The notes under the pieces are model-generated. The model saw only the letters and a list, made by a program, of their open reading frames with translations. It ran no database searches and had not been told where the DNA came from. A program made the position numbers and the translations under genes. Source: Halostagnicola larsenii XH-48 (GTDB lineage Archaea > Halobacteriota > Halobacteria > Halobacteriales > Natrialbaceae). From it: a stretch of DNA of 64,000 bases. The number at the start of each line of letters is the position of its first letter. The first letter of the stretch is position 1. The stretch covers positions 1 through 64,000 of the forward strand of contig NZ_CP007057.1 of the NCBI RefSeq assembly GCF_000517625.1. The letters are read 5' to 3'. Of the stretch, positions 1-64,000 are shown one piece after another.

Positions 1-62
1 ATCTCGCCGAACACGAGAGCCTAGGAACATCTTCTCCTCGAGAATAGAGTGGAATCAAAGAC

Positions 63-80
63 ACACCTCTATCGAAGTGT
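63..80 (+). repeat. Origin repeat 1 (forward, one mismatch)
   Basis: Reads ACACCTCTATCGAAGTGT. It differs from the commonest form by A for T inside the right arm. It is the outermost copy on the left. Confidence 0.8.
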
Positions 81-275
81 TCTATGCAGGTGTAGCTATC
101 GCTATCAATGTCAATTACCCTCAAACACATATGCGTCTAACAATCTAGTCAATTAGGATCGACTCCTGATGAATTTCCATGTATGCCTAGATTAGTTGGT
201 AGTGCGTATCAGTGAGTGAAAGAAGAGTACTGGTTATATCTACTGTCGATAAAAGGAGCTTCAGGATTCCCACAC

Positions 276-293
276 ACACCTCTATCGATGTGT
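276..293 (+). repeat. Origin repeat 2 (forward)
   Basis: Reads ACACCTCTATCGATGTGT, the consensus 18-mer, identical to the two copies downstream of the orc gene. Confidence 0.85.
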
Positions 294-591
294 TTTGATC
301 AGATAGTATTCGTGATGAGTCAGACTAAGGAGCCCGTCTTGTGACAATGTCTGTGATTCAGGATACACTCGGTGAACAATCCCCCAATTCTCGCAGTCGT
401 GTTTTTCCCTCTCAACTAGCTATTGTGAAGTCTGTGTTCTCGACGAGTAATGACAGATGAGGGTAGCGAGGGATAGGGAGCCTCGCTTGTACAAGAATTC
501 GGTCTTGCAAATCCTGTTTTCCACCTATTCGCCTTCGATGTCGTTGGGAGGACGACTCCATTACCCACATACAGCAAAACGACTAGCAGAG

Positions 592-611
592 ACACCCCTC
601 TATCGATGTGT
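592..611 (+). repeat. Origin repeat 3 (forward, 20-bp form)
   Basis: Reads ACACCCCTCTATCGATGTGT, with two extra C residues relative to the 18-mer. It is the last forward copy before the orientation switch. Confidence 0.85.
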
Positions 612-677
612 TATCTCCGTTCCTATGGAGCACACGATTATACAGACTTACCCAAAGAATCGACTATAACCGAATAT

Positions 678-692
678 CGACGATAGAGGTGT
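678..692 (-). repeat. Origin repeat 4 (inverted, degenerate)
   Basis: CGACGATAGAGGTGT keeps the core and one arm, but the ACACAT end is lost. It is the first copy in the inverted orientation. Confidence 0.6.
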
Positions 693-787
693 TATATCAC
701 ATGATATCGTGAGAGTTGTGTTTACGACTGATTTAAACCTCAAAGCCCCAGTCAACAGCTCGAGAGAGATTTGAGGAAACACATCGA

Positions 788-807
788 ACACATCGATAGA
801 GGGGTGT
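788..807 (-). repeat. Origin repeat 5 (inverted)
   Basis: ACACATCGATAGAGGGGTGT is the exact reverse complement of repeat 3. Confidence 0.85.
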
Positions 808-965
808 GTGAGTGTTGGTCTAGAAAGCTAGAAGAAAGAAGAGAAGCTATACTGTTCTATTATCCTACGTCGACATCTCTACCTAGGGATCTCTATATTT
901 AACCGTCTCAACGGTATTCCTGTGAACCTCACATCTGTCAGAACCCCCCTCTCTTGGATGCTCGA

Positions 966-985
966 ACACATCGATAGAGGGGTGT
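966..985 (-). repeat. Origin repeat 6 (inverted)
   Basis: ACACATCGATAGAGGGGTGT, identical to repeat 5 and the exact reverse complement of repeat 3. Confidence 0.85.
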
Positions 986-1250
986 CTCTCTTCAGACGGG
1001 GCCGATCGTTTTTCTCGAGTTGGGTGTCACCTCGATGGGGGCGATTGTATGTCTTGAATCGCGTGGACGATCTACAGCTATAGAATACTGAGACATCGAA
1101 GCAGTACTCGTCTTCTTCCGAGGACGTTTTCGAATCGAATTTGGATTCAAATTCTTCGGACAGACACTTCGTTACCAGCGTGTCTAAGCGCCATACTCTG
1201 TTTTTGAAATCTCCATTTATTTTGGAAAATACGGGTTTAAACGCCAAATC

Positions 1251-1265
1251 ACACATCGATAGAGG
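1251..1265 (-). repeat. Origin repeat 7 (inverted, at the orc promoter)
   Basis: ACACATCGATAGAGG lacks the terminal GTGT. It lies about 10-25 bp downstream of the TTTAAA box at 1236-1241 and thus over the expected transcription start of the orc gene, so initiator binding could repress its own promoter. Confidence 0.75.
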
Positions 1266-1304
1266 TTAACAACACTTTTGTCCCTTGCCTAACTCTACCA
1301 TGCT

Positions 1305-2786
1305 ATGGACGCCAACGATTCTGAAAGTCAACGGGATGATGGACTTTCAGATGATGCGGATGCAGAACAGTCTGATTTCCCCCCAGACACCAAAAAGTAC
1401 GAACAGGATGGGGAGCAGAACGCAGATGACTTCCGCAATTTGTCTGATCAGGGGACTCCTTCCTCTCCCCCTGATGCTGAGCCAGGTACCGATCCGAAAT
1501 CGATCGAAGATATGTTACTTGAATTTGACGACCAGGCGGGACTCATTCGCGACCGTTCCTTACTCGACCCCAATCACGTCGTTTCAGAAAACCGTATCGT
1601 TGGCCGTGATTCGCAACTCCAGGAAGTAACGAAAATGCTCCGTGTGGCCCTTGGCGACAACCGTCCTCCAAATCTCTTTCTCTACGGTCCATCAGGGACT
1701 GGCAAATCTCTCATCACAAAAGCTGTTTGTAAGAATATTAGCCAAATATGTGAAAAGCGTGATCTCCGATTTGGAACGATTGAGGTGAATTGCCAAGATC
1801 TCGATACTTTGGGTGTTGCTATTTACGAACTCGCATGTGAAGCAGCAACAGAAGCTAATTCCGAGGTAACAGTCCCAAAACACGGTGTTGCGACGAAAGA
1901 GAAGTGGGACGAACTCTATCGAATCATCAACGAAAACTTCGATTCCGCAGTGTTCGTTCTCGACGAACTCGACATGCTCGTTGGTCGAAGAGACAAACAG
2001 GAACCGGCCTTTTCTCGACTCCTCTATCAACTTTCTCGAGCCGGTGCAAATAATGACCTAACCGCTCACATCTCTGTTGTCGCCATTTCTAACGACACAA
2101 AAATGATGGAGTCTGTCGGTAGCCGTGCCCTGAGTTCGTTTACCCCGGAAGATGTCCATTTTGATGATTACGATGCAAATCAGCTCCAGTCAATACTTCG
2201 GCGTCGTCAAGACGCCTTCTTCGAGAACGTTGTCGATGACGATGTTATTCCACTGGTCGCAGCGTTTGCAGCACAGACACATGGCGATGCACGGAAGGCA
2301 ATCGATCTGATACGAGTCGCTGGCGAACTAGCAGAACGCGAGGGCGACGATCGCGTTCGCGAGGTCCACGTTCGCGAAGCACAAAACAAAGTCGAGAAGA
2401 ACCGGGTTCTCGAAGTTGTCCGGGGTATCAGTACGCAAAAGAAGCTTTGCCTGTACGCAACTGCGGCGGTCGCAAGTGAGACGGACGATGAAACCGCTCG
2501 AAGCACGACGGGCTACCGTGTCTATCAATTCCTCACGGAATCGATTGGCGCTGACCAGTACCATCAAGAAACGTATGTTAATAAAATGAAGGAGATGACA
2601 ACGTACTCTCTCGTCGATTTCGAGCGCCGAAGCCACGGCCCGAGTTCTGGAATGTTTCTCGAGTTCCAGTTCGCTGAACGCCCTGAAACGATCCTCGAGA
2701 CGCTTCAAGAAGATTCACGGATCGATATGGTTTCGCGCGAAGAAGTTGAGAGCGTTGTCAAGGCTCAAATCCGGTCCGATTCCTGA
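1305..2786 (+). CDS. orc: Orc1/Cdc6 family replication initiator
   Basis: A 493-aa AAA+ ATPase that recognises origin DNA and loads the replicative helicase. Residues 1-65 are an acidic, disordered tail. The Walker A motif GPSGTGKS is at about 128-135 and the Walker B motif FVLDELD at about 217-223, followed by the AAA+ lid and a C-terminal winged helix. Length is at the long end for the family because of the N-terminal tail. The ATG at 1305 opens the conserved reading frame; an ATG at 1300 is out of frame. Nine iteron-like repeats flank the gene on both sides, which marks it as the initiator of this replicon. Repeat 7 overlaps its promoter, suggesting autoregulation. Confidence 0.95.
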   Translation: MDANDSESQRDDGLSDDADAEQSDFPPDTKKYEQDGEQNADDFRNLSDQGTPSSPPDAEPGTDPKSIEDMLLEFDDQAGLIRDRSLLDPNHVVSENRIVGRDSQLQEVTKMLRVALGDNRPPNLFLYGPSGTGKSLITKAVCKNISQICEKRDLRFGTIEVNCQDLDTLGVAIYELACEAATEANSEVTVPKHGVATKEKWDELYRIINENFDSAVFVLDELDMLVGRRDKQEPAFSRLLYQLSRAGANNDLTAHISVVAISNDTKMMESVGSRALSSFTPEDVHFDDYDANQLQSILRRRQDAFFENVVDDDVIPLVAAFAAQTHGDARKAIDLIRVAGELAEREGDDRVREVHVREAQNKVEKNRVLEVVRGISTQKKLCLYATAAVASETDDETARSTTGYRVYQFLTESIGADQYHQETYVNKMKEMTTYSLVDFERRSHGPSSGMFLEFQFAERPETILETLQEDSRIDMVSREEVESVVKAQIRSDS

Positions 2787-2810
2787 GACACTACTATTAT
2801 TGTGCATGGC

Positions 2811-2828
2811 ACACCTCTATCGATGTGT
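2811..2828 (+). repeat. Origin repeat 8 (downstream of orc)
   Basis: ACACCTCTATCGATGTGT, identical to repeat 2, placed 25 bp after the orc stop codon. Confidence 0.85.
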
Positions 2829-2869
2829 TCTATTCGGTCGTGCCCATCTTCCTCTCTTGTGAGCTAGAC

Positions 2870-2887
2870 ACACCTCTATCGATGTGT
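2870..2887 (+). repeat. Origin repeat 9 (downstream of orc)
   Basis: ACACCTCTATCGATGTGT, identical to repeat 8 and 41 bp further on. The rest of 2888-3147 holds no gene I can support; a possible transposase scrap on the minus strand (residues like EWFHTLNMRIDRFHNAWVG) is too short to name. Confidence 0.85.
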
Positions 2888-3147
2888 TTCTTCGGACCCC
2901 TTCTCTAGCCATGATGCAGTCCTCCTCGAGACGGAAACAGACTCCTGAACGTGAATTCCGTGTCGAAATACTCGAGCAGAATGGGAGCGCAACCTGACGT
3001 AACTGTGGCCCACCCAGGCATTGTGAAAGCGGTCGATGCGCATGTTGAGGGTGTGAAACCACTCAACCAGGTTTCGCTCAGCATAAACGTTTGGTCAAAT
3101 TGGTTGGCAGATGCCGCCGATTTACTCCAGATGAAATGAAGCTGACT

Positions 3148-3828
3148 TCATACAATTATCGACCGGATGATCTTCGCTTCTGCCCGCCGAAGATGATCCC
3201 CAATCGTTCCCCGTGAAAGTCCAAGTTCGGCGGCTAAGTCGCGTTGTGTTGCACGACGAGGGATATCATAGTATCCTGCAGCAAGTGCTGTCCGGAGGAT
3301 CTCTTTCTGGCGGTCGGTTAGTTGCCCCGCTGGGTCACTCATGTGTGGTTGATACTCTCCTGCGCGTTCGAGAGTCACGTCTACTTCGTCAGGGAAGCCA
3401 GCGATCAGTTGTTGGAGGGCTGCATCCTCACCGAAGAGCGTGACTTGCAGCCCCTCATCAGTCTCCCTCATCGGCCAGTCGATACTGATGGCTTCGGTGT
3501 TGATACGTTCAAGGAGGGCCGTTTCAAGCTCGTCAGGCTCGTAGCGCATATACGCCAGCCACGTCTCACCACCTGTCACGGTGCAAGTTCTGATCTTCGA
3601 AATCTCGTCTTCTATCGTTGCGAGCCGATCAGCATCACCTCTGAACCGGGCGACCCCAACAACGGTCCCATCATCAAGAAGATTGAGATACTGTATTGCT
3701 TCTTGTGTCGCTACGAGCGTGCCATCGATCCAGACCTCTCTCGGGTCGTTGACGCCTCGTTGCATCTGTTGATCGTTCTTCGATCGAATGTATTCTTCTA
3801 TGGCTATGACGACAGTTATGTATCTCAT
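3148..3828 (-). CDS. Bacterio-opsin activator (Bat) type HTH regulator
   Basis: A 226-aa transcription regulator starting MRYITVVIAIEE, with the layout of haloarchaeal Bat-like proteins: an N-terminal sensor-like beta/alpha region of about 150 residues and a C-terminal HTH_10 domain. The HTH shows the family hallmark LTDRQKEILRTALAAGYYD followed by PRRATQRDLAAELGLSRGTI. It is one of three such regulators in the window (also at 18194 and 33980), all opening with MR-Y/E and similar in size. No ligand-binding PAS or GAF domain is visible. Targets are unknown. Confidence 0.9.
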   Translation of the reverse strand: MRYITVVIAIEEYIRSKNDQQMQRGVNDPREVWIDGTLVATQEAIQYLNLLDDGTVVGVARFRGDADRLATIEDEISKIRTCTVTGGETWLAYMRYEPDELETALLERINTEAISIDWPMRETDEGLQVTLFGEDAALQQLIAGFPDEVDVTLERAGEYQPHMSDPAGQLTDRQKEILRTALAAGYYDIPRRATQRDLAAELGLSRGTIGDHLRRAEAKIIRSIIV

Positions 3829-3994
3829 TACCGTTGATGTTCACGCACTCGGTTGTCTATTCGTTCTCCCGTTTCGTATCTTAGACTGGAGAGCTACAGA
3901 CGCCACCACGCAAATGTGGTAGTACAGGTAGTTATAAAGATTACGTGCATGCTCGGCGCAAACTCCGAGGATAAACGGCCCCTCTCTCCCTTTG

Positions 3995-4243
3995 ATGGCG
4001 ACTCGAAATATCCACGCGTGGAACACGAAAGCGACTGTATTGACGATCCTCGGTGCCATCGTGGCGCTTCTCGGGATGTTGTGGGTCGTTCAAGGCCTTG
4101 GAATCATCCAGATAGATCCCATTTTGTGCGTCGCAGACTGCGAACCAATCACTGGAAGATCAGTGCAGTGGACGGTCATCGGTGCGATAACATTGGCCGT
4201 AGGAATCGTCGGTGTCTGGGCGGGACTGAGGCAGAGAAACTGA
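3995..4243 (+). CDS. Small two-helix membrane protein
   Basis: About 82 aa. Two hydrophobic helices are visible, roughly residues 13-35 and 58-78, separated by a loop with a CVADCE motif, so two cysteines probably face the same compartment. The ATG at 3995 is preferred over an in-frame TTG at 3992. It stands alone between a Bat-type regulator on the other strand and an ABC importer. Small proteins of this layout are common in haloarchaea; no function can be assigned. Confidence 0.7.
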   Translation: MATRNIHAWNTKATVLTILGAIVALLGMLWVVQGLGIIQIDPILCVADCEPITGRSVQWTVIGAITLAVGIVGVWAGLRQRN

Positions 4244-4587
4244 TAACGGTTCCTTCCCAAACTCCTCTCAGCGTGGGTTTTACCGAGAGTAAAGCAAAAT
4301 CCTACAGTTTACAATATTGCTGATTCGATCGGGAAAGACCCTCGAGCAGGTACAGCAGAGTGCCGTGATATGCCTCCTCGAGACCTCCATCGAAATGAGG
4401 GATGCGAACTCGGGGAAATCTATCGCGAATAGGAGATCACTGTCCTCGAAGCAGTCGGCGATCGCCCCGCCAAGCAGCGTGGAGATACTATACGATTGTA
4501 CACGTGACCAGTACGTCTCATCTCATATTGGTATAGTGACCAACATACCTAACATAGCAGATAATTACTATTTCCTCCGGCGTGTAC
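4244..4587. other. Intergenic stretch, nothing recognised
   Basis: About 340 bp between the small membrane protein and the ABC importer. No reading frame here shows family features. The AT-rich last 80 bp probably holds the importer promoter. Confidence 0.5.
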
Positions 4588-5736
4588 ATGATGATGTCCG
4601 ATTTAAACGGGACGACGCGGCGATCAGTACTCACAACTGGAGTCACTGCTGGGTCACTCGCGATAGCAGGGTGTATGGCTGAACTGACAGGGAGCGATGG
4701 CGAGACCTACACAGTTGGCTATGGCGAGTACGAAGAAGAGGTCAACGCTTCTACGTTTCCAGATGAACTGCAGATTTACTGCGTCCAGACCGGATGGATG
4801 AACTGGGGGGCTGTTATGGAGGCGTTCGAAGCGGAGTATGACGTCTCGCTGTACGACGCACAGGGGTCTTCGGGCGAGGCGCTCGATGATATGCGCGCCA
4901 ACGCTCAGAACCCGACGCACTCGGCGTACAACGGCGGCTACTCGTTCGGCCTGCAGGCGATGAACGACGATCTGACGACCGACTACAAGCCGGCCAACTG
5001 GGACGTCGTTCCCGACGATCTGAAGACCGAAAACGGCCACGTCACGGCGACGCGACAGGTGACGACTTCGGTGACCTACCGGACGGACATCTACGAGGAG
5101 CGGGGACTCGACGCCCCCGAGACCTGGGAGGACCTAAAACACCCAGATATTGCACAGGACCTTGCCTTCACGCCGCCACACACGGCGAACGGCCAGGCCT
5201 CCGCACTGTCCGTCAACCGGGCCTACGGCGGGGATCTAGACGATCTCGATCCGGTCATCGAGTACCACGAGGAGATCGCCGAGCACGGCGCGGACTTCCG
5301 GCGCAACGTCGAGGGACCGATGACGTCCGGCGAGATCTCGACGGTCGTCGAATACGACTACACTGGGTTGAACCTCAAGTACAACAACGACGAGTTCGAC
5401 GAGGACCAGATCGACGTGGCGATCCTCGAGGGACCCGACGGCGAGCCGGGCGCGATGAACGTTCCCTACGGCTACGCCCTGTTGCGAAACGCACCCAATC
5501 CCGAGGCGGCGAAGCTATTCATGGATTACGTCATGACCGATGAGTGCCAGGAACTGTTCTTCGACGCCTACGTCCGTCCGATCCGGGCGAGCGAACTCGA
5601 TCAGCCCGACGAGTTCCCGGACCAATCGTCCTACGAGGCCGCACAGTTTACGGTCGATCAGGAGACGCTCGTTGAGAATCAGACGGACATCCAGCAGGAG
5701 CTCGTCGATCGAACGCCACTGCAGGGGGCGCAGTGA
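4588..5736 (+). CDS. ABC importer substrate-binding lipoprotein
   Basis: An extracellular solute-binding protein of family 1 (about 382 aa) that would capture ligand outside the cell and deliver it to the two permeases encoded next. The N-terminus has a Tat-type TRRSVL motif, a hydrophobic stretch and a lipobox IAGC, so it should be exported folded and lipid-anchored. The fold resembles iron(III), thiamine, polyamine and 2-aminoethylphosphonate binding proteins; the sequence alone does not settle the ligand. A GTG at 4582 and ATGs at 4588, 4591 and 4594 are in frame; an ATG is preferred. Six bp separate it from the first permease. Confidence 0.92.
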   Translation: MMMSDLNGTTRRSVLTTGVTAGSLAIAGCMAELTGSDGETYTVGYGEYEEEVNASTFPDELQIYCVQTGWMNWGAVMEAFEAEYDVSLYDAQGSSGEALDDMRANAQNPTHSAYNGGYSFGLQAMNDDLTTDYKPANWDVVPDDLKTENGHVTATRQVTTSVTYRTDIYEERGLDAPETWEDLKHPDIAQDLAFTPPHTANGQASALSVNRAYGGDLDDLDPVIEYHEEIAEHGADFRRNVEGPMTSGEISTVVEYDYTGLNLKYNNDEFDEDQIDVAILEGPDGEPGAMNVPYGYALLRNAPNPEAAKLFMDYVMTDECQELFFDAYVRPIRASELDQPDEFPDQSSYEAAQFTVDQETLVENQTDIQQELVDRTPLQGAQ

Positions 5737-5742
5737 CCGCGG

Positions 5743-6666
5743 ATGTCCGTCCGGAAATCGGCGACGGCATCGGTCCGTCGGGCCGCGGCGCTCACCTCGA
5801 CGACCGTTCGGCCGACGACCGAGCGCGAACGGGAACGGCGACGGATCGTAGTCCTCTGTCTGCCCTTCTTCGCGCTCGCACTCGTCGCGGGCTTCGCCCC
5901 GTTGGTGATGCTCGTCCGGATCAGTCTCGCGGAGGATACGATCTGGATGGAGGGGTGGTCGCTCGGGGCCTGGGAGACGCTCGCGACCACCGCCGAGTAC
6001 CGTTGGGTCGCCTGGAACACGCTGTGGTTCGTCGGGCTCGCGACGGCGGTCAGCGTCGCGCTCGGCGTCGCCGTCGCACACGCCCTCGAGAAGTACGACC
6101 TCCCCGCCGAGCAAGCCGTGGTCGCGGCGGTGTCGTTCCCGATCGCGCTGCCGGGGATCATCGTCGCATACCTGATAATCGTCCTACTTGGCCGGCAGGG
6201 ATTGGTGACGAACGCGATCAGCGTTGCGACGGGCGGGGCGCCGCTCGAACTCGCGACCGCAACCGCGATCACCGGCCTCTTTCTCGGGTTCGTCTACTCG
6301 CTGCTCCCGCGGGCGACGATGGTGTTGCGCGGGACTTACGCGGAGATCAACACGCAGGCCGAAGAGGCAGCACGCACGCTCGGAGCGAGCCGATGGCAGA
6401 CGTTCTATCACGTTACACTCCCCGAGATCCGTCCGGGGATCGTCGCATCCGTAATTCTCACGTTCCGCTCCGGGCTGGCGATCTTCGGGACCGTGTTGAT
6501 CTTACAGAGCCATCAGGTTATCACGCTCCAGATACACAACGAGATGAGCGTCGGCACGTACAATCCGGACATCGCGGCTGCGATCGGGATCGTGTACGTG
6601 GTCTTCATCGTCGCGTTCACGTTCATCGGGTTGCGTTTCGTCGAGAACGATGCGGTGGAGATCTGA
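5743..6666 (+). CDS. ABC importer permease, first subunit
   Basis: A 307-aa inner-membrane permease of the binding-protein-dependent (MetI-like) class with about six membrane helices. The cytoplasmic EAA loop that docks on the ATPase reads EEAARTLGASRWQTFYHVTL, followed by PEIRPGI, near residues 205-230. It follows the binding protein by 6 bp and is followed after 1 bp by the second permease, so the set is one transcription unit. Separate genes for the two permeases are typical of Fe3+/thiamine/phosphonate importers, which in bacteria may instead be fused. Confidence 0.92.
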   Translation: MSVRKSATASVRRAAALTSTTVRPTTERERERRRIVVLCLPFFALALVAGFAPLVMLVRISLAEDTIWMEGWSLGAWETLATTAEYRWVAWNTLWFVGLATAVSVALGVAVAHALEKYDLPAEQAVVAAVSFPIALPGIIVAYLIIVLLGRQGLVTNAISVATGGAPLELATATAITGLFLGFVYSLLPRATMVLRGTYAEINTQAEEAARTLGASRWQTFYHVTLPEIRPGIVASVILTFRSGLAIFGTVLILQSHQVITLQIHNEMSVGTYNPDIAAAIGIVYVVFIVAFTFIGLRFVENDAVEI

Positions 6667-6667
6667 G

Positions 6668-7633
6668 ATGACCGGGGCCTTGAAACCGGATGAGAACGAC
6701 GACGTTCCAGCGTCGACGGCCGGATCTGGACCGGTCGATCCGCGCGCAGACGGTGGCGTTACCGAGACGGCAAGCGCTACCGAGACGGCCACCGCCGAAG
6801 CCTGGTCGCGGTCCGGAACGGCGCTGTCGACGGTGGTCGGTCGCCCGATTCTGGTCGGTATCGTCACGATCATCGTCGCGTTCCTGACCGTCCCCGTCCT
6901 CGTAACGTTCGTTTCGTCGTTCGCACAGTCGGCGACCGGCGTCGTCCCTCGAGGGTTCGTTACGTTCGAGCACTGGCGACAGGTACTCGGCTTCGGCGAT
7001 CACGGCGTGCGAACGAACGCGCTCCCCGGGCTTGCGTTCAGTCTCGTGATCGCGACCGGCGGAATGGTCCTGAACGTTATAATTGGGGTCCCGGTCGCGT
7101 ACGCGCTTGCACGATACGATTTTTTCGCGCGGAACTGGGTAAACACGTTCGCAATATTGCCGCTCGTTCCGGGGCTAATACTCGGAATTGCGTTCGTGCA
7201 GACCTACCCGAACCACGGGCGATCGGCGTTGGGGTTGATCGTGGGCTACTGTCTTCTCAAGTCGCCGTACATGGTCCTGACGGTCCAGAGTTCGTTTCAG
7301 TCGATGGATCTGATCCGCCTCGAGGAGAGCGCGCGGTCGCTAGGTGCATCGTGGCCGCGGACGTTTCTGACGATCATCGTTCCCCACGCCAAACGGGGGA
7401 TCGTCGCCGGCTGTATCATCACCTGGACGCTCGCGGCCGCGGAGTTCAACTTCACGTACATGGTTGCGAGCGGGAGTCCGGATCCGTTCGCGATCTTCCT
7501 CTACCGGAACATCTCGAACGCGACGCACCTTCAATCGGCGGGGGCCGTATCGGTCTACTTCGTGATCGTCGTGGCCGCAATACTCGTCCTCCAACTGCTC
7601 GGCAATCGAGGATTCTCGACCGCAAAACGATGA
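6668..7633 (+). CDS. ABC importer permease, second subunit
   Basis: A permease of about 321 aa and the partner of the preceding one. About 55 residues of Thr/Ala/Glu-rich cytoplasmic sequence precede the first helix. The EAA loop reads EESARSLGASWPRTFLTIIV, followed by PHAKRGI. The ATG at 6668, 1 bp after the previous stop, is preferred over the overlapping ATG at 6650. The stop is followed by a 142-bp gap holding a perfect 20-bp palindrome before the ATPase gene. Confidence 0.9.
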   Translation: MTGALKPDENDDVPASTAGSGPVDPRADGGVTETASATETATAEAWSRSGTALSTVVGRPILVGIVTIIVAFLTVPVLVTFVSSFAQSATGVVPRGFVTFEHWRQVLGFGDHGVRTNALPGLAFSLVIATGGMVLNVIIGVPVAYALARYDFFARNWVNTFAILPLVPGLILGIAFVQTYPNHGRSALGLIVGYCLLKSPYMVLTVQSSFQSMDLIRLEESARSLGASWPRTFLTIIVPHAKRGIVAGCIITWTLAAAEFNFTYMVASGSPDPFAIFLYRNISNATHLQSAGAVSVYFVIVVAAILVLQLLGNRGFSTAKR

Positions 7634-7712
7634 CACAGCGACACACTGACGATCGAAAACCGTATCGAATCGCTCGCCCGCTTTGGCATGTCACGGGATC
7701 GAGTCAGCCCCT

Positions 7713-7732
7713 TTGGTCCGGTACCGGACCAA
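7713..7732. promoter_or_regulatory. Perfect 20-bp palindrome between permease and ATPase
   Basis: TTGGTCCGGTACCGGACCAA is fully self-complementary. It sits in the only long gap inside the importer operon, about 45 bp before the ATPase start, among three copies of CTTTGG (near 7681, 7711 and 7741). It could be an operator or an intercistronic RNA hairpin that adjusts ATPase levels. Confidence 0.5.
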
Positions 7733-7775
7733 GTCACTCACTTTGGCCCACCATGGCATCGGGAGGTGTCCGACC

Positions 7776-8792
7776 GTGAGCGACGTCACCCTCGAAGCGC
7801 TGACGAAAACCTACGGCGACGAGGTGGCCGTCGACGGGATCGACCTGACTATCCGGGATGGCGAGATCCTCGGAATCGTCGGTCCCTCTGGCTGCGGGAA
7901 GACGACGACGCTGCGGACCATCGCCGGCTTTGAAACGCCGACCCACGGCCGGGTGCTGTTCGATGGAGTCGACGTTACCCATGTCCCGCCGGAGGAACGA
8001 AACACCGGGTTGGTCTTTCAATCGTATGCCCTGTTCGATACCATGACCGTCCGAGAGAACGTCGCGTTCGGGCCGAAGATGCAGGGCGCCCCGAAAGACG
8101 AGCGCCGCGACCGGGCCGACGAACTGCTTGCCTTGCTCGACATCGGCGAACTGGCCGACCGCCGGCCGACGACGTTGTCGGGCGGCCAACAGCAACGCGT
8201 TGGGCTCGCTCGAGCGCTCGCGATCGAACCGCACGTACTCTTGCTCGATGAGCCGATGACTGGTCTCGACGCGGAACTGAAAACGCGCCTTCGCGAGGAA
8301 ATCACCGGTCTACTTGCGGATCTCGAGGTGACCGCCCTCTACGTCACCCACGATCAGGAGGAGGCGATGGCAATGTGCGACCGGATCGCCGTCCTCAACG
8401 ACGGCACTGTCGAACAGGTCGGGACGCCGGCGGAGATCTACCGCTACCCGACCAATTCCTTTGTCGCGAACTTCATCGGCAGTTCGACGTTACTCGAGGG
8501 GACTGCCGAAAACGGCCACGTCGACCTGGGATTCACGGAACTCGGACTCGAGGTGCCGACAAGTGGTACCGTCACGCTTGCAGCACGACCCAAAGCGTTT
8601 GATCTCGGAGATACGGGACCGATCAGTGCAGAGGTGACGAACGTAACCTACCTCGGTGATCGAACGCGGCTGACAGCGAGAGTACCCGATGGAACGAATG
8701 TCACACTGCACGCCGACGGCATGGAGACATACCAACCCGGAGAGACCGTCTCACTCTCGATTGATGACACCAGGATACATCTCCTCGAGTGA
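7776..8792 (+). CDS. ABC importer ATPase
   Basis: About 338 aa. It has Walker A GPSGCGKTT, signature LSGGQQQR, Walker B LLLDEPMTG and the H-loop in VTHDQEEA, then a C-terminal TOBE-like regulatory region of about 100 residues. It powers the importer encoded upstream. I chose the GTG at 7776: it is preceded by a GGAGG-like site at 7761-7766 and starts the conserved beta strand at once. A longer frame from 7683 would add 31 residues without family character. It matches the PotA/FbpC/ThiQ class of ATPases. Confidence 0.93.
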   Translation: MSDVTLEALTKTYGDEVAVDGIDLTIRDGEILGIVGPSGCGKTTTLRTIAGFETPTHGRVLFDGVDVTHVPPEERNTGLVFQSYALFDTMTVRENVAFGPKMQGAPKDERRDRADELLALLDIGELADRRPTTLSGGQQQRVGLARALAIEPHVLLLDEPMTGLDAELKTRLREEITGLLADLEVTALYVTHDQEEAMAMCDRIAVLNDGTVEQVGTPAEIYRYPTNSFVANFIGSSTLLEGTAENGHVDLGFTELGLEVPTSGTVTLAARPKAFDLGDTGPISAEVTNVTYLGDRTRLTARVPDGTNVTLHADGMETYQPGETVSLSIDDTRIHLLE

Positions 8793-8945
8793 GTACGGCG
8801 TACAGTGTCAGCAGAACCCGAGACGTGGTTTCTAACCGCGAATGGGTTTGAAACCATGTTTGGTTCCTGCCATCGAGAGTCGAAACATCCCAATTAGTGG
8901 TTGAAAATACTATACTCACTTGGGGTTGAATTGACTAGTAACTTT

Positions 8946-9197
8946 ATGACCTTTGAGAAACAATCTCCCTTAATGGGTTTCCAAGAGGTAATTGCACCGA
9001 AATCCATGGACCAGATCCTCTTTGTCGTTGTTCTATGGATCTTCTCGAATCTTGCCATCACAGCGGTCACCGATTCCTCTCTACTCCGGTGGGAGTTGCT
9101 CATTAGCACTGCCGGTATTTTGGCGTGGGTCCTATGGGGTGTTCAGTATCGACTTGAAAAATTTCAACAGGAACGCTACGAACGAAATCAGCGATAG
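8946..9197 (+). CDS. Small hypothetical membrane protein
   Basis: About 83 aa from the ATG at 8946 (an earlier in-frame start at 8901 is possible). Two hydrophobic helices, about residues 22-42 and 48-65, are followed by a charged tail ending KFQQERYERNQR. I do not recognise the family. It lies between the ABC ATPase and a UspA gene with its own spacing, so it is probably a separate unit. Confidence 0.55.
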   Translation: MTFEKQSPLMGFQEVIAPKSMDQILFVVVLWIFSNLAITAVTDSSLLRWELLISTAGILAWVLWGVQYRLEKFQQERYERNQR

Positions 9198-9269
9198 TGA
9201 GTCTGCTTAGAGAACTACTATCTACTGAACCACCGAATAATTATACGAATCGTCCACCCATATTCTGCT

Positions 9270-9710
9270 ATGAGTAGTGATCATACAACCTCCAATCGCG
9301 CGCTTCTCGAGAACGTTCTACTCCCAGTCGCAAACGAGGATGACGCAGCAACGACGGCACTGGCGCTCGAGCCGTACGATCCCGAACAGGTAACGACGCT
9401 TCACGTCGTCGAGAAAGGAGAAGGTGTTCCAGACAAAAAACCGGTCGAGCAATCGCGGGAAATCGCGGAACAATCGTTCGCCGCTGTTCGCCAAACGTTC
9501 CCCGATGCGGACGATACTACTGCGTATGCTCGAGACATCGTTGGAGCGATCTTCGAGGTGGCCGATGAGGTCGATGCGAGTGCCATCGCTTACCGCACGC
9601 GCGGTGGGAATCGACTCATGCAATTCCTTTCGGGCGATCTAACGCTCAAGCTCGTGACCAATGCGGACCGACCCGTTATCGCATTGCCAGAGCCGACATC
9701 AGACGAGTGA
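9270..9710 (+). CDS. Universal stress protein (UspA family)
   Basis: A 146-aa single-domain Usp-like protein. It has the initial beta strand NVLLPVANEDD and the final PVIALPEP strand of the family, with a modified nucleotide loop (GGNRLMQFLSGDLTLKLV in place of G-2x-G-9x-GS), so ATP binding may be weakened. A TATA-like AATTATACG about 30 bp upstream fits a leaderless or nearly leaderless start. It converges with an APC permease that itself carries two Usp domains, so both may act in the same stress or transport response. Confidence 0.85.
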   Translation: MSSDHTTSNRALLENVLLPVANEDDAATTALALEPYDPEQVTTLHVVEKGEGVPDKKPVEQSREIAEQSFAAVRQTFPDADDTTAYARDIVGAIFEVADEVDASAIAYRTRGGNRLMQFLSGDLTLKLVTNADRPVIALPEPTSDE

Positions 9711-9737
9711 ACAGAACAGCCGTCACTAGAAACTATT

Positions 9738-12014
9738 TCACCGACGCCCGAAGAGGCGGTCTCGAAGCGACCGCGACGACGGCCGTTCAGTCAAGAGCAC
9801 TGATGTGTCTAAATCGTCGAGAATGTTGAACACGAGCGATCCCTCGACGATACGCGACAGGAGCCCTTGCTCTGTCGCCCCGAGGATGACGAGATCGTGA
9901 TCGGCGCTTAGACGTTCGATCGTAGCCTCTGGATCGCCCGTCTCGACACGCAAATCGGCAGTCGACAACTGGTGACCATTAGCCCACTCGCGGAGGAACG
10001 CTCGCCCCTCTGCTTGTTCGCCCTCGTCGACGACATGTAACAGCGACACTTCAACGTCGTTCATGTCGGCGAGTGCGAGGGCCACCTCAGCAGAGAGGTC
10101 GGACGACGCTCCGCCAGCCGTCGGAACGAGGATACTCGACGGATCGAATTCCGCCCCCTCGAACACGAGAAAGTCACACGGCAGGTTGTGCGTCAACTCG
10201 TCGAGAGCACTTTCCGCACGGCCGCCTGTGAATCGAGCACCGCCATAGCCCATCACGACCGTATCGGCATCGTTAGACTGCGCGGCATCGTACACCTCAT
10301 CGAATCCTCGATGCGAGAGGATCGTTTTCGTTTCGATTGGGACATCAAACGACGCTGCATCTCGTTTGGCAGCCTCGAGCAGAGTCTCTGAAGCGGCGTC
10401 GAGGTCTGCGCGGTTCTCCGCAGCGGCCTCGAGCGAGGTCTGATCGGGGACAGTAACGATATGAGTCGCGAGAACGCGGCCACCGCTGTATTTTGCGAGT
10501 GCACTCGCGATGCTAATCAGAGCGCTTTCGGTCCGCGGATTCGCAACTGCGACCATGATAGTCGGTCCGTTACGTCCCTTCGATTCGACTGTCTCAGCGG
10601 CACTAACGACCCGATTCGGGAGTTGGTCTCCTCGGTGGTGAATGTAATCGAAGAGAACGCCGTCTCGAGTCGTCTTGTGGCGTGCGTATACGAAGTACCA
10701 GAGAATTGCGGCTAGAACGAACGCGGCGGCCAGCGCGATTTCGTAAGTATCCATGAAGGCAACGAGCCCGAGCGAGAGAACTGCCCCGAGAATTGGCGTG
10801 ATGGGATAGAACGGGACTCGGAACTCCGGATCGTACTCCGGAACGTCCGCCTCGCGAAAGATGATAAGTGCGACGTTCATCAGCGCATAGACGATCAGAT
10901 GCAAGACGCTCGCCGCTTTCGCGAGGATTTCTATCTCTTGCCCGAGCAACGCGATAAAGACGATGATTAGCCCACCGGTGACGATAATTGATCGATATGG
11001 TGTCGCAAATTGGGGATGGATCTCGTTGAGCCAGTTGGTGACGATTTTGTCACGGCCCATCGCGAAATTGATACGAGCCGACGCCAGGATGGAGGCGTTC
11101 GCCGACGACGCTGTTGCCAGCAGTGCGCCAACGGTCATCACTGCCACTGCCCCGGCAGCGACTCCCCCGATTGGTCCCAGTGAGGACGGAAACGCGACTT
11201 CGGCCGCCTGAGCGACTGGGGCGTCCTGACTGAGGTCGGGCCACGGAATAACGCCAAGCATGGTCGTCACGAGCACCCCATAAATGACCGTGACGATTGC
11301 GACACTACCGATGATAGCGATTGGAAGATTTCGACCAGGATTCTGTAACTCTTCGGCGACGGTCGCGATTTTCGCATAGCCAAGGAACGAAACGAACACG
11401 AGCGCAGTCGCTGGTAGAATCGCCCCTACACCGAACGGCGCAAACCCGCCCTCAGCGAGTAAAGTTGAATAGTCGAACGAAGTAAAGCCCGCAAAAGCGA
11501 ACACCGTGAGGATCGCGAGCAGCGTAAACACGATGACCGTCTGGATGCCTCCAGTTTCTTTGGCACCGATGTAGTTGATACCGACGAAAACCCCACCGGC
11601 GATGAGTGCACCCAACTGGATCGGTGTGAGAAACGCAACCCCAGGGAGCGAAACGAATTCAACGAGATACTGGCCGAATCCAATGCAGTAGAACGCAGAG
11701 GCGAATGCAAGTCCCATCCAGTCACCCATGCCAGCGATCGACCCGAACATCGGCCCGAGCGCCTTGTTAATATAGTAGTATCCGCCCCCAGCTTTTGGCA
11801 TCGCAGTCCCAAGCTCAGAGACTGATAACGCGTTTACCATTGCAACCAACCCCCCAACAATGAATGAAACGACGACGATTGGCCCTGCTGTGTTGGCGGC
11901 AACACCGGGTAGAACGAAAATCCCGGCGCCGATCATCGTTCCGATACCGATAGTCATCGCAGAGATGAGGCCTAGATCTTTCGCGAGTTCCTCATCACTC
12001 TCGCCGTGGCTCAT
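9738..12014 (-). CDS. APC-family amino-acid permease with C-terminal Usp domains
   Basis: About 758 aa. The N-terminal part holds roughly 12 membrane helices of the amino acid-polyamine-organocation superfamily, with the first-helix signature IGAGIFVLPG. From about residue 465 onward, two tandem universal-stress-protein domains face the cytoplasm. Such APC-Usp fusions are known in haloarchaea; the Usp part may tune transport through nucleotide binding. The ATG at 12014 (MSHGESDEELAKDLG) is preferred; upstream in-frame ATGs add 27 residues without family character. It is divergently transcribed from an Lrp/RCK regulator, its most likely controller. Confidence 0.92.
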   Translation of the reverse strand: MSHGESDEELAKDLGLISAMTIGIGTMIGAGIFVLPGVAANTAGPIVVVSFIVGGLVAMVNALSVSELGTAMPKAGGGYYYINKALGPMFGSIAGMGDWMGLAFASAFYCIGFGQYLVEFVSLPGVAFLTPIQLGALIAGGVFVGINYIGAKETGGIQTVIVFTLLAILTVFAFAGFTSFDYSTLLAEGGFAPFGVGAILPATALVFVSFLGYAKIATVAEELQNPGRNLPIAIIGSVAIVTVIYGVLVTTMLGVIPWPDLSQDAPVAQAAEVAFPSSLGPIGGVAAGAVAVMTVGALLATASSANASILASARINFAMGRDKIVTNWLNEIHPQFATPYRSIIVTGGLIIVFIALLGQEIEILAKAASVLHLIVYALMNVALIIFREADVPEYDPEFRVPFYPITPILGAVLSLGLVAFMDTYEIALAAAFVLAAILWYFVYARHKTTRDGVLFDYIHHRGDQLPNRVVSAAETVESKGRNGPTIMVAVANPRTESALISIASALAKYSGGRVLATHIVTVPDQTSLEAAAENRADLDAASETLLEAAKRDAASFDVPIETKTILSHRGFDEVYDAAQSNDADTVVMGYGGARFTGGRAESALDELTHNLPCDFLVFEGAEFDPSSILVPTAGGASSDLSAEVALALADMNDVEVSLLHVVDEGEQAEGRAFLREWANGHQLSTADLRVETGDPEATIERLSADHDLVILGATEQGLLSRIVEGSLVFNILDDLDTSVLLTERPSSRSLRDRLFGRR

Positions 12015-12116
12015 ACTGGGGTATTGAATACCCTCCATATAACAACACCGATAGAATTGCGGAATCCCGAATATACAGGGCCAATAATTGCTCAATGAGT
12101 AATATACGCACCATCG

Positions 12117-12124
12117 TTATAAAG
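12117..12124 (+). promoter_or_regulatory. TATA box for the Lrp/RCK regulator gene
   Basis: TTATAAAG lies about 28 bp before the ATG at 12148, which predicts a leaderless transcript, the common haloarchaeal arrangement. Confidence 0.55.
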
Positions 12125-12147
12125 TATCACGCTGCTAGATAGCTGGC

Positions 12148-12906
12148 ATGGACTATCGACTTGACGAAATTGATCGGCGCATTATTTACGAATTGATGAA
12201 TGATGCCCGAAATACATCTGCACCTACTATTGCTGCAGAGGTTAATGTTTCTGCAGGAACGATCCGAAATCGAATTGCGCAACTTGAGGCGCATAGTATT
12301 ATTTCTACGTATACCGCAGAGATCGATTTTGAACAAGCGGATGGTCACTTGACAAACCTCTACATTTGCAATGCACCAGTCTCCGAACGGAATGCGCTCG
12401 CACAGGAAGCCAGTGGTATTCCCGGTGTTATCAACGTTCGTCAGTTGATGACTGGTCGTCGCAATCTCCATATCATGGCGGTTGGAGAGGACACTGCACA
12501 ACTGAGGCGGATCACTCGAGCACTCTCACGGCTCGGTATCGAGATCGAAGACGAGACGCTTGTGGAGTCAGAAACACATAGTCCCTATTCGGCGTTTGGC
12601 CCCGATGAAGAAGCTTCACTATCAAAAGTAACAGACATCATTAGCCTCGCTGGTGAAGCAAATGTCGTCGATATAACTGTCGAAACCGAGGCCCCGATCG
12701 TAGATCATACCCTTGAAGAGGCAGTTGAGAACGCAGTTCTTGATGCCGACTCGTTGGTTATCGCGATCGAACGCGACAATCGCGTGTTGACGCCCCATGG
12801 AACAACTGTTATTGAACCAGATGACATCGTGACCGTGCTCTCCCAGCGTGGAGACACTGATACTGTCCTTGATGCATTCACTGCTGAAGAAACGGCTCAG
12901 CGGTGA
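12148..12906 (+). CDS. Lrp/AsnC-type regulator with C-terminal RCK_C (TrkA-C) domain
   Basis: A 252-aa fusion. Residues 1-60 form the Lrp-type HTH (LDEIDRRIIYELMNDAR, then a recognition helix SAGTIRNRIAQLE). Residues 65-140 resemble the Lrp ligand-binding RAM domain. Residues 170-245 are a TrkA-C/RCK_C domain (APIVDHTLEEAVENA, IAIERDNRVLTPHGTTVI). RCK_C domains bind small ligands such as cyclic di-AMP in several families, so the protein could couple ion or osmotic state to transcription. Position between an APC-Usp permease and trkA-trkH supports a role in osmotic transport control. Ligand and targets are inferred. Confidence 0.92.
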   Translation: MDYRLDEIDRRIIYELMNDARNTSAPTIAAEVNVSAGTIRNRIAQLEAHSIISTYTAEIDFEQADGHLTNLYICNAPVSERNALAQEASGIPGVINVRQLMTGRRNLHIMAVGEDTAQLRRITRALSRLGIEIEDETLVESETHSPYSAFGPDEEASLSKVTDIISLAGEANVVDITVETEAPIVDHTLEEAVENAVLDADSLVIAIERDNRVLTPHGTTVIEPDDIVTVLSQRGDTDTVLDAFTAEETAQR

Positions 12907-13146
12907 CGGTTTGGCATCTATCAACTGGCAGTCGCGTCGTTCGAAAGGCTCGTGCACAGTAATGGTAAATATAAATCGAAACTGGTCCAGTTCTGACAGC
13001 CTACGCTCGGTGAACGGAATCGAACGCCGCCAAATCCAAGAGTTCGAAATCGGAGTAACCAAGCAAGTGAATCGCTTGAGGGCGAGTCAAAAGATATTCA
13101 TCCGAAATCAAGCGCTACCTCTGACGTTTACCTCGGATGGGGTGCT

Positions 13147-13503
13147 TCACTCATCCATAGATTTATCGCGGCCCAGTAGCACCCAATGTAACTCTTCTTT
13201 CCCATCGGGATGCCGTTCACGCGTGACGTGATAGGCGTACGGACCATGAGGACAGTCTTCGCAATCATTCCCACAAGGTTGTCGTTTCACCACTTCTGTA
13301 TACCCAGGATGCTCAGTTATTTCCACGATCTCCTCCCCCGGAAACGGTTCGATCTGTAGTAGTGGTGCATTGTGAGTGTGGAGTAACTCTTGGGCGTAAA
13401 TGATCGTTTCTCGAAGGTCGTGGATGTCCATCTCCTGTAAGGTTGTAGCGACGTCGCCGGGGAGGTCAGTGGGTGGACTTGGCGTATCCGATGGATCACT
13501 CAT
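13147..13503 (-). CDS. Conserved haloarchaeal hypothetical with Cys cluster
   Basis: About 118 aa from the ATG at 13503 (a longer frame from 13530 adds nine residues). The C-terminal half carries CGNDCEDCPHGPYAYHV and RERHPDGKEELHWVLLG, a C-x3-C-x2-C-x2-G motif followed by a strand-rich segment that resembles small DNA- or zinc-associated domains of archaeal plasmid genes. The N-terminal half is Pro-rich, then helical. Function unknown. It lies alone between the Lrp/RCK regulator and trkA. Confidence 0.7.
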   Translation of the reverse strand: MSDPSDTPSPPTDLPGDVATTLQEMDIHDLRETIIYAQELLHTHNAPLLQIEPFPGEEIVEITEHPGYTEVVKRQPCGNDCEDCPHGPYAYHVTRERHPDGKEELHWVLLGRDKSMDE

Positions 13504-13743
13504 GGTAGAAAATTGGTGATGACACCACATATATCTCAGGATGCATAGACCAGACTACGGTCTGTGATTGAATGGTGAGAGTGACAAAGGATTGTAGGAC
13601 TCGTCTTCTTTAGAGGATGGGGTTTTCTCCGTAACTTGCCGTAAGGCCGCGGGTATCAATCAAACCGCCCCAACTGAGACTTGAGGCCCTAATTCGTCTC
13701 TTCCAAAGCGGTATATTTTCACCGGAGACGCGACAAAACCGAG

Positions 13744-14433
13744 ATGATGTACATTATCATCGTGGGTGCGGGCGATATTGGTATCCCGCTGATTGATATT
13801 GCGACCCAATCAGGAAACGAGGTCGTCGTTATCGAGAACGATCCCAAACGCGCGGATCATGCCGCTGGTGAATATGATTGTTTGATCCTCAACGATGACG
13901 CCACGGCCCACGAAGCGCTCATCGATGCCGGGATCGGGAAAGCTGATGCGCTTATCAGTACGACTGATCGGGACGCGACCAACATCATGGTGTGTCTGCT
14001 CGCACAGGAACACGATGTTCCCGCAATCGTCTCGGTCGTTCACGACCCTGAACATATGAACGTGTTCCGCCAGATCGGGGTCAACACAATGGAGAACCCG
14101 CAGGAACTCATCGCCGAATACCTGTATCGGTCAGTGGCGCGCCCGGCAATCGTTGACTACATGCGAATCGGCGAGCAGGCGGAAGTGTTCGAAATCACGG
14201 TAAGTGAAAACGCACCAATCGCTGGAAAGACGATCTTCGAGGCAGCAGATGAGGGGGTCCTCCCTGACGATGTCCTGATCGTTGCGATCGAACGCGAAGG
14301 ACAAGATCCTCCGCTAACCCCACAGGGAGATACGAAGATCCATACTGGGGATCTACTGACGGTCTATTCGGGATTCGGTGCCACGCCGGAACTCACAGAC
14401 GTATTCGGGCACCAGAAAGATCAGACGAAATAA
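13744..14433 (+). CDS. trkA: TrkA-type potassium channel/transport regulatory subunit
   Basis: A 229-aa cytoplasmic protein with an N-terminal Rossmann RCK_N domain (IIVGAGDIGIPLID near the start, then VVIENDPKRAD and the DATAHEAL segment) and a C-terminal RCK_C domain from about residue 145. It binds NAD(H) and gates the TrkH channel encoded 118 bp downstream on the same strand. Start: ATG at 13744, with a second ATG directly after. A TATA-like GTATATTTTC about 30 bp upstream fits a short leader. Confidence 0.93.
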   Translation: MMYIIIVGAGDIGIPLIDIATQSGNEVVVIENDPKRADHAAGEYDCLILNDDATAHEALIDAGIGKADALISTTDRDATNIMVCLLAQEHDVPAIVSVVHDPEHMNVFRQIGVNTMENPQELIAEYLYRSVARPAIVDYMRIGEQAEVFEITVSENAPIAGKTIFEAADEGVLPDDVLIVAIEREGQDPPLTPQGDTKIHTGDLLTVYSGFGATPELTDVFGHQKDQTK

Positions 14434-14551
14434 CGCTCGAAATGCCCGCCTACCCACACGTACCTGCCCGCTGTGACGCTCACCGAGACGGCGTAACCGA
14501 GTATGGACATTTCGACGTGTATATGCATCCTGAGGAGGCAGTTGGCGATAG

Positions 14552-16102
14552 ATGAACGGAGCGGTAGAAACGATCGGGCGGGATCTTGGACGAATATTCC
14601 AGGCATTGGCTGGGTTATTGTTCGTTTCCGTACTCGTCTCACTCATTTGGGGCGAGTACTGGACAATACCCGCATTGTTGGTCTCCGGAGTGCTGCCGTT
14701 TGCTATCGGTTACGTTTTGACATCGCGGTTCAGTGGTGCGGCTCAGCCTGGGAAACTACACGGGATGATCATCGCCGCGATGGGATGGTTCTGCGTCGCA
14801 CTCTTCGGCTCGCTGCCGTTCTTCCTTATCTCATGGACGGCTGAACTCGCGCCTGCAGCACTCGGAATACCGGCACAGACGTCGACGCTCGCAGCGTTCA
14901 CCGATCCGCTCAATGCTGTATTCGAGAGCATGAGCGGTTTTACTGGGACCGGATTAACGATGACGGACAACGAGGAGGTCTTGCCGCGAACGCTGCAGTG
15001 GTGGCGGTCGTTCACCGAGTGGGTTGGCGGTGTTGGCGTGATCGTCCTCACGACGGCGATTCTCGCGCGCCCCGGAAGCGGTTCGTTAACTCTCTATGAA
15101 AGCGAAGCCCGCTCCGAACGAATTCATCCCAGTATTGTCTCGACAGTACAGACGATCTGGTGGATCTTCCTGCTGTTTACATTTGTCTCGATCTTACTGC
15201 TGTGGGCTGTTGGCATGCCGATCTGGGGGGCGATCAATCATGGGATGACGGGCCTTTCGACCGGCGGATTTTCGATCACGGACAACTCGATTGCCACCTA
15301 CGATAGTGCCGCTATCGACTTCGCACTCCTGCCAGTCATGTTGCTCGGCAGTATCGCGTTTCCGGTCCACTATCTCATCTTACAAGGAGACCTTCGAAAC
15401 TTCTATACGGACCTCCAGACTCGGTGGGTGTTTATTTACATGGGCATTGGAACGATCGTCCTCTCCGGAATAATCTATGCCACTGAGACGTACGACACGC
15501 TGTTTTCGGCGTTTCGCTACGGCTCATTTCAGTTCGTTTCAGCGGCGACCTGTGCCGGCTTCCAAACCGCCGTCGACACGACTAACGTGGCACTTGGTCG
15601 GTGGCCGGCGCAAGCACAGCTCACAGTGGTCTTCGGAATGATCGTTGGTGGCGCAGCCGGATCGACAGCCGGCGGAATCAAACTGGTTCGGTCGCTCACG
15701 CTGTTGAAGGGCATCCGTTTTCGTATCTCCGAGGTGTTCTATCCCGACTCAGCTGTCCGACGGCTGAAAATCAACGGTCGGCGCCTCAACGAACAGGAAG
15801 TCCGGCAGGAGTTCGAAGAAGCAGCGATCATCGGCTTCCTCTGGTTCGTCTTTCTCGCCATCGGTACCTTTGTCCTCCTCTTGATCCTCCCACAGGGTGA
15901 GTACGCCCTCGAGAACGTGATCTTCGAGGTTGCCAGCGCTCAGGGCAACGTCGGTCTTTCTGCGGGCATCACTGGTCCAGAATCGCTCCCGACGCCCGGT
16001 AAAATCATGTTCCTGTTCAATATGTGGATTGGACGGCTTGAAATCATTCCCGTGCTCGTTACGTTACGGACGATTTTCGACCGTGGAGGGCTGTACCGAT
16101 GA
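14552..16102 (+). CDS. trkH: TrkH-family potassium uptake channel
   Basis: A 516-aa membrane protein with the four membrane-pore-membrane repeats of the Trk/Ktr superfamily. Selectivity-filter segments are visible as SGFTGTGLT (about 130), GLSTGGFSI (about 235), ATCAGFQT (about 330) and AQGNVGLSAG (about 465). It mediates K+ uptake with the TrkA protein encoded upstream, the usual way haloarchaea keep molar cytoplasmic potassium. It overlaps the next small gene by 4 bp (ATGA). Confidence 0.94.
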   Translation: MNGAVETIGRDLGRIFQALAGLLFVSVLVSLIWGEYWTIPALLVSGVLPFAIGYVLTSRFSGAAQPGKLHGMIIAAMGWFCVALFGSLPFFLISWTAELAPAALGIPAQTSTLAAFTDPLNAVFESMSGFTGTGLTMTDNEEVLPRTLQWWRSFTEWVGGVGVIVLTTAILARPGSGSLTLYESEARSERIHPSIVSTVQTIWWIFLLFTFVSILLLWAVGMPIWGAINHGMTGLSTGGFSITDNSIATYDSAAIDFALLPVMLLGSIAFPVHYLILQGDLRNFYTDLQTRWVFIYMGIGTIVLSGIIYATETYDTLFSAFRYGSFQFVSAATCAGFQTAVDTTNVALGRWPAQAQLTVVFGMIVGGAAGSTAGGIKLVRSLTLLKGIRFRISEVFYPDSAVRRLKINGRRLNEQEVRQEFEEAAIIGFLWFVFLAIGTFVLLLILPQGEYALENVIFEVASAQGNVGLSAGITGPESLPTPGKIMFLFNMWIGRLEIIPVLVTLRTIFDRGGLYR

Positions 16103-16308
16103 GAATCGGTGACCTCCCGAACGTCGGCGATCCCTTCGAGGGCGGGGCTGAAGATCAGGTGTTCGACTCGCTGTTACTTCTTGGCCCGATTATCATCGTC
16201 CTCATCGCCATCGTCGGACGATCGGCGCTTACGACGATCATTACAGTCGCGTATCTCTCGAGTTTTGTTGGCTACGTCCTGTATCGGGGGGCTCATAGGG
16301 GCTCGTGA
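16099..16308 (+). CDS. Small membrane protein coupled to trkH
   Basis: 69 aa. The start overlaps the trkH stop by ATGA, so it is translationally coupled. An amphipathic N-terminus (DLPNVGDPFEGGAEDQVFD) precedes two hydrophobic helices, about residues 25-42 and 45-62. It may be an accessory subunit of the potassium channel; this is inferred from coupling only. Confidence 0.75.
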   Translation: MRIGDLPNVGDPFEGGAEDQVFDSLLLLGPIIIVLIAIVGRSALTTIITVAYLSSFVGYVLYRGAHRGS

Positions 16309-16568
16309 AACTGGTTAGAAGTAGGTAACCAATGCCTCTGAGAGAAAACAGTCATTTGAGCCAAAAATCTATAGATGGAAGCGAATTCAGAGTAGCTAGC
16401 AGCGGTGATGCCTGCGACGGGGACAGCAATTATGAATCCGATGACGGCACTCGACTCGATCATCGCAACAGCGGCCCCGGACAGCGAGAAGATGCCCGCT
16501 GCAATTATCGCTCCCAGTCCAATGGCGAACGCGATTTTGAAATCCAGTGTTCGTGTGTGTTCTACCAT
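16293..16568 (-). pseudogene. N-terminal fragment of an APC amino-acid permease
   Basis: A 91-aa frame whose first 65 or so residues are a clean APC permease start: MVEHTRTLDFKIAFAIGLGA, the first-helix IAAGIFSLSG motif, and the second helix ending at SEFASIY. After this the sequence loses all family character and stops. A working permease needs about 400 further residues, so this is a truncated relic. Confidence 0.8.
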
Positions 16569-16663
16569 CGAGCCTTATATTGATGCTGGTTTAATAAATT
16601 TTAAACCCATAATATAATATGAAAGCTGCGATCATTCGTTATTGTGAATCGTTGACTATCAAG

Positions 16664-16790
16664 TCATCTCTCGAGAGAATAATCCACAATCATTATACGA
16701 AATCCACCATCAACTTCATCGAAGTAGCCCCGATCTCGTAGTTGGATCAGTGTGTAGGTGGCATCTTCAGGTTCGAAGATCTGATTCGAA
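16664..16790 (-). pseudogene. C-terminal scrap of a winged-helix-like protein
   Basis: The minus-strand frame ending at the stop 16664-16666 reads FEPEDATYTLIQLRDRGYFD, then EVDGGFRIMIVDYSLER. The helix-turn pattern followed by a beta hairpin resembles the wing of an archaeal HTH protein. A stop codon cuts it off upstream (about 16800). It is probably a leftover of a larger gene. Low certainty. Confidence 0.35.
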
Positions 16791-16813
16791 CGAGGGTTTC
16801 AGGAATGTCTGCA

Positions 16814-18016
16814 TCAGGTGGAAATGTCGGCCGGTTCGGTGGGTGTTGTCGGTTCAGGGAGCGAGGTCTGAGCCGCTCTGCGACGGCGAAACCAACGGAA
16901 AATAGTTCCAGGAAGCAACTTGACAGCGAGATTGCGTGCTCGAATGCCGACGCTTGATTGCACCAACCCGAGCATTCCGAGCCGGTGGGATTCGGACCGA
17001 ATCCTGTCCGCTCTCGGTTTTCGCTTGGTTTCGAACTCCTCAAACGCTGTCGTGGGACCGTCTTGCATGTCCAGCGCGTGCACCAACGCAAGTGCGTCCT
17101 CGATGGCCTGTGCCGCCCCCTGACCTGCGAACGGTAACATCCCATGGGCTGCGTCTCCGGCAATAACAACCGATCCACAAGACCATGTCTCTAAGGAGGG
17201 GATGTCCCTGAGGCCAGTGACGAAGACTTCGTCAGCATCAAGAGAACCGACCACGGTGGGAATCGGCTCCGGATAGTCGGCGTATCGGTTACGAAGCGCC
17301 GCAATTGTGTCCACAGGGCCAGTCGAATCGGCTGGTGCGGGTCCGGGTGCTGTTGCGAACCAGTAGAACCGATCAGCGTCGATTGGTGCTCCGCCAGTGT
17401 AGGTCCCGTTCCCCCAAATTTCGACTCCCTGAGAACGGTATGCCTCGGGTAGGTCGACTGTGGTGACAGCTCGGTAGACGATACTCTCCAGTGCTTGCGG
17501 TTCGATACCCGCAGCGATCACGTCTCGGACCGAGGAGTCGATGCCGTCAGCCCCGATAAGGATATCCGGCTGAATGTGCGTTCCGTCGGCGAATCGAGCC
17601 ATCGGTGGGTCGGTGTTGCAGACTGTTTCACACGCCATTCCAGTGCGAATCTCGATATCGAGTTCTTCGAGGAGTATTCGCTGGAGTTCGGCACGGTGGA
17701 TCGCGACGAACCCGTACCCGAACTGGCTCCGCTCGACCTGATTAAGATCGAATCGATTGAGAACGCGACCGCTAGAGGAACGAATCAGACTGTCGCTGAG
17801 GGGGACCCCTGCAGTGCGGATACGGTCGGCTATCCCGAGTCGATCGAAGACGAGGAGCGCATTCGTCTGTAGTAACAGTCCAGCACCAATGGGCCGATAT
17901 TCGGACGCGGCTTCGTAGACTGTCGGCGTCCAGCCTCGTTGCTCGAACGCGAGGGCCGTGGTAAGACCACAGATGCCGCCACCGACGATCGCAACCTCAG
18001 GTTTCGCTCGCACCAT
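16814..18016 (-). CDS. FAD-dependent monooxygenase (PHBH-like)
   Basis: A 400-aa group A flavoprotein hydroxylase. The N-terminal dinucleotide fold shows VAIVGGGICGLTTALAFEQR, the DG motif appears as LIGADGIDSSVR, and the GD motif as VVIAGDAAHGMLPFAGQG. These enzymes add one oxygen atom to aromatic or polycyclic substrates using NAD(P)H; the substrate here is unknown. The C-terminal 70 residues are basic (FRWFRRRRAA) and then Pro/Thr-rich. It is divergent from a Bat-type regulator at 18194, a possible controller. Confidence 0.9.
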   Translation of the reverse strand: MVRAKPEVAIVGGGICGLTTALAFEQRGWTPTVYEAASEYRPIGAGLLLQTNALLVFDRLGIADRIRTAGVPLSDSLIRSSSGRVLNRFDLNQVERSQFGYGFVAIHRAELQRILLEELDIEIRTGMACETVCNTDPPMARFADGTHIQPDILIGADGIDSSVRDVIAAGIEPQALESIVYRAVTTVDLPEAYRSQGVEIWGNGTYTGGAPIDADRFYWFATAPGPAPADSTGPVDTIAALRNRYADYPEPIPTVVGSLDADEVFVTGLRDIPSLETWSCGSVVIAGDAAHGMLPFAGQGAAQAIEDALALVHALDMQDGPTTAFEEFETKRKPRADRIRSESHRLGMLGLVQSSVGIRARNLAVKLLPGTIFRWFRRRRAAQTSLPEPTTPTEPADIST

Positions 18017-18193
18017 CAGTATCTCAGTCCTGACTCGGCCATGACAAATTGAACACCTAGCGTCATTACTACTCTATTGGACCGGACAGCCATTCGGGAA
18101 GGCTTCATACCTCTCGATTCGAGGAGAGTCATGAAACGTCGACTGCTGAATATTTACACGTCTTTATCAGGTACCACGGATAATCGTACACTA

Positions 18194-18850
18194 ATGCGGT
18201 ATCTCACGATCCATATTCGGCCGGCTGATAATGGAGCGTTTCATCCGCTTGCAGAACAGCTCGTGGACGAGCCGTCGATCACTCGAGAAGCGATTCGCAA
18301 CGTCGAGCTATTGGCCAATGGGACCATCCTGTTATTCGCCGAGGGAAGCGGCGACCGGGAGCGGTATGAGGAGATAATGGAAAACTCGAAGTTCGTCATC
18401 GATTATCTCGTGTCCGGCGAGGATCGATGGATGGCAGTCAGTCAGTTTGAACCGACCGACCTGACTCGTCGGATGCTGAAACGACAACGTGAGTCGGATC
18501 TCATCATCGAGACGCCGATCTACTTCAACGCTGATGGATCGTTCCAAGTGTCGTACTTGGGGACCGACTCGGCCTTTCAGGAATTTGTCCAAGACAGTGG
18601 AGAACAACTCCCAGTTACGTTCGAAGTCATCGAAACGGGTGAGTACAAACCTGACGAAGCATCGTTCACACGGCTGTTAACGACTCGCCAGCAGGAGGTA
18701 CTTGAGACGGCCGTCAAAGCAGGATACTACAGCATTCCCCGGGAGTCGACGCTTGATGACGTGGCAGCGATAGTCGGAATCGCCCCCACGACCGTTGGTG
18801 ACCATCTCCGCAAAGTCGAAGAGCGCGTATTCGAGACCCTCGTTCATTGA
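18194..18850 (+). CDS. Bat-type HTH regulator
   Basis: A 218-aa regulator opening MRYLTIHIRPADNGAFHPL. The N-terminal sensory part is followed by a C-terminal HTH_10 (LTTRQQEVLETAVKAGYYS, then PRESTLDDVAAIVGIAPTTV). The ATG at 18194 matches the start used by its paralogue at 3148-3828; a frame from 18077 adds unsupported residues. It stands divergent from the monooxygenase gene. Confidence 0.9.
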   Translation: MRYLTIHIRPADNGAFHPLAEQLVDEPSITREAIRNVELLANGTILLFAEGSGDRERYEEIMENSKFVIDYLVSGEDRWMAVSQFEPTDLTRRMLKRQRESDLIIETPIYFNADGSFQVSYLGTDSAFQEFVQDSGEQLPVTFEVIETGEYKPDEASFTRLLTTRQQEVLETAVKAGYYSIPRESTLDDVAAIVGIAPTTVGDHLRKVEERVFETLVH

Positions 18851-19083
18851 GACGAGCGGATCGGAGTCGGTATCTCTCCTCACGGCATTCGATCGCATGC
18901 AGCCATCTAACCAACGATCAATTCAGCTGGGGGGTGCATTCTTTGTAGTAATTCTCGCTCGACCCTGACCTAATATCGCTTGGAATCTCTCGAGGATTGG
19001 TTCAGGGGATACTTCTATTCGTCGTGTGGGGGTTCGAGACGATAGTACTGTAAATGCGGTCGTCAGACGCAGTCTAATGAGCA

Positions 19084-19362
19084 GCAAAATCGTGTACGAT
19101 TTTGCGACGGCGCTGAACGTCTTGCAACGCGGCTTTTCTGAATTACGGCCGGAATGTCTCGAAGACACGTCTGTGGAGACTGTCACCGCTACGGGCACCG
19201 ATGATTTTCAGCGCGTGTCTGCAAGTAACCCCGTCGAAACAGGAGTTTCGGAGTTGTTCGAGAGACCTTCGCTCTCTCGGACGACCTCGCCTTCGTCGGG
19301 CGACGCCCGACTGCCTAAGGGACCGAAGTTCCCTCTCTGTTTACGGCAAGGAGGATGTCACA
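19084..19362 (+). pseudogene. tnpB: 3-prime remnant of an IS200/IS605 tnpB with right end
   Basis: The frame reads YDFATALNVLQRGFSEL, PVETGVSELFERPSLS and similar segments, which match the C-terminal tail of haloarchaeal TnpB (D-x-N-A-A-L-N-V-L-x-R-G then V-V-E-T-G-S-P). All earlier domains are absent. The DNA ends in GGCAAGGAGGATGTCAC at about 19344-19360, the right end typical of these elements (the complete element further on ends in GGGGAGGATGTCAA). The apparent 156-codon frame from 19026 is therefore a relic, not a gene. A perfect hairpin, GCAAAATCG/CGATTTTGC, lies at 19084-19105. Confidence 0.75.
19235..19334 (+). ncRNA. Hairpin series in the tnpB tail (omega-RNA-like region)
   Basis: Four stem-loops follow one another: CGAAAC/GTTTCG (19235-19250), CGAGAGA/TCTCTCG (19259-19279), GTCGGGC/GCCCGAC (19295-19311) and AGGGA/TCCCT (19318-19334), ending just before the element right end. 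TnpB guide RNAs (omega RNA) are made from exactly this part of IS200/IS605 elements. Whether this orphan copy is still transcribed is not visible. Confidence 0.5.
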
Positions 19363-19484
19363 TTAGCACGCTGTTTTTGACAGGTAACGGTGGGATCGAT
19401 TGTTGCTCCAATAACTACTCGACCTGTACTGAACGGCAACTACGACTGCAAACAGGGCGTATTCAGGACGCGTTTCGCTCGAAA

Positions 19485-19808
19485 TCAGTCATCTGAGCCA
19501 GGAGCTGATCGGTGGTTGTCTGTCGGTTCGGGCTGTAACTGGCGGACGAGATTCAAATGCATCAAGTGTAGGTGCATTCCGATTCCGTACAGGATGGTAC
19601 CCAATCCGACGAACGTAAGCGGCATAAGTATCGACTCGATCGCTTGTGATGGGCTCTCAAGATTTGCGGGAAGGACGACACCAATGGCTAACAGAAACGC
19701 AATTAGTATAATCATCAATCCTATACGGACTGCGCGGGAGTATTTTCCGATCTGTTGAATGCGCTCTTCAATCTCCTCTCGGGAGGGCGGTGCTGTCTCG
19801 CGAGCCAT
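19485..19808 (-). CDS. Two-helix membrane protein
   Basis: 107 aa. A charged N-terminus (REEIEERIQQIGKYSRAVR) leads into two hydrophobic helices at about 28-48 and 60-82, then a polar tail. Layout resembles small haloarchaeal membrane proteins of unknown role. It is transcribed in the same direction as the Cys-rich gene to its right, about 100 bp away. Confidence 0.7.
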   Translation of the reverse strand: MARETAPPSREEIEERIQQIGKYSRAVRIGLMIILIAFLLAIGVVLPANLESPSQAIESILMPLTFVGLGTILYGIGMHLHLMHLNLVRQLQPEPTDNHRSAPGSDD

Positions 19809-19910
19809 AGCGTATGATTCTCATCGTACAGGCTCATCTAAAATTGATGCCGGCAATACGCTGGTAGCGAAAACAAAAGGGGTTGTGGACGGGCAGGTTG
19901 GGTGCGGGTT

Positions 19911-20150
19911 CTACGCCGGCATCACCTTCCGGCAGGACTCGGCACACTCGCGAAACACGTCGGAACAGACCTGACAGTGTTCTTCATCGTGTTGTTCGCA
20001 CTCGTCTGTACACTCTTCGCATGCACCAGCACAGGCTTCTGCAAGTTGCGTGCTGTAGTTCGAGTTCCGCGCCATGAAGGGTGCATCCATCGCCGTGAGA
20101 TCGGCGACATCTCGACAGAGACGGAGGCAAAGACTTCTAGTACACTTCAA
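19911..20150 (-). CDS. Four-helix-bundle copper-storage-like Cys-rich protein (short)
   Basis: 79 aa with ten cysteines, in motifs such as CAGACEECTDEC, HCQVCSDVFRECAESC and LCLRLCRDVADL, matching the last two to three helices of Csp-type copper-binding four-helix bundles, which sequester many Cu(I) ions. Family members are usually 105-135 aa, and the first helices are missing here. The only available start is TTG at 20150 and the DNA upstream is AT-rich with a stop close by, so this is probably an N-terminally truncated gene. Confidence 0.7.
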   Translation of the reverse strand: MKCTRSLCLRLCRDVADLTAMDAPFMARNSNYSTQLAEACAGACEECTDECEQHDEEHCQVCSDVFRECAESCRKVMPA

Positions 20151-20270
20151 ATAACGTGACTATATACTAAAATAGATTAAATATTTGAAGTGGTAAAATT
20201 TCTCACCTATATTTATAATATATATTCAAAAATGGATATCAATGGGTGTGTGGTCCACTCGTGATGGATC

Positions 20271-21443
20271 ATGTCACGACCTGAAAGCGACTCCGAATCG
20301 GAGCGCAGTTTTATAAGCAATGCTCGTCGTCGGTTCCTCAAGACGGCTGGAGTGGCGGGAGCGGCCCTCGGTACCGGAGCAATAGGAGCTAATACCGCCT
20401 TCGGCGATTCACACGACGACGATGACGATGATGAGGAAGGGGTCGTTGAAGACCTCGAGGGGCAGCTACCGATTGATGACCAATATCTTCGGATTGCCGT
20501 CAAAGCAGCGGGCCAAGCGGCACAACTCCACCAAAATTACTTTGGGTCCATCGAACAGTCAGAGGAGAAAGACCCACAGAATCTTCTTACAGAGGTTGAC
20601 ACGGAAGCGGAGACGCTCCTTCGCGAGACCATCGAAGACGAACTCGGTGATGACTTCGAAGAGGAAGGCCATGCGATATACGGCGAAGAGCAAGGCGGCG
20701 GTGAGGGAGCGTACAATTACCTCTGGATGCTTGACCCCCTCGACGGGACGACGAACTTCATCCAGGAGATTCCACATTTCGGCGTCAACATCGCTGTCAT
20801 AAAAAATGATGGCGAGGAAGATGAGACCGATACGGAGTATCCTGGAGAACTGTATGCTGGTGTAACGTACTATTCGCTTCGAGATGAGGTCTGGGTGGCT
20901 GTCAAAGACAACGGTGCGTACAAATTCGAGAGTGATGGTTTCGACCTTGTAGCTGAGGACTCTGAGCCAGAACAACTCACAGTCACTGAGACGGATACCT
21001 TCTCAGATGCGCTTCACGGCGTGGGGTTCTATAGCAAAGATACTGCCGACGATTTCGGTTATATGGGTCTCTGGAGATACCTCTTTGCGGATTCGATAGG
21101 GACGCGACTGAGCGGAGCGGCCGCACCGGATATCGCGTTTGTTGCCGATGGCCAGTTTGACACGTGCTCCGTTGCTGATCTTAAGGAAGTAGATGTCGCA
21201 CCTGGAGCACTGATCGTCCGAGAGGCGGGCGGAACAGTAACCGACTTTGAGGGTAACGATGATCTTGATGCTATCCTCTCTGGGGATCTCGTCGCTACAA
21301 ATAGTATACTCCATGAAAACTACCTAACCCTCTACGATGCAGCTGGGAAAGACTGGCTCACCACGCCCGTCGACACATTGATTGGAAAGGTGGATGGAAT
21401 TCTGGACAGATCTTCGACACAACGCCAGGAGAAGACCAACTAA
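20271..21443 (+). CDS. Tat-exported inositol-monophosphatase family protein
   Basis: 390 aa. The N-terminus has a Tat motif (ARRRFLKTAGVAG, residues 18-30), a hydrophobic stretch and then a run of aspartates (49-54), so the enzyme is exported. The rest is the Mg-dependent IMPase/FBPase fold: EVDTEAE near 108, GEEQ near 138, DPLDGTTNF at 155-163, and a late VDVAPGALIVREAGG segment. These motifs bind two to three metal ions and dephosphorylate sugar or inositol phosphates. The usual W-D in the last motif is replaced by V-D. Export of this family is unusual. Upstream 20151-20270 is AT-rich. Confidence 0.88.
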   Translation: MSRPESDSESERSFISNARRRFLKTAGVAGAALGTGAIGANTAFGDSHDDDDDDEEGVVEDLEGQLPIDDQYLRIAVKAAGQAAQLHQNYFGSIEQSEEKDPQNLLTEVDTEAETLLRETIEDELGDDFEEEGHAIYGEEQGGGEGAYNYLWMLDPLDGTTNFIQEIPHFGVNIAVIKNDGEEDETDTEYPGELYAGVTYYSLRDEVWVAVKDNGAYKFESDGFDLVAEDSEPEQLTVTETDTFSDALHGVGFYSKDTADDFGYMGLWRYLFADSIGTRLSGAAAPDIAFVADGQFDTCSVADLKEVDVAPGALIVREAGGTVTDFEGNDDLDAILSGDLVATNSILHENYLTLYDAAGKDWLTTPVDTLIGKVDGILDRSSTQRQEKTN

Positions 21444-21625
21444 CAATCGGGTATCCGTCTCTATTTTCTCTCATATCGTACTGTATTACACAGTGAAAAT
21501 TCGAGGCGAAAGCCTCGCTCTTTAGGGCGGGGATGAAGCCGACCAATAGTATGCAACCTCCGACGACGGCATAGACCCGGTTTCAACATAACCGCTAAGC
21601 CGTTAGGCTATGATAGTATGCACAG

Positions 21626-22053
21626 ATGGTAAAGAGTACCCGTCACGCGAAATACGAACTCTACTACCACATAGTGTTCGTGCCGAAATCTCGCGGAATC
21701 TTCGATTCCGCTGACCTCGCGGAACAGGGTTCCGCTCAGTATCGGCGTTCGCGCTTGACGGAGAAGACGAAGGAACGTCTCGAAACCATCTTCGCGGAAA
21801 TCTGTGAGGATAAGGGCCTCGAACTGGCCGAGTGCGAGGTTATGCCCAACCACGTACACCTGTTCATCGGGAGTCCACCGAAGAACGCCCCGTCCCTCAT
21901 CGTCAACTGGGTCAAGGGCATCTCGGCGCGGAAGTATAATCAGCAGTATGACGACCGCGTGAAGTGGACCCGTTCCTACTACGTCGGAACAGCGGGAAGT
22001 GCCTCGAAGGGCGCTGTCGAACACTACATCGCTGAACAGGAGGGTGACGACGA

Positions 22054-22057
<4 letters not shown>
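21626..22057 (+). CDS. tnpA: IS200-type Y1 (HUH) transposase TnpA
   Basis: 143 aa. The HUH metal motif is HVH at 76-78 ([10 protein letters not shown]) and the catalytic tyrosine lies in VEHYIAEQ near the C-terminus. TnpA cuts and joins single-stranded hairpin ends. Residues 22-38 ([17 protein letters not shown]) look like an in-frame insertion: family members go directly from P-K to Y-R-R-S. The extra 51 bp (21689-21739) hold two perfect hairpins. Whether the enzyme tolerates this loop is unknown. Confidence 0.88.
21689..21739 (+). repeat. 51-bp double-hairpin insertion inside tnpA
   Basis: Two adjacent hairpins, GCGGAATC-ttc-GATTCCGC (21693-21711) and GCGGAAC-agg-GTTCCGC (21719-21735), fill exactly 17 codons that interrupt the normal PK-YRRS junction of TnpA. 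The frame is kept. It looks like a tiny palindromic insertion element. Confidence 0.6.
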
Positions 22058-23333
<1,276 letters not shown>

Positions 23334-23380
23334 ACCCCAACGGTGGAATCCTCGTGCTTTAGCGCGGGGAGGATGTCAAA

Positions 23381-23617
23381 CAGTGAAAATTGGATTGTGC
23401 GTTCAATCGCCACGAAGAAACTCTCGATGATAACTGTGTAGTGACCGTTTCCATCGAGCAAAGTCTCAGAAGCGGCATCGAGGAGTCGACACGCCTTCCG
23501 CAGTTGAAGGACATCTGAATCGGAAACGTACTTGAGGCCGACCTTAGGATTCTCCGGTCTTCGTTGAAATGCGTCTTCGGCGTTTGCCAGCGCCTCCTCG
23601 AGTTCTGTCGAGGTCAT
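23381..23617 (-). pseudogene. HEPN-domain protein, truncated by the IS insertion
   Basis: About 79 residues survive: MTSTELEEALANAEDAFQRR through SFFVAIERTIQFSL, a HEPN-type helical bundle as found in haloarchaeal MNT/HEPN pairs. At codon 80 the sequence runs into the right end of the IS200/IS605 element. HEPN proteins of such pairs are RNase toxins or AMPylation targets with a conserved R-x4-6-H late in the chain; that part is lost, so the gene should be dead. It overlaps the MNT frame upstream. Confidence 0.75.
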
Positions 23618-23927
23618 TTTCTACCCCGAAACTGTCACGTTTCACTCGCCGAAGCGTCTCGCTCTCGAGAAGGGAAATTCCCTCCTGGAAAACTGGTTGG
23701 AGGTCCGCTCCCCGATTGCGAGCACTCTCGGGTGACTCGACGAAGACCTCGAACTCGTATCGATCGCCGCTGCTCGATTCTTCTTCGAGGTCCCGAAGGT
23801 CGTCTGAGACGGTTCGCTGCGCAGGTACCGCCTCCGTGTCGTCGACGAGAACGAACACGTCGATACCGCTCGTGCGATCAGCCTCGCCGCGTGCGACACT
23901 CCCGAAACAGAGGACCTTGGCGATCAA
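23544..23927 (-). pseudogene. MNT-type nucleotidyltransferase (antitoxin-like), decayed
   Basis: The frame begins at TTG 23927 directly at the catalytic loop, FGSVARGEADRTSGIDVFVL. Functional MNT domains have G-S-x10-D-x-D; here the first aspartate is glycine (SGID instead of SDID). Full-length haloarchaeal relatives carry about 100 residues before this point, which are absent. The later part (DRYEFEVFVESPESARNRG, FQEGISLLESETL) is typical. The 3-prime end runs 74 bp into the HEPN frame, suggesting a lost stop. This was the partner of the HEPN gene. Confidence 0.7.
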
Positions 23928-23976
23928 CGATCGTAGATATATTTCCCTTCACCGTTCTCGGAATAGTTATATCTCT

Positions 23977-24288
23977 ATGCCCAATAATTCCGATATGTAC
24001 GATCTGACTGCGTTTCAGCGTGACGTCCTGTATACGATCGCCGGCCAAGACGAGCCCCACGGGCTGGCGATCAAGGACGAACTCGACAACTATTACGAGC
24101 GAAATATCAACCACGGCCACCTGTACCCCAACCTCGACGAAGTCGTCGACAAAGGCCTCGTCGAAAAAGGCGAACTCGATCAGCGGACGAATTACTACAC
24201 GATCACCGCCCGCGGCGAGCGCGAACTCGAGGCCCGACGCGAGTGGGAAGACGAACACGTCGGCGAGTTATTCGAAGAATCCGAGTAG
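23977..24288 (+). CDS. PadR-family transcription regulator
   Basis: 103 aa winged-helix protein: LTAFQRDVLYTIAGQDEPHG, then a GLAIKDELDNYYERNINHGH helix pair and the wing LYPNLDEVVDKGLVEKGELD. PadR-type proteins are small dimeric repressors. The ATG at 23977 gives the normal haloarchaeal PadR length; earlier in-frame sequence is antisense to the MNT relic. An AT-rich promoter region precedes it. Targets are unknown. Confidence 0.9.
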   Translation: MPNNSDMYDLTAFQRDVLYTIAGQDEPHGLAIKDELDNYYERNINHGHLYPNLDEVVDKGLVEKGELDQRTNYYTITARGERELEARREWEDEHVGELFEESE

Positions 24289-24676
24289 AGGACCTCGTTT
24301 GGGTGCTCACCGTGGAGGTCGATGAGTGCACGAACCTCACCTTCAGTGACCGTTCTGTTGCATAATGACGAACTGGTTGTTAACTAACTTCGATATCTCT
24401 CAACGAGATTCTACTTTTCATTGCCGATCACGATGTGGGTCCCCGATACTGAGACTCCCTGTTGTGTTCTCACTTTCGTCTGTCGATACTCAAATGTAGA
24501 TTATAGTACTTTGAAGTATGATTATCCGATCAGCCATCGCGAGCCCCTCTTCCATGCATATACGTCGTTTCCTCGGATGACACGATTGACCGAATCGAAC
24601 GGAGTCACCCGTTTCGAACCGAACAGCGTCGACATTTCCACACAAAATATTCACAGACACATTATAAATATCCATC
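24289..24676. other. Intergenic stretch, nothing firm
   Basis: About 390 bp. A minus-strand segment just after the PadR gene could encode TVTEGEVRALIDLHGEHPNE but has no start or context and is probably a scrap. The last 60 bp are AT-rich and likely hold the promoter of the next gene. Confidence 0.4.
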
Positions 24677-25267
24677 ATGAACCGGCGAACGATGCTCGGT
24701 GTGGCGGGAACGGTCGGAAGTTCGATGCTGGGTGGGTGCCTCAGTCTCGTCGATGGTGCTACCGGTAGCAATTTCGATTCGGCGGATGTACAGACGGAAA
24801 TCTCAGGAATCACATCGGACCGGCTGTTCGTGCTCGCTCACACCGATCGGCACGAGTCCCATCTGTACGCGTTCGACGTCACGAACGGCGAGCGAGACCT
24901 GGTGTCGGAATCGCTCGAGCACCCGGACGAGGAGTCCGATCCGTTCGTAGCCGCCCGCGACGGAGTGGTGTATGCCGGCACAGACCGACTTCGCGCCCTC
25001 GAGGCGGCGACCGGCAGCGACCGCTGGAGTGTGACGGTCGACGGTGGCCCGATCCGGTCGATGACCGTCGTCGAAGCGAACGGGGCGGGAGATCACACTG
25101 TGTTCGTCCGTACCGGCAAGAACCGACTCGCCAGTATTGGCTCGAGTGGCGAGCAAACGTGGGAGCAGTCCGTCGATGGGACGATCCAAAACTATCTGGT
25201 GGACGAGTTCGTGTTCGTGGCGACGGACGAGGGGATTTTCGCGCTAGATCGGCGGAACGACTCCTAA
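24677..25267 (+). CDS. PQQ-like beta-propeller lipoprotein
   Basis: 196 aa. The N-terminus MNRRTMLGVAGTVGSSMLGG ends in lipobox LGGC, so it is an exported, lipid-anchored protein. The body has PQQ-type propeller repeats (HLYAFDVTNGERDLV, RLRALEAATGSDRWSV, RLASIGSSGEQTWEQS, FVFVATDEGIFALDRR). At about four blades it is much shorter than the usual seven- to eight-bladed proteins, so it may be truncated or assemble with itself. Role unknown. Confidence 0.8.
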   Translation: MNRRTMLGVAGTVGSSMLGGCLSLVDGATGSNFDSADVQTEISGITSDRLFVLAHTDRHESHLYAFDVTNGERDLVSESLEHPDEESDPFVAARDGVVYAGTDRLRALEAATGSDRWSVTVDGGPIRSMTVVEANGAGDHTVFVRTGKNRLASIGSSGEQTWEQSVDGTIQNYLVDEFVFVATDEGIFALDRRNDS

Positions 25268-25400
25268 TTCGCCTCGCTATTGACCGCTGCAGTACTGCGC
25301 GCCGAGAACATGGCGCTACTGCTGGCCATAATCGGGGCCGGAACGATGGATGGTATCCACGCTCCAACTGATGCACTGTTCGAACCTCTGGCTTCGAACG

Positions 25401-26045
25401 TCACGGATCGACGTGGAATCGAATGTGCGTCACGCCCGCGGAATCGATCACTCGCGTTCGTTCGAGGTCGATCCCGTCGGTATCCGACCGCTCGAACAGC
25501 CGGATGCCGTCACCGAGTAGTACCGGGACGAGGTGGATCTCGAGTTCGTCGAGCAGCCCCGCCTCGAGGCACTGCCGGATCGTACTCCCGCCACCGGCAA
25601 TCGAGATGTCCCCGTCGCCAGCGGCCTCCGTCGCTCGTTCGACGGCGCTTTCAATCCCATCCGTGACGAAGGTGAACGTCGTGCCACCTTTCATCTCGAG
25701 GGGCTCTCTGGAGTGGTTGGTGAGGACGAATACCGGCACGCCGAAGGGCGGGTTTTCGCCCCAGTGTCCCTCGTAGGGGTCCGCTTCCCACGGGCCCTCG
25801 CCGTTGTCGAACATTCGTCGCCCCATCACGACCGCACCGATGTTTTCGTTTGATTCGGCGAGCACCTCGTCGTCCCGGCCAGTCTTCCCGCCCTCGAGGC
25901 CGTGGGCTGTCCGCCAGCTATCGAGTTCGTAAACCCACTCGTGGAGGCGTTCGCCGCCGTCGCCCAGCGGGTTTTCGCGGCTGTCGTTCGGGCCGCCGAC
26001 GAAGCCGTCGATCGACGTCGAGATGTCCGCTACGACTCTTGTCAT
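25401..26045 (-). CDS. RibD C-terminal/dihydrofolate-reductase family protein
   Basis: 214 aa starting MTRVVADISTSIDGFVGG, the standard first strand of the RibD_C/DHFR-like reductases, with later GRRMFDNGEGPW and ISIAGGGSTIRQCLEAGLLD (NADPH-binding loop) and LVPVLLGDGIRLF. These stand-alone proteins reduce small heterocycles with NADPH; the actual substrate is unknown. It is the last gene of the ArsR-SRPBCC operon and starts 1 bp after the preceding stop. Confidence 0.9.
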   Translation of the reverse strand: MTRVVADISTSIDGFVGGPNDSRENPLGDGGERLHEWVYELDSWRTAHGLEGGKTGRDDEVLAESNENIGAVVMGRRMFDNGEGPWEADPYEGHWGENPPFGVPVFVLTNHSREPLEMKGGTTFTFVTDGIESAVERATEAAGDGDISIAGGGSTIRQCLEAGLLDELEIHLVPVLLGDGIRLFERSDTDGIDLERTRVIDSAGVTHIRFHVDP

Positions 26046-26046
26046 G

Positions 26047-26547
26047 TTACTTCCTTCCTCCGTTCGCTCCATCGCCTCGGAGGTAATCCGCGAGCTTTTC
26101 GAGGGTCTGCTTCGCGCCACCATCGGCGCCGAATTCCATGGCTTCCTCGAGGTCCCTTGCCGACGGGAAGCGCATCTCCATGGTGAGTACCGTCTCATCT
26201 GTGGCTTCTTTCTCGAAGGTCACTGTCACCTCGAACTGCTCGGGGTCGTCTGGCGATCCCTGCGTATACGCAAGGCGCTCCGGTCGCTCGACCTCGTCGT
26301 AGGTGATCCGGTTCGAGAACTCCTCCCCTTTCGGACCGATCATCTCGAACTCCCAGACGCCGCCCGATTGTACGTCCATCTCATCGGTCTTCGTCGTGAA
26401 GCCGTTCGGTCCCCACCAGCTGTCGACCTGGTCGGGATTCGTCCAAGCGTCGAACACCCGATCTCGCGGGGCGTCGAAGGTTCGCCGGATAGTCATTTGC
26501 CGTTCGCTCGTTTCGATCTCCGCTTCGTCTGCTGTGTTTTCGGTCAT
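26047..26547 (-). CDS. SRPBCC (AHSA1-like) protein C
   Basis: 166 aa. It has the AHSA1/START-like opening MTIRRTFDAPRDRVFDAWTN and SWWGPNGFTTKTDEMDV, and a C-terminal KQTLEKLADYL helix over a ligand cavity. Proteins of this type bind hydrophobic ligands or act as chaperone-like partners and in bacteria are often encoded with an ArsR regulator. The start overlaps a 49-codon mini-ORF by ATGA. Confidence 0.88.
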   Translation of the reverse strand: MTENTADEAEIETSERQMTIRRTFDAPRDRVFDAWTNPDQVDSWWGPNGFTTKTDEMDVQSGGVWEFEMIGPKGEEFSNRITYDEVERPERLAYTQGSPDDPEQFEVTVTFEKEATDETVLTMEMRFPSARDLEEAMEFGADGGAKQTLEKLADYLRGDGANGGRK

Positions 26548-26693
26548 TGTCCGCCCTCGTTCTCAGAGTGCACCCTCCAGTTTGGCGAGCGCGCTCGATC
26601 AGCCCTCGTCGGAGGATTCCCGGCAGGGGCCGACTCTCGTTCGTCGGTCGTCTCCACTTCGACCTCGGAACCGTCGTCAGAGGCACCCGTCAT
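26544..26693 (-). other. 49-codon bridging ORF with SRPBCC relic
   Basis: A frame MTGASDDGSEVEVETTDERE ... ends with its stop overlapping the next SRPBCC start as ATGA. In another frame the DNA reads G-stop-SSALAKLEGAL-stop, which resembles the C-terminal helix GWSSALAKLEGAL of AHSA1 proteins with one Trp codon turned into TGA. I read it as the collapsed remains of another SRPBCC gene that may still serve as a translational bridge. Confidence 0.45.
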
Positions 26694-26757
26694 CGGTCAT
26701 TGAACCAGTTGGTCCATACCCCTCGAAGAGCGTAGCGACGGTGTACCGGGTCATGGT

Positions 26758-27246
26758 TCACGCTCGGACCGATCGGTCCAGGTAGCCCTCGAGCTTCTCG
26801 AAGCTCATGGTCCAGCCGACCTCCATGCCGCTGAGGTCCTCCTCGACGGCCGGCGTCGCCGTGACTACCTCCGCCTCCAGAGTGAGGTGGGTCCGATCGC
26901 CGTCGGCTTCGAAGGTGACCGTGTTGTGCGTTTCGAGCTTCGCCTCGCCATCCTCGTCCTCGAACGCCCGACTGAGAAACACCATGTGCGCCGGTTCCTC
27001 GACCTCGAGGAACTCGCCGGTGCCCGGATAGATGGTGCCGTCGGGGCCTTCCATGTCGACGTGGAACGCGCCACCGGGGCGTGCGTCTATCTCGCAGTCG
27101 GGAACGGTAAACTCCGCTGGGCCCCACCACTCGGCCAGTTGTTCGGGATCGGTCCAGGCCGCCCATACCGCCTCTCGGGGTGCATCGAAGGTCCGGTTGA
27201 TCGTCGTGTCGTACTCGCTCGGGTCGAATTCGGTTTCGTCCGTCAT
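26758..27246 (-). CDS. SRPBCC (AHSA1-like) protein B
   Basis: 162 aa, family opening TINRTFDAPREAVWAAWTDP and EWWGPAEFTVPDCEIDARPG, and closing GMEVGWTMSFEKLEGYLDRS. It is clearly a paralogue of the SRPBCC proteins on either side. Its start overlaps a 27-codon ORF as ATGA. Confidence 0.9.
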   Translation of the reverse strand: MTDETEFDPSEYDTTINRTFDAPREAVWAAWTDPEQLAEWWGPAEFTVPDCEIDARPGGAFHVDMEGPDGTIYPGTGEFLEVEEPAHMVFLSRAFEDEDGEAKLETHNTVTFEADGDRTHLTLEAEVVTATPAVEEDLSGMEVGWTMSFEKLEGYLDRSVRA

Positions 27247-27415
27247 CTGTCTGAATCTCTTCGGTGTCCGCTTCGTTCGTTTCCCCTCGAGGTTCTGGTC
27301 GGCCAGTTCGACGACTCTTCGGTCATCGCTCTGGTACCTCCTCGACCTCGAGGTCGGTGTTGCGTTCGTACGGTTTGGCGGTCGGGATCGTCTCGCCTCC
27401 CTGAACGTCGGTCAT
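27243..27415 (-). other. Two coupled mini-ORFs (30 and 27 codons)
   Basis: Between two SRPBCC genes, a 30-codon frame (27415-27323, MTDVQGGETIPTAKPYERNT...) starts on the previous stop as ATGA, and a 27-codon frame (27326-27243, MTEESSNWPTRTSRG...) starts on its stop as ATGA and ends on the next gene's start as ATGA. Ribosomes could run through the whole chain by termination-reinitiation. They may be the two halves of one frameshifted small gene. No family is recognised. Confidence 0.45.
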
Positions 27416-27864
27416 TCACCCTCGAGCACCTCCGCCAACCGATCGAGCATGTTCGCCCAGCCCGCCGCGGCGCCGTCGGGTACCGAACCCGGGAATTCCT
27501 GGGTGATCACGACTTCCGTGCCCCCGTCGACGTCCCTGAACTCGTACGTCAACCGAAGGTCGCCCGCATCGGTCTCTTCGCCCGAAACGAGACGCTCCTC
27601 CTCGACCACGTCGACGTAGTGACCCTCGTTTTCGATTCGCCTCTCGCCGTCCGTCCAGTGGATACTCATCTCGCCGCCGGCCTCGAGTTCGTTGGCGCGA
27701 ACCGATGCCGTCATTCCCTCGGGAACGAACCACTGTTCCAGCTCGTCGGAGTCGGTGAACGCTCGCCAGACGCGTTCGCGGGGCGCGTCGAAGGTTCGGC
27801 TGATCGTCAGTTGATCGGTGTGCGCTTCGGATTCGATTTCGGTGTTCGCCGTTTCGTCTGTCAT
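27412..27864 (-). CDS. SRPBCC (AHSA1-like) protein A
   Basis: 150 aa. LTISRTFDAPRERVWRAFTD and QWFVPEGMTASVRANELEAG open the fold and AAGWANMLDRLAEVLEG closes it. The start overlaps the ArsR stop by ATGA. It is the first ligand-binding gene of the operon. In this arrangement the ArsR protein usually represses its own operon; ligand unknown. Confidence 0.9.
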   Translation of the reverse strand: MTDETANTEIESEAHTDQLTISRTFDAPRERVWRAFTDSDELEQWFVPEGMTASVRANELEAGGEMSIHWTDGERRIENEGHYVDVVEEERLVSGEETDAGDLRLTYEFRDVDGGTEVVITQEFPGSVPDGAAAGWANMLDRLAEVLEGE

Positions 27865-28199
27865 TGGTCTGCTCCTTCTAGATGGTCCTCAAGTGCGTCG
27901 AATCGATCCTCCCAGAAGACGCGGTACCGGGTGAGCCACCCGAAGGCGTTGCTCAGCGGAGCACCATCGAGATGACACCGGCGCACGCGTCCATCCTTTT
28001 CTACATCGATTAGCTCCGCATCTTCGAGCACCTGCAAATGCTTCGAGACCGCTGCCAGGGACATGTCGTGAGGTTCGGCCAGGTCGCCGACGCTTTTCGG
28101 ACCGCCAGCTAACTGCTCGATGAGTTCCCTTCGCGTCGGGTGAGCGAGCGCTCCGAAGACCGCGTCGAGATCGAGGTCATCCGACTCTTGTTCAACCAT
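27861..28199 (-). CDS. ArsR-family winged-helix repressor
   Basis: 112 aa from the ATG at 28199 (MVEQESDDLDLDAVFGALAH). HTH hallmarks are HPTRRELIEQLAGGPKSVGD and MSLAAVSKHLQVLEDAELID, followed by the wing VEKDGRVRRCHLD. No metal-binding CVC motif is present, so this is the ArsR subtype paired with SRPBCC proteins rather than a metal sensor. It heads a five-gene operon on the minus strand. A TTAAATAAGA box 22 bp upstream fits a leaderless start at 28199. Confidence 0.92.
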   Translation of the reverse strand: MVEQESDDLDLDAVFGALAHPTRRELIEQLAGGPKSVGDLAEPHDMSLAAVSKHLQVLEDAELIDVEKDGRVRRCHLDGAPLSNAFGWLTRYRVFWEDRFDALEDHLEGADQ

Positions 28200-28201
28200 C
28201 C

Positions 28202-28244
28202 AGTTGAATATATGCGGCACTCTTATTTAACCCTTTAGTTGAAT
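28202..28244 (-). promoter_or_regulatory. Promoter and likely operator of the ArsR-SRPBCC operon
   Basis: A TATA-like TTAAATAAGA (minus strand, 28221-28230) is flanked by two direct copies of AGTTGAAT on the plus strand (28202-28209 and 28237-28244). Sites on both sides of the TATA box are where an autorepressor would act. Confidence 0.5.
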
Positions 28245-28384
28245 GGTGTGGCTGGCAGTTCGTTTGGGGAAGGACAGACCGGATATCGACAGTCAGCAGC
28301 CCTGTCCAATTCGAACTGAGATGGTTGTCACTTCCTGAGCGCTGAAGGGTGTTCTCCCAATTGAGCGTCCATCGTCGAGAATTG

Positions 28385-28825
28385 TCACGTTCGGGGGATC
28401 GCCCACTCGAGAAACAGCATTTCGTCCTCGAGCACGTTGGCCTCGTCGATAATCGCGACGATGTGATCGTCGGTCTCGCGAAATGCCTCGATGAACGCAC
28501 TAGCTGCAGTCCCATCTCGCGAGAGGTGGTTTCCAATACTCGAGTCTTGCGCGAGTCCGTGCAACACCTCGGTTTTCGACGAACCCGCCATACAATTCCA
28601 GTAGGCCCTTCGAACGCCTAACGACTCTTGTCGAAGCTTTCGAACGACGTACTTCGTGAGCGTCGTTTTCTCAGATCCCGATGGCCTCGAAAATGAGGCT
28701 ATGCTCGCCACTAACGCCCTGCGTGAACGGTTCTAAGGTAGTGGCAAGCTGGCTAATTTGTCCTTCTCTGTGCTCGAGATTTCGAGGACGTAGGTCGTCT
28801 CGAGCGCTCGAGCGTTGGCAATCAT
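28385..28825 (-). pseudogene. Orc1/Cdc6 paralogue, frameshifted and truncated
   Basis: Three frames must be joined: MIANARALETTYV from ATG 28825, then PRNLEHREGQISQLATTLEP and GEHSLIF in a second frame, then PSGSEKTTLTKYVVRKLR through HIVAIIDEANVLEDEMLFLE in a third. Together they match the start of a plasmid-type Orc1/Cdc6 up to the Walker B box (AIIDEAN). The Walker A lysine-threonine survives as PSGSEKTT with Glu in place of Gly. Everything after about residue 150 (lid and winged helix) is missing. Confidence 0.8.
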
Positions 28826-29637
28826 TTCCAATAGATAATATACTCTGAGTCGTCATACGATGATTCCAGCCCCGCCTGAATTTCTTGGTTTGAAGGTATT
28901 TCAAAAATAAGGATTCCGGAAACGGTTGAATTCGGAGGTACACGTTCGCTACTATAGATTTCTTGATTCTCAAATTCACCCCGGAAATCTGGTTTTTCCA
29001 TTATCGGGTCAATTGCTAAATCATACAACTCTCCATCTTCCCCTTTTACGAAAAACTCGTCTGCATCTGGCAAATGCTGAATCGTGTTACCTGTATTTCC
29101 ACATGTCAATTCAACAATTACGAATTCATCTTCGTTTTCGGGCTCATACGTAGCTACCTCTGCGCCCCATCTATCTATATTTTTACACGAATCTTGAATA
29201 TGGATCTTATTTATCGTGATTTTATCGTCTGTTGCCGTAGTCACCGATTCAGAAGCTGACAATTCGAGTGGTTGTCCAATTACAGAAGATTCAACGCCAG
29301 AGCCACGCACATCAACGCTTTCGCTTGAATCTAATTTGATTATGCCTTCTCCTAAATCATGCTTATCAGTAGTCCATGAGTATGTTTTCGATTCCCCTGG
29401 TCCAAGATCCACCTGTATATACTCTATTTCAGAACCAAACTCTATTGCAGCCTCACCCTGACCAGATTCTCCACCCTCATTTGCTACTTTCAATTCAACA
29501 TCAAATAACTCGTATATCCCAACTTCAGCAGGTGCTTCAATACCTTGAACCATCAAATCTGCAGGTCCTGTATTAGTGTCGTCGGAATCACCGGAACCAA
29601 GACATCCGGCGAAAGCAACAGTACACCCACTAATCAA
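28822..29637 (-). CDS. Lipoprotein with DUF4352-like C-terminal domain (start lost?)
   Basis: 271 aa as read from a TTG at 29637. The lipobox AFAGC near residue 11 is preceded, upstream of the TTG, by in-frame SRRRQLLISGCTVAFAG, an evident Tat/lipoprotein signal, but no ATG or GTG is found before it. After the acidic GSGDSDDTNTG linker come two beta-rich modules: a CARDB-like one (VELKVANEGGESGQG, GPGESKTYSW) and a C-terminal DUF4352/TRF2-like one (EFVIVELTCGNTGNT, RVPPNSTVSGILIFEIP). Coding region is AT-rich relative to neighbours. Probably a surface protein whose start codon has been destroyed. Confidence 0.65.
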   Translation of the reverse strand: MISGCTVAFAGCLGSGDSDDTNTGPADLMVQGIEAPAEVGIYELFDVELKVANEGGESGQGEAAIEFGSEIEYIQVDLGPGESKTYSWTTDKHDLGEGIIKLDSSESVDVRGSGVESSVIGQPLELSASESVTTATDDKITINKIHIQDSCKNIDRWGAEVATYEPENEDEFVIVELTCGNTGNTIQHLPDADEFFVKGEDGELYDLAIDPIMEKPDFRGEFENQEIYSSERVPPNSTVSGILIFEIPSNQEIQAGLESSYDDSEYIIYWK

Positions 29638-29669
29638 CAGTTGGCGTCGCCTCGAGGTACGACAACGGG

Positions 29670-29849
29670 AGTTCTACCCCAGTGATTCCCGCGTTCTTCT
29701 TGCTCACGGAGAAAAACGCGTTCGCAGTCGTCGAAAACGATCGACGAGATGGCTACCGGATGCTCAGCAAAGGCTCTGTCCACGATCAAGATACCGTCTA
29801 CGAGGATCTCGACGACTGGTGTGAACAGCACGGCTATCTCGAACAGTAG
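29670..29849 (+). pseudogene. Gene fragment (C-terminal, about 60 codons)
   Basis: The plus-strand frame reads STPVIPAFFLLTEKNAFAVV, then VHDQDTVYEDLDDWCEQHGY and ends LEQ-stop. The pattern looks like a real protein tail, perhaps a plasmid gene, but it has no start. The following 140 bp on the minus strand hold another open scrap (TYAIWLVSERSVRTCSRRIT) that I cannot name. Confidence 0.4.
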
Positions 29850-29988
29850 CTCTGGAAAGTAGTCGGGCTCTTTCTTTAGAATCGCTTTGAGAATGAACCG
29901 AGTGATTCGGCGACTACAGGTGCGAACTGAACGCTCAGAAACCAACCAAATGGCGTAGGTTTTCAAATGTTTGTAGCGGGTCTCACAG

Positions 29989-30240
29989 TTATTTTGTCAG
30001 GACATCCGAGGCATATAGTGCCCCATCGACACGGATCTGTCCGTCGTGGGTCACAGTAATCTGATGATCGAGATACCGAAAGGTAAAGCTCCACTCAGTT
30101 CCGTCTTGTTCAGCCAATTGTTCTAATACCTCAGGATCGATATACTTGTACAGTGAATCGAGATCCGCTGGGTCCACTCCATCTGCAGCGGCTACCGCCT
30201 CAATTACGTTCGTAACCATTCTATCAGTTCGTGTCATCAT
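29989..30240 (-). CDS. HalOD1 output-domain protein
   Basis: 83 aa: VTNVIEAVAAADGVDPADLD, then SLYKYIDPEVLEQL, then a beta hairpin EWSFTFRYLDHQITVTHDGQ. This is the HalOD1 domain, a haloarchaeal output module often attached to response regulators and often found alone next to DUF7344-like HTH genes. Its 5-prime end overlaps the upstream HTH gene by 17 bp, so the two are co-translated. Confidence 0.85.
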   Translation of the reverse strand: MMTRTDRMVTNVIEAVAAADGVDPADLDSLYKYIDPEVLEQLAEQDGTEWSFTFRYLDHQITVTHDGQIRVDGALYASDVLTK

Positions 30241-30619
30241 CAGTCATCCTTCGAAAAATCTTACAATTGTTAATCAACGAGTCAGGGATCTCGTCTATGG
30301 AGTCAACCACTGTCCCGATAATGAACGCTGGTTCTTCGAAATTGGGTCCACGCTGCACACAGAACGGGTCCTTCTCCCACCGAACGTACCCAACTTCGGC
30401 GAGCTTCGGAAGATGGTGATGGCGTAACTGGATGGCTAACGTCTCAGAATCCATCGACTGATTAGGGGACGCTGCAGCCTCGAGCAACGAAAGTCGGCGC
30501 TCTTGGGGTTCCTTCAGCAACGAACGGATGATTTCTCGTCGGGGCTCGGCGGATAGTACTTCGAACATTTGATCCCATTGTCCAGCCCAGTCCCGCTCGC
30601 CAGATGGATCCATGGCCAT
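30224..30619 (-). CDS. DUF7344-like winged-helix protein
   Basis: 131 aa. FEVLSAEPRREIIRSLLKEP opens an ArsR-like winged helix; the recognition helix region is AIQLRHHHLPKLAEVGYVRW and the wing has EKDPFCVQRGPNFEEP. This is the HTH commonly paired with HalOD1 in haloarchaea; the pair probably forms a small signalling unit. ATGs at 30619 and 30613 are both possible. Confidence 0.85.
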   Translation of the reverse strand: MAMDPSGERDWAGQWDQMFEVLSAEPRREIIRSLLKEPQERRLSLLEAAASPNQSMDSETLAIQLRHHHLPKLAEVGYVRWEKDPFCVQRGPNFEEPAFIIGTVVDSIDEIPDSLINNCKIFRRMTDDDTN

Positions 30620-31038
30620 ATTCCGACTATTTGTCTCGATCCACCATTATTGTTGGGAGATGCCAGATAATAACGAGAATTAACCCGTTATGCTCTGCTG
30701 GACTCATTCTCTCCCTCTCTATTCGCATACCCTTCTTGATGGATACAATAGATATTCCTAATCCGGGTGTTACCTCCTTGCCCTGTACTTGCCGTTTGTC
30801 AGGTAGCCACGGGGAAGTATGAGAACTGTTTTATGGCACTCTGAAATCGCATTCTAAGCTCCCCGCCGAGTTTATTGCCTCCCCGGAGGGGTGAGACGTT
30901 CAGAAATGACTGTAATTGACCAGAGAGGCGAACAACGCAATGTGTGGTTGTACAGATCGATTGAGTGCTGTAGCCATGGTCTGATTCCAGCACCCTCGAC
31001 GGTACTGGTTTGTGTATATACTACGAACGTACAAGCGT
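30620..31038. other. Intergenic stretch, nothing firm
   Basis: About 420 bp. It contains a GC-rich inverted element around CCTCCCCGGAGGGG (near 30879-30893). A minus-strand start ATGGCTACAGCACTC (about 30977) opens a 25-codon frame that may be the head of a lost transposase. No gene can be supported. Confidence 0.4.
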
Positions 31039-31314
31039 ATGTCTGAAGGCGAGCCCAACAACGGTGATCCTGAGATTGAGCGGATCAACCTTCAAATTTC
31101 CCAGTCATTCCGCGAAGTCATCGATGAGACGTGGCGCGAGCGCGGATTCAACAGCCGTAGTGAGTTTATCCGTTACGCATTGCGGGAGTCAGTGAATCAT
31201 CCAGAAGGTGCTGGGTTCTGGAAAGACCTAGCAATCAGTGAGGCGCAGTTTGATGACGGTAAAAGCCGCTCGAGCGAGGAAATCAAAGCAGCATATGGGT
31301 CCGACGACGAGTGA
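31039..31314 (+). CDS. Ribbon-helix-helix (CopG-like) antitoxin
   Basis: 91 aa from the ATG at 31039. ERINLQISQSFREVIDETWR, then RGFNSRSEFIRYALRESVNH form the RHH DNA-binding fold, and the C-terminal tail FWKDLAISEAQFDDGKSRSS would wrap a RelE-type toxin. It is followed by an overlapping toxin relic. The antitoxin itself appears intact, so the module has lost its toxin but kept the DNA-binding partner. Confidence 0.8.
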   Translation: MSEGEPNNGDPEIERINLQISQSFREVIDETWRERGFNSRSEFIRYALRESVNHPEGAGFWKDLAISEAQFDDGKSRSSEEIKAAYGSDDE

Positions 31315-31411
31315 CGACGATTGGGAGTGTGGGCATTTTCGTCTCGAGCGGAAGACCAACTTGCGCAGTTACCTACAGAAACACAGGACCGCATCAATCA
31401 CTAAACTGACA
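31295..31411 (+). pseudogene. RelE-type toxin, frameshifted and truncated
   Basis: It starts inside the antitoxin (ATG 31295, MGPTTSDDDWE), as is usual for such pairs. After W-E, a 2-bp TG duplication shifts the frame; the second frame continues FSSRAEDQLAQLPTETQDRI, a classic RelE first-helix segment. At about 31405 the toxin sequence stops and transposase sequence begins, so all catalytic residues are lost. Confidence 0.7.
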
Positions 31412-31720
31412 AACGCCAGCGGAGGTGCTAAACTAGACAGTGCCCTCGGTGACAAAGGGTACGACGATCAGAAAATTAGGCGTCTTGCTTGTCAATACGA
31501 GGTTCGTCCACTGATCAAGCATCGTGAATTCACGTCACTTCACCGGGCATGGAACGCACGCTTGGACGCTGACCTCTACGGACAACGGAATCAATCAGAG
31601 ACAGTCAACTCAACGCTCAAGCGGAAGTACGGTGCGTTCGTTCGCTCACGACGGTGGTGGAAGCAGTTCCGTGAACTCACTATCGCCTGTCTCAGTCACA
31701 ATATCGACCGATCACTCTGA
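31405..31720 (+). pseudogene. IS5-like transposase, C-terminal fragment
   Basis: The frame reads LGDKGYDDQKIRRLACQYEV, RPLIKHREF, then RNQSETVNSTLKRKYGAFVR and RELTIACLSHNIDRSL. This is the last third of a DDE transposase: the D-K-G-Y-D aspartate and the late E of S-E-T-V-N are visible. The N-terminal catalytic aspartate and everything before are absent. It is fused out of a RelE gene, marking an old insertion followed by deletion. Confidence 0.8.
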
Positions 31721-31959
31721 GCAGTCAATACAGAGGGTGTATCCAGCACGCAGTTGTGGTTCTCTCCGAAATTATCTCGTTGACTACTCGGCCAGTTAAA
31801 TTGCGGAGTAGTCGATAGAATTTATGATATTTTCATTTCAAACCTGAAGATTTTTCATCATACAGATCTACATCTTCTGCTTCAGGCTCTAAGTAGTTCA
31901 CGTGGCGGACGTATGGACCGTTCGATGTACTCGGGTCAAGATATCGTGAGGATTGTCGA

Positions 31960-33225
31960 TTAGCTATCGAGTCTCCGTATGGCCCAGAATGCACACACCA
32001 CCATGAAAACTGCAGCACCAGCCGCAAGTGCAAATCCGATTCTGTATCCAGTCTCCGTGTAGACACGCGCTCCGTTGATCGTTTCCCCTGTCCAGAATGT
32101 ATCGAGCATGGTCCCAAACAGTATCGGAAAGACTGCCGCACCGAACCAGCCCATTGAGTTTATCGCTCCAATGGCGGTCCCAGCGGCGGCCGGATCGAAC
32201 CGCTCTTTGATAACGGTGAATGTAAGCGCCCCACTACCGCCCATAAACCGTACGGTGAAAAACAGCGCCCCGACTAAGAGGAGGTTTGCTGTCCCGAAAA
32301 CAGCAAACGTCACCCAAATGAGAGTGATGACTAGGACTGAACCGAGAACCAACGGCATACGCGTTTCCAACCGATCCGAGACAACTCCAAAGACTATCGG
32401 TCCGAACACCCAGCCGATCCCGGCAACGAGAACATATGATGATGCAGAGGTAACAGTCAAACCATACGACTGCACGAGGTACGGGATTCCCCAGAGGCCG
32501 AAGATCGTGAAATCCACGCCGATTCCACAGAATAGAAACAGTCCGAGGAGCCAGGTCACGGGCGTCTGGAGGACGTGAAAGAGATTCGATTTGATGTCGG
32601 CAATACTCAGGGTGGGGGCAGGCGGGACGCCATCGATTTGGGAAAGTCCGGCATCCATCGGGGTATTACGAACCGCGGTATACACAAATATCGCAGTGAG
32701 AATCCCAATAACCCCGATTCCAAATATTGATTCGCGCCATCCGATTTGACTCACAGCGATCGCCAACGGAGTCGTTGCGAGTATTCCACCCAGAGCACCG
32801 ACGGTGAGCGTCAGCCCGGACAACGTCGCAAATTCGTTCGCTCGAAACCAGTTCGCACAGAATCGGAGTACCGCCAGATACAGCACGCTCGCACCAAGTC
32901 CGATGAGCGCCCTCGCAGCGAGTGCAACGGTATAAGTGGGACTGACAGCGAACACCATTGCCCCGACACTCATAACAAGTGTGCCATACACTGCCGTCTT
33001 TCGTGACCCGGCGTAATCAGTGATGATTCCCGCGGGAAGTTGGAGCGCAGCATAGAGATAGAAGAACGACGAGTGCAGGAGCCCCAACTCAGTACCGGTC
33101 GTCTCGAACGTCCTTACGAGGACTTCCGCGAGCACGCCCATCGAGGTACGGTGGAGCCCAACGGAGAGAAACGCGAGAGACAGGGCGGCCCACCCCAACC
33201 ACCGACGGTAGATGGATCTGTCCAC
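31960..33225 (-). CDS. MFS transporter
   Basis: 421 aa with 12 hydrophobic helices. The loop 2-3 signature appears as GIITDYAGSRKTAVYGTLVM and its second-half equivalent as FGVVSDRLETRMPLVLGSVL. General layout resembles the oxalate/nitrate and anion-cation symporter groups; the substrate cannot be deduced. It stands next to a PaaI-type thioesterase on the same strand, 52 bp apart. Confidence 0.9.
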   Translation of the reverse strand: MDRSIYRRWLGWAALSLAFLSVGLHRTSMGVLAEVLVRTFETTGTELGLLHSSFFYLYAALQLPAGIITDYAGSRKTAVYGTLVMSVGAMVFAVSPTYTVALAARALIGLGASVLYLAVLRFCANWFRANEFATLSGLTLTVGALGGILATTPLAIAVSQIGWRESIFGIGVIGILTAIFVYTAVRNTPMDAGLSQIDGVPPAPTLSIADIKSNLFHVLQTPVTWLLGLFLFCGIGVDFTIFGLWGIPYLVQSYGLTVTSASSYVLVAGIGWVFGPIVFGVVSDRLETRMPLVLGSVLVITLIWVTFAVFGTANLLLVGALFFTVRFMGGSGALTFTVIKERFDPAAAGTAIGAINSMGWFGAAVFPILFGTMLDTFWTGETINGARVYTETGYRIGFALAAGAAVFMVVCAFWAIRRLDS

Positions 33226-33277
33226 ATCGCAGAGAGGGTCGATTGCACCTCCGAATGGACCGAATCTGAATCCTCGC

Positions 33278-33862
33278 TCATCTGCCCCCAGCGGCTTCGC
33301 CTCGTAACGTCAGGCAGACACTCTGGAGGTGGGCGACAAGTTCCCCGTCCGGTCCGGTGACATCACACGTGACCAGACCCACGGTTCGTCCTGCATCCAT
33401 GACTTGCCCCGTCGCAGTGAGCGGCTTCTCCCAGACGGGCCGCCGGAACTTGACGTCCAATTCGAGCGTCGTGAACGACTCATCGTCGCCGAGAGTGCTC
33501 CCATAGGCAGCACCCATCGCTAAATCCCCGATATCACAGAGAACGCCACCGTGGAGCGTCCCCATCGGATTGGCGTGTTCCGGACCGGGTTCGATAGTAA
33601 CGACTGCTTCACCATCGCCAAACGATTCGATCTGGAACCCGAGTAACTCTGCGATCGGCGGATTCGTTTCCAGCGGATTTGAGTCAGGACCTTTGTCTCC
33701 ATCTTCACGGTTCGTATAGGTCTCGATGGACTCTTGTATCTGCACGTGGTCGGTAGCGAGAGCCGCGAGGGTTTCTGCGACCGTCTCGTCGTCATCCTCC
33801 AATTGCTCAGCCACGTCAGTGGGAAGTTCTACCTCCAGGCTTCGGGTGTCAGTTTCGTTCAC
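33278..33862 (-). CDS. PaaI/YbgC-type hotdog thioesterase
   Basis: 194 aa. An acidic helical extension of about 70 residues precedes the hotdog fold, whose key segment is ANPMGTLHGGVLCDIGDLAM (H-G-G and the downstream D), with ELDVKFRRPVWEKPLTATGQ later. Hydrolyses acyl- or aroyl-CoA. The extension is longer than in typical PaaI proteins. It is probably co-transcribed with the MFS gene. Confidence 0.9.
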   Translation of the reverse strand: MNETDTRSLEVELPTDVAEQLEDDDETVAETLAALATDHVQIQESIETYTNREDGDKGPDSNPLETNPPIAELLGFQIESFGDGEAVVTIEPGPEHANPMGTLHGGVLCDIGDLAMGAAYGSTLGDDESFTTLELDVKFRRPVWEKPLTATGQVMDAGRTVGLVTCDVTGPDGELVAHLQSVCLTLRGEAAGGR

Positions 33863-33979
33863 GCCCTATTGACTAGAGGGAAGCCCAGTAATTCTTTACT
33901 TGCGTATGCGCAACTCTAACTTCGGAAATTGCATTTATACGCCCCTAAGAGATCTGTAACACCGGGTCATAGGCTGCGC

Positions 33980-34720
33980 ATGCGCGAATATATTCTTTCA
34001 GCTAGGTATAAACGAGGCGCTGATTCGCTCATGGACGTGTTCATCTCGTATCCAGAGCTCGTCGGCCGTTCGCTCCGGATTGCCGGATCGAGTGCGGGTC
34101 TCTGGCGTGTTGACCGGTTCGTCGGACCGGAGGACGCGCTTGACGAAGTAGAGCGGGTGATAACGGATCGCTCGGTGTGCAACGAGTGCCTCGGTGAACA
34201 TCCTGATTGCACTATCGAGGGAGAGTACGAGGTGGTTGAAGACACGAGAGGAAGTCGGTACATTTACACGTATACATCCGGCGGGAGGTACTGCCATTCA
34301 GTACCTTTTTTCACCGCGCAGATAGTCGGTGATGGGGCATTGTTCGACGCGCGACGAAGTGAGAACGTGTACGAGTGGCGAGTCCTACTCCCGGGTGAAA
34401 CGAAGGGCGGTGAGATTTTCGACCAGCTACAGAACGGGCTCCCGAAAGGCGTCGATATCTCGCTGAGTCAGGTAGGGTCCCCGTCGGCCTGGCCGAGCGC
34501 GGAACTCTCACAGAAGAACCTCCCGTACGACCAGCGCCAGGCCATCGAGGTAGCTGTTGAGTGTGGGTACTACGGAACGCCGCGAGAGGCATCGCTGGGT
34601 GACGTGGCTGCTGCACTAGATCTTCCGAAATCGACACTTCGGTACCGGCTCCGCAGAGCGGAAGAGTGGCTGACGAACACGGTATTTAGTGGATCCACGC
34701 ACGATACGGACGAGGTATAA
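33980..34720 (+). CDS. Bat-type HTH regulator
   Basis: 246 aa from the ATG at 33980 (MREYILSARYKRGADSLMD). C-terminal HTH_10: LPYDQRQAIEVAVECGYYGT, then PREASLGDVAAALDLPKSTL and RYRLRRAEEWL. The N-terminal half contains CNECLGEHPDC, a possible cysteine-based redox or metal sensor not seen in the other two paralogues here. Divergent from the thioesterase gene. Confidence 0.9.
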   Translation: MREYILSARYKRGADSLMDVFISYPELVGRSLRIAGSSAGLWRVDRFVGPEDALDEVERVITDRSVCNECLGEHPDCTIEGEYEVVEDTRGSRYIYTYTSGGRYCHSVPFFTAQIVGDGALFDARRSENVYEWRVLLPGETKGGEIFDQLQNGLPKGVDISLSQVGSPSAWPSAELSQKNLPYDQRQAIEVAVECGYYGTPREASLGDVAAALDLPKSTLRYRLRRAEEWLTNTVFSGSTHDTDEV

Positions 34721-34881
34721 TCCTGGGGGTCAGAGTCGATCTGTGTTGTAATTGTACGAATCGGTAGATCAAATCTTCATACCGATCGATTCCTCTATCC
34801 CCTGTATTGACCACAACGTCTCACTCTATTACATTGAGTTCCGAACAGGCTTCAGCTAACGGCTTTATGAACTACTGATTC

Positions 34882-35241
34882 TTAGGAACACTCAAGTTGA
34901 TCTGATCCGTGCCGTTCCATCCATATCTCTAGTCCTCGAAAAACTGGCGTGAGATCGTTTACCATTTCTGTTTCTTCGTATTCTACTCGTGGAGGAATTT
35001 CGTCGTACTGTGTACGTTCAAGAAATCCAACTTCGACAAGTTCATCGAGTCGTCGAGAGAGTGTATTCGGCGAAAGTTCGAGCGAATCTTGGAGTTCGCC
35101 GAAACGGATCGACTGTTTGTCTGTAGTGACAATTTCATTGAGGATTGCTAAGGTATGTGCCTTCCCAAGAAGTGAGAAGAGCGTACTCTCATCAACCCCT
35201 TCACCCCGTTTTGACCCTTGACTTCCTTTGCCCTCGCTCAT
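34882..35241 (-). CDS. HxlR-family winged-helix regulator
   Basis: 119 aa. LFSLLGKAHTLAILNEIVTT, IRFGELQDSLELSPNTLSRR and LDELVEVGFLERTQYDEIPP show the HxlR/MarR-like DNA-binding fold. No cysteine lies in the N-terminal part, so a direct thiol switch is not evident. A 17-bp palindrome begins 6 bp before the start, suggesting tight autorepression. Divergent from the oxidoreductase at 35460. Confidence 0.92.
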   Translation of the reverse strand: MSEGKGSQGSKRGEGVDESTLFSLLGKAHTLAILNEIVTTDKQSIRFGELQDSLELSPNTLSRRLDELVEVGFLERTQYDEIPPRVEYEETEMVNDLTPVFRGLEIWMERHGSDQLECS

Positions 35242-35247
35242 AGCACC

Positions 35248-35264
35248 ACTACGAAATTCGTAGT
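35248..35264. promoter_or_regulatory. Palindromic operator at the hxlR-like start
   Basis: ACTACGAA-a-TTCGTAGT, perfect 8-bp arms with a 1-bp spacer, just upstream of the HxlR-type gene. Its placement at the expected transcription start fits a repressor site. Confidence 0.65.
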
Positions 35265-35283
35265 AATAGCTGTTCCGAAGAAG

Positions 35284-35305
35284 AGTATCCTCAGTTGAGG
35301 ATACT
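35284..35305. promoter_or_regulatory. Second palindrome in the divergent region
   Basis: AGTATCCTCA-gt-TGAGGATACT, perfect 10-bp arms. It lies 20 bp from the first operator on the side of the oxidoreductase gene. It may be a second protein site or an RNA hairpin. Confidence 0.55.
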
Positions 35306-35459
35306 ACAGGAGGAGCGAGCCACGTACTTCAGGTTTCAATTGAGACGAGTATGGATTGATAAGTTGATTCCCTCACTTCCACTCTCGGTAGTAGCAACCA
35401 GACTCCTAACTTGGTAGCTTTTCACGTCCCCACTCATAGGTTGGAACGGGAGACAATTG

Positions 35460-36248
35460 ATGAAAATCGGAATGATTGGCGCAGGGAATGTCGGGAGTAC
35501 AGCCGCTCAGAACTTCGTTGATGCAGGCCACGAGGTTATGATTAGCAATTCTCGGGGGCCAGAAACACTCACCGATCTCGTTGACGATCTGGGAAGCAAC
35601 GCTCATGCGGGGACCGTCTCTGAAGCAGCCGATTTCGGCGAAGTCGTCATGGAGGCGATTCCGTTCAATGCATACAAATCCCTCCCTGCGGACACTCTCA
35701 GTGATAAGATCGTTATCAGTGCCTCAAATTATTATCCGGGACGTGACGGACTAACCGACGTAGGGAAGACACATACGGACCTCATTGCGGATCATCTCGA
35801 AGACTCAAGAGTCATCAAGGCATTCAATTCTATCTATTGGGAAAACCTCCGAGACGGGCAACGGCTTGAGGCCGATCCGGATGATCGTTTTGCGATATTT
35901 ATCGCTGGGGATGATGATGAGGCGAAAAGTGTAGTTTCGAGTCTTATCGAGGATATTGGATTCACTCCTGTGGATACAGGTCTACTTACTGAGGGAGGCC
36001 GTCACATAGAACCAGGTTCGCCGATCTATACTGGCTCACTGACCGCGAGTGAGGCACGGACACGGTTAGCGGCACTCAAAGCAACTGTGGCTGCATATGA
36101 AAACGGCTATTACAGCCCCTCGCAGGAAGTCACAATCCAAGAACTAGCTAATGAATTAGACATGAGTGAAGAGTCTCTCTCAGAATATCTTCATCGGGGG
36201 ACAGAACAACTCATCAGTCAATATCTTAAGTCATTCCCCTTTAGTTAA
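35460..36248 (+). CDS. NADP oxidoreductase (F420-dependent type) with fused HTH tail
   Basis: 262 aa. Residues 1-210 are the Rossmann protein family of NADPH-dependent F420 reductases: MKIGMIGAGNVGSTAAQNFV, ISNSRGPETL, AIPFNAYKSLP, VIKAFNSIYW. From about residue 215 the sequence changes to ENGYYSPSQEVTIQELANEL, then DMSEESLSEYLHRGTEQLI, which is the HTH_10 motif of Bat-type regulators, a domain the enzyme family normally lacks. The ATG at 35460 is chosen over an adjoining TTG. Divergent from, and probably controlled by, the HxlR-type regulator. Confidence 0.88.
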   Translation: MKIGMIGAGNVGSTAAQNFVDAGHEVMISNSRGPETLTDLVDDLGSNAHAGTVSEAADFGEVVMEAIPFNAYKSLPADTLSDKIVISASNYYPGRDGLTDVGKTHTDLIADHLEDSRVIKAFNSIYWENLRDGQRLEADPDDRFAIFIAGDDDEAKSVVSSLIEDIGFTPVDTGLLTEGGRHIEPGSPIYTGSLTASEARTRLAALKATVAAYENGYYSPSQEVTIQELANELDMSEESLSEYLHRGTEQLISQYLKSFPFS

Positions 36249-36291
36249 GACTCACAAGCTCTACGGTTGAAGTCTATGCCGTCATGGGATT

Positions 36292-36394
36292 CACCAGAGC
36301 CGAACTGGCCAATGAACTGAATATGAGTGAATGGTCAATCCCGTAATATCTTCGGCAAGGAACGGAGCAACTCATCAATCAATATCTTGATTGA
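36292..36394 (+). pseudogene. Second, broken copy of the HTH_10 tail
   Basis: AELANELNMSEWSIP-stop-YLRQGTEQLINQYLD is a diverged duplicate of the tail of the preceding protein, with an in-frame TAA and no upstream part. It shows that an HTH_10 module was duplicated here before one copy became fused to the reductase. Confidence 0.65.
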
Positions 36395-36753
36395 GAACCT
36401 ATTTCCAGCTACTAATAATCAGTTATTATCCAACTTTAACAACTATCGGACAGGTGGATGGCTACTCCGGTAACGCTTTCACTGTACTTACCGCGGAATG
36501 TTGAGCCACCGCTTGATTTCACCCTCCTAAGGATCTCCGCTAGCCGCGGTTATCACGATCCCACCATCTGTAACAGTTTCTCTGGAGCGTTCAGCCGCGT
36601 GGTTTCTGCAGATCCGTCCTTCCATGAGCGCGGCGCGCGCTCTACGCGCCGCAAGATTCCCCTGCCTCCTTAGGGGCACCTACGGAGGGATGCCTGCTAG
36701 TCGTGGTCGATACTCCGATACCTGAAACGCCGGATTTCGACGACGCGATTCGA
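36395..36753. other. Non-coding stretch with strong inverted repeats
   Basis: Holds GGCGCG-cgctcta-CGCGCC (near 36634-36652) and CCCCT-gcctcctt-AGGGG (near 36659-36676). The layout recalls the structured ends of tnpB elements, but I see no transposase motif. A 71-codon plus-strand frame here has no family features and is not called. Confidence 0.4.
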
Positions 36754-37839
36754 TCATCGATTCGGCGGCGGCCCGCGAAGGCCCGGGTTGGTCGTTCGAT
36801 CCTGCATTCGTCGCATCCGCGCCCGAAGTTGGGGACTGCTCCCGGGGGCGGTAAACGAGGAGTCCGAGGTGTCTGATCCGGGAGCGTTCAGTGAGTCGAT
36901 CGTCTCGAGAGACAGTGGAAACCGTCGTATGTCTTTGTTGATCGCGATTCCCGCATACGCACCGTCACCGATCGCGATCGCGGTCTGATTTTGGCCGTGG
37001 GTAACGTCTCCCACTGCGTACACTCCCTTGACGCTCGTCTCACGGCGCTCGTCGACGTCGATCGCCCCGTCGTCCGTCAGGTCACATTCGAGTGATTCGG
37101 CGAGCGCGGTATTGTACGTCATCCCGTACATCGCAAACCCGCCGAGGTAGTCGCGAGTCGTCCCGTCAGTAAAGGTGAGTCCGCCGAATCGGTCGTCGTC
37201 CGCGTCGGCGGTGTACGTTTCGACGACCTTCGGTTCGACGCGCTCGATTGGGTGAGCGCGTAGCTGTTCGTCGGTGTCGTCGTCCCACTGGGGGTCACGC
37301 CCGTCGAGCAGGAGGTCGACATCGTCGGTGAAGTTGAGCATCGTCATCGCGGCGTGTGCCGCATCGTCGTCGTGGCCGAGGACGTACACCGAGCCATCGC
37401 CGAGTGCGTACGCATCACAGTGCAGACAGTAGTACAACCCGCGACCGGTGAATTCTCGAAGCCCCGGTACATCGGGGCTGTGATCGCGAAACCCGGTCGC
37501 CAGCACGACTCGTTTCGATTCGACCGTCGCGTGGGCGGCCTCGAGGCGAAAGGGATAGTCGCCCTCGACCGTGTCGATGTTCTCGACGATGTCCAGGTAG
37601 ATATCTCCGCCGTACGTCTCGACCTGCTCGAGCGCGTGGGAAGCCAGTTCTCGACCGGAGACGTCCGGCGAAATTCCCAACACGTTGTGTACGTGGTTGA
37701 CCGTCGCGTGACGGCCCCCCTCGCCCTCGAATACGGCAGTTCGGTGGCCCAGACGCGTCGTATACAGCGCGGTGGTCAGGCCGGCGGGTCCGCCGCCGAC
37801 GACGACGACCTCGTATCGCGGACAAGTGCTAGCTGACAT
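36754..37839 (-). CDS. Thioredoxin-reductase-like FAD/NAD(P) oxidoreductase
   Basis: 361 aa from ATG 37839 (MSASTCPRYEVVVVGGGPAG). FAD-binding GGGPAGLTTALY, second nucleotide fold YVLGHDDDAAHAAM (lacking the standard GGG-xS-A), redox pair CLHC in GLYYCLHCDAYALG, and the closing GVYAVGDVTHGQNQTAIAIG. The C-terminal 55 residues are a disordered Ser/Pro/Arg tail. The altered second nucleotide fold suggests an unusual electron donor, perhaps ferredoxin. It neighbours the formate dehydrogenase locus but is separated by a pseudogene. Confidence 0.9.
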   Translation of the reverse strand: MSASTCPRYEVVVVGGGPAGLTTALYTTRLGHRTAVFEGEGGRHATVNHVHNVLGISPDVSGRELASHALEQVETYGGDIYLDIVENIDTVEGDYPFRLEAAHATVESKRVVLATGFRDHSPDVPGLREFTGRGLYYCLHCDAYALGDGSVYVLGHDDDAAHAAMTMLNFTDDVDLLLDGRDPQWDDDTDEQLRAHPIERVEPKVVETYTADADDDRFGGLTFTDGTTRDYLGGFAMYGMTYNTALAESLECDLTDDGAIDVDERRETSVKGVYAVGDVTHGQNQTAIAIGDGAYAGIAINKDIRRFPLSLETIDSLNAPGSDTSDSSFTAPGSSPQLRARMRRMQDRTTNPGLRGPPPNR

Positions 37840-37929
37840 TCGATCTCGTCCTATAACGGCGAGGGTGTTGATCGTATGCCGTGCATGTGCGGCTGTCCGG
37901 ATCGCAGACATTTCCTAGCGGCAACGACG

Positions 37930-38266
37930 ATCCACGATCGCAAACGAAGTGTTCGACGCAATTGACGAAGAACTCGGACGAGGACCCAGCCCTGTATGCG
38001 ATGCTCTACTCGAGCAACGGCAGCAATTTTTCGAACACGCTGCCGGTGATGAGGATCTGCGAGACGTATCTAACCTCGATGCTGGCGAAAAAACGAGCAC
38101 CTCGAGCTCGCCGGCTACGAGAACCTCATCATGCTGGCACGGAAACTCGATCTCCCGATGGACGTTCGCCACTCTCGACGATAACCTTGAGGAGGAACAG
38201 CAGACGAAAAAGCAACTCGAGGCGATGGCAGACGATTCAGCCGTCCGGAAGTCATTGCAAGACTAG
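37930..38266 (+). pseudogene. DUF892 (YciE/YciF ferritin-like) protein, broken
   Basis: Joined frames give NEVFDAIDEELGRGPSPVCD, EHAAGDEDLRDVSNLDAGEKT, then after a shift EHLELAGYENLIMLARKLDL, then after a second shift FATLDDNLEEEQQTKKQLEA. This is the C-terminal two thirds of a DUF892 four-helix protein; the N-terminus is missing and two compensating indels disrupt it. Confidence 0.75.
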
Positions 38267-38292
38267 CCGCATCGCCGTTGTTTGTAGCCCCT

Positions 38293-41200
38293 TTACTCGC
38301 TATCTGCCAGGGATTCGGATTCTGATTCGTCGGCAGCTAACTCCTCCGGTGATGTCGGCTCAACGCGCGGTTCCTCCCCGAGGGGCTCGAGACGGACGTT
38401 CGTCACCTTGTACGCCGGAATCTTCGTTTGCGGATCGAACTCCTCTTTCGTCAGTTTGTTGACCGCGCCGTGGACGAAGTGCATCGGGATGAACAGCACG
38501 TCCGGGCCGGACGTCTCCTCGAGGGTCGCCCGGACGACGATTTCGCCCTGCCGCGACTCGACGCGAACGTACTCGTCGTCGGCGATGCCGAGTCGTTCGG
38601 CCGCTTCCGGATGGACGGACACGAAGCTCTCGGGCACCTGTTTCATCGCCGCCACCGATCGACGAGTCATCGATCCCGTGTGCCAGTGATAGAGCACGCG
38701 GCCGGTAGAGAGCGTGAACGGGTACTCCTCGCTCGGGCCGGGGAAGTCTTCCTCGGGCAGTTCGGACGGGACGAATCGCGCCAGCCCATCGTCGAAGTGG
38801 AACTCGTTCTCGTAGAGATACGGCGTTCCGGGATGGTCCTCGTCCCAGCACGGCCACTGCAACCCGTTCTCTCTCGCCTCGAGGCGCTCGTGCGTGACGC
38901 CGCCGTAGATGGGGACGAGTTCGTTGATCTCGTCCATGATTTCGGCCGGCGACTCGTAGTTCCAATCGAATCCCATCCGGCCGGCCAGGGCCTGCAGGAT
39001 GGCGGCGTCCGTCCGCGCCTCGCCGGGAGAATCGACGGCCGGTCTGACGAGCTGGATTCGGCGTTCGGTGTTCGTGACGGTGCCGTACTTTTCGGCCAGC
39101 GAAGCCGCCGGTAGCACGACGTCTGCGTGTTTCGCCGTCTCGGTCATGAACAGCTCCTGAACCACGAGGAAGTCGAGCGCCGCCAACGCTTCCTCGGCGT
39201 GATCGATGTCGGGTTCCGACAGCGCGGGATTCTCGCCGACGATGTACATTCCTCGAAGGTCGACGTTTTCGGGAGTGTATCCCTCGCCGGCGCCAGGATC
39301 GTCGGTACCGCGATCGCCCACGCCGGATTCGGGGTAATCCCCACCGTAGGCGTCGGTTCCCGTTCCGCCGGAAACCGTCTGTCCGACGGTTGGAACGGCG
39401 CTGAACATTTCGGTGATCCGCAGGCCGACCTGGTTCGGTGGACGGACTCCCCAGACCTCCTCGAACGCGTCCAACACGCGCTCGTCGGTGACGGACTGGT
39501 AGCCGGGGAGGTTGTTGGGGATCGGACCCATGTCTCCGCCGCCGCCCTGAACGTTGTTCTGGCCGCGAAACGGGGAGAACCCCGATCGCGGTTTCCCCAG
39601 ATGGCCACAAAGCAGTCCCAGGTTGGCGATCGCGAGCGCATTCTGCGTACCGTGTGAGTGCTGAGTCAGTCCCATCGCCCACCCGTAGACGCAGGTGTCC
39701 GACTGTGCGATCGTCTCGGCCGCGTTCACGAGGTCATCCGGCGCGACGCCGGAGACGTCTTCGACCATCTCGAGCGTGTAGGGGTCGACGGTCTCCCGTA
39801 GTTCGTCGAAGTGTTTGGTGCGTTCCTCGACGAATTCCTCGTCGTAGAGATCCTCCTCGATGATGTGGCGAATCATCCCGTTGATCCAGGCGATGTCCGT
39901 GCCGGGTTTAGTCCGGGTGTACTGGTCCGCGTGATCGGCGATGGTCATCTGTCTCGGGTCGAAGACGAACAGATCCGCGCCGTCTCGAACGTTCTGTACG
40001 ATCCGCGTCGCCAACACCGGGTGGCTCTCGGTCGTGTTCGAGCCGGTAATGAGATAGCAGTCAGTCTCGGCGATGTCCTCGTTGATACGGTTGGTCATCG
40101 CACCGTAGCCGACCGTCTGCTTTAACGCGGCGACGGTCGAGGAGTGACAGAGCCGCGTGCAGTTGTCGACGTGGGGCGTCTCGAGCACCTGTCGGGCGAA
40201 TTTCTGGGCGAGGAAGTTCTCCTCGTTGGTCGCCTTCGACGAGGACGTCACCGCCAGCGAGTCCGCGCCGTACTCCTCGCGGATGTCGGTCAGGCGTTCG
40301 GCGATGCGCTCGAGCGCCTCGTCCCACGAGGCCTCGCGGAACTCGCCGTCCTTCCGGATCAGCGGCGTCGTCAGCCGCTCGTCGGAGCCGACGAAGTCGT
40401 ATTCGAACTTTCCTTTCACGCACGTCGAGAAGTCGTTGGCCGGGGTTTGTTCCGGATCGGCCGGCCGGGTGCCGAGGATTTCGCCGTCCTTGCCGTAGAG
40501 GTTGAATCGACAGCCGACGCCGCAGTAGGTACAGGTCGTATCGGCCACCGTAATATTCCGCTTTCTGGCGCCGCTGACGACCTGCGCGCCGTCGAACAAC
40601 TGACCGGTCGTCAGCGACTTCTCGGCGAGGTGTTCGGCGGCGTGTTCGACCGTAGAGAGCGCGTCGCTCGTCGCTCTCCCGGACAGCGCCGACGCGTTTC
40701 GCTTTGCTTTCTTCATGAACTCGGCGACGCCGGAGAGTCCGCGGTCGGTGGTCCGTGACTCGAGGCGGTCGTCATCTACATTCCCGCCCGCCGAATCCGG
40801 CACCTCGCGGTTTGGCACGTCGGCCGTGTCAGCCGTCTCGACGGGTTTTCCCTCTTGCACTTTTCCGATGGAGTTCTTCTGCGTGAATCCCGGAAGCGGG
40901 ATCGTCGTCGCGTCGACCAGACCGTCCTCCACGAGCGCCCCGGTCGGGCAGACGGTGACGCAGTGTCCACAGGAGATACACGTCGACTCCTCCATCGTGT
41001 TCGCGTCGGGTTTCTGGAAGTCGATGTGCGCGTCGTTCCCGTTACCCGACATCCGGAGGACGCCAGCGACTTGCACGTCGTTACAGGCGTCGATGCACCG
41101 GCTGCAGAGGATGCACTTGTTGCGGTCGATCTGGATAACGTTCGTATCGTCGATGGGGTCGTACGCGTCTCGGTCGCTGAATACGCCGTACCGCGGCTTG

Positions 41201-41739
41201 TTCACGCCGTGTTCGATGGCAGCGTCCTGCAGTTCACACCGGCCGTTCTGGCCGCAGGTCGTACACCGAAGATTGTGATTGCCGAGGACGAGGTCGAGGT
41301 TGACATCGCGGGCTTCCGCCGCATCGGGCGCGTCCGTCGATATCGTGAGTCCGTCCGCGGCCGGGAAGCTACACGACGGAACGAGGCCGTGCTCGTCCGT
41401 TTCGACCATGCACGTTCGGCACGCGCCGTACGGGCCGACGTTATCGGACTGATCGGTTCCGCGGTCGTACGAACACAGCGCCGGCACGTCCGATTCCGTC
41501 TCGACCATCTCGAGCGCGTCGAGAAGCGTCGATCCGGGCGAGACCGCGACGGGGTGTCCGTCGACGGTCACCGTCGTCATATCGTCGCCTCGGACGCCGA
41601 TGTCGGGATCGTTCGCCCTCCCCGTACGGAAGTCGTCCGCCAGCGGCGTACTCGGCTGCGGATCGTCGATCTCCGGCACGCCGGGCATCGCTTCGGCCGG
41701 ACTGTGCTCGGTCGGTCCAGGGGGATCGTCCATACTCAT
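38293..41739 (-). CDS. fdhA: Formate dehydrogenase alpha subunit (Mo/W-bisMGD, Cys type)
   Basis: 1148 aa. Domain order: NuoG-like [2Fe-2S] domain with Cys 89, 107, 110 and 123; a His/Cys cluster around NLRCTTCGQNGRCEL (154-170); two [4Fe-4S] motifs (CILCSRCIDAC 209-219 and CISCGHCVTVC 254-264); a linker of about 110 residues; then the molybdopterin domain with CTYCGVGC (403-410) plus Cys 440. The active-site position is Cys 531 in CTRLCHSSTV, so it is not a selenoprotein. It oxidises formate to CO2. The ATG at 41739 overlaps the upstream stop (ATGA). Confidence 0.95.
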   Translation of the reverse strand: MSMDDPPGPTEHSPAEAMPGVPEIDDPQPSTPLADDFRTGRANDPDIGVRGDDMTTVTVDGHPVAVSPGSTLLDALEMVETESDVPALCSYDRGTDQSDNVGPYGACRTCMVETDEHGLVPSCSFPAADGLTISTDAPDAAEARDVNLDLVLGNHNLRCTTCGQNGRCELQDAAIEHGVNKPRYGVFSDRDAYDPIDDTNVIQIDRNKCILCSRCIDACNDVQVAGVLRMSGNGNDAHIDFQKPDANTMEESTCISCGHCVTVCPTGALVEDGLVDATTIPLPGFTQKNSIGKVQEGKPVETADTADVPNREVPDSAGGNVDDDRLESRTTDRGLSGVAEFMKKAKRNASALSGRATSDALSTVEHAAEHLAEKSLTTGQLFDGAQVVSGARKRNITVADTTCTYCGVGCRFNLYGKDGEILGTRPADPEQTPANDFSTCVKGKFEYDFVGSDERLTTPLIRKDGEFREASWDEALERIAERLTDIREEYGADSLAVTSSSKATNEENFLAQKFARQVLETPHVDNCTRLCHSSTVAALKQTVGYGAMTNRINEDIAETDCYLITGSNTTESHPVLATRIVQNVRDGADLFVFDPRQMTIADHADQYTRTKPGTDIAWINGMIRHIIEEDLYDEEFVEERTKHFDELRETVDPYTLEMVEDVSGVAPDDLVNAAETIAQSDTCVYGWAMGLTQHSHGTQNALAIANLGLLCGHLGKPRSGFSPFRGQNNVQGGGGDMGPIPNNLPGYQSVTDERVLDAFEEVWGVRPPNQVGLRITEMFSAVPTVGQTVSGGTGTDAYGGDYPESGVGDRGTDDPGAGEGYTPENVDLRGMYIVGENPALSEPDIDHAEEALAALDFLVVQELFMTETAKHADVVLPAASLAEKYGTVTNTERRIQLVRPAVDSPGEARTDAAILQALAGRMGFDWNYESPAEIMDEINELVPIYGGVTHERLEARENGLQWPCWDEDHPGTPYLYENEFHFDDGLARFVPSELPEEDFPGPSEEYPFTLSTGRVLYHWHTGSMTRRSVAAMKQVPESFVSVHPEAAERLGIADDEYVRVESRQGEIVVRATLEETSGPDVLFIPMHFVHGAVNKLTKEEFDPQTKIPAYKVTNVRLEPLGEEPRVEPTSPEELAADESESESLADSE

Positions 41740-43406
41740 GATCGGGACACCTCGCAAGCGCCGCTCGGACACCGACCGGCGGCGTGAGCTTTGAACTCGG
41801 TCTCGAACTCCTCGAGCGCCGTATCAACGCTTCGGCCGGCCGACCGGCCGACGTCACAGAGACTCGATGATTGCATGACGCGGGCGAGTTCGCGTATCAT
41901 GTCGTCCTGGTAGGTCCCGTCGTAAACGTCTCGAAGGAGATGCAGAAGCTGCTTCGAGCCCTCGCGGCCGGGGAAGCACCGGCCACAGTTCTCCTCGCTG
42001 GCGAACCGCACGCGCTCGCCGGCCGCCGCCACAGCGCACCGACTCTGGTCGAACAGTTCGACGACGCCCTCGGTTCCGAGGTCGGCGTTGGACAGTGCCA
42101 TCGCGCTCACGGGCTGGTCGATCGATCGGGTAAACCCCCCGAACTGACCGCCCACACACGCCATTTTGAACCGCCCCGCTCCCGCAAAGAGGTCGCGGGC
42201 GACACCGAGCGAACTGCCGGTCACAAGCTCCACGGTCGCCGGCGACTCGACGTCGCCGGTAACCGTGATCACTCGCGTCCCCGGATCGGCGTCCGCCGGG
42301 TCGAATTCGCCGGGCTCGAGTAGCGCCGCACGAACCTGCGCGAACGTCCGAGGCGTGGATACGACCGTCGGCCGACCGTACAGCCCGTGGCGAGCGGGGC
42401 CGGGCGGACGGAGCCGCGCTTCTAGCCGGTCGTTCCCCTCCAGGGCCTCGAGCGCCATGGTGTATTCGCCCGCGATGTACTCGTTCGGACCGGCGACGAC
42501 CTGCGGGGCGGCCTCGTCGTCTACACCCTCGTCTGCACTGCCCTCGGCCTCGAGCGCAGCGACGGCGGTCGCCGCCCGGCGGGTTCGTCGCCGGATGAGG
42601 TCGTCATCCTCGTTGGTGTATACGACGACGTCGCTCGAACTCGCACCCACGATTTCGGCGACGGCCAGCGCCCCATCGAGTACTGTTGCCGGCGATCCGC
42701 CGAGTAGCGTCCGATCGGTCCGGTTACGGCTATCGCTCTCGTTCGCGTTCACTACTACTACCGGATCGTCCGTCGCCTCTCGGACGATCTCGAGGTCGTC
42801 GGCAAGCGGCGTGTCCTGGCTCGCGTCACCTCGCCCGCGCCCGAGAACACCGATGGTGGCGAGCTGTTCGAGCGCGGCGTTCGGATCTTCTCGCGCCACC
42901 GCCACAGCGCCCGAGTCCGCCGGTGCAGCGCGTTCTGGGTCAGTCCAGCCGCATCGACTGAGGATGCGGCGCGTTCCGACGGCGAGCGGACCGTCCGGCG
43001 GCAGTGGAAGCGCGTCGATGTCGGGGTCGTGCTCGACGACCCACGCGGGCTCGTCCTCCCCGATGGAGCCGGATTCAGCCCGCTCCACGAGCGAACGTAC
43101 CCGCTCAGTGGACGGATGCGGATAGTACGCAGTCCGTCCATCACGTGTGACGAGAACGAGCGGCTCGAGCCCGTGTACCCCGGTGGTGCCGACCTCGAGC
43201 ACGTTCGCCTCCGAAGCGGCAGCCTGAGCCGTCTGGAGAACCTTTCGCCCCCGTTCCAGCGGGTGCGGTTCGTCCGGTTCGGCTGTCCCCTGGGTATCTC
43301 GAGCGACACTCGGCGGGTCACCGTATCCGACCGTGACGCGGACAGTTGGCCGGCTTTCGTGCGAATCGGTAGCAGTATTCACATGGGGCGTCCACCGAGT
43401 ACGCAC
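41736..43406 (-). CDS. NuoF-like electron-transfer partner of formate dehydrogenase
   Basis: 556 aa. Residues 40-130 resemble the thioredoxin-like [2Fe-2S] domain but without its cysteines; residues 160-460 follow the NuoF FMN/NAD and SLBB folds (GPNEYIAGEYTMALEALEGN, PTVVSTPRTFAQVRAALLEP, VTGDVESPATVELVTGSSLG); residues 485-535 hold the Fe-S region ENCGRCFPGREGSKQLLHLL with a distant Cys in SSLCDVG. The canonical CGKC-x2-C is CGRC-x2-G here, so one cluster ligand is missing. It should pass electrons from formate to NAD or another acceptor. Coupled to fdhA by ATGA. Confidence 0.88.
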   Translation of the reverse strand: MRTRWTPHVNTATDSHESRPTVRVTVGYGDPPSVARDTQGTAEPDEPHPLERGRKVLQTAQAAASEANVLEVGTTGVHGLEPLVLVTRDGRTAYYPHPSTERVRSLVERAESGSIGEDEPAWVVEHDPDIDALPLPPDGPLAVGTRRILSRCGWTDPERAAPADSGAVAVAREDPNAALEQLATIGVLGRGRGDASQDTPLADDLEIVREATDDPVVVVNANESDSRNRTDRTLLGGSPATVLDGALAVAEIVGASSSDVVVYTNEDDDLIRRRTRRAATAVAALEAEGSADEGVDDEAAPQVVAGPNEYIAGEYTMALEALEGNDRLEARLRPPGPARHGLYGRPTVVSTPRTFAQVRAALLEPGEFDPADADPGTRVITVTGDVESPATVELVTGSSLGVARDLFAGAGRFKMACVGGQFGGFTRSIDQPVSAMALSNADLGTEGVVELFDQSRCAVAAAGERVRFASEENCGRCFPGREGSKQLLHLLRDVYDGTYQDDMIRELARVMQSSSLCDVGRSAGRSVDTALEEFETEFKAHAAGRCPSGACEVSRS

Positions 43407-43461
43407 GAAAAGGCTGGCCCTCAGTATGCCGGCTACGCGGCTCGCAACGTGCTACACCGGA

Positions 43462-43665
43462 TCAGATCGGAACCGTGCCCGGTCGTTGTGAATCCGATCT
43501 GTGTCGGTCGTGCTCTGCGCGCTCTCGACGTCTCTGAAGGAACCACCGCGAGAGGGGCGCCGTCCGACGCCACGCCAGAAATGCGACGCCGAAAACTGCC
43601 GCGGACAGGACGAGCGCGACACCACGACTCGAGACGTTCGTCGACGCCGGGATCCGTTCGACCAT
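43462..43665 (-). CDS. Small membrane protein upstream of the formate dehydrogenase genes
   Basis: 67 aa from ATG 43665: MVERIPASTNVSSRGVALVL. It has a single hydrophobic helix (about residues 13-31) and a very basic tail (WFLQRRRERAEHDRHRSDSQ). It lies 55 bp before the NuoF-like gene in the same direction and may anchor the enzyme or be unrelated. Not recognised. Confidence 0.5.
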   Translation of the reverse strand: MVERIPASTNVSSRGVALVLSAAVFGVAFLAWRRTAPLSRWFLQRRRERAEHDRHRSDSQRPGTVPI

Positions 43666-43814
43666 AGTTGGCGTATGCCACGGTAGGTAGTAGAAGTTTC
43701 GGCGAACACCGAATACCGTCCGGTCGCTCGGCGAGACTGAGCGGCTTGTCAGCGCGAAAACCACCCCAGTGATCGACTCACCAACGATTTTCGTACAAGA
43801 GCACGGAAGATATC

Positions 43815-44567
43815 CTACGATCGTTTCGTATCTATCTCAAAGGGGAATTCATCCAAACTCTCCTCGTTGGACGTTGGAAGGAGATATTGTTTCCACTCTC
43901 GAGTATCGGGATCGCCGTAATCTCCGATGTCGGGATGCGGTGCGTCATCGTCGTAGTCCTCTAACCGATCTCTGATAACCGAACGAGCACGTCGGCCTTC
44001 TTTCGTGTCTCCGGTAACATCCTCGAGGATTCTCCGTGGCTGGACCGTTATTTCCAGTCCGTCTTGCGTATACCTGCTCTTTCGATTCGTATAGAACGGA
44101 GCGCGCCCGACGATGAACATGGATTCTCCAGCGAAGCAAAATTCCCACTCAGGATCATCCGGGTCCGCGGGAACGTCGCTGGGCCATGGCTCCGGATCCC
44201 GTTCGTTGAGGAACTCGAGAACTCTCCAGAACTGATCACGATATCTCTGCTCGCGCTGTTCCTCGGGCGGAGGCTTGAAAAATATCACCAGAGTCGTTCG
44301 TTCGGCTATCGACTGATACCGCTCGAGGTATTGTCGCAACCCCTCTCTCACTTTGAGGAGTGCGTCGCGGTCGCCAACGTCTCCCACGAAGAGGTATCGG
44401 GCGGTATGGTTACGTTCAGCGTTCACCGCGAAGTGACACGGATACCGAGTGCTCTCCATCGTCTCTTTGAACTCGAGATATCGCTTTTTCTTCCACGCGA
44501 GTAGCTCTCCCGTTTCTATCGCGTCTTGCAATTCGGATCGATCGAACAGTAGCCCCGTCTCCGTCAT
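43815..44567 (-). CDS. YqcI/YcgG family protein (GntA-like N-oxygenase candidate)
   Basis: 250 aa, end-to-end match to the YqcI/YcgG family pattern: ESTRYPCHFAVNAERNHTAR (38-57), DQFWRVLEFLNERDPEPWPS (111-130), DPEWEFCFAGESMFIVGRAP (138-157), NRKSRY (161-166), QPRRILEDVTG (176-186), IRDRLEDYDDDAPHPDIGDY (198-217). One member, GntA, is a heme-dependent enzyme that N-hydroxylates an arginine-derived guanidine; this supports, but does not prove, an N-oxygenase role. Last gene of a four-gene operon, 23 bp after the sulfate-activation gene. Confidence 0.85.
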   Translation of the reverse strand: MTETGLLFDRSELQDAIETGELLAWKKKRYLEFKETMESTRYPCHFAVNAERNHTARYLFVGDVGDRDALLKVREGLRQYLERYQSIAERTTLVIFFKPPPEEQREQRYRDQFWRVLEFLNERDPEPWPSDVPADPDDPEWEFCFAGESMFIVGRAPFYTNRKSRYTQDGLEITVQPRRILEDVTGDTKEGRRARSVIRDRLEDYDDDAPHPDIGDYGDPDTREWKQYLLPTSNEESLDEFPFEIDTKRS

Positions 44568-44590
44568 GGTTGGGATGTCATTGGGAAATC

Positions 44591-45442
44591 TCAGTCCTCG
44601 AAGTGCCGTCCCGCGAGGAGGTCGCTTTTCCCGTATTCCTCGCGCGTCTCGGTTCCGCTTATCTCTGCGACCTCATCGGGGACCGAGACGACCGAGTATC
44701 CGACGTTCCGCCCGATAGCGACGGTATCGACGTCCGGAATGATCATCGTCCGGACGTTCGGATAGTCCTCGTAGACGTCCTCGATTAGCTCTCGACGTTC
44801 CTGTGCAGTGAGTGGATTTTCCTCGCTGAGTTCGGTGTCGCGGATGGCGACGACGACGTCCTTTCCATTATCGGCGGCCGAATCGATGATCGTTCGGTGG
44901 CCATCGTGAAGCGGTTGCCACCGACCGATGAAAATGTGGCTCGGATCGAACTTGAGGTCCAGTTCCGCGTTAATCTTCTCGATGGTCTTTTCTTTCGAGT
45001 GTCTCGCCGTCCGAACTTCGAGTTCGATCTCCTCCGGCTCCTCGAACGGCGCATCAACACCGGTAAAGCCATCGATCTCTCCGCTGTGGGCTTGTTCGTA
45101 CATTCCCTTCACGTCGCGTTCTTCGCACACTTCGACGGGCGCGTTGACGTATACGAACGAGACGTCCTCGAGTTTCTCGGCGATCAGTTCCCGCTGAGAA
45201 CGGTACGGTGTGATGAACGACGCGACGACATCGAACCCCTGTTCGTTCAAGGCCTGTGCAACCCCGGCAGCTCGTCTGAGGTTCTCGGTTCGATCCTCCT
45301 TCGAAAACCCGAGATCGGAATTGAGGGTGTTCCGGAGATAATCGCCGTCCAGATGGACCGTATTCGGGCCGATCAACCCTTCGGCGAGCGTCGTCTTTCC
45401 GGAACACGGCAGTCCGAAGAGCCAGATGGTTTCTCCAGACAT
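44591..45442 (-). CDS. cysC: APS kinase fused to a HIGH-type nucleotidyltransferase
   Basis: 283 aa, two domains. Residues 1-160 are an adenylylsulfate kinase: P-loop GLPCSGKTTLA (10-20), LDGDYLR (31-37), GFSKEDRTENLRRAAG (45-60), SFITPYRSQR (75-84), KGMYEQAHSGEIDGFTG (112-128). Residues 168-275 are a cytidylyltransferase-like (HIGH) domain: GRWQPLHDGH (173-182), NPLTAQERRELIEDVYEDY, and an ISGTETREEYG closing motif. The kinase makes PAPS from APS. The second domain could supply APS, since ATP sulfurylase belongs to the same superfamily; this is inference. The start overlaps the previous stop (TAATG). Confidence 0.88.
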   Translation of the reverse strand: MSGETIWLFGLPCSGKTTLAEGLIGPNTVHLDGDYLRNTLNSDLGFSKEDRTENLRRAAGVAQALNEQGFDVVASFITPYRSQRELIAEKLEDVSFVYVNAPVEVCEERDVKGMYEQAHSGEIDGFTGVDAPFEEPEEIELEVRTARHSKEKTIEKINAELDLKFDPSHIFIGRWQPLHDGHRTIIDSAADNGKDVVVAIRDTELSEENPLTAQERRELIEDVYEDYPNVRTMIIPDVDTVAIGRNVGYSVVSVPDEVAEISGTETREEYGKSDLLAGRHFED

Positions 45443-45711
45443 TAATCGATCCCCTCCGTACGCCGAGTGAATCTATTTGCCTCTCTCCAAATCCTACCTG
45501 CAGTGGTGATTTCGGAGATACACGTCTCGAGCAGTTTCGACGTCGCATTCAGCGTGTTGTTGAATATGGGAATTGTCGTGTCTATCATACTCGTGAGGTT
45601 CACCGCCGTCGATCTCGTCGATCGCCAATCGTCGATGCCAGGGCGCCGATCGACGTGAGTCGCTTCGCCGCTGTCCCTATCCAGTTCTTTTGCCGTTCTG
45701 CTCAGATCCAT
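45442..45711 (-). CDS. Unknown 89-aa protein, coupled inside the sulfation operon
   Basis: MDLSRTAKELDRDSGEATHV ... MIDTTIPIFNNTLNATSKLL ... RFTRRTEGID. Its start lies 10 bp inside the sulfotransferase gene and its stop shares one base with the next start (TAATG), so both ends are translationally coupled. The N-terminal half is charged and probably disordered; the middle (about 40-75) is helix-forming and mildly hydrophobic. No family is recognised. A carrier, anchor or substrate peptide are all possible. Confidence 0.6.
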   Translation of the reverse strand: MDLSRTAKELDRDSGEATHVDRRPGIDDWRSTRSTAVNLTSMIDTTIPIFNNTLNATSKLLETCISEITTAGRIWREANRFTRRTEGID

Positions 45712-47108
45712 TCCCGTTCCTCCGTGTATTCCAGTTCCTCGAGTACCCCGGTATACGTCTCGTCGGCTCGCTCAAGCGCACTCATGACGAGGTCCTCCCT
45801 GTCTCGCCAGCGAGCGCGTCGCGGTTCTTTCGTCGTCATCACCTTATTTGGGCTTTCGACGTTCTCGGAAAGCAGCGCCGACTCACCGAGGTCCGCGAAT
45901 TCGACGATCTCCGTGATCGTGGACTCGGTATCGGTGAGAACGTCCTCGAACCTGACTCGAAGAACGTCCTCGAACGCGTCGCGACCGTCGAGAATATGGC
46001 GATGGGCCTGGGTCCACTGCATCAGACAGATGTCGATGAGGTTTCCTTCGCGAACCCACCCCGGCGGGAGATCGTAGCACCACAGCGAGCCATCGTATCC
46101 GTCGATGTCGAGATCGCCTACATCGTACGTCTGGAACCCCCTGTGCAACTGCCACCCGTCGTAGAGGCCGTTGATCGACGCCGCTGGGTTTCGTGTGAGG
46201 TGGACGACTTTGCTATCGGTCTCGGGAAATAGCTGCTCGCGGATCCACGGCAGTCGGTACGCGTCGCCGCTTGCTTTCAGGATGAGCGTCCGCTCGAAAT
46301 CGTCGACCGTGAGACCGCGCTTGTGCCTGTGCGAGGAGACGAACGGCCGGTCCTCGATAGTTTCGGTTTCGAACGGGCTGTCTGCGTCTCGCTCTGCATA
46401 CTCATCGTACTGCAATGGCGCGATTCCGAACCCCTCGAGTATCTTCTTCAGCGAGACCCCCTCGAGCAACTGTTCGCGTATCCGCTCGTATGGAAGCTCT
46501 CGATTCGGAAATTGCAACGGAAGCCGGACGAGCGTGTTGTCTACACGATGCGCTCGGTCGCCGGAGCGTTCGGTTGCACCGACTTCGGCGAGAAGATCCG
46601 TCAGGAGTTTTTCCCTATCGAACGATTCGAAGTCGGGCGGAACGACATCGGAATCGAACGCCGGGTAACAGATCCCGTTCAGCGTGTACCATCGGTCGTG
46701 TTCGCCATCGAGGCTACAGGTTCGTTCATGGTGTCGAAGGATATCGAAAAGGAGGCTACTCCCCCCTCTCGGAGCCGACGTGATAAACAGCACACTATCG
46801 AAGTCATCAACCCGATACTCCGAGAGAATCGATCGTTTCGCCTCCGAAATCACCTCGTTTTGTATCCGTTCGTAGTTCTGTGTGGCCTGCTCTCGGTGAT
46901 CGATCGGCGGATCTTCGAGACTCACCAGCCACCACCTTCCAGTGAGTCCGCCGAATTTCGCCGTTGTTGAAACCGATAGATCGATTCCATCGAACGTAGT
47001 CGCGCTGTCATAATTTGGTTGTTCGTCAACCAGTACCCCGGCAGCGGCTACCGGTTCCCTGTCGTGGGCTCGAGTGCTGCCAGACGAGATCGACGAGTAG
47101 GTGTACAC
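45702..47108 (-). CDS. PAPS-dependent sulfotransferase
   Basis: 468 aa. The 5-prime phosphosulfate-binding loop is LFITSAPRGGSSLLFDILRH (107-126; family P-R-S-G-[ST]-[ST]) and the 3-prime phosphate-binding segment is VVHLTRNPAASINGLYDGWQ (301-320). A C-terminal GEEREWI-like tail completes the Sulfotransfer fold. It transfers sulfate from PAPS to a hydroxyl or amino group of an unknown acceptor. Residues 1-100 are not conserved in the fold; a GTG at 47108 is the reported start and later GTGs are possible. First gene of the operon; AT-rich promoter region upstream. Confidence 0.85.
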   Translation of the reverse strand: MYTYSSISSGSTRAHDREPVAAAGVLVDEQPNYDSATTFDGIDLSVSTTAKFGGLTGRWWLVSLEDPPIDHREQATQNYERIQNEVISEAKRSILSEYRVDDFDSVLFITSAPRGGSSLLFDILRHHERTCSLDGEHDRWYTLNGICYPAFDSDVVPPDFESFDREKLLTDLLAEVGATERSGDRAHRVDNTLVRLPLQFPNRELPYERIREQLLEGVSLKKILEGFGIAPLQYDEYAERDADSPFETETIEDRPFVSSHRHKRGLTVDDFERTLILKASGDAYRLPWIREQLFPETDSKVVHLTRNPAASINGLYDGWQLHRGFQTYDVGDLDIDGYDGSLWCYDLPPGWVREGNLIDICLMQWTQAHRHILDGRDAFEDVLRVRFEDVLTDTESTITEIVEFADLGESALLSENVESPNKVMTTKEPRRARWRDREDLVMSALERADETYTGVLEELEYTEEREWI

Positions 47109-47270
47109 TTACCTCGGATCGATAAATGAACGGTGCCTTCATGTGCGGGGAACACTGATTCCAACGAAGTAGCGAATTATCGCTTGGATCACTGTAACGA
47201 TGATGAGGATCGCTAAAGACTAAGTAATAACAATATTCTGATATAATAGACCTTATTATTAGTGAAAGGG

Positions 47271-47468
47271 TTAGTCAAAATTCGGGTCAAATATATCCTC
47301 TATTGAGCAGTCGAAATACCTTGCAAGTTTGAATGCTAACTTCAGTGAAGGGTCATACTTTGATTTTTCTATTGCATAGATTGTCTGACGGCTTACATCA
47401 ACCGCATTTGCGAGTTCTTGCTGCGTTATTTCTTCCTCCGCACGTTTAACGCGAAGATTATTATCCAT
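47271..47468 (-). CDS. XRE-family small HTH regulator
   Basis: 65 aa: NLRVKRAEEEITQQELANAV, then DVSRQTIYAIEKSKYDPSLK and LAFKLARYFDCSIEDIF. This is the compact Cro/CI-type repressor (YozG-like) typically encoded with small multi-helix membrane proteins. It lies 7 bp after the membrane gene upstream and is the last gene of a three-gene AT-rich operon. Confidence 0.92.
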   Translation of the reverse strand: MDNNLRVKRAEEEITQQELANAVDVSRQTIYAIEKSKYDPSLKLAFKLARYFDCSIEDIFDPNFD

Positions 47469-47475
47469 ATTTCAC

Positions 47476-47874
47476 CTACAGGCGCTGATAGACCTCAGTT
47501 CCACCTAATACCACAAATATCGTCCCTACAGCAGCTAATGCGAGATAATCTACCTCTGCTGGTGTAACGTCATTTGTCACTGCATGTCCAACATACATTG
47601 CAAGTATCGAGATGAGGAGTACAACTCCGGTGACAGCTAATGCAAGGTCAATATTCTGAACATCACGTTCATCAACCACACCAGATTCGCCATACCGTGA
47701 CTGTACAATATAGCCGAAATTGGCAAAGAGTAAGATTACAGCAGGTGTTACAGCCAAATCTGCAATTGTTGGATTTGCAAATGGTTCTCCAAGTAGTAGG
47801 CCAGCAATCGGATAGAGGAGTGCTGTAACTAGAAACAAAAGCAGATTATATTTTCTTGGCATCAGGGCTACCAT
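47476..47874 (-). CDS. Four-helix membrane protein (DUF2178-like)
   Basis: 132 aa. Four hydrophobic helices (about 8-30, 40-58, 77-98, 110-126) with an ERD motif in the loop after helix 2 (VVDERDVQNIDLAL), as in DUF2178-type proteins encoded with XRE regulators. Overlaps the preceding gene by 1 bp. Role unknown; such pairs are widespread on archaeal replicons. Confidence 0.8.
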   Translation of the reverse strand: MVALMPRKYNLLLFLVTALLYPIAGLLLGEPFANPTIADLAVTPAVILLFANFGYIVQSRYGESGVVDERDVQNIDLALAVTGVVLLISILAMYVGHAVTNDVTPAEVDYLALAAVGTIFVVLGGTEVYQRL

Positions 47875-48110
47875 TATTCATCACCACCCTTTGATGTGAA
47901 TTCTTCAGTAATGATATATGGCAGATTAACGCTCCAACTGATGAGTGCACAGACGATCATCGTTACCACTGCCCCAATGAAGAGCCAGAAAGAATTACCA
48001 TCCATAATAAATTCTGGGGCAACAAATCCCGCAGCGATAATTACGCCACTAATTGCTGCTACTATCATCACGAAAAGAGCGCCGTATGCTTTTCGAGGGT
48101 TCTCAACCAT
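47874..48110 (-). CDS. Two-helix membrane protein, first gene of XRE operon
   Basis: 78 aa: YGALFVMIVAAISGVIIAAG and SFWLFIGAVVTMIVCALISW are the two helices. Its stop and the next start overlap by one base. Low GC compared with neighbouring sulfation genes, suggesting recent arrival of the whole triad. Not otherwise recognised. Confidence 0.75.
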   Translation of the reverse strand: MVENPRKAYGALFVMIVAAISGVIIAAGFVAPEFIMDGNSFWLFIGAVVTMIVCALISWSVNLPYIITEEFTSKGGDE

Positions 48111-48425
48111 ACAGTACTATTTTGGCTGCTTACCTATAAATGTTAAGTCTTCTTTGCAATATGGGTGGTTACCTTAACACGTCCCACAAGGACGCTGACA
48201 CAATCAGTAGTTAGTAGCATGCTCCTGCATTCGAATCTTACTGACTGTCTGGTCTTAGTACAGAACCGTTAGTGACCAATGCGAATATGAGGCGAACAGA
48301 AAATTCAGTCCGAATGGCACGAGATCAGCGCCGTGTGAATCGTTCTATGACGCCCTGAAGTAGTCTTCAACTCCAGTTAATTCACATTTCACCGTCGAAG
48401 AGATACGCGAGTTGCACCGACAGTG
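48111..48425. other. Intergenic stretch before the transposase relic
   Basis: About 315 bp. The first 60 bp are AT-rich and likely promote the XRE operon on the minus strand. The last 60 bp (EEIRELHRQW-like codons near 48392-48425) may be the extreme N-terminus of the following dead transposase. Nothing else is seen. Confidence 0.45.
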
Positions 48426-49557
48426 GTGAGAGACCTAATCGCAGAGGCCCGACGTGAGGGCGAACTCATCGGCAAGATGACGGTCGCTATCGACGAGACG
48501 AAGGGCCACCCGTGGACGGGGGAGATCGAGCGCGACTAGGACGGCAACAACATCGAATCGTGGCGTCTCGGCTACGCGAACGACAACGATACGCGGACGC
48601 AGTATTACTACAAGTGGGCGGCGATTCAGGTCGTTGGTTTCGACATCCCCATCGTCCTTGATGCGCTCCCGGTGAAACGCGGCATGACGAAAGGCGAGAT
48701 CGTGGACGAACTACTCTCGTCCGCGACCGATCTCCTCGATGACGTTGAACTTGTGTTGATGGACGGCGGCTTCGATTCCGAGGCCGCGAAAAACAGCGCA
48801 GAATCCAACGACCCTCTGTACGTCAACCGGAAGAGCCGGGACAAGGACGATAAGCGGCGAATGCGAAAGATGTGGTCAGACTATGACGAGGAACTCGAAG
48901 CCGTCCGAATCGTCGAGCAGGAAGATTACGCCGGGATGCCGAACCGGAAGATCGTCTACGTCCCGAAGATGATCACCAACGACGAAGACGAAGAAGGGGA
49001 CGAAGACGATGGGATGCGACAAGGCCTGATCGAGGACTTCACAGAGACCGTTGAACCCGATGATGACAGCGAAGACTTCCCCGACAAATCGCCGTTCGAC
49101 TCGCTCATCGAAGAGATGCGGGCGGAAGAGCAGGACAAGAAGGAAGTCCAAGACGAAGATGACGAGTTCTATCCGTCGGAGATGTACGTTGCGTTCGAAA
49201 CGAACCACCCGCGGGCAGCTAAGCGTCCGGGTCGTGGTGAGGATGATTACTCAGAACGCGAGCAACAGCAGGCAGCGGCCCGGATCGTCCGTAAGTATGG
49301 TTTTCGATGGGGGATAGAGAACGGATTCAAGAAGCGTGGTCACTTCCTTCCTTGAACCGCGAGTCCGAACCACGTCCTGCGATTCTTCGGATTCATTTTT
49401 GCGGCGACTCTCTACAACGCCTGGCGACCCTTTGGACATCCTCGTTCAGCTCTCCATTGAGGACAATCCGACGTATACGCCACTCGTCACAGCGTCCCGA
49501 TTCATGGCGGTGATGGAAGGACAGTTCGGCCTATCGAAACCGCCGCCGAAGGCTTGA
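48426..49557 (+). pseudogene. DDE transposase, stop- and frameshift-disrupted
   Basis: Frame from 48426 reads VRDLIAEARREGELIGKMTV and AIDETKGHPWTG, then TAG at 48537-48539, then YYYKWAAIQVVGFDIPIVLD and VELVLMDGGFDSEAAK (second catalytic Asp), through QAAARIVRKYGFRWGIENGF (third catalytic Glu). Near 49350 the frame shifts twice, giving NHVLRFFGFIFAATLYNAWR and finally SIEDNPTYTPLVTASRFMAV. Overall pattern is an IS4-superfamily haloarchaeal transposase. Non-functional. Confidence 0.85.
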
Positions 49558-49942
49558 TTCCTCCTGCGTTAGATCTTTCCTCAGCGTCTGCTGTATCCTG
49601 AACGCTGTTTCGTAGCCGATTCTTCTCTGTTTGATGGTAGTACTCGATCACTGGTAGGTGTGAGTTTTCTGTTTCTGAATTCCAACCGACGAAATAATCG
49701 ACTGAACAACCGACATCTACCCTACTTCATTGGAATCACGGAACAACGGGATTTAGCAGTTCACAGGCTCTCGAGGTGGATTCTTGAATCCCTTCCTCGC
49801 CAATTTGATGTGATGACCGCTGCCTGAAACCAGCCTCAGCCTTCGTCCTCTGTGATTTGAGTAGAGAACACGACGGATAACGCGGGACTCGCCGAGTTCA
49901 TTAAGAAGGAGTGACCCGTATGCGGACTACGGGGATAATAGG
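49558..49942. other. Intergenic stretch, nothing recognised
   Basis: About 385 bp after the transposase relic. No frame shows family features. It may include the right end of the insertion sequence. Confidence 0.4.
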
Positions 49943-50305
49943 ATGTCAAAGCCAAAGGATGTCGATTCATACATTGCCAATGCAGACAAAGAAGCCCGTC
50001 CGACGCTCGAAGAACTCCGCGAAATAATCAACTCGACTGTTCCAGAAGCGGAGGAAGGTATAAAATACGACGTGCCGTTCTATGTGTTTAACGGCACTCA
50101 CGTTGGGTTTACCGCGTTTAAGAACCACGCTACCTTTGGAATCGGTGCAGACGCGCTTCGGAGTGAAGACCGCGAAATGCTCGAAGAAAAAGGGTACAAA
50201 ACAGGAAAAGAGACCATACAAATCCAGTACGACCAGGCGGTGCCGACCACAGAGATAACGCAGCTTCTGGAACCGAAAGTAGAAGAAGCCAGAAAAGCGC
50301 AGTAA
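49943..50305 (+). CDS. DUF1801 (YdhG-like) protein
   Basis: 120 aa: VDSYIANADKEARPTLEELR, EAEEGIKYDVPFYVFNGTHV, FTAFKNHATFGIGADALRSE and YKTGKETIQIQYDQAVPTTE match the small DUF1801/YdhG alpha-beta fold, described in bacteria as iron- or frataxin-like or of unknown function. Complete length. Single gene between mobile debris. Confidence 0.88.
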   Translation: MSKPKDVDSYIANADKEARPTLEELREIINSTVPEAEEGIKYDVPFYVFNGTHVGFTAFKNHATFGIGADALRSEDREMLEEKGYKTGKETIQIQYDQAVPTTEITQLLEPKVEEARKAQ

Positions 50306-50795
50306 GAGGCGTCGGCGTTCGAAGACCAGGGTATTCGCAACTCGTCACGTTGGCGGACGGAGTAATACTCTGATCCGAATACGGATCAGTGATCCATGGT
50401 GGATAGGTTCACCGTTTTACAAGCGTAGCAGAAAGCCTAGAGGGCGATCCACTCGGAGTCACGTCCTTCCGTGGTCGCTCGCGACCCTCAACAGTGGTGC
50501 AGACGTAGAACTTGATCTGACCTTGCTCGTCGACGAACGTACCAAGGACGTGACAACACAACCGATCAGTTATATCCTCTTCTGAGCAGATGTTGGGGCC
50601 GTCAACGGCGATACCGGAGACACACAAACCTATTGGATCGTAGGTTGTGGGTGTCCCCAAGGGGACATTCGCTAAAAATTACAACGCCCCGACCGCTTCC
50701 GCACGCAGATCTCGAGTTGATCCACTCGAAACATAGCCCGTCCATCGTTTCTGAATATCAACTAATATATATGACTTGGAAAGACTATTGCCAAT
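50306..50795. other. Intergenic stretch with a doubtful 83-codon frame
   Basis: A minus-strand frame at 50409-50660 (MGTPTTYDPIGLCVSGIAVD ... CCHVLGTFVDEQGQIKFYVC) has four cysteines and plausible strands but no recognised family and a disordered-looking tail. I leave it uncalled. The last 60 bp are very AT-rich and probably hold the promoter of the next gene. Confidence 0.35.
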
Positions 50796-51575
50796 ATGGG
50801 AATTCTTGAAGATAAAAATATAATCCAGAACCCCAATCCGTACGTTCTGTTGGTCATTCTGTCAATATTTATGCTATTCACATATACTGTTGCAGATTGG
50901 TTGTTTGAATCCCAAAGTGTTGTGATAGATTTTGTGAATATGATCACAACTGCCTTACTTTCGCTATTACTAGTCATTGTTTATATTCACTTGGGAAAAA
51001 TCCAATCTGATCAAGCGGAGGAAATGGCTGTTCAATCAGATTTACAGGTGAAACTGGCGAACATGCAACAAGACCAATCTGAGCTAATGGAAAAGCAAAT
51101 TCAGATTGCTAATGCACCGCACGTACTTGTTGAGGGATCTGCAGTCAGGGACATTTCACTACAAGTTGAACTTTCAAACCCCGGAAATGGTATTGCTAAT
51201 AATCTTCGAGTTAAACCATATGTGATTACTGATCTTGAACCGTTCACCATTAAGTCAAGAGAGAGCGCATTAAGAAGAAGTCCTACTGCAGATACCTCGG
51301 GAATGGGGAATTATCTAGAGCCGACTACAGACCGAGTACCTTTCTACAGAAACGTGTCTATTGGGATGGAGTACAAAAAATGGGAGACATGGGGTTGGAG
51401 AAATGTTGCGGAAAATCTACTGGATTACGGATATTCCGAATTCAAAATAGGGTTCGAACTACATTATGACTCTGTGACTGATGGGTTGAACGTCAATAAA
51501 GGACCCATCGATATTGGACCATTCAGAATACTTATATTCAGGATTGATGGCACACTACATACACGCTGGGCATAG
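50796..51575 (+). CDS. Orphan membrane protein with coiled coil and beta-rich domain
   Basis: 259 aa. Two helices (about 17-36 and 45-67), then a heptad-like helix (KIQSDQAEEMAVQSDLQVKL, ANMQQDQSELMEKQIQ) and a C-terminal beta-rich domain (HVLVEGSAVRDISLQVELSN ... FKIGFELHYDSV). Layout fits a membrane-anchored sensor or an envelope protein. AT content is clearly higher than in flanking halophilic genes, a mark of transfer. No family recognised. Confidence 0.7.
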   Translation: MGILEDKNIIQNPNPYVLLVILSIFMLFTYTVADWLFESQSVVIDFVNMITTALLSLLLVIVYIHLGKIQSDQAEEMAVQSDLQVKLANMQQDQSELMEKQIQIANAPHVLVEGSAVRDISLQVELSNPGNGIANNLRVKPYVITDLEPFTIKSRESALRRSPTADTSGMGNYLEPTTDRVPFYRNVSIGMEYKKWETWGWRNVAENLLDYGYSEFKIGFELHYDSVTDGLNVNKGPIDIGPFRILIFRIDGTLHTRWA

Positions 51576-51763
51576 ACTTAGCTTAAGTGTGTACATATTC
51601 ATAGCTAACCGTTGATCTCGATCCCGACGACTGCGGCCTCGAGGCGAGCCCGGCGTTCGTTCAGCACATGGCAGAGCTGCGAACCTGATGGCCGGCTTAT
51701 CAAAGATGGGATTAAGACGAATTTGGCAATCACAGATATATTCTATGCATGAAAGGCATAGGT

Positions 51764-52321
51764 ATGGAGGATAGTGACGCTCCGGGCAATTCAACATCAG
51801 TCGGTTTACAGCAACTTGCTAAGTTAGCGGATAATAGCAACGAACAATCGATCGAGTTTTGGGATTCAACACTTGAAAATTCAAGGTTATCTTTCCAAAA
51901 TAGCATTGAATCTGTACGATCAACTCGAAAGAGATGTGTCGAATTAATAAAATTAGATGTACTATTAGCGTCATTTTATGTTGCACTATTCCAGTTAGGA
52001 ATGCCCGGTACTCTTGAAACGTATGAGCGTTTATTCCTTGTAACTCCATTTATAACTCTCATAGTATCCTTAATTTTCTTCATTCATGGAATTATAATAC
52101 TGAGCCAACATACTATAGGTATTAGTAGCGGAAACATCCATGAAGCATTATTGAAGGAATACGATCACTCTGAACATTGTGAAAAATTAGCTATTTTCTA
52201 TGCTATATGGGCCGATAAAAATATTGAATTAGTTAGGAGCTCAACACGATATATCCTATTCGGTATAGGTTGTATTTTCGCTTCGATTGGTAATGTCGGC
52301 TCCATGTTTCTATTTTACTAA
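51764..52321 (+). CDS. Orphan membrane protein (S-2TM/SLATT-like layout)
   Basis: About 185 aa (ATG 51764; another at 51749). An N-terminal soluble helical part (LQQLAKLADNSNEQSIEFWD, RLSFQNSIESVRSTRKRCVE) precedes helices at about 65-85, 93-115 and 165-183. The plan of a charged helix followed by paired membrane helices is seen in S-2TM and SLATT effectors of antiphage systems, but sequence motifs do not prove membership. AT-rich like its neighbour. Confidence 0.65.
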   Translation: MEDSDAPGNSTSVGLQQLAKLADNSNEQSIEFWDSTLENSRLSFQNSIESVRSTRKRCVELIKLDVLLASFYVALFQLGMPGTLETYERLFLVTPFITLIVSLIFFIHGIIILSQHTIGISSGNIHEALLKEYDHSEHCEKLAIFYAIWADKNIELVRSSTRYILFGIGCIFASIGNVGSMFLFY

Positions 52322-52556
52322 CATTTGCGTCTCTCCATGGGGTTGCACGTCGGCAAATCCGGTTTCCCGAATATGCACACGAGATTGAGAACACTGTGTG
52401 CATAACTGGAACCTGCTGTAGAGATCCCTATAGTGTTAGTACATCCAATCTTTCACATAGAATGCTGGTGAGATCATCACAAGACAGTACGAGATATAGA
52501 GTCTGTGTTCACCAACAGGGTAATTGCCTCCTGAGTACGTACCTCAAACAGAGATC
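52322..52556. other. Intergenic stretch
   Basis: About 235 bp between the orphan membrane protein and the repressor; no feature recognised. Confidence 0.35.
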
Positions 52557-52853
52557 TTATTCGGAATCTTCGGCAGACTCGAGTTCACCCGCATCAAGTT
52601 CCTCATCAAGAAATGCCGCTCCTTCTTTCGTAATCCTGTAAAGCCCCTGAGCGACACGCTCAACGAGCCCATAGTTGGCCATTTTCGAGAGGCGGTTGCT
52701 TGCGTAGTTGGCGACGGTTACATCCAGTTGCTCGAGCGCACTGGGAGTCATATTCCCCTCGTCCCGCATGGTCTCGAGTATTTTTTCGTCGACTGGACGC
52801 ATCCACTCAGCTCGCTGTCTGACCACGCTCCTTGGTGGCACTGTGGAACTCAT
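52557..52853 (-). CDS. PhiH1-type winged-helix repressor
   Basis: 98 aa: RQRAEWMRPVDEKILETMRD, GNMTPSALEQLDVTVANYAS and NRLSKMANYGLVERVAQGLY form the winged helix found in halovirus PhiH1 repressor-like proteins, with an acidic tail. It is divergent from a provirus-like gene set, with a 17-bp palindrome between them. It likely represses that set. Confidence 0.88.
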   Translation of the reverse strand: MSSTVPPRSVVRQRAEWMRPVDEKILETMRDEGNMTPSALEQLDVTVANYASNRLSKMANYGLVERVAQGLYRITKEGAAFLDEELDAGELESAEDSE

Positions 52854-52919
52854 AGTAGTATCGATGAGTGGTCATAGAGGACATATTCATATAAAAATAC
52901 AACCATTGTCTACACTTTC

Positions 52920-52936
52920 ACTGTGAATTTCACAGT
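52920..52936. promoter_or_regulatory. Palindromic operator between repressor and provirus-like genes
   Basis: ACTGTGAA-t-TTCACAGT, perfect 8-bp arms and 1-bp spacer. It is placed between the PhiH1-type repressor (minus) and the plus-strand genes, next to AT-rich promoter-like DNA for both. Confidence 0.65.
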
Positions 52937-52971
52937 AAATTATTAGTAGACCACGTGATAACAGGAGTAAT

Positions 52972-53050
52972 GACCTGCCCTTTCGGGCCGGAAAGGTCCG
53001 ACGTGATACCAGCACGTCGGGGCGGGTCTTCCCTCTACGGGAATTGAACG
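52972..53050 (+). promoter_or_regulatory. Structured leader (three consecutive stem-loops)
   Basis: GACCT...AGGTC enclosing GCCC-tttc-GGGC; then CCGACGTG-ataccag-CACGTCGG (52998-53020); then GGGTC TTCCC-tctac-GGGAA ... GACCC. The three fill the space directly before the ATG at 53055. It could be a 5-prime RNA regulator of the coupled genes. It does not fold as a tRNA. Confidence 0.55.
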
Positions 53051-53054
53051 ACCC

Positions 53055-53324
53055 ATGCGAGAAGATAGCCTCCGAGCCCATAACTGTAGGGCTCACGAGT
53101 CAGGCGTATCGGCTGCTCACCACAATCAGCGCGACACCCCAGACGAGCCGCAGAAAACGCACCTGCGTCACACCGCAGGTGCACGGACGAGAGATCTTAC
53201 ACCCCCTACTCGCCCGTTTACACAGTTTTTCGCAGAGAGACCTAAAGCCCGCGCTACCGACCACGACGAGTTCATCGTCGCCAGCGAGGATGCGGTCATC
53301 CTCGAGCCGACGGGTGACCGCTGA
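53055..53324 (+). CDS. Provirus-like hypothetical 1
   Basis: 89 aa, MREDSLRAHNCRAHESGVSA ... TQFFAERPKARATDHDEFIV. Polar and basic N-terminal half; short predicted strand-helix end. Its stop and the next start share one base (TGATG), which supports it as a gene. Not recognised. Confidence 0.55.
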   Translation: MREDSLRAHNCRAHESGVSAAHHNQRDTPDEPQKTHLRHTAGARTRDLTPPTRPFTQFFAERPKARATDHDEFIVASEDAVILEPTGDR

Positions 53325-53728
53325 TGGACCGCGATCACCCCCACCAGCGGCCCTCGAAATACGTCGTCCCCACGGGACACGGCTACCTCGGGACCTACAC
53401 CGTCAGCACTGACCGGACGGTGACGATTTCCACGGCCGCCCTCGGCGACCGCGACTGGCCGACCGACACCGCCCACGCCATCGACCACGACGACGGCGTC
53501 GCGCTCGTCCCCCGCACCGACACTACCGACCCGCTCGCCGAGTACACCCTCTGCAGGCGCTTTACCGGGGCCCGAATCGCAGTCGGCAACGCCGTCATCG
53601 ACGCACTCGAGCTATCGCGCGGCGACGACGTTCGCGTCTACGACCTCGAAAGCACCGACGCTCGAGACGGGCTGTTGCTCGTCGACGCCGACGACGATCC
53701 GCGGCTCGCCACCGACGATGCGGGCTAG
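53324..53728 (+). CDS. Provirus-like hypothetical 2
   Basis: 134 aa. Beta-rich: RPSKYVVPTGHGYLGTYTVS, RTVTISTAALGDRDWPTDTA, AEYTLCRRFTGARIAVGNAV, GDDVRVYDLESTDARDGLLL. It resembles small acidic proteins of haloarchaeal plasmids and proviruses that accompany a coiled-coil gene. Translationally coupled to the preceding gene. No function known. Confidence 0.7.
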   Translation: MDRDHPHQRPSKYVVPTGHGYLGTYTVSTDRTVTISTAALGDRDWPTDTAHAIDHDDGVALVPRTDTTDPLAEYTLCRRFTGARIAVGNAVIDALELSRGDDVRVYDLESTDARDGLLLVDADDDPRLATDDAG

Positions 53729-53829
53729 CTGCCCGTTCGGGCCCGACTCCCCCGCGGCGTCCTAGCCGCCCCACGCACCTGCCGTCCGGTAGCGCTCGCC
53801 AACCAGTTCACCCACGATCCCCCACAGCG

Positions 53830-54726
53830 ATGTCTCCATCCACCAGCAATTCGACGACCGAACAGCTCCCAGACCACCGCAGCGAGAGTTTTGAAGCCCT
53901 CGAGAATCGACTCGACGCGCTCGAGTCCGAACTCGAGCGCAAAGACGCCCGGCTTGCTGAGCTCGAACGAGAGTGCGATCGCCTCGACAACCGGACGGTC
54001 ACCCTCGAGGAACGTGTTGCGGATCTCGAGTCCGAAACCACCCGCCTCGAGAACATGGCCGAGGCCGCGCTCAAGAAAGCCAGCGCGAACAAAACGCGCG
54101 TGTCCGAACTCCAGTCTCGCGAACTCGAGAAAGGCGCACACCTACTCGCAGAAACTGTCGACGCCCATGTTGTCGACGTGGCCGATGGCCGACTCGAACG
54201 ACTGACGAAAGACGACGGGAACGCGTACTACCGCGTGCCCGAGAGTGCAGACCCGCTCGAGCGCGGCGGGACCGTCTCGCTCGCTTACGGCGACCTCCTG
54301 CCGATCCAGCAGCTTGCGCGGATGGACGAGGAAATGCGCCGCTCGGCCGCGAACGCGCTTCCGACGCGGTTGGCGGCGAAGTTGTGGCAAGCGCGTACCG
54401 ACGACGGCGTCGGCGACGACCCCTGGAAGTCCGGCTGCAAAAATATCGCCGAGTACGTCAAAGCGAGCGACCTGAAACACTGGATCCGGCGGCAGGAAAC
54501 CGGCATCAGCGAGACGTACGCGAAGAAGCTGGTCTCGAGGGTGATCGATGCCGCGCTGGACCTCTCGAAGAACCGGCTGGCCGTTCGCAAACGAACGGAA
54601 CGAAAGAACGGCCTCGAGTACACCGAACGCCGCCTCGTGGTGCCCGCCGATGCTGCGATTCCCGGCGAAGGCGGTTCGCCTGCCGACGAGGAGCGGGAAC
54701 CGAAGACAGGTGGTGTCCACGGGTAA
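53830..54726 (+). CDS. Coiled-coil protein of provirus/plasmid module
   Basis: 298 aa. Residues 20-100 are a long coiled coil (FEALENRLDALESELERKDA, RLAELERECDRLDNRTVTLE, then RVADLESETTRLENMAEAAL); residues 140-280 are globular and include DLLPIQQLARMDEEMRRSAA and YAKKLVSRVIDAALDLSKNR. It belongs to a group I associate with haloarchaeal mobile elements, where it sits after small orphan genes. Role, perhaps DNA binding or partition, is not established. About 100 bp after the previous gene. Confidence 0.8.
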   Translation: MSPSTSNSTTEQLPDHRSESFEALENRLDALESELERKDARLAELERECDRLDNRTVTLEERVADLESETTRLENMAEAALKKASANKTRVSELQSRELEKGAHLLAETVDAHVVDVADGRLERLTKDDGNAYYRVPESADPLERGGTVSLAYGDLLPIQQLARMDEEMRRSAANALPTRLAAKLWQARTDDGVGDDPWKSGCKNIAEYVKASDLKHWIRRQETGISETYAKKLVSRVIDAALDLSKNRLAVRKRTERKNGLEYTERRLVVPADAAIPGEGGSPADEEREPKTGGVHG

Positions 54727-54937
54727 GTTAGTCCATCGCGATAGCTCCCCCCTCAAGAGCCCGCCCGCGCTCGAGGACTGCCCGAGTCACGACCCGACTG
54801 CGGCCGGTCGCACGGGTTCGGTAGCCGCGGGTCTCTTCGCTCGAGCGGTCGTCGGCGGGTACGGCGAGACGGGGGCGGCAGGCGAATCCGGAGACGACGG
54901 TTGTCTCCGGAGCCCAGATGTCCGCAGTGTACCTTCT

Positions 54938-54989
54938 CACCCAGCAGCTATCTGCAACGGTTTCACCCAGCGGCTCTCTGCGACGGTTT
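54938..54989 (+). repeat. 26-bp tandem repeat, two copies
   Basis: Copy 1 CACCCAGCAGCTATCTGCAA-CGGTTT and copy 2 CACCCAGCGGCTCTCTGCGA-CGGTTT differ at three positions. It lies at the right edge of the provirus-like module. Confidence 0.6.
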
Positions 54990-55098
54990 CGCTCACCGTC
55001 CTCTGAGAAGAGTCCGTTATAATCAGCAGGCGGGGAGGACAAGCGACTCGAGCGAGACTGATCTGCACACGGCCGCGGTAACAGTCTGATGGGGAGCC

Positions 55099-55125
55099 CA
55101 CGCCGACTCCTGCACAGTCGGCGTG
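55099..55125 (-). terminator. Hairpin after the alkaline phosphatase gene
   Basis: CACGCCGACT-cctgcac-AGTCGGCGTG, a perfect 10-bp stem, begins 4 bp after the minus-strand stop. No T-tract follows, so it may protect or delimit the 3-prime end rather than terminate by itself. Confidence 0.55.
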
Positions 55126-55129
55126 ACGC

Positions 55130-56728
55130 TCAGATCCCGTGCATCGGATCGGGCGTCCGGCGACGCTTGCGGTGTTTCTTTCTCAACGGCGGTTTGGAAA
55201 CCTCGCCGTCGAGGATGGCGACGACGTCGCGGTAGTCGACGACGCCGTCGTCGTCGACGTCGAGCGCGGCGGTCACGTCGTCGGTGACGGGACCGACGTG
55301 CTGGAGCGCCATGTAGGCGTCGCGGGTGCCCCGCGGGTCCCTTTTAGTCACGGTCCGCTCCCAGGCCTCGCGTTGTCTCTTGGAGACCTCGCCGAGTCGG
55401 CCGAACAGCAACAGGGCGGTGACCGTCGCCGAGAGGTCGACGTGGTGGAACCAGCCGTCGAACGGATCGACGTCCGGCCCGGCGGCCATGACGGTCTGGG
55501 CCGGGCCGGTGTGGACGTTCGACGCCCACGCGACGCCGAGGTGCTGAGAGACGACGGCACCAAGTTCGTTCGAGAGCGCGTACGCGCCCGACTCCTCGGT
55601 CGCCTCCTCGATCCGCTCGACATCGTCGTCGGTCAGGTCGACGTCGACGTGAGTTTCGACCGCCTCGCGAATGTCCGCGCCGTCTTCGATCGCGGCGGCG
55701 ATCGCGGCGTTGCTCGCCTCCGCGTTCGCGATCGCGTCGGTCTCGATCGGCGAGCCGTAGCCGTCGCCGGTCGCCATCCCGCCCGTCTCGTGGTCGGAGG
55801 CGACGACCACGAGCGTATCGTCGCGGTCCTCGACGTACTCGAGCGCCCAGTCGACGACCTCGTCGAACTCCTTCGTCTCGGCGACGGCCGATTGCGCGTC
55901 GTTGCCGTGTTCGGCGTGGTCGATACGACCGCCTTCGACCATCAGGAAGAATCCGTCGTCGCCCCGTTCCAGGTGGTCCACCGCCGCGGCGGTCATCTCG
56001 GGCAGGGCCGGGATCGAGTCGTCCCGATCGAGCGTGTAGGTGACGTGACTGTCGTCGAACAGGCCGAGGAGCTTCTCGCCGCTCGCCGAGCCGAGGTCGT
56101 CTGCGTCGTAGAGGAGTTCGTACCCCTCGCTTTCGGCGCGATCGAGAGTTTCGTCGTCGAACTCTTGACGGCCGCCGCCAAACAGAACGTCGACGTCGGA
56201 CTCGACGAGTTGCGCGGCGATCTCCGCTTCCATGCCGCGGTCAGGGACGTGTGAGGCGTACACCGCGGGCGTCGCGTGCGTGATCCGCGTCGTCGATACG
56301 AGCCCCGTCGACTTTCCTATCGACTGGGCGATCTCGAGCTGTGTCGCCAGCGGTGTCACGTCGTCCTCGCCCGCATCTGCGTCGCCGTGGACCGATATTT
56401 GCCCGTTGTACGCCTTTTGTCCGGTGGCGAGGGCCGTCCCCGCCGCCGCCGAGTCAGTTACCTCACCGCTCAGGGAGTTCGTCCGGGTGTATCCGACGCC
56501 GGTCATCGACTGCAACGCGAGGTCGCCGTGGACCACCGAGGTCACTTCGATCGGATCGAAACCCATGCCATCACCGATCAATACGATGACGTTCTCGATC
56601 CCATCGTCGCCGTTTGGATGGCGTCCCCGTCCCCTCGATTTCCCGTTGCCGTTCGTCCGTGCGCTCGCGGTTCCGGTCGCGAGCAGTCCCGTTGCGCCGA
56701 GCGCCGTGATGAATTTTCGTCGTTGCAT
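55130..56728 (-). CDS. Secreted alkaline phosphatase with dockerin-like EF hand
   Basis: 532 aa. Tat signal RRKFITALGATGLLATGTAS; metal and catalytic motifs of the PhoA superfamily: VIVLIGDGMGFD, VTDSAAAGTALATGQ (nucleophile Ser), EGGRIDHAEHGND, VVASDHETGGMATGD and WASNVHTGPAQ. It releases phosphate from organic esters outside the cell using Zn and Mg. The C-terminus carries DVDDDGVVDYRDVVAILDG, a single EF-hand/dockerin-type calcium loop, followed by a basic tail KKHRKRRRTPDP. An AT-rich promoter region precedes the start. Confidence 0.93.
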   Translation of the reverse strand: MQRRKFITALGATGLLATGTASARTNGNGKSRGRGRHPNGDDGIENVIVLIGDGMGFDPIEVTSVVHGDLALQSMTGVGYTRTNSLSGEVTDSAAAGTALATGQKAYNGQISVHGDADAGEDDVTPLATQLEIAQSIGKSTGLVSTTRITHATPAVYASHVPDRGMEAEIAAQLVESDVDVLFGGGRQEFDDETLDRAESEGYELLYDADDLGSASGEKLLGLFDDSHVTYTLDRDDSIPALPEMTAAAVDHLERGDDGFFLMVEGGRIDHAEHGNDAQSAVAETKEFDEVVDWALEYVEDRDDTLVVVASDHETGGMATGDGYGSPIETDAIANAEASNAAIAAAIEDGADIREAVETHVDVDLTDDDVERIEEATEESGAYALSNELGAVVSQHLGVAWASNVHTGPAQTVMAAGPDVDPFDGWFHHVDLSATVTALLLFGRLGEVSKRQREAWERTVTKRDPRGTRDAYMALQHVGPVTDDVTAALDVDDDGVVDYRDVVAILDGEVSKPPLRKKHRKRRRTPDPMHGI

Positions 56729-57003
56729 AGCGCAGGTATCACTGTACGGTTCAATAATTAAAAATCCTTATAATAGTTGTATATTGGTGACAGCAATTTC
56801 CAGTAAGCATACGTGCTGCGTCTGACGCTGCCCCATCGGGCGTGAGTGATAAAAATAGATTAATTGATAGCTTGTCGGGATGAGCGACGGCTGTTCGTCG
56901 ATTAGCGATGGGTCGCCTCGTTATCTGCATAGAAAAATCGATATATCACAGGAACTTGTATATTGGGAAGAATAACATCTAACTAATCAGTCAACATTGG
57001 GTT
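56729..57003. other. Intergenic, promoter side of alkaline phosphatase
   Basis: AT-rich immediately upstream of the phosphatase (AATTAAAAATCCTTATAATA near 56755-56774, a likely promoter). Nothing else is recognised. Confidence 0.45.
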
Positions 57004-57132
57004 TCACGTCTCGAAGCCACTGATGGATTTTCGGGCGTTCTCGAGGGCAGCCGGAGCGGTATCTTCCGCGTCGGCGACTTCCTCGAGAACGCGCAGGCTC
57101 GGCTTTGAAAGCGTGGACTCGGTGTCAGCCAT
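57004..57132 (-). CDS. 42-aa acidic protein at the end of the tusA-dsrE operon
   Basis: MADTESTLSKPSLRVLEEVA, then DAEDTAPAALENARKSISGF-ET. It begins 3 bp after the DsrE stop and is open without rare features. It looks helical. Possibly a small partner; unknown. Confidence 0.5.
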   Translation of the reverse strand: MADTESTLSKPSLRVLEEVADAEDTAPAALENARKSISGFET

Positions 57133-57135
57133 GAA

Positions 57136-57726
57136 TTAGACGAGCAGTTGGATGTCGGATTCGGCCATGTGTTGTAAGGCGGTGGCCGCGCCGACGCCCG
57201 TGGTAACGCCGTCGTAAAAGTCGTCCTCGTTGTAATCCATCAGGTCGATCGTCATCTGACACGCCTGCAGGTCGACGCCGCTCTCGAGCGAGAGGTCGAT
57301 CAGCTCTTCGATGGTGGCGGTGCCGTTGTCGTCGATCTTCTTTTGCATCATCTTCGTGGCCATCGTGTCCATGCCTGGGAGGGCAGCGACGGCGTTCGGG
57401 ACCGGCATGTTCGGGTTGCCGACGGCGCTCAGCTTGAGGTCCTTCGACTTCTCCTCGTGGAGGATGTCGAGTCCCCAGAACGTGTGGAAGACCACGACCT
57501 CCCAGCCGAAGGCGGCCGCGGTGCTCGCGAGGATCAACGGCGGATACGCCATGTCGAAGGTCCCTTGCGTCGCGACGATGGTCATCTTCTTCCGATCGTC
57601 GCCAGCGTCCACCGCTGCGATCGACGCTTCCAGTTCGTCGACGCGCTCGCGCAGCGCCTGTAACTCGGCGGCGTCGGTCTCGACGTTGCCGTCGTCGACG
57701 GGAGCCGTTTGGTTGTCTGTGCTCAT
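57136..57726 (-). CDS. DsrE/DsrF-like sulfur-relay protein
   Basis: 196 aa from ATG 57726. An acidic and coiled N-terminal segment (LQALRERVDELEASIAAVDA) precedes the DsrE-like fold: MTIVATQGTFDMAYPPLILA, VVFHTFWGLDILHEEKSKDL, VDLQACQMTIDLMDYNEDDF. The cysteine in QACQM is the likely sulfur-carrying residue. Acts with TusA to move persulfide sulfur. Start shares one base with the tusA stop. Confidence 0.9.
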   Translation of the reverse strand: MSTDNQTAPVDDGNVETDAAELQALRERVDELEASIAAVDAGDDRKKMTIVATQGTFDMAYPPLILASTAAAFGWEVVVFHTFWGLDILHEEKSKDLKLSAVGNPNMPVPNAVAALPGMDTMATKMMQKKIDDNGTATIEELIDLSLESGVDLQACQMTIDLMDYNEDDFYDGVTTGVGAATALQHMAESDIQLLV

Positions 57727-57971
57727 TATTCCGTTTTCTTCACGTAGTGGGTGTACAGATCGCCGGCCTCGACCTGCTCGAGGAGTTCGACGCCGTCGGT
57801 GCCGTCGGCCCACCCCTGAATGTCGCTCATACTGCCCGAGTCCGTCGCGACGACTTCGAGCACGTTCCCGGCCTCGAGGTCGTCGATCGCTTGCTTGGTC
57901 TTCACGATGGGCATCGGGCAGGACTGTCCTTTCACGTCCAGCGTTTCCGTGGCTTGATATTCAGAACTCAT
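57726..57971 (-). CDS. tusA: TusA-family sulfur carrier
   Basis: 81 aa with the hallmark VKGQSCPMPIVKTKQAID (the cysteine binds persulfide) and a C-terminal LYTHYVKK strand. It passes sulfur to the DsrE-like partner. First gene of a three-gene minus-strand operon, divergent from the rhodanese-ETHE1 gene. Confidence 0.93.
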   Translation of the reverse strand: MSSEYQATETLDVKGQSCPMPIVKTKQAIDDLEAGNVLEVVATDSGSMSDIQGWADGTDGVELLEQVEAGDLYTHYVKKTE

Positions 57972-57984
57972 GATTAGATTTTGT

Positions 57985-58050
57985 GCTCCATATTGGAGCT
58001 ACCACACAATATTGTTCACTCCCATAAAAGCTCACCGGTTATTGTACAAT
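57985..58050. promoter_or_regulatory. Three palindromes in the divergent sulfur promoter region
   Basis: GCTCCA-tat-TGGAGC (57985-57999), ACAATATTGT (58006-58015) and ATTGTACAAT (58041-58050) are perfect inverted repeats. A related half, CTGTACAATATGG, overlaps the start of the ETHE1-like gene (58206-58218). They lie between tusA and the ETHE1-like gene and are good candidates for a persulfide-responsive regulator. Confidence 0.6.
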
Positions 58051-58214
58051 ACACAAACAATTACTCTCCAGCTGAGGAGAAATAGTTGGTATTCGCCGTT
58101 TAGAATCTCTTTAGGGGGGATATAGACTCTATTTCTCTATATCTATATTGCGCGTAATAGGAAATACTACACAAACCCTTAAGAGGCCGTAGCCGATACT
58201 GGGAACTGTACAAT

Positions 58215-59408
58215 ATGGGCGACATGGATCTTCCAATGCCGGACGTCGAAGTCGAATTGGTCAGTCCTGACGGGCTGAAAGAGCGGATCGACGCGGGCGA
58301 AGCGGTCACGCTCCTCGACACCCGCATGGAGTCAGAGTACGACGAGTGGCGACTCGACGGCGAGACCGTCGAGTCGATCAACGTTCCGTACTTCAAGTTT
58401 CTGGACGACGAGATCGACGACGACATTCTTGCGCAGATTCCCGACGACCGCGAAATAACGGTCCTCTGTGCGAAGGGGGGCTCGAGCGAGTACGTTGCTG
58501 GGACGCTGAAAGGACGCGGCTACGACGTTACTCACCTCGAGGACGGGATGAACGGATGGGCGCGCATCTACGAGCGCGTCGAAGTCGAGCGTTACGACGG
58601 CTCTGGGATGCTCTACCAGTATCAGCGTGCCTCGAGCGGCTGTCTGGGCTACCTCCTCGTCGACGGAGACGAGGCGGCCGTGATCGATCCGCTTCGTGCG
58701 TTCACCGATCGATATCTCGAGGATGCCACGGAACTGGGCGTTAACCTGAAATACGCGATCGACACGCACATCCACGCGGATCACATCTCGGGCATCCGCG
58801 AACTCACAGACGTGGGCGTCGAAGGCGTCATCCCCGAGGCGGCGGTCGACCGTGGCGTCACCTACGCCGACGAGATGACGTTGGCTAAAGACGGCGACGA
58901 GTTCCCGGTCGGCGACGCGATGATTGAGCCGATCTACACGCCCGGTCACACCTCCGGGATGACCTCCTATTTGATCGACGACTCGCTGCTCGCGACCGGC
59001 GACGGCCTGTTCGTCGAGAGCGTTGCCCGTCCCGACTTGGAGGAGGGTGACGAGGGCGCGGAAGACGCTGCCCGTCAGCTCTACGAGTCGCTGCAAGAGC
59101 GCGTGCTACCCCTGGCCGACGACACCCTCGTCGGCGGCGCGCACTTCAGCGATTCCGCCGAGTCCGCCGCCGACGGCACCTACACGGCACCGATCGGCCA
59201 GCTCGAGGCCGAGATGGACGTCCTGACGATGGACGAAGGCGAGTTCGTCGAGCTGATCCTCTCGGACATGCCGCCCAGGCCGGCCAACTACGAGGACATC
59301 ATCTCCACTAATCTCGGACAGCAGGAGATCGACGACGAGGAGGCGTTCGAGCTCGAGCTCGGTCCGAACAACTGCGCGGCCAGCCAGGAATCGCTGGCGG
59401 GTGACTGA
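58215..59408 (+). CDS. Rhodanese + metallo-beta-lactamase persulfide dioxygenase (ETHE1-like)
   Basis: 397 aa. Residues 15-115 are a rhodanese domain with active-site ITVLCAKGGSSEYVAGTL; residues 125-340 are an MBL-fold with THIHADHISG (about 186) and IYTPGHTSGMTSYL, followed by ATGDGLFVESVARPD. Together these oxidise glutathione-like or other low-molecular persulfides to sulfite and handle the sulfur atom. The rhodanese precedes the MBL domain, the reverse of some bacterial fusions. First gene of a plus-strand sulfur operon. Confidence 0.93.
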   Translation: MGDMDLPMPDVEVELVSPDGLKERIDAGEAVTLLDTRMESEYDEWRLDGETVESINVPYFKFLDDEIDDDILAQIPDDREITVLCAKGGSSEYVAGTLKGRGYDVTHLEDGMNGWARIYERVEVERYDGSGMLYQYQRASSGCLGYLLVDGDEAAVIDPLRAFTDRYLEDATELGVNLKYAIDTHIHADHISGIRELTDVGVEGVIPEAAVDRGVTYADEMTLAKDGDEFPVGDAMIEPIYTPGHTSGMTSYLIDDSLLATGDGLFVESVARPDLEEGDEGAEDAARQLYESLQERVLPLADDTLVGGAHFSDSAESAADGTYTAPIGQLEAEMDVLTMDEGEFVELILSDMPPRPANYEDIISTNLGQQEIDDEEAFELELGPNNCAASQESLAGD

Positions 59409-59413
59409 TCGTC

Positions 59414-59926
59414 GTGATCGATATCGCAATGCTCGCCGAACTTGCCACCCCAGGTCAGGTAGTGCCCGCCGAGCCGTTTCCCAATGGGATCTCCCGATAC
59501 GCTATCGGCGGACTGCTGGTCGGCCTCGGCGCAGTGGTCATCTACCTGGGGACGGGAATCGCCGCGGGCGCGAGCACGTTCCTCGAGTCGACGCTGTCGT
59601 ACGTCTCGGGCCAGTCGCGGTTCAAGCGGTACCGCGCCTCTCGAGATTGGCGCATCGTCTTCACGCTGGGGATCGTCCTCGGAGCGGGGGTATACGCCGT
59701 CCTCTGGCAGGGCGGGACGTGGACGACCGACGTCCAGCCCTGGCGGCTGCTGATCGGCGGCGTCCTCGTCGGAATCGGGACGCGCGTCGGGAAGGGCTGT
59801 ACGTCGGGTCACGGCGTCTGCGGCGTCGGTTCGGCCTCGAAGACGTCGATCGTCGGCGTGATCACGTTCCTGTCGGTCGCGATCGTGACCGCTCAGATCG
59901 TTCAGGCGATGGGGGTGAGTCCGTAA
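59414..59926 (+). CDS. YeeE/YedE-type sulfur transporter, half 1
   Basis: 170 aa (GTG 59414; ATG at 59429 also possible). About four helices and the Cys-bearing motif GKGCTSGHGVCGVGSASKTS typical of thiosulfate/sulfur-species transporters (TsuA/YeeE). Haloarchaea encode the protein in two halves; this is the first. Follows the ETHE1-like gene by 5 bp. Confidence 0.9.
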   Translation: MIDIAMLAELATPGQVVPAEPFPNGISRYAIGGLLVGLGAVVIYLGTGIAAGASTFLESTLSYVSGQSRFKRYRASRDWRIVFTLGIVLGAGVYAVLWQGGTWTTDVQPWRLLIGGVLVGIGTRVGKGCTSGHGVCGVGSASKTSIVGVITFLSVAIVTAQIVQAMGVSP

Positions 59927-59980
59927 CGTGAGTTGCGAGACGCTCGCGTCTCGAGCCGGCGAACGGGGAGGTGACGGCCC

Positions 59981-60442
59981 GTGAGCAGCAGTCGCCATCC
60001 GCTGTTCATGCCGCTGATCCTCCTCGGCGGTTTGATCTTCGGCTTCGGTCTCGCCTACAGTCACATGGCCCGGCCGGAGGTCGTGCTGGACTTCCTCCAA
60101 TTCGACGACTTCGGCCTGCTGTTCGTCATGTTCGGTGCCGCGATCGTCACCGGGATCGGGTTCGCCGTGATGCCCCGAATACTCGATAGCGCACCGCTGA
60201 CGGGCGATGTGTACGAACGCCGGCTGAAGTCGTTCGACCGAAACGTCCTGATCGGCGGCGGGATCTTCGGCGTCGGCTGGGGGGTGTCAGGGATCTGTCC
60301 CGGCGCGGCCTACGCCAGCCTCGGGATCGGGAACGTCACCATCCTGTGGGCGCTCGTCGGCATGTTCGCCGGCGCCTACCTGCAGGGAGTCTGGCGCAGC
60401 AAGCACACCGCGGCCGACTTCGGTCCGGCGAGCGCCGACTAA
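59981..60442 (+). CDS. YeeE/YedE-type sulfur transporter, half 2
   Basis: 153 aa from GTG 59981. Four helices and the conserved motif GVSGICPGAAYASLGIGN (cysteine in the pore-like loop). It should pair with half 1 to form one channel. A GGAGGTGA site precedes the start. Confidence 0.9.
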   Translation: MSSSRHPLFMPLILLGGLIFGFGLAYSHMARPEVVLDFLQFDDFGLLFVMFGAAIVTGIGFAVMPRILDSAPLTGDVYERRLKSFDRNVLIGGGIFGVGWGVSGICPGAAYASLGIGNVTILWALVGMFAGAYLQGVWRSKHTAADFGPASAD

Positions 60443-60495
60443 CACCGTTCGAATTTCGTGTTTCGAGAACTGAAACGGAGGATTTTCGTACACTG

Positions 60496-61668
60496 ATGGA
60501 ACCCACAACGATACTCCTGTTCGCAGCGGCCGCGGTCGCGAGCCTGTTCATGGCGTGGGTCATCGGCGGCGGCTCGAGCGGCGCGACCCCGTTCGCACCG
60601 GCCGTCGGCGCGAACGCGATTCCGACGATGCGCGCGGCGTTTCTCGTCGGCATCCTCGGTTTCGCTGGCGCGGTGACACAAGGTGGAAGCGTCTCCGAAG
60701 CCGTCGGCAGCGGCCTCGTCGAGGGAATCACCCTCCCAGTCGTGGGCGTCATCGTCGTCTTACTGATCGGCGCCGGACTGATGGCGATCGGCATCTCCAC
60801 CGGGTATCCGATCGCGACCGCGTTCACCGTCACCGGATCCGTCATCGGCGTCGGCTTCGCGCTCGGCGGCGACCCGGCGTGGGGAAAGTACGCCGAAATC
60901 CTCGCGGTGTGGGTGCTCACGCCGTTCGTCGGCGGTGGCATCGCATACGGGCTCGCCAGCGTCCTTCCGCGATCCGACGTTCCCGAAGACATCAGTGTCC
61001 CGATCCTCGCCGGTATCGTCGGTATCGTCGTCGCGAATCTCGAGTTTGCGTTCCTCGCGTCGGTCGGCGGGACGCTCGCCGCCGGCGGCGCCACCGCGAT
61101 TCCGTTCGACGGTGGCGCTGCCACAGCCGCTATCTCGCTGGGTTTCGGAGCCGTCGCTGCGGCCGTCGTGCGCTGGGATGTCGGTCGCGACGAGGCCGGC
61201 GGTCTGCGCCGGTTCCTGCTCTCGCTCGGCGCGCTCGTGGCGTTCTCGGCGGGCGCGAGTCAGGTCGGACTCGCCGTCGGGCCGCTGTTCCCGCTGCTCG
61301 AGGAAGTGCCCTCGATATCGCCGCTGGCGGTGTTGCTCGGCGGCGGGGTCGGAATCCTTGTCGGCTCCTGGACGAGTGCACCCCGAATGATCAAGTCGAT
61401 CTCGCAGGAGTACGCGTCACTGGGGCCTCGTCGATCGATATCGACGCTCGTCCCCTCGTTTCTCATCGCACAGACCGCGGTCCTGCTCGGAGTACCGGTC
61501 TCGTTCAACGAGATCATCGTGAGCGCCATCGTCGGTAGCGGGTTCGCGGTCGCCGGTGGGGACGGCGTCAGTCCCCGAAAACTGGGATTCACCGTCGCCG
61601 CCTGGGCCGGGTCGTTCGGGCTCGCGTTCGGACTCGGTTACGGATCGATGCTTCTTCTGAACCTCTGA
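60496..61668 (+). CDS. PiT-family anion permease (sulfate/thiosulfate candidate)
   Basis: 390 aa from ATG 60496 with about ten helices and the two internal repeats of the PiT family (WVIGGGSSGATPFAPAVGAN early; VSFNEIIVSAIVGSGFAVAG and WAGSFGLAFGLGYG late). PiT proteins mostly carry phosphate, but CysP of Bacillus subtilis is a sulfate permease of this family; here, next to sulfur genes, an inorganic sulfur anion is the more likely substrate. Confidence 0.85.
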   Translation: MEPTTILLFAAAAVASLFMAWVIGGGSSGATPFAPAVGANAIPTMRAAFLVGILGFAGAVTQGGSVSEAVGSGLVEGITLPVVGVIVVLLIGAGLMAIGISTGYPIATAFTVTGSVIGVGFALGGDPAWGKYAEILAVWVLTPFVGGGIAYGLASVLPRSDVPEDISVPILAGIVGIVVANLEFAFLASVGGTLAAGGATAIPFDGGAATAAISLGFGAVAAAVVRWDVGRDEAGGLRRFLLSLGALVAFSAGASQVGLAVGPLFPLLEEVPSISPLAVLLGGGVGILVGSWTSAPRMIKSISQEYASLGPRRSISTLVPSFLIAQTAVLLGVPVSFNEIIVSAIVGSGFAVAGGDGVSPRKLGFTVAAWAGSFGLAFGLGYGSMLLLNL

Positions 61669-61846
61669 AGCTGTAGGCGAACGCTTTCGGCTTTCGAGCC
61701 GTTACGTCCGTTTTCGGTCGGCATAGCGGGCTACCCACCCCTCGAAATAGACGATCGTCGGAGGTAACGATTGATTCGCCCGGCGTGACGCGTCCCGGGA
61801 CGCTGATGGACCGAATCGGGGTGGTAAGGACCCGTCCCTGGGGGAC
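61669..61846. other. Intergenic between converging operons
   Basis: About 180 bp between the end of the PiT permease and the converging Tm-1-like gene; no feature recognised. Confidence 0.4.
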
Positions 61847-63058
61847 TCAATCGACGTCTCGCATGTATTCGTCGAGCGTCTCCGCGAGCACCTCCGCGAA
61901 GGCCTCGTCATTGACGTCAGTCTCTCTCTCGAGGAGTTCGACGTCGTCGTCGAGCGTCGACCGCAGCGCGTCGAACAGCGCCGCGTCAGCCTCGGGATCG
62001 TGGAAGTCCTCGCCCTCGACGTCGAGCGCTGAGACGCCCTCGAGGGGGAGGACGAGCGCGGTGGGTCCGGTCGCAGCGTTGAGCTTCTCGGCAATGATTT
62101 CCCCGAGTTCGGCGTTCTCTTCGGGCGTCGTCCGCATGAGCGTTACCTGCGGGTTGTGGATATGGAATTGTCGGCCCTCGAACTCCTCGGGGACCGAATC
62201 GCGCGGTCCGAAGTTGACCATGTCGAGCGCGCCCGTCGAGACGACCTGCGGGATCCCCTCGTCTCCCGCCGCCTCGAGTCGGTCCGGGCCGGCGCTCAGG
62301 ACGCCGCCGACCAGTTCGTCGGCCCACTCGGTCGTCGTGACGTCGAGCACGCCGTCGATGACGCCCTCTTCGACGAGCGACTCCATCGCGCGCCCGCCCG
62401 TTCCGGTCGCGTGGAAGACGATCGTCTCGTATCCTTTCTCCTCTAGTAGCTCGCGAGCCGCCTGTACACAGGGCGTCGTGACGCCGAACATCGTCATGGC
62501 GATCGTCGGCCGTTCCTCGATATCGGTGTCGGGGTCGTTCGTGACCATGCCCACCATTGCCAGCGCCGCGTTGGAGATAATCTGCCGTGAGAGCTGGTTC
62601 AACCCCTCTATGTCCGCGACCGAGTACATCATCGTGATGTCCCGGGCCCCGACGTACGGTTCCGTATCGCCCGATGCCATCGTCGAAACCATGAGCGTCG
62701 GCACGCCGACGGGAAGCGTCCGCATGGCCGCCGTCGCGATCGAGGTGTTACCGGAACCGCCAAGTCCGAGGACGCCATCGAGGATGCCCTCCTCGTGGAG
62801 TCGATCGACGATAACGGTCGCGCCCTCGCCCATCGCCTCCATCGCCTCGCCGCGGCCGGCCTCCTCGCGGAGGTGCTCGAGGGTCGTCCCCGCCGCATCG
62901 GCGACCTCGCTCGCGGGCGTCTCCGGCTCGAACCCCGGTTCGCCCATCACGCCCGCGTCGACGACGTGGACGTCCACGCCCTGGGCTTTGAGAACGTCCC
63001 TGGCGAAGCCGATCTCCTCCGCTTTCGTGTCCAGCGTCCCGATGATGACGACGCTCAT
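61847..63058 (-). CDS. Tm-1-like ATP-binding domain protein (UPF0261)
   Basis: 403 aa: MSVVIIGTLDTKAEEIGFAR, GEGATVIVDRLHEEGILDGV, LGLGGSGNTSIATAAMRTLP, VSTMASGDTEPYVGARDITM and MFGVTTPCVQAARELLEEKG match the two Rossmann-like domains of UPF0261, the N-terminal part of the plant Tm-1 resistance protein. Enzymatic role is unknown. In many organisms it is fused to the TIM-barrel part encoded here by a separate gene. It overlaps the cupin stop by 4 bp. Confidence 0.92.
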   Translation of the reverse strand: MSVVIIGTLDTKAEEIGFARDVLKAQGVDVHVVDAGVMGEPGFEPETPASEVADAAGTTLEHLREEAGRGEAMEAMGEGATVIVDRLHEEGILDGVLGLGGSGNTSIATAAMRTLPVGVPTLMVSTMASGDTEPYVGARDITMMYSVADIEGLNQLSRQIISNAALAMVGMVTNDPDTDIEERPTIAMTMFGVTTPCVQAARELLEEKGYETIVFHATGTGGRAMESLVEEGVIDGVLDVTTTEWADELVGGVLSAGPDRLEAAGDEGIPQVVSTGALDMVNFGPRDSVPEEFEGRQFHIHNPQVTLMRTTPEENAELGEIIAEKLNAATGPTALVLPLEGVSALDVEGEDFHDPEADAALFDALRSTLDDDVELLERETDVNDEAFAEVLAETLDEYMRDVD

Positions 63059-63492
63059 GGGTCTACTTCGCTCGAGGTGGCGTTTTCCGCGGTCGGCAAT
63101 TCGCCGGCGGGGACGACCTCACACTCCGGCAGCTCCCGCAGTTGCGCTTCCGGTCCCGGCGGCGCGTAGACCGCGAGGAGGAGCAGCGGCTCCCAGCCGG
63201 TGTTCACCGTCCCGTGTTCGACACCCTCCGGAACGAACACCAGTTCGCCGGCTGCGATCTCGCGGGTCTCCTCGTCGACTTCCTGTCTTCCCTCTCCGCG
63301 AAGAACGTAGAGGATCTCGTCGCTCTCGGGGTGCGTGTGTCGCTCGTGGCCCTTTCCCGGCTCGAGCTTCACGACGCCCGCGCTGAAGCGGTCGCCGCCG
63401 GTGACGTCGGGGGTGTGCAGCCACTTGAGGACGCCCCAGTCGAACGCCAGGCTCTCGACGTCGTCCGGTTCGACGAAGTGCGTCCCACTCAT
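63055..63492 (-). CDS. Cupin-domain protein
   Basis: 145 aa from ATG 63492. Cupin motif 1 appears as GKGHERHTHPESDEILYVLR (metal ligands HxHx3-4E) and motif 2 as GELVFVPEGVEHGTVNTGWE. A single-domain cupin, possibly a metal-binding enzyme or sensor. Overlaps the genes on both sides by 4 bp, so all three are co-translated. Confidence 0.9.
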   Translation of the reverse strand: MSGTHFVEPDDVESLAFDWGVLKWLHTPDVTGGDRFSAGVVKLEPGKGHERHTHPESDEILYVLRGEGRQEVDEETREIAAGELVFVPEGVEHGTVNTGWEPLLLLAVYAPPGPEAQLRELPECEVVPAGELPTAENATSSEVDP

Positions 63493-64000
63493 GGTCGGAA
63501 CTCCATCGATTTGAACTCGCGGGCCTGGTTCTCGATGGCCTCTTCCGTCGGCAAGCGCTCGAGGCTGGACGCGCCGAAGAAGCCGACGACGCCCTCCGTG
63601 TTGTCGAGGACGTATTCGGCGTCGTCCGGCCAGGCGATCGGTCCGCCGTGGCAGATAACGAGCACGTCTTCGTTCACGTCTGTGGCGGCGTCGTGGTGGG
63701 CCTGCACCCGGTCGGCCGCCGAGTCGAGGTCGAGCGCCGTTTCGGCGCCGATGTCGCCCGACGTCGTCAGCCCCATGTGCGAGACGATCACGTCCGCGCC
63801 GGCCTCGGTCATCTCGCGGGCCTGCTCCGCGGTGAAGACGTACGGGCACGTGAGCATGTCCTGCTCGGCGGCCTCCCGGATCATCTCGACTTCCTTATCG
63901 TAGCCCATCCCCGTCTCCTCTAAGTTCCGGCGGAACTGGCTGTCCTCGTCGATGAGTCCGACGGTGGGGAAATTCTGGACGCCGGAGAACCCGCGGCGCT
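63489..64000 (-). CDS. PEP-hydrolase-like TIM-barrel protein (partial, runs off the edge)
   Basis: At least 170 residues are visible; the frame is open to base 64000, continuing GFSGVQNFPTVGLIDEDSQF, RRNLEETGMGYDKEVEMIRE, EAGADVIVSHMGLTTSGDIG and VLVICHGGPIAWPDDAEYVL. This is the phosphoenolpyruvate-hydrolase-like TIM barrel that forms the C-terminal half of Tm-1-type proteins. The true start lies beyond the window; the internal ATG at 63908 is not the start. Confidence 0.9.
   Translation of the reverse strand, partial: RRGFSGVQNFPTVGLIDEDSQFRRNLEETGMGYDKEVEMIREAAEQDMLTCPYVFTAEQAREMTEAGADVIVSHMGLTTSGDIGAETALDLDSAADRVQAHHDAATDVNEDVLVICHGGPIAWPDDAEYVLDNTEGVVGFFGASSLERLPTEEAIENQAREFKSMEFRP

What the first reader, a model, noticed from the sequence alone, without database searches (positions are those of the whole stretch)
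43815..47108. Four-gene predicted sulfation and N-oxygenation module
Seen: sulfotransferase, an unknown 89-aa protein, an APS kinase fused to a HIGH nucleotidyltransferase, and a YqcI/YcgG protein are encoded head to tail; the first three genes overlap (10 bp and 1 bp) and the last follows after 23 bp. Known: sulfotransferases use PAPS, APS kinase makes it, and the GntA member of YqcI/YcgG is a heme-dependent N-hydroxylase. Inferred: a self-contained unit that activates sulfate and decorates an unknown, possibly N-hydroxylated, molecule. I know of no described system with this composition.
Basis: partly seen in the sequence, partly recalled or inferred. Interest (0 to 1): 0.82.

Follow-up and report, generated by a model that had tools for sequence, protein, structure and literature searches.

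The report
Archaeal sulfur–nitrogen cassette with swapped enzyme
A small gene set that hops between salt-loving archaea carries its own sulfate-activating enzyme and relatives of two genes that Streptomyces needs to build the rare sulfamate group of nucleocidin, and its variants suggest that arginine supplies the nitrogen, a step nobody has yet explained.

Summary
The genes are real and belong together, but one is mis-called. The sulfotransferase starts at 46925, not 47108. The "unknown 89-aa protein" is a decaying stub of a DDAH/arginine-deiminase-like pentein gene: intact (286 aa) at this position in six haloarchaeal loci, frame-broken in half of 20 stub loci, cut to 20 codons in another.

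The unit is a mobile haloarchaeal cassette (22 of 391 genomes, 15 of 86 genera, often on plasmids). Relatives of the sulfotransferase in Streptomyces, Micromonospora, Myxococcota and Omnitrophota sit beside the same pentein, several with the gene set of nucleocidin/ascamycin sulfamylation, where nucO (sulfotransferase-like) and nucN (pentein) are required.

Cassettes with an intact pentein lack YqcI, and five of six carry a dedicated extra argininosuccinate synthase. Cassettes with a stub always have YqcI (22/22), recruited twice independently.

The APS kinase is fused to a minimal NMNAT-like adenylyltransferase. Canonical ATP sulfurylase is absent from 18 of 19 such genomes, so this domain probably makes APS.

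Proposed mechanism (inferred): PAPS is made in cis and the sulfotransferase N-sulfonates an arginine guanidine. The pentein then releases sulfamate and citrulline, which ArgG recycles. In the window's version a heme guanidine N-oxygenase replaces the pentein.

The parts
45702..46925 (-). PSB-like motif PRGGSSLL and 3'-phosphate motif LTRNPAASINGLYDGW are almost invariant.
   Evidence: Pfam Sulfotransfer_3 1.8e-10; start set by 22 relatives; BLASTP 33%, 1e-58 to a Streptomyces relative that sits beside a pentein; no real similarity to the NucK-like sulfotransferase of the same type of cluster
45442..45711 (-). Remnant ORF (89 aa) of a DDAH/arginine-deiminase-like pentein (NucN-like) gene. Keeps only N- and C-terminal scraps and the start/stop overlaps; catalytic Cys and His are gone.
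   Evidence: Intact 286-aa gene at the same place in L048, L049, L052, L054, L098, L099; 10 of 20 stubs frame-broken; loss of codon-position bias; homology chain window to L033 3e-12 to intact pentein 6e-21; 20-codon stub in L095
44591..45442 (-). APS kinase fused to a minimal HIGH adenylyltransferase, 283 aa; predicted PAPS synthase
   Evidence: TIGR00455 apsK 160.3 bits, above its 138.7 cut-off; same two domains fused in reversed order in an Omnitrophota locus with sulfotransferase and pentein
44960..45442 (-). APS kinase domain (residues 1-161)
   Evidence: Pfam APS_kinase 2.7e-45; human PAPSS1 and bacterial APS kinases in the PDB
44594..44950 (-). NMNAT/PPAT-like adenylyltransferase domain (residues 165-283), motifs GRWQPLHDGH and ISGTETR; candidate ATP sulfurylase
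   Evidence: canonical ATP sulfurylase missing from the genome
43815..44567 (-). YqcI/YcgG-family protein (predicted heme-thiolate guanidine N-oxygenase), 250 aa, invariant Cys44 in YPC[HY]F
   Evidence: PF08892 9.2e-75; NF041366 GntA 60 bits, below its 145 cut-off; Cys invariant; family chemistry from PMC10849742
45702..45711 (-). 10-bp overlap of the sulfotransferase end with the remnant start (ATGGATCTGA), kept even where the remnant is 20 codons long

Best explanation
The unit is a mobile haloarchaeal cassette for making a sulfur-nitrogen (N-sulfo or sulfamate type) compound. It is built from relatives of the nucleocidin/ascamycin sulfamylation proteins NucO and NucN plus its own PAPS synthase. 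SHOWN: conserved linkage, kinship, the decayed pentein gene, its mutually exclusive presence with YqcI, two separate YqcI recruitments, an extra argininosuccinate synthase in pentein-intact cassettes, and the absence of canonical ATP sulfurylase. INFERRED: (1) the NMNAT-like domain makes APS from ATP and sulfate and the APS kinase domain makes PAPS; (2) the NucO-like sulfotransferase puts the sulfonyl group on a guanidine nitrogen, most likely of L-arginine; (3) in the ancestral form the DDAH-like pentein hydrolyses the N-sulfoguanidine to citrulline plus sulfamate (as DDAH turns N-methylarginine into citrulline plus methylamine), and ArgG recycles the citrulline; (4) in the window's form the pentein step is gone and a heme-thiolate guanidine N-oxygenase (YqcI/YcgG) acts on the same guanidine, so the product is probably an N-oxidised N-sulfo or N-sulfooxy guanidine compound, or sulfamate released oxidatively.
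For: Sulfotransferase relatives across phyla sit beside a pentein (18 of 26 bacterial loci, 17 directly adjacent). Several of these loci hold the nuc/acm set: GyrB with C-terminal methyltransferase, rubrerythrin-like protein, B12-radical SAM, NucK-like sulfotransferase, UbiE-type methyltransferase, sulfatase (gene table PMC4257720; knockouts PMC10946740). Intact haloarchaeal pentein resembles dimethylargininase and arginine dihydrolase. A dedicated extra ArgG sits 3-6 nt after the APS-kinase fusion in 5 of 6 pentein-intact loci and in none of 22 stub loci. YqcI is in 22/22 stub loci and 0/6 intact loci, with two recruitments (AU p 1.7e-5). No intact pentein exists elsewhere in stub genomes. 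Sat is absent in 18/19 fusion genomes but present in 8/9 genomes that have only a stand-alone APS kinase. YqcI/YcgG relatives AglA, GntA and ChmN are heme guanidine N-oxygenases (PMC10849742).
Against: No product or activity is known for any member. NucO and NucN sequences were not held, so the match to them rests on gene context, size and description, not direct alignment. NucN has been called an amidinotransferase. Haloarchaeal cassettes lack the other nuc sulfamylation genes (nucG, I, J, K, L, P, Q), so a full sulfamylation pathway is not present. Haloarchaea with sulfated glycans may make PAPS by another unknown route, so missing Sat is not proof. How YqcI substitutes for the pentein chemically is not explained. 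L054 has an intact pentein but no ArgG in the cassette.
Confidence: 0.5

Rival explanations
1. O-sulfation module: the cassette sulfates a sugar, lipid or other alcohol, and YqcI or the pentein tailors a separate guanidino group on the same small molecule, as in saxitoxin- or cylindrospermopsin-like logic. No S-N bond is made.
For: Most sulfotransferases act on O; cyanotoxin clusters combine sulfotransferase, APS kinase and an arginine-derived guanidine (literature hits, own knowledge); haloarchaea do sulfate glycans (PMC11980604).
Against: No glycosyltransferase, PKS/NRPS or other scaffold gene is conserved with the cassette in haloarchaea; the sulfotransferase belongs with the NucO-type proteins of sulfamylation clusters; the dedicated ArgG points to arginine/citrulline turnover rather than tailoring.
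Confidence: 0.2
2. The NT-APS kinase fusion does not make PAPS but activates another anion (for example sulfamate made by the sulfotransferase/pentein pair) to a PAPS-like donor, in the way the APS-kinase homologue of the Campylobacter O-methyl phosphoramidate pathway works on a CDP-phosphoramidate (own knowledge).
For: The NT domain is NMNAT/PPAT-like, not a canonical sulfurylase, and is fused in both orders to the kinase beside sulfotransferase and pentein genes.
Against: Then no sulfate-activating enzyme would remain in 18 of 19 genomes; PAPS genes are required for sulfamylation in S. calvus (PMC10946740); YqcI-type cassettes keep the fusion although the pentein is gone.
Confidence: 0.12
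3. The pentein is an arginine deiminase or amidinotransferase that supplies ammonia or an amidino group, with the sulfotransferase acting on the resulting amine; YqcI belongs to an unrelated step that merely replaced it in position.
For: NucN/AcmN are annotated as amidinotransferases and were proposed to install the amine (PMC4257720, PMC9113183, PMC10946740).
Against: Profile hits are dimethylargininase and arginine dihydrolase, not glycine amidinotransferase; an amidinotransferase gives ornithine, which ArgG cannot use; YqcI gain and pentein loss coincide in two separate recruitments.
Confidence: 0.13
4. The 89-aa ORF is a functional small protein or peptide precursor rather than a stub.
For: Open in the window and in 9 other stub loci; both gene overlaps are kept.
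Against: Frame-broken in 10 of 20 stub loci, including the closest relative L032; only 20 codons in L095; codon-position identities 0.57/0.56/0.50 against 0.90/0.92/0.73 for the intact gene.
Confidence: 0.04

Closest known systems
Sulfamylation sub-cluster of nucleocidin (nuc, Streptomyces calvus) and ascamycin (acm)
   Same: Sulfotransferase-like protein of NucO/AcmO type next to a NucN/AcmN-type pentein, dependence on PAPS; context confirmed in bacterial relatives
   Different: Haloarchaeal cassette has only these two plus a fused PAPS synthase; no nucG/I/J/K/L/P/Q; extra ArgG or YqcI instead; pentein often lost; mobile, 3-4 genes
YqcI/YcgG heme guanidine N-oxygenases (GntA, AglA, ChmN)
   Same: Family profile and invariant Cys (heme thiolate in ChmN, PMC10849742)
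   Different: Not GntA (60 vs 145 bits); placed with sulfate activation; about 45% identical to a common haloarchaeal chromosomal paralogue
PAPS synthases (human PAPSS1/2, SAT/APS kinase fusions)
   Same: APS kinase fused to a HIGH-superfamily adenylyltransferase
   Different: Adenylyltransferase is a 119-aa NMNAT/PPAT-like domain, not the ATP-sulfurylase family PF01747
Dimethylarginine dimethylaminohydrolase / arginine dihydrolase penteins
   Same: Intact middle gene in relatives scores with these and keeps the C-terminal GG-x-x-C and the H-L motif
   Different: Below all equivalog cut-offs; the window copy is dead

Membership tests
NucO/AcmO-type sulfamylation sulfotransferase | Sulfotransferase fold signatures (PAPS-binding motifs) | tested here: met
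   Sulfotransfer_3 41.9 bits, cut-off 27; motifs almost invariant. Structure model failed (pLDDT 37).
NucO/AcmO-type sulfamylation sulfotransferase | Homology to proteins encoded next to pentein, GyrB-methyltransferase and rubrerythrin genes | tested here: met
   33% identity, 1e-58; bacterial contexts
NucO/AcmO-type sulfamylation sulfotransferase | Direct sequence match to NucO or AcmO | not tested
   Sequences not held in the available collections
nucleocidin/ascamycin sulfamylation cluster | Nine cluster genes nucG,I,J,K,L,N,O,P,Q | tested here: not met
   Only O (and N in relatives) conserved in haloarchaea
YqcI/YcgG (PF08892) | Profile score and invariant heme-ligand Cys | tested here: met
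   251.5 bits; Cys44 in all
GntA (NF041366) | Equivalog cut-off 145 bits | tested here: not met
   60 bits
Heme guanidine N-oxygenase | Heme binding and N-oxygenation of a guanidine | not testable with these tools
   Needs protein
APS kinase (TIGR00455) | Equivalog-domain cut-off 138.7 bits | tested here: met
   160.3 bits
Canonical ATP sulfurylase (PF01747) or CysDN | Family profile in fusion or genome | tested here: not met
   Fusion hits CTP_transf_like; no PF01747 in 18 of 19 genomes, no CysD or CysN over cut-off
NMN adenylyltransferase | Equivalog cut-off (TIGR01527 181 bits) | tested here: not met
   36 bits; domain about 50 aa shorter
Pentein (DDAH/ADI), window ORF | Catalytic Cys and His | tested here: not met
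   Absent in the 89-aa ORF at the aligned places
Pentein (DDAH/ADI), intact relatives | Family similarity with catalytic Cys and His | tested here: met
   Dimethylargininase profile up to 1e-12, below equivalog cut-off; C280 and H186 invariant

The most novel reading that the evidence does not exclude
Haloarchaea carry a minimal, mobile pathway in which arginine is the nitrogen donor for sulfamate: PAPS-dependent N-sulfonation of arginine, DDAH-type release of sulfamate and citrulline, and ArgG recycling. This pathway was twice rewired by swapping the pentein for a heme guanidine N-oxygenase. A 119-aa NMNAT-like domain is a third, previously unknown type of ATP sulfurylase. The same chemistry would then explain the unknown origin of the sulfamyl nitrogen in nucleocidin and ascamycin.
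Probability: 0.3. Interest if true: 0.93.

Novelty: new variant of a known kind. Interest (0 to 1): 0.8.

Why it matters
Sulfamate groups are rare in nature but prized in drugs. The nucleocidin knockout study says its results do not show how or when the amine of the sulfamyl group is incorporated (PMC10946740). A three- or four-gene archaeal cassette that isolates two of the required proteins, pairs them with their own PAPS source and with an arginine-recycling enzyme, and has natural variants with a swapped enzyme, makes that question testable in vitro with few proteins. It also offers a candidate new type of ATP sulfurylase and a clear case of an enzyme class being replaced by another acting on the same functional group.

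Tried and rejected
Rejected the 89-aa ORF as a RiPP-like or small functional protein after finding the intact gene in relatives and decay in the stubs. Rejected Campylobacter-type or Rax-type peptide sulfation as first guesses: no Tyr, and the ORF is not conserved. Structure of the sulfotransferase failed with the shallow haloarchaeal alignment (pLDDT 37), so no fold search was made with it. NT-domain model moderate (pLDDT 66), fold hits PPAT/NMNAT. No relatives in viral contigs. Phage proteins with the same kinase-NT architecture exist, but their neighbours are not sulfation genes. A first YqcI tree included wrong-strand rows and was replaced. Literature searches for haloarchaeal sulfamate or newer nucN/nucO work found nothing beyond the cited papers. 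The haloarchaeal N-glycan sulfotransferase paper does not mention PAPS supply.
Full report
CHECK OF THE OBSERVATION. The four minus-strand ORFs exist with the stated overlaps and gap. Pfam and NCBIfam confirm a Sulfotransfer_3 protein, an APS kinase (TIGR00455 above its cut-off) fused to a cytidylyltransferase-like HIGH domain, and a YqcI/YcgG protein. The 89-aa ORF matches no family.

DISTRIBUTION. The sulfotransferase occurs in 22 of 391 haloarchaeal genomes, 15 of 86 genera, in several families. The APS-kinase fusion occurs in 19 of them, always near the sulfotransferase. The other three hits are two at contig ends and one fragment. Protein identity is 72-93%. Members of one genus (g50) carry different cassette types, flanking genes differ between loci, and eight hits lie on plasmid records. 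This is a mobile cassette, so co-occurrence is not a fixed neighbourhood inherited vertically. No relative was found in viral contigs.

THE 89-AA ORF IS A DEAD PENTEIN GENE. Between sulfotransferase and APS-kinase fusion, L048 and L049 (two copies in one genome), L052, L054, L098 and L099 encode an intact protein of about 286 aa. Its best profiles are dimethylargininase and arginine dihydrolase (1e-12 and 4e-8), and its PDB relatives are the arginine dihydrolases Alr4995 and Sll1336. Cys280 and His186 are invariant in the four aligned. All other loci hold stubs that keep only the first residues and the last 50 or so. L033's stub is 78% identical to the intact C-terminus (6e-21) and the window stub aligns to L033's (3e-12). 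Of 20 stubs, 10 are frame-broken, including that of the closest relative L032. In L095 only 20 codons remain. Codon-position identities among stubs are 0.57/0.56/0.50, against 0.90/0.92/0.73 for the intact gene and 0.87/0.93/0.68 for the sulfotransferase of the same loci, so protein-level constraint is gone. The comparison was ungapped, so the figures are approximate. No intact pentein is found elsewhere in the stub genomes. What persists is the pair of start/stop overlaps, plausibly for translational coupling.

A SWAP, NOT JUST A LOSS. YqcI is in all 22 stub loci and in none of the 6 intact loci (Fisher p 2.7e-6, but loci are related, so this is not a count of independent events). In the sulfotransferase tree all stub loci form one supported branch (96/99) away from the intact ones, with the two Halocatena loci as its first split. 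Halocatena carries its YqcI on the opposite strand upstream, and that protein groups with a different haloarchaeal YqcI. One clade with the other cassette YqcI proteins is rejected (AU p 1.7e-5). So YqcI was recruited at least twice, each time where the pentein is decayed. YqcI/YcgG members AglA, GntA and ChmN are heme guanidine N-oxygenases, with a Cys heme ligand shown in ChmN (PMC10849742). The matching Cys is invariant here. Both swapped enzymes thus belong to families that act on guanidines.

CITRULLINE RECYCLING. In five of six pentein-intact loci an argininosuccinate synthase gene (NF010392 and TIGR00032 above cut-off in the two tested) starts 3-6 nt after the APS-kinase fusion. No stub locus has one. 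Genomes with it keep a second, separate ArgG (three in all in G194, two in G336), whereas stub genomes have one (none found in the incomplete G309). ArgG consumes citrulline, so this is independent evidence that the pentein makes citrulline from an arginine derivative. It does not by itself say which derivative.

KINSHIP TO SULFAMYLATION GENES. A genome scan with the sulfotransferase profile found 26 bacterial loci (Streptomyces, Micromonospora, Myxococcota and other proteobacterial MAGs, Omnitrophota, a cyanobacterium). In 18 a related pentein is in the locus, directly adjacent in 17. Many of these loci also hold a NucK-like sulfotransferase, a B12-binding radical SAM enzyme, a rubrerythrin-like protein, a DNA gyrase B with C-terminal methyltransferase, a UbiE-type methyltransferase and a sulfatase. 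This is the published content of the ascamycin and nucleocidin clusters (PMC4257720; PMC10946740). There acmN/nucN (pentein, 319 aa in acm) and acmO/nucO (444 aa in acm, weak Sulfotransfer_3 match in NucO) are neighbours, and nucN and nucO knockouts lose sulfamylation. The haloarchaeal sulfotransferase matches the NucO-like and not the NucK-like protein (33%, 1e-58, against 0.01). I did not have the NucO or NucN sequences, so this identification is by context, size and description. The haloarchaeal cassette is not a nuc cluster: seven of its nine sulfamylation genes are missing.

SULFATE ACTIVATION. The HIGH domain is 119 aa, NMNAT/PPAT-like in sequence and predicted fold. An Omnitrophota locus with sulfotransferase and pentein has the same two domains fused in the opposite order, so their joint action, not their order, is conserved. 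Canonical ATP sulfurylase is absent from 18 of 19 fusion genomes and no CysD or CysN exceeds its cut-off. Of ten haloarchaea with a stand-alone APS kinase, nine have ATP sulfurylase, next to the kinase by coordinates; G336, which also has the fusion, is one of the nine. The simplest reading is that the NT domain is the sulfurylase and the fusion a compact PAPS synthase. Caveat: other haloarchaea may supply PAPS by an unknown route.

MECHANISM. Shown: linkage, kinship, decay, swap, ArgG, missing sulfurylase. Inferred: PAPS made in cis; sulfonation of an arginine guanidine by the NucO-like enzyme; DDAH-like hydrolysis of the N-sulfoguanidine to citrulline and sulfamate, by analogy with N-methylarginine hydrolysis (own knowledge); ArgG recycling. 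In the window's version, N-oxygenation by YqcI replaces hydrolysis and no citrulline recycling gene is kept, so the product is likely to differ. I put about 0.8 on 'mobile NucO/NucN-type S-N cassette', about 0.65 on PAPS synthesis by the fusion, about 0.5 on arginine as the nitrogen source, and about 0.3 on the complete scheme.

NOVELTY. I found no description of this cassette, of archaeal relatives of the sulfamylation genes, or of this fusion as a PAPS synthase (only open-access literature is searchable). Components are known families, so I call it a new variant of a known kind.

Noticed in passing
L103:26-7837 (Omnitrophota MAG JAQUOM010000001.1): Compact cluster of NucO-like sulfotransferase, pentein, NT-APS kinase fusion, two B12-radical SAM enzymes and two UbiE-like methyltransferases; looks like an uncharacterised sulfamylation-type pathway with its own PAPS synthase.
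   Followed up: partly
L102, L104, L105, L107 (Streptomyces, Streptacidiphilus): NucO/NucN-like pair, in the loci read with a family-2 glycosyltransferase, an MFS exporter and a melibiase-like glycosidase, but without the other nuc genes within 7 kb; possibly a different sulfamated or N-sulfo product.
   Followed up: no
L138:4998-5744 and L139:4995-5726: Xanthomonas and Stenotrophomonas phages encode ~240-aa proteins with the same kinase plus nucleotidyltransferase architecture (phrog_10255) outside any sulfation context.
   Followed up: partly
window 38293-41772 and 41736-43406: Large molybdopterin/Fe-S formate-dehydrogenase-like protein (judged by eye from its sequence) and an upstream neighbour lie next to the cassette, but they are not conserved beside it in other genomes.
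   Followed up: no
window 48672-49355: Transposase-like ORF (judged by eye) about 1.7 kb upstream of the cassette, in line with mobility.
   Followed up: no
G165:C31:125000-125287: Degraded sulfotransferase fragment (58% over 96 residues) in a genome without the rest of the cassette.
   Followed up: no
L115, L119, L121: Records titled Klebsiella pneumoniae or Bifidobacterium breve MAG carry nuc-like genes typical of other bacteria; the organism names of these MAGs look wrong.
   Followed up: no
haloarchaea at large: About two thirds of haloarchaeal genomes have a YqcI/YcgG gene roughly 45% identical to the cassette copy, of unknown role.
   Followed up: no

Follow-up and report, generated by a model that had tools for sequence, protein, structure and literature searches.

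The window analysed here, a stretch of 64,000 nucleotides of Halostagnicola larsenii DNA, contains an open reading frame at positions 44591-45442 whose predicted product of 283 amino acids consists of two domains, an N-terminal APS kinase and a C-terminal nucleotidyltransferase of the HIGH type (the NT domain). This reading frame, pointed out without its strand in a first-pass annotation of the letters alone, is borne out and lies on the minus strand. Its upstream partner is the gene for a PAPS-type sulfotransferase, and a gene of the YqcI/YcgG family starts 23 bp after it. The features discussed below are as follows:

45702-46925, minus strand, sulfotransferase of 407 aa (PF13469, 1.8e-10; PRGGSS motif)
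44591-45442, minus strand, fusion gene for APS kinase and HIGH nucleotidyltransferase (283 aa)
44957-45436, minus strand, APS kinase domain, residues 3-162 (PF01583, 2.7e-45; TIGR00455 above its cut-off)
45392-45415, minus strand, P-loop GLPCSGKT, residues 10-17 (from the sequence; nearly invariant in alignment A1)
44594-44938, minus strand, NT domain, residues 169-283, NadM-like HIGH type, no NMN-binding segment (PF01467, hhalign, AlphaFold/VIA)
44897-44926, minus strand, GRWQPLHDGH, residues 173-182 (all 38 archaeal and viral sequences share G, R, W, Q, P, H, G and H)
44837-44842, minus strand, R201-D202 of IRD, candidate anion-binding arginine (R invariant, D in at least 90% of the 38 sequences)
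44696-44713, minus strand, GRNVGY, residues 244-249, candidate second anion-binding arginine (G, R, V and G invariant in the 38 sequences)
44642-44662, minus strand, ISGTETR, residues 261-267 (S, T and R invariant in the 38 sequences)
43815-44567, minus strand, YqcI/YcgG heme N-hydroxylase family protein of 250 aa (PF08892, 9.2e-75)

Full-length homologues that are 72-93% identical are found in Natrinema, Natrialba, Haladaptatus, Halalkalicoccus, Halegenticoccus and Halocatena, the fusion occupies 20 loci in 19 of the 391 haloarchaeal genomes surveyed, and dN is about 1/10 to 1/5 of dS when computed separately for the kinase and NT domains. The fusion is thus not a product of chance, and purifying selection acts about equally strongly on both domains. 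The fusion gene of the window is a plasmid gene, and the cluster is plasmid-borne in several species. Database records call the gene plainly 'adenylyl-sulfate kinase', a label that conceals the NT domain. A search of open-licence papers found none on such a fusion or on an NMNAT-like sulfurylase, and the fusion is absent from the keyword-matched passages of a survey of archaeal gene fusions (PMC11237513). The AlphaFold model of the full-length protein (mean pLDDT 67) is too weak for the geometry of the two domains to be read from it.

Judged by a curated cut-off and by its lid motifs, the N-terminal domain is a true APS kinase. The Pfam model APS_kinase (PF01583) matches residues 3-143 with 154.6 bits against a cut-off of 21.1, and TIGR00455 (apsK) exceeds its cut-off of 138.7 with a score of 160.3. 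The domain aligns at residue level with 5cb6, 2gks and human PAPSS1, and among solved structures it comes closest to APS kinases and PAPS synthetases. The P-loop and the APS-binding motifs LDGD, LGFS, SFI.PY, RDVKG.Y and GFTG are all present and conserved in alignment A1, the substrate-lid motifs reading LGFS, SFITPY, RDVKGMY and GFTG.

The NT domain is about 115 residues long, and the Pfam model CTP_transf_like (PF01467) matches residues 170-230 with 38.4 bits against a cut-off of 21. It has the HxGH and ISxTxxR motifs and the Rossmann-like fold of the HIGH superfamily. In the alignment of 38 archaeal and viral sequences that serves as the NT profile, 18 columns never vary, namely those of GRWQP-H-GH, GR-VG and S-T--R (within ISxTxxR), the R of IRD and the P in each of NP and IPD. 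Both motifs read earlier, GRWQPLHDGH (residues 173-182) and ISGTETREEYG (residues 261-271), are found in the translation. The first-pass description of an APS kinase joined to an NMNAT-like HIGH domain, with no ATP sulfurylase of about 400 residues, also agrees with the profile comparisons, in which hhalign pairs the NT profile with haloarchaeal NadM at a probability of 98.7% and with haloarchaeal Sat at 5%, that is, with no detectable homology to the latter. In the fusion protein PF01747, the Sat family with its motifs QTRNxPHRAH and GRDHAG, has no match at E 0.1, and Pfam found no domains of the CysD/CysN type (PF01507, CysN GTPase). The nearest solved structure is an archaeal NMNAT. The AlphaFold model of the NT domain, with a mean pLDDT of 80 and a low-confidence last third, matches PPAT and NMNAT with VIA Z scores of 8-10 (top 10.0, PPAT), and ATP sulfurylase is absent from the Foldseek and VIA matches listed. 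From profile comparison and modelled fold, the NT domain is best described as a trimmed NadM-like HIGH nucleotidyltransferase and not as a relative of Sat or CysDN. The profile comparison with Sat gave no sign of a shared sulfate site, and the likeness of GRxVGY to GRDHAG of Sat is a resemblance in motif order only, not taken here as homology.

The top matches to NadM in profile and to PPAT and NMNAT in fold would also suit an ordinary nucleotidyltransferase for NMN, pantetheine phosphate or glycerol phosphate that was fused by chance and is unrelated to sulfate, but we regard this as very improbable. All models of cofactor-family nucleotidyltransferases score far below their cut-offs on the fusion protein (TIGR01527, archaeal NMNAT, 36.1 bits against 181.2). 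The NT domain shares the motifs GRxQPxHxGH and xSGTxIR and the HIGH Rossmann fold with NadM (MJ0541, 1f9a), but in the profile alignment the NMN-binding WV/SNNP segment of NadM (SVWV ... SNNPLV) is deleted, which disfavours NMN as the acceptor, and the domain has gained the invariant IRD, whose arginine is absent from NadM, as well as GRxVGY. The host also encodes a complete NadM of its own (L002, 259.8 bits), so that NAD synthesis does not depend on the NT domain. Elsewhere in the archaeal phylum, beyond the class Halobacteria, the NT profile found only NadM-type matches at the threshold used.

The argument for a sulfurylase starts from the need of APS kinases for a source of APS. Of the 391 haloarchaeal genomes, 11 encode the PF01747 ATP sulfurylase (Sat). 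APS kinase-like genes stand alone at 10 sites, and nine of these immediately adjoin Sat. Eighteen of the 19 fusion genomes have no PF01747 ATP sulfurylase, and in the sole exception (G336) Sat lies in a separate operon with an APS kinase of its own. This pairing pattern, fusion versus stand-alone kinase with Sat, gives a Fisher p of ~1e-7, uncorrected for kinship. The absence of Sat alone was rejected as evidence: Sat is rare throughout the class, occurring in 1 of the 19 fusion genomes and in 10 of the 372 others (p = 0.43), and its absence is by itself uninformative. The tenth stand-alone kinase, that of G210, differs at LGFS, SFITPY, RDVKGMY and GFTG and thus lacks the APS-specific residues. 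Since adjacency to Sat, fusion and the divergence of the G210 protein account for all cases, every haloarchaeal APS kinase-like gene is located beside a known sulfurylase, is fused to an NT domain or does not encode an APS kinase. At the G210 locus (L041, G210:C24), the CysC-like kinase gene is accompanied by a MobA-like nucleotidyltransferase gene and an amidotransferase-type ORF, an arrangement resembling the phosphoramidate genes of Campylobacter.

CysN did not exceed its cut-off in any of the 28 haloarchaeal genomes searched, and the full-length matches below it are read as EF-1A. The host genome, in which no recognised CysN was found, encodes a distant CysD-like PF01507 protein (L003 1219-2190, on C1) that scores 86 bits with NF003587, below the cut-off of 195, and is a caveat to the sulfurylase reading; its gene adjoins that of a WecB-like epimerase. 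Such a protein would fit an explanation in which the NT domain is a non-catalytic regulatory or structural module of the kinase, for instance for nucleotide sensing or oligomerisation, with APS supplied by an unrecognised haloarchaeal sulfurylase. Inactive, regulatory sulfurylase-like or kinase-like domains occur in other sulfate-activating enzymes, and the Microvirga relative described below lacks several NT motifs. We nevertheless give this explanation only a slight chance of being correct, as the catalytic motifs are all invariant across archaea and phages, the selection acting on the NT domain is like that on the kinase, and in phages NT is a gene in its own right.

A search of IMG/VR with the NT profile found 247 viral relatives, so that NT makes up a large and so far unrecognised phage family, and gene contexts were counted at the 80 best loci. 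At these 80 loci NT is usually free-standing, with about 100-140 residues, and in three cases forms one protein with an APS kinase-like domain. Of the 80 loci, 74 include an APS kinase-like gene, which at 72 is fused or at most 400 bp away on the same strand, and several of the six loci that lack it end at a contig edge. A sulfotransferase ORF is found at 59 of the 80, commonly in the order sulfotransferase-kinase-NT, and representative sulfotransferases were confirmed by Pfam. As a control, loci of viral NMNAT, which has the same fold, contain neither an APS kinase (0 of 17) nor a sulfotransferase (0 of 17), a difference that argues further against an ordinary nucleotidyltransferase. The viral NT loci are partly redundant; after clustering, the kinase is kept in 31 of 33 clusters at 85% identity, 14 of 16 at 70% and 8 of 8 at 60%. 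The phage sulfotransferases belong to varied families (Sulfotransfer_1, _2 and _3, as at L110 1950-2585, L128 3550-4233 and L108 1815-2366), and their genes neighbour those for sugar metabolism and glycosyltransferase-like proteins; the phage loci suggest sulfated glycans on virions or hosts. The earlier annotation had left it between a minimal sulfurylase and an enzyme for another acceptor, and it is the gene company in archaea and phages that makes ATP sulfurylase the most likely function of NT.

The main rival keeps the NT domain catalytic with a different acceptor, an anion or metabolite such as phosphoramidate, phosphonate, sulfite or similar; the kinase would phosphorylate the conjugate at its 3' position and the sulfotransferase-like enzyme would transfer the group, as in the O-methyl phosphoramidate pathway of Campylobacter. 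In that pathway, to which the fusion can be likened, a CysC-like kinase acts with a nucleotidyltransferase, although one whose fold is other than that of NT. The genes cj1415-cj1418 are needed for phosphoramidate synthesis (PMC3907429). CysC-like kinases with different substrates thus exist, the G210 kinase beside its MobA-like nucleotidyltransferase being a further example, and many phage partner kinases are shorter and diverged (55-90 bits), some without the APS lid. PHROG 10255 of Stenotrophomonas and Xanthomonas phages, annotated 'kinase', has the same two-domain architecture as the fusion and is about 25-29% identical to it end to end, but its kinase is shorter and has no APS lid. Against this rival, the fusion kinase, unlike the G210 relative of the Campylobacter kinase, retains the APS-specific residues, as do canonical phage partners such as that of L109 (PF01583, 7.9e-69; TIGR00455, 268.8 bits against 138.7). 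The partner proteins also belong to bona fide sulfotransferase Pfam families, and phosphoramidate genes were not seen at the fusion loci. An acceptor other than sulfate is consequently unlikely in our judgement.

The distribution in bacteria was sketched from plasmid and phage records. On a plasmid of Microvirga lotononidis (L161 4229-9764), a diverged kinase-NT fusion is located between a NodH-like sulfotransferase gene and a CysD/CysN pair (NodPQ-like), which in turn adjoins NodIJ-like transporter genes and whose CysN ends in DUF2061, without an APS kinase domain. The kinase of this fusion has retained its P-loop, and several of the invariant residues are missing from the NT domain (HESH, VRN, HGLDLGY, SPTAVQ), as expected, in this single case, if a canonical sulfurylase makes the NT domain redundant.

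In haloarchaea, a sulfotransferase of 407 residues with the PRGGSS-type or a closely similar motif adjoins the fusion at each of the 20 loci as well as at L012. The YqcI/YcgG gene is found at 16 of these 20, the window among them, and is usually directly downstream. Its product scores 60 bits with NF041366 (GntA), below the cut-off, and members of the family hydroxylate guanidine nitrogens (PMC12866846). Five loci (L152, L153, L155 and L159 of the 20, and L012) have instead a gene resembling arginine deiminase or dimethylargininase (ADI/DDAH) between the sulfotransferase and the fusion, followed at four of the five by an argininosuccinate synthase (ArgG)-like gene. Pieces of the DDAH-like gene are left at four others (L145, L146, L156 and L157), and no such relic is detectable in the gap at 45443-45701 of the window. 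Because both versions of the cluster point to arginine, the product is suggested to be an arginine- or guanidine-derived metabolite that is N-hydroxylated and sulfated. A reading as a defence system was dropped, PADLOC giving no match for the three genes. Beside the cluster (38293-43406, minus strand), a protein of 1159 aa that combines iron-sulfur domains of the NuoG type with an alpha region of formate dehydrogenase (TIGR01591 over its cut-off) adjoins a NuoF-like protein, apparently forming a soluble NAD-linked formate dehydrogenase.

Based on this gene context, we propose that the fusion protein is probably a compact bifunctional PAPS synthetase in which the NT domain acts as the ATP sulfurylase. 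HIGH enzymes catalyse nucleotidyl transfer to oxyanions, and Sat itself belongs to the HIGH superfamily; with the organic-substrate pocket lost, sulfate would be a chemically natural acceptor for the NT domain. The HxGH and ISxTxxR motifs would bind ATP, whose AMP, an adenylyl rather than a cytidylyl group, would be transferred to sulfate, which would probably be held by the family-specific R201 and R245, giving APS and pyrophosphate. The N-terminal kinase would then phosphorylate the 3'-OH of APS to form PAPS, and the fusion, or the tight pairing of the phage genes, may help to draw the sulfurylase reaction, which is highly unfavourable, towards its product. From PAPS, the adjacent sulfotransferase would sulfate its acceptor, perhaps the arginine- or guanidine-derived metabolite.

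Human PAPSS1/2, the Aquifex SAT/APS kinase (2gks) and CysN-CysC likewise combine a homologous kinase domain with an APS-forming partner, and bifunctional PAPS synthetases serve sulfotransferases, as is proposed for the fusion. Their second domain is a PF01747/PUA sulfurylase or a CysN GTPase, whereas that of the fusion is C-terminal, NadM-like and only about 115 residues long. The NT domain, probably new as a sulfurylase, may represent a third kind of ATP sulfurylase that arose from a NadM-like branch, independently of Sat and CysDN, and that always has an APS kinase as its companion and in most cases a sulfotransferase too, as a portable sulfation cassette carried by aquatic phages, plasmids of haloarchaea and certain bacteria; we hold this broader view to be somewhat better than even.

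If true, this would be a third enzyme solution to sulfate activation, at about 1/4 to 1/3 of the size of Sat, and the fusion would be, to the best of our knowledge, the smallest PAPS synthetase, a compact PAPS generator for biotechnology. Many phages would carry complete cassettes for sulfate activation and sulfation that are now annotated 'cytidyltransferase' or 'kinase'. PAPS is the universal sulfate donor, and in haloarchaea without Sat its supply to the neighbouring sulfotransferase would be explained by one small protein.
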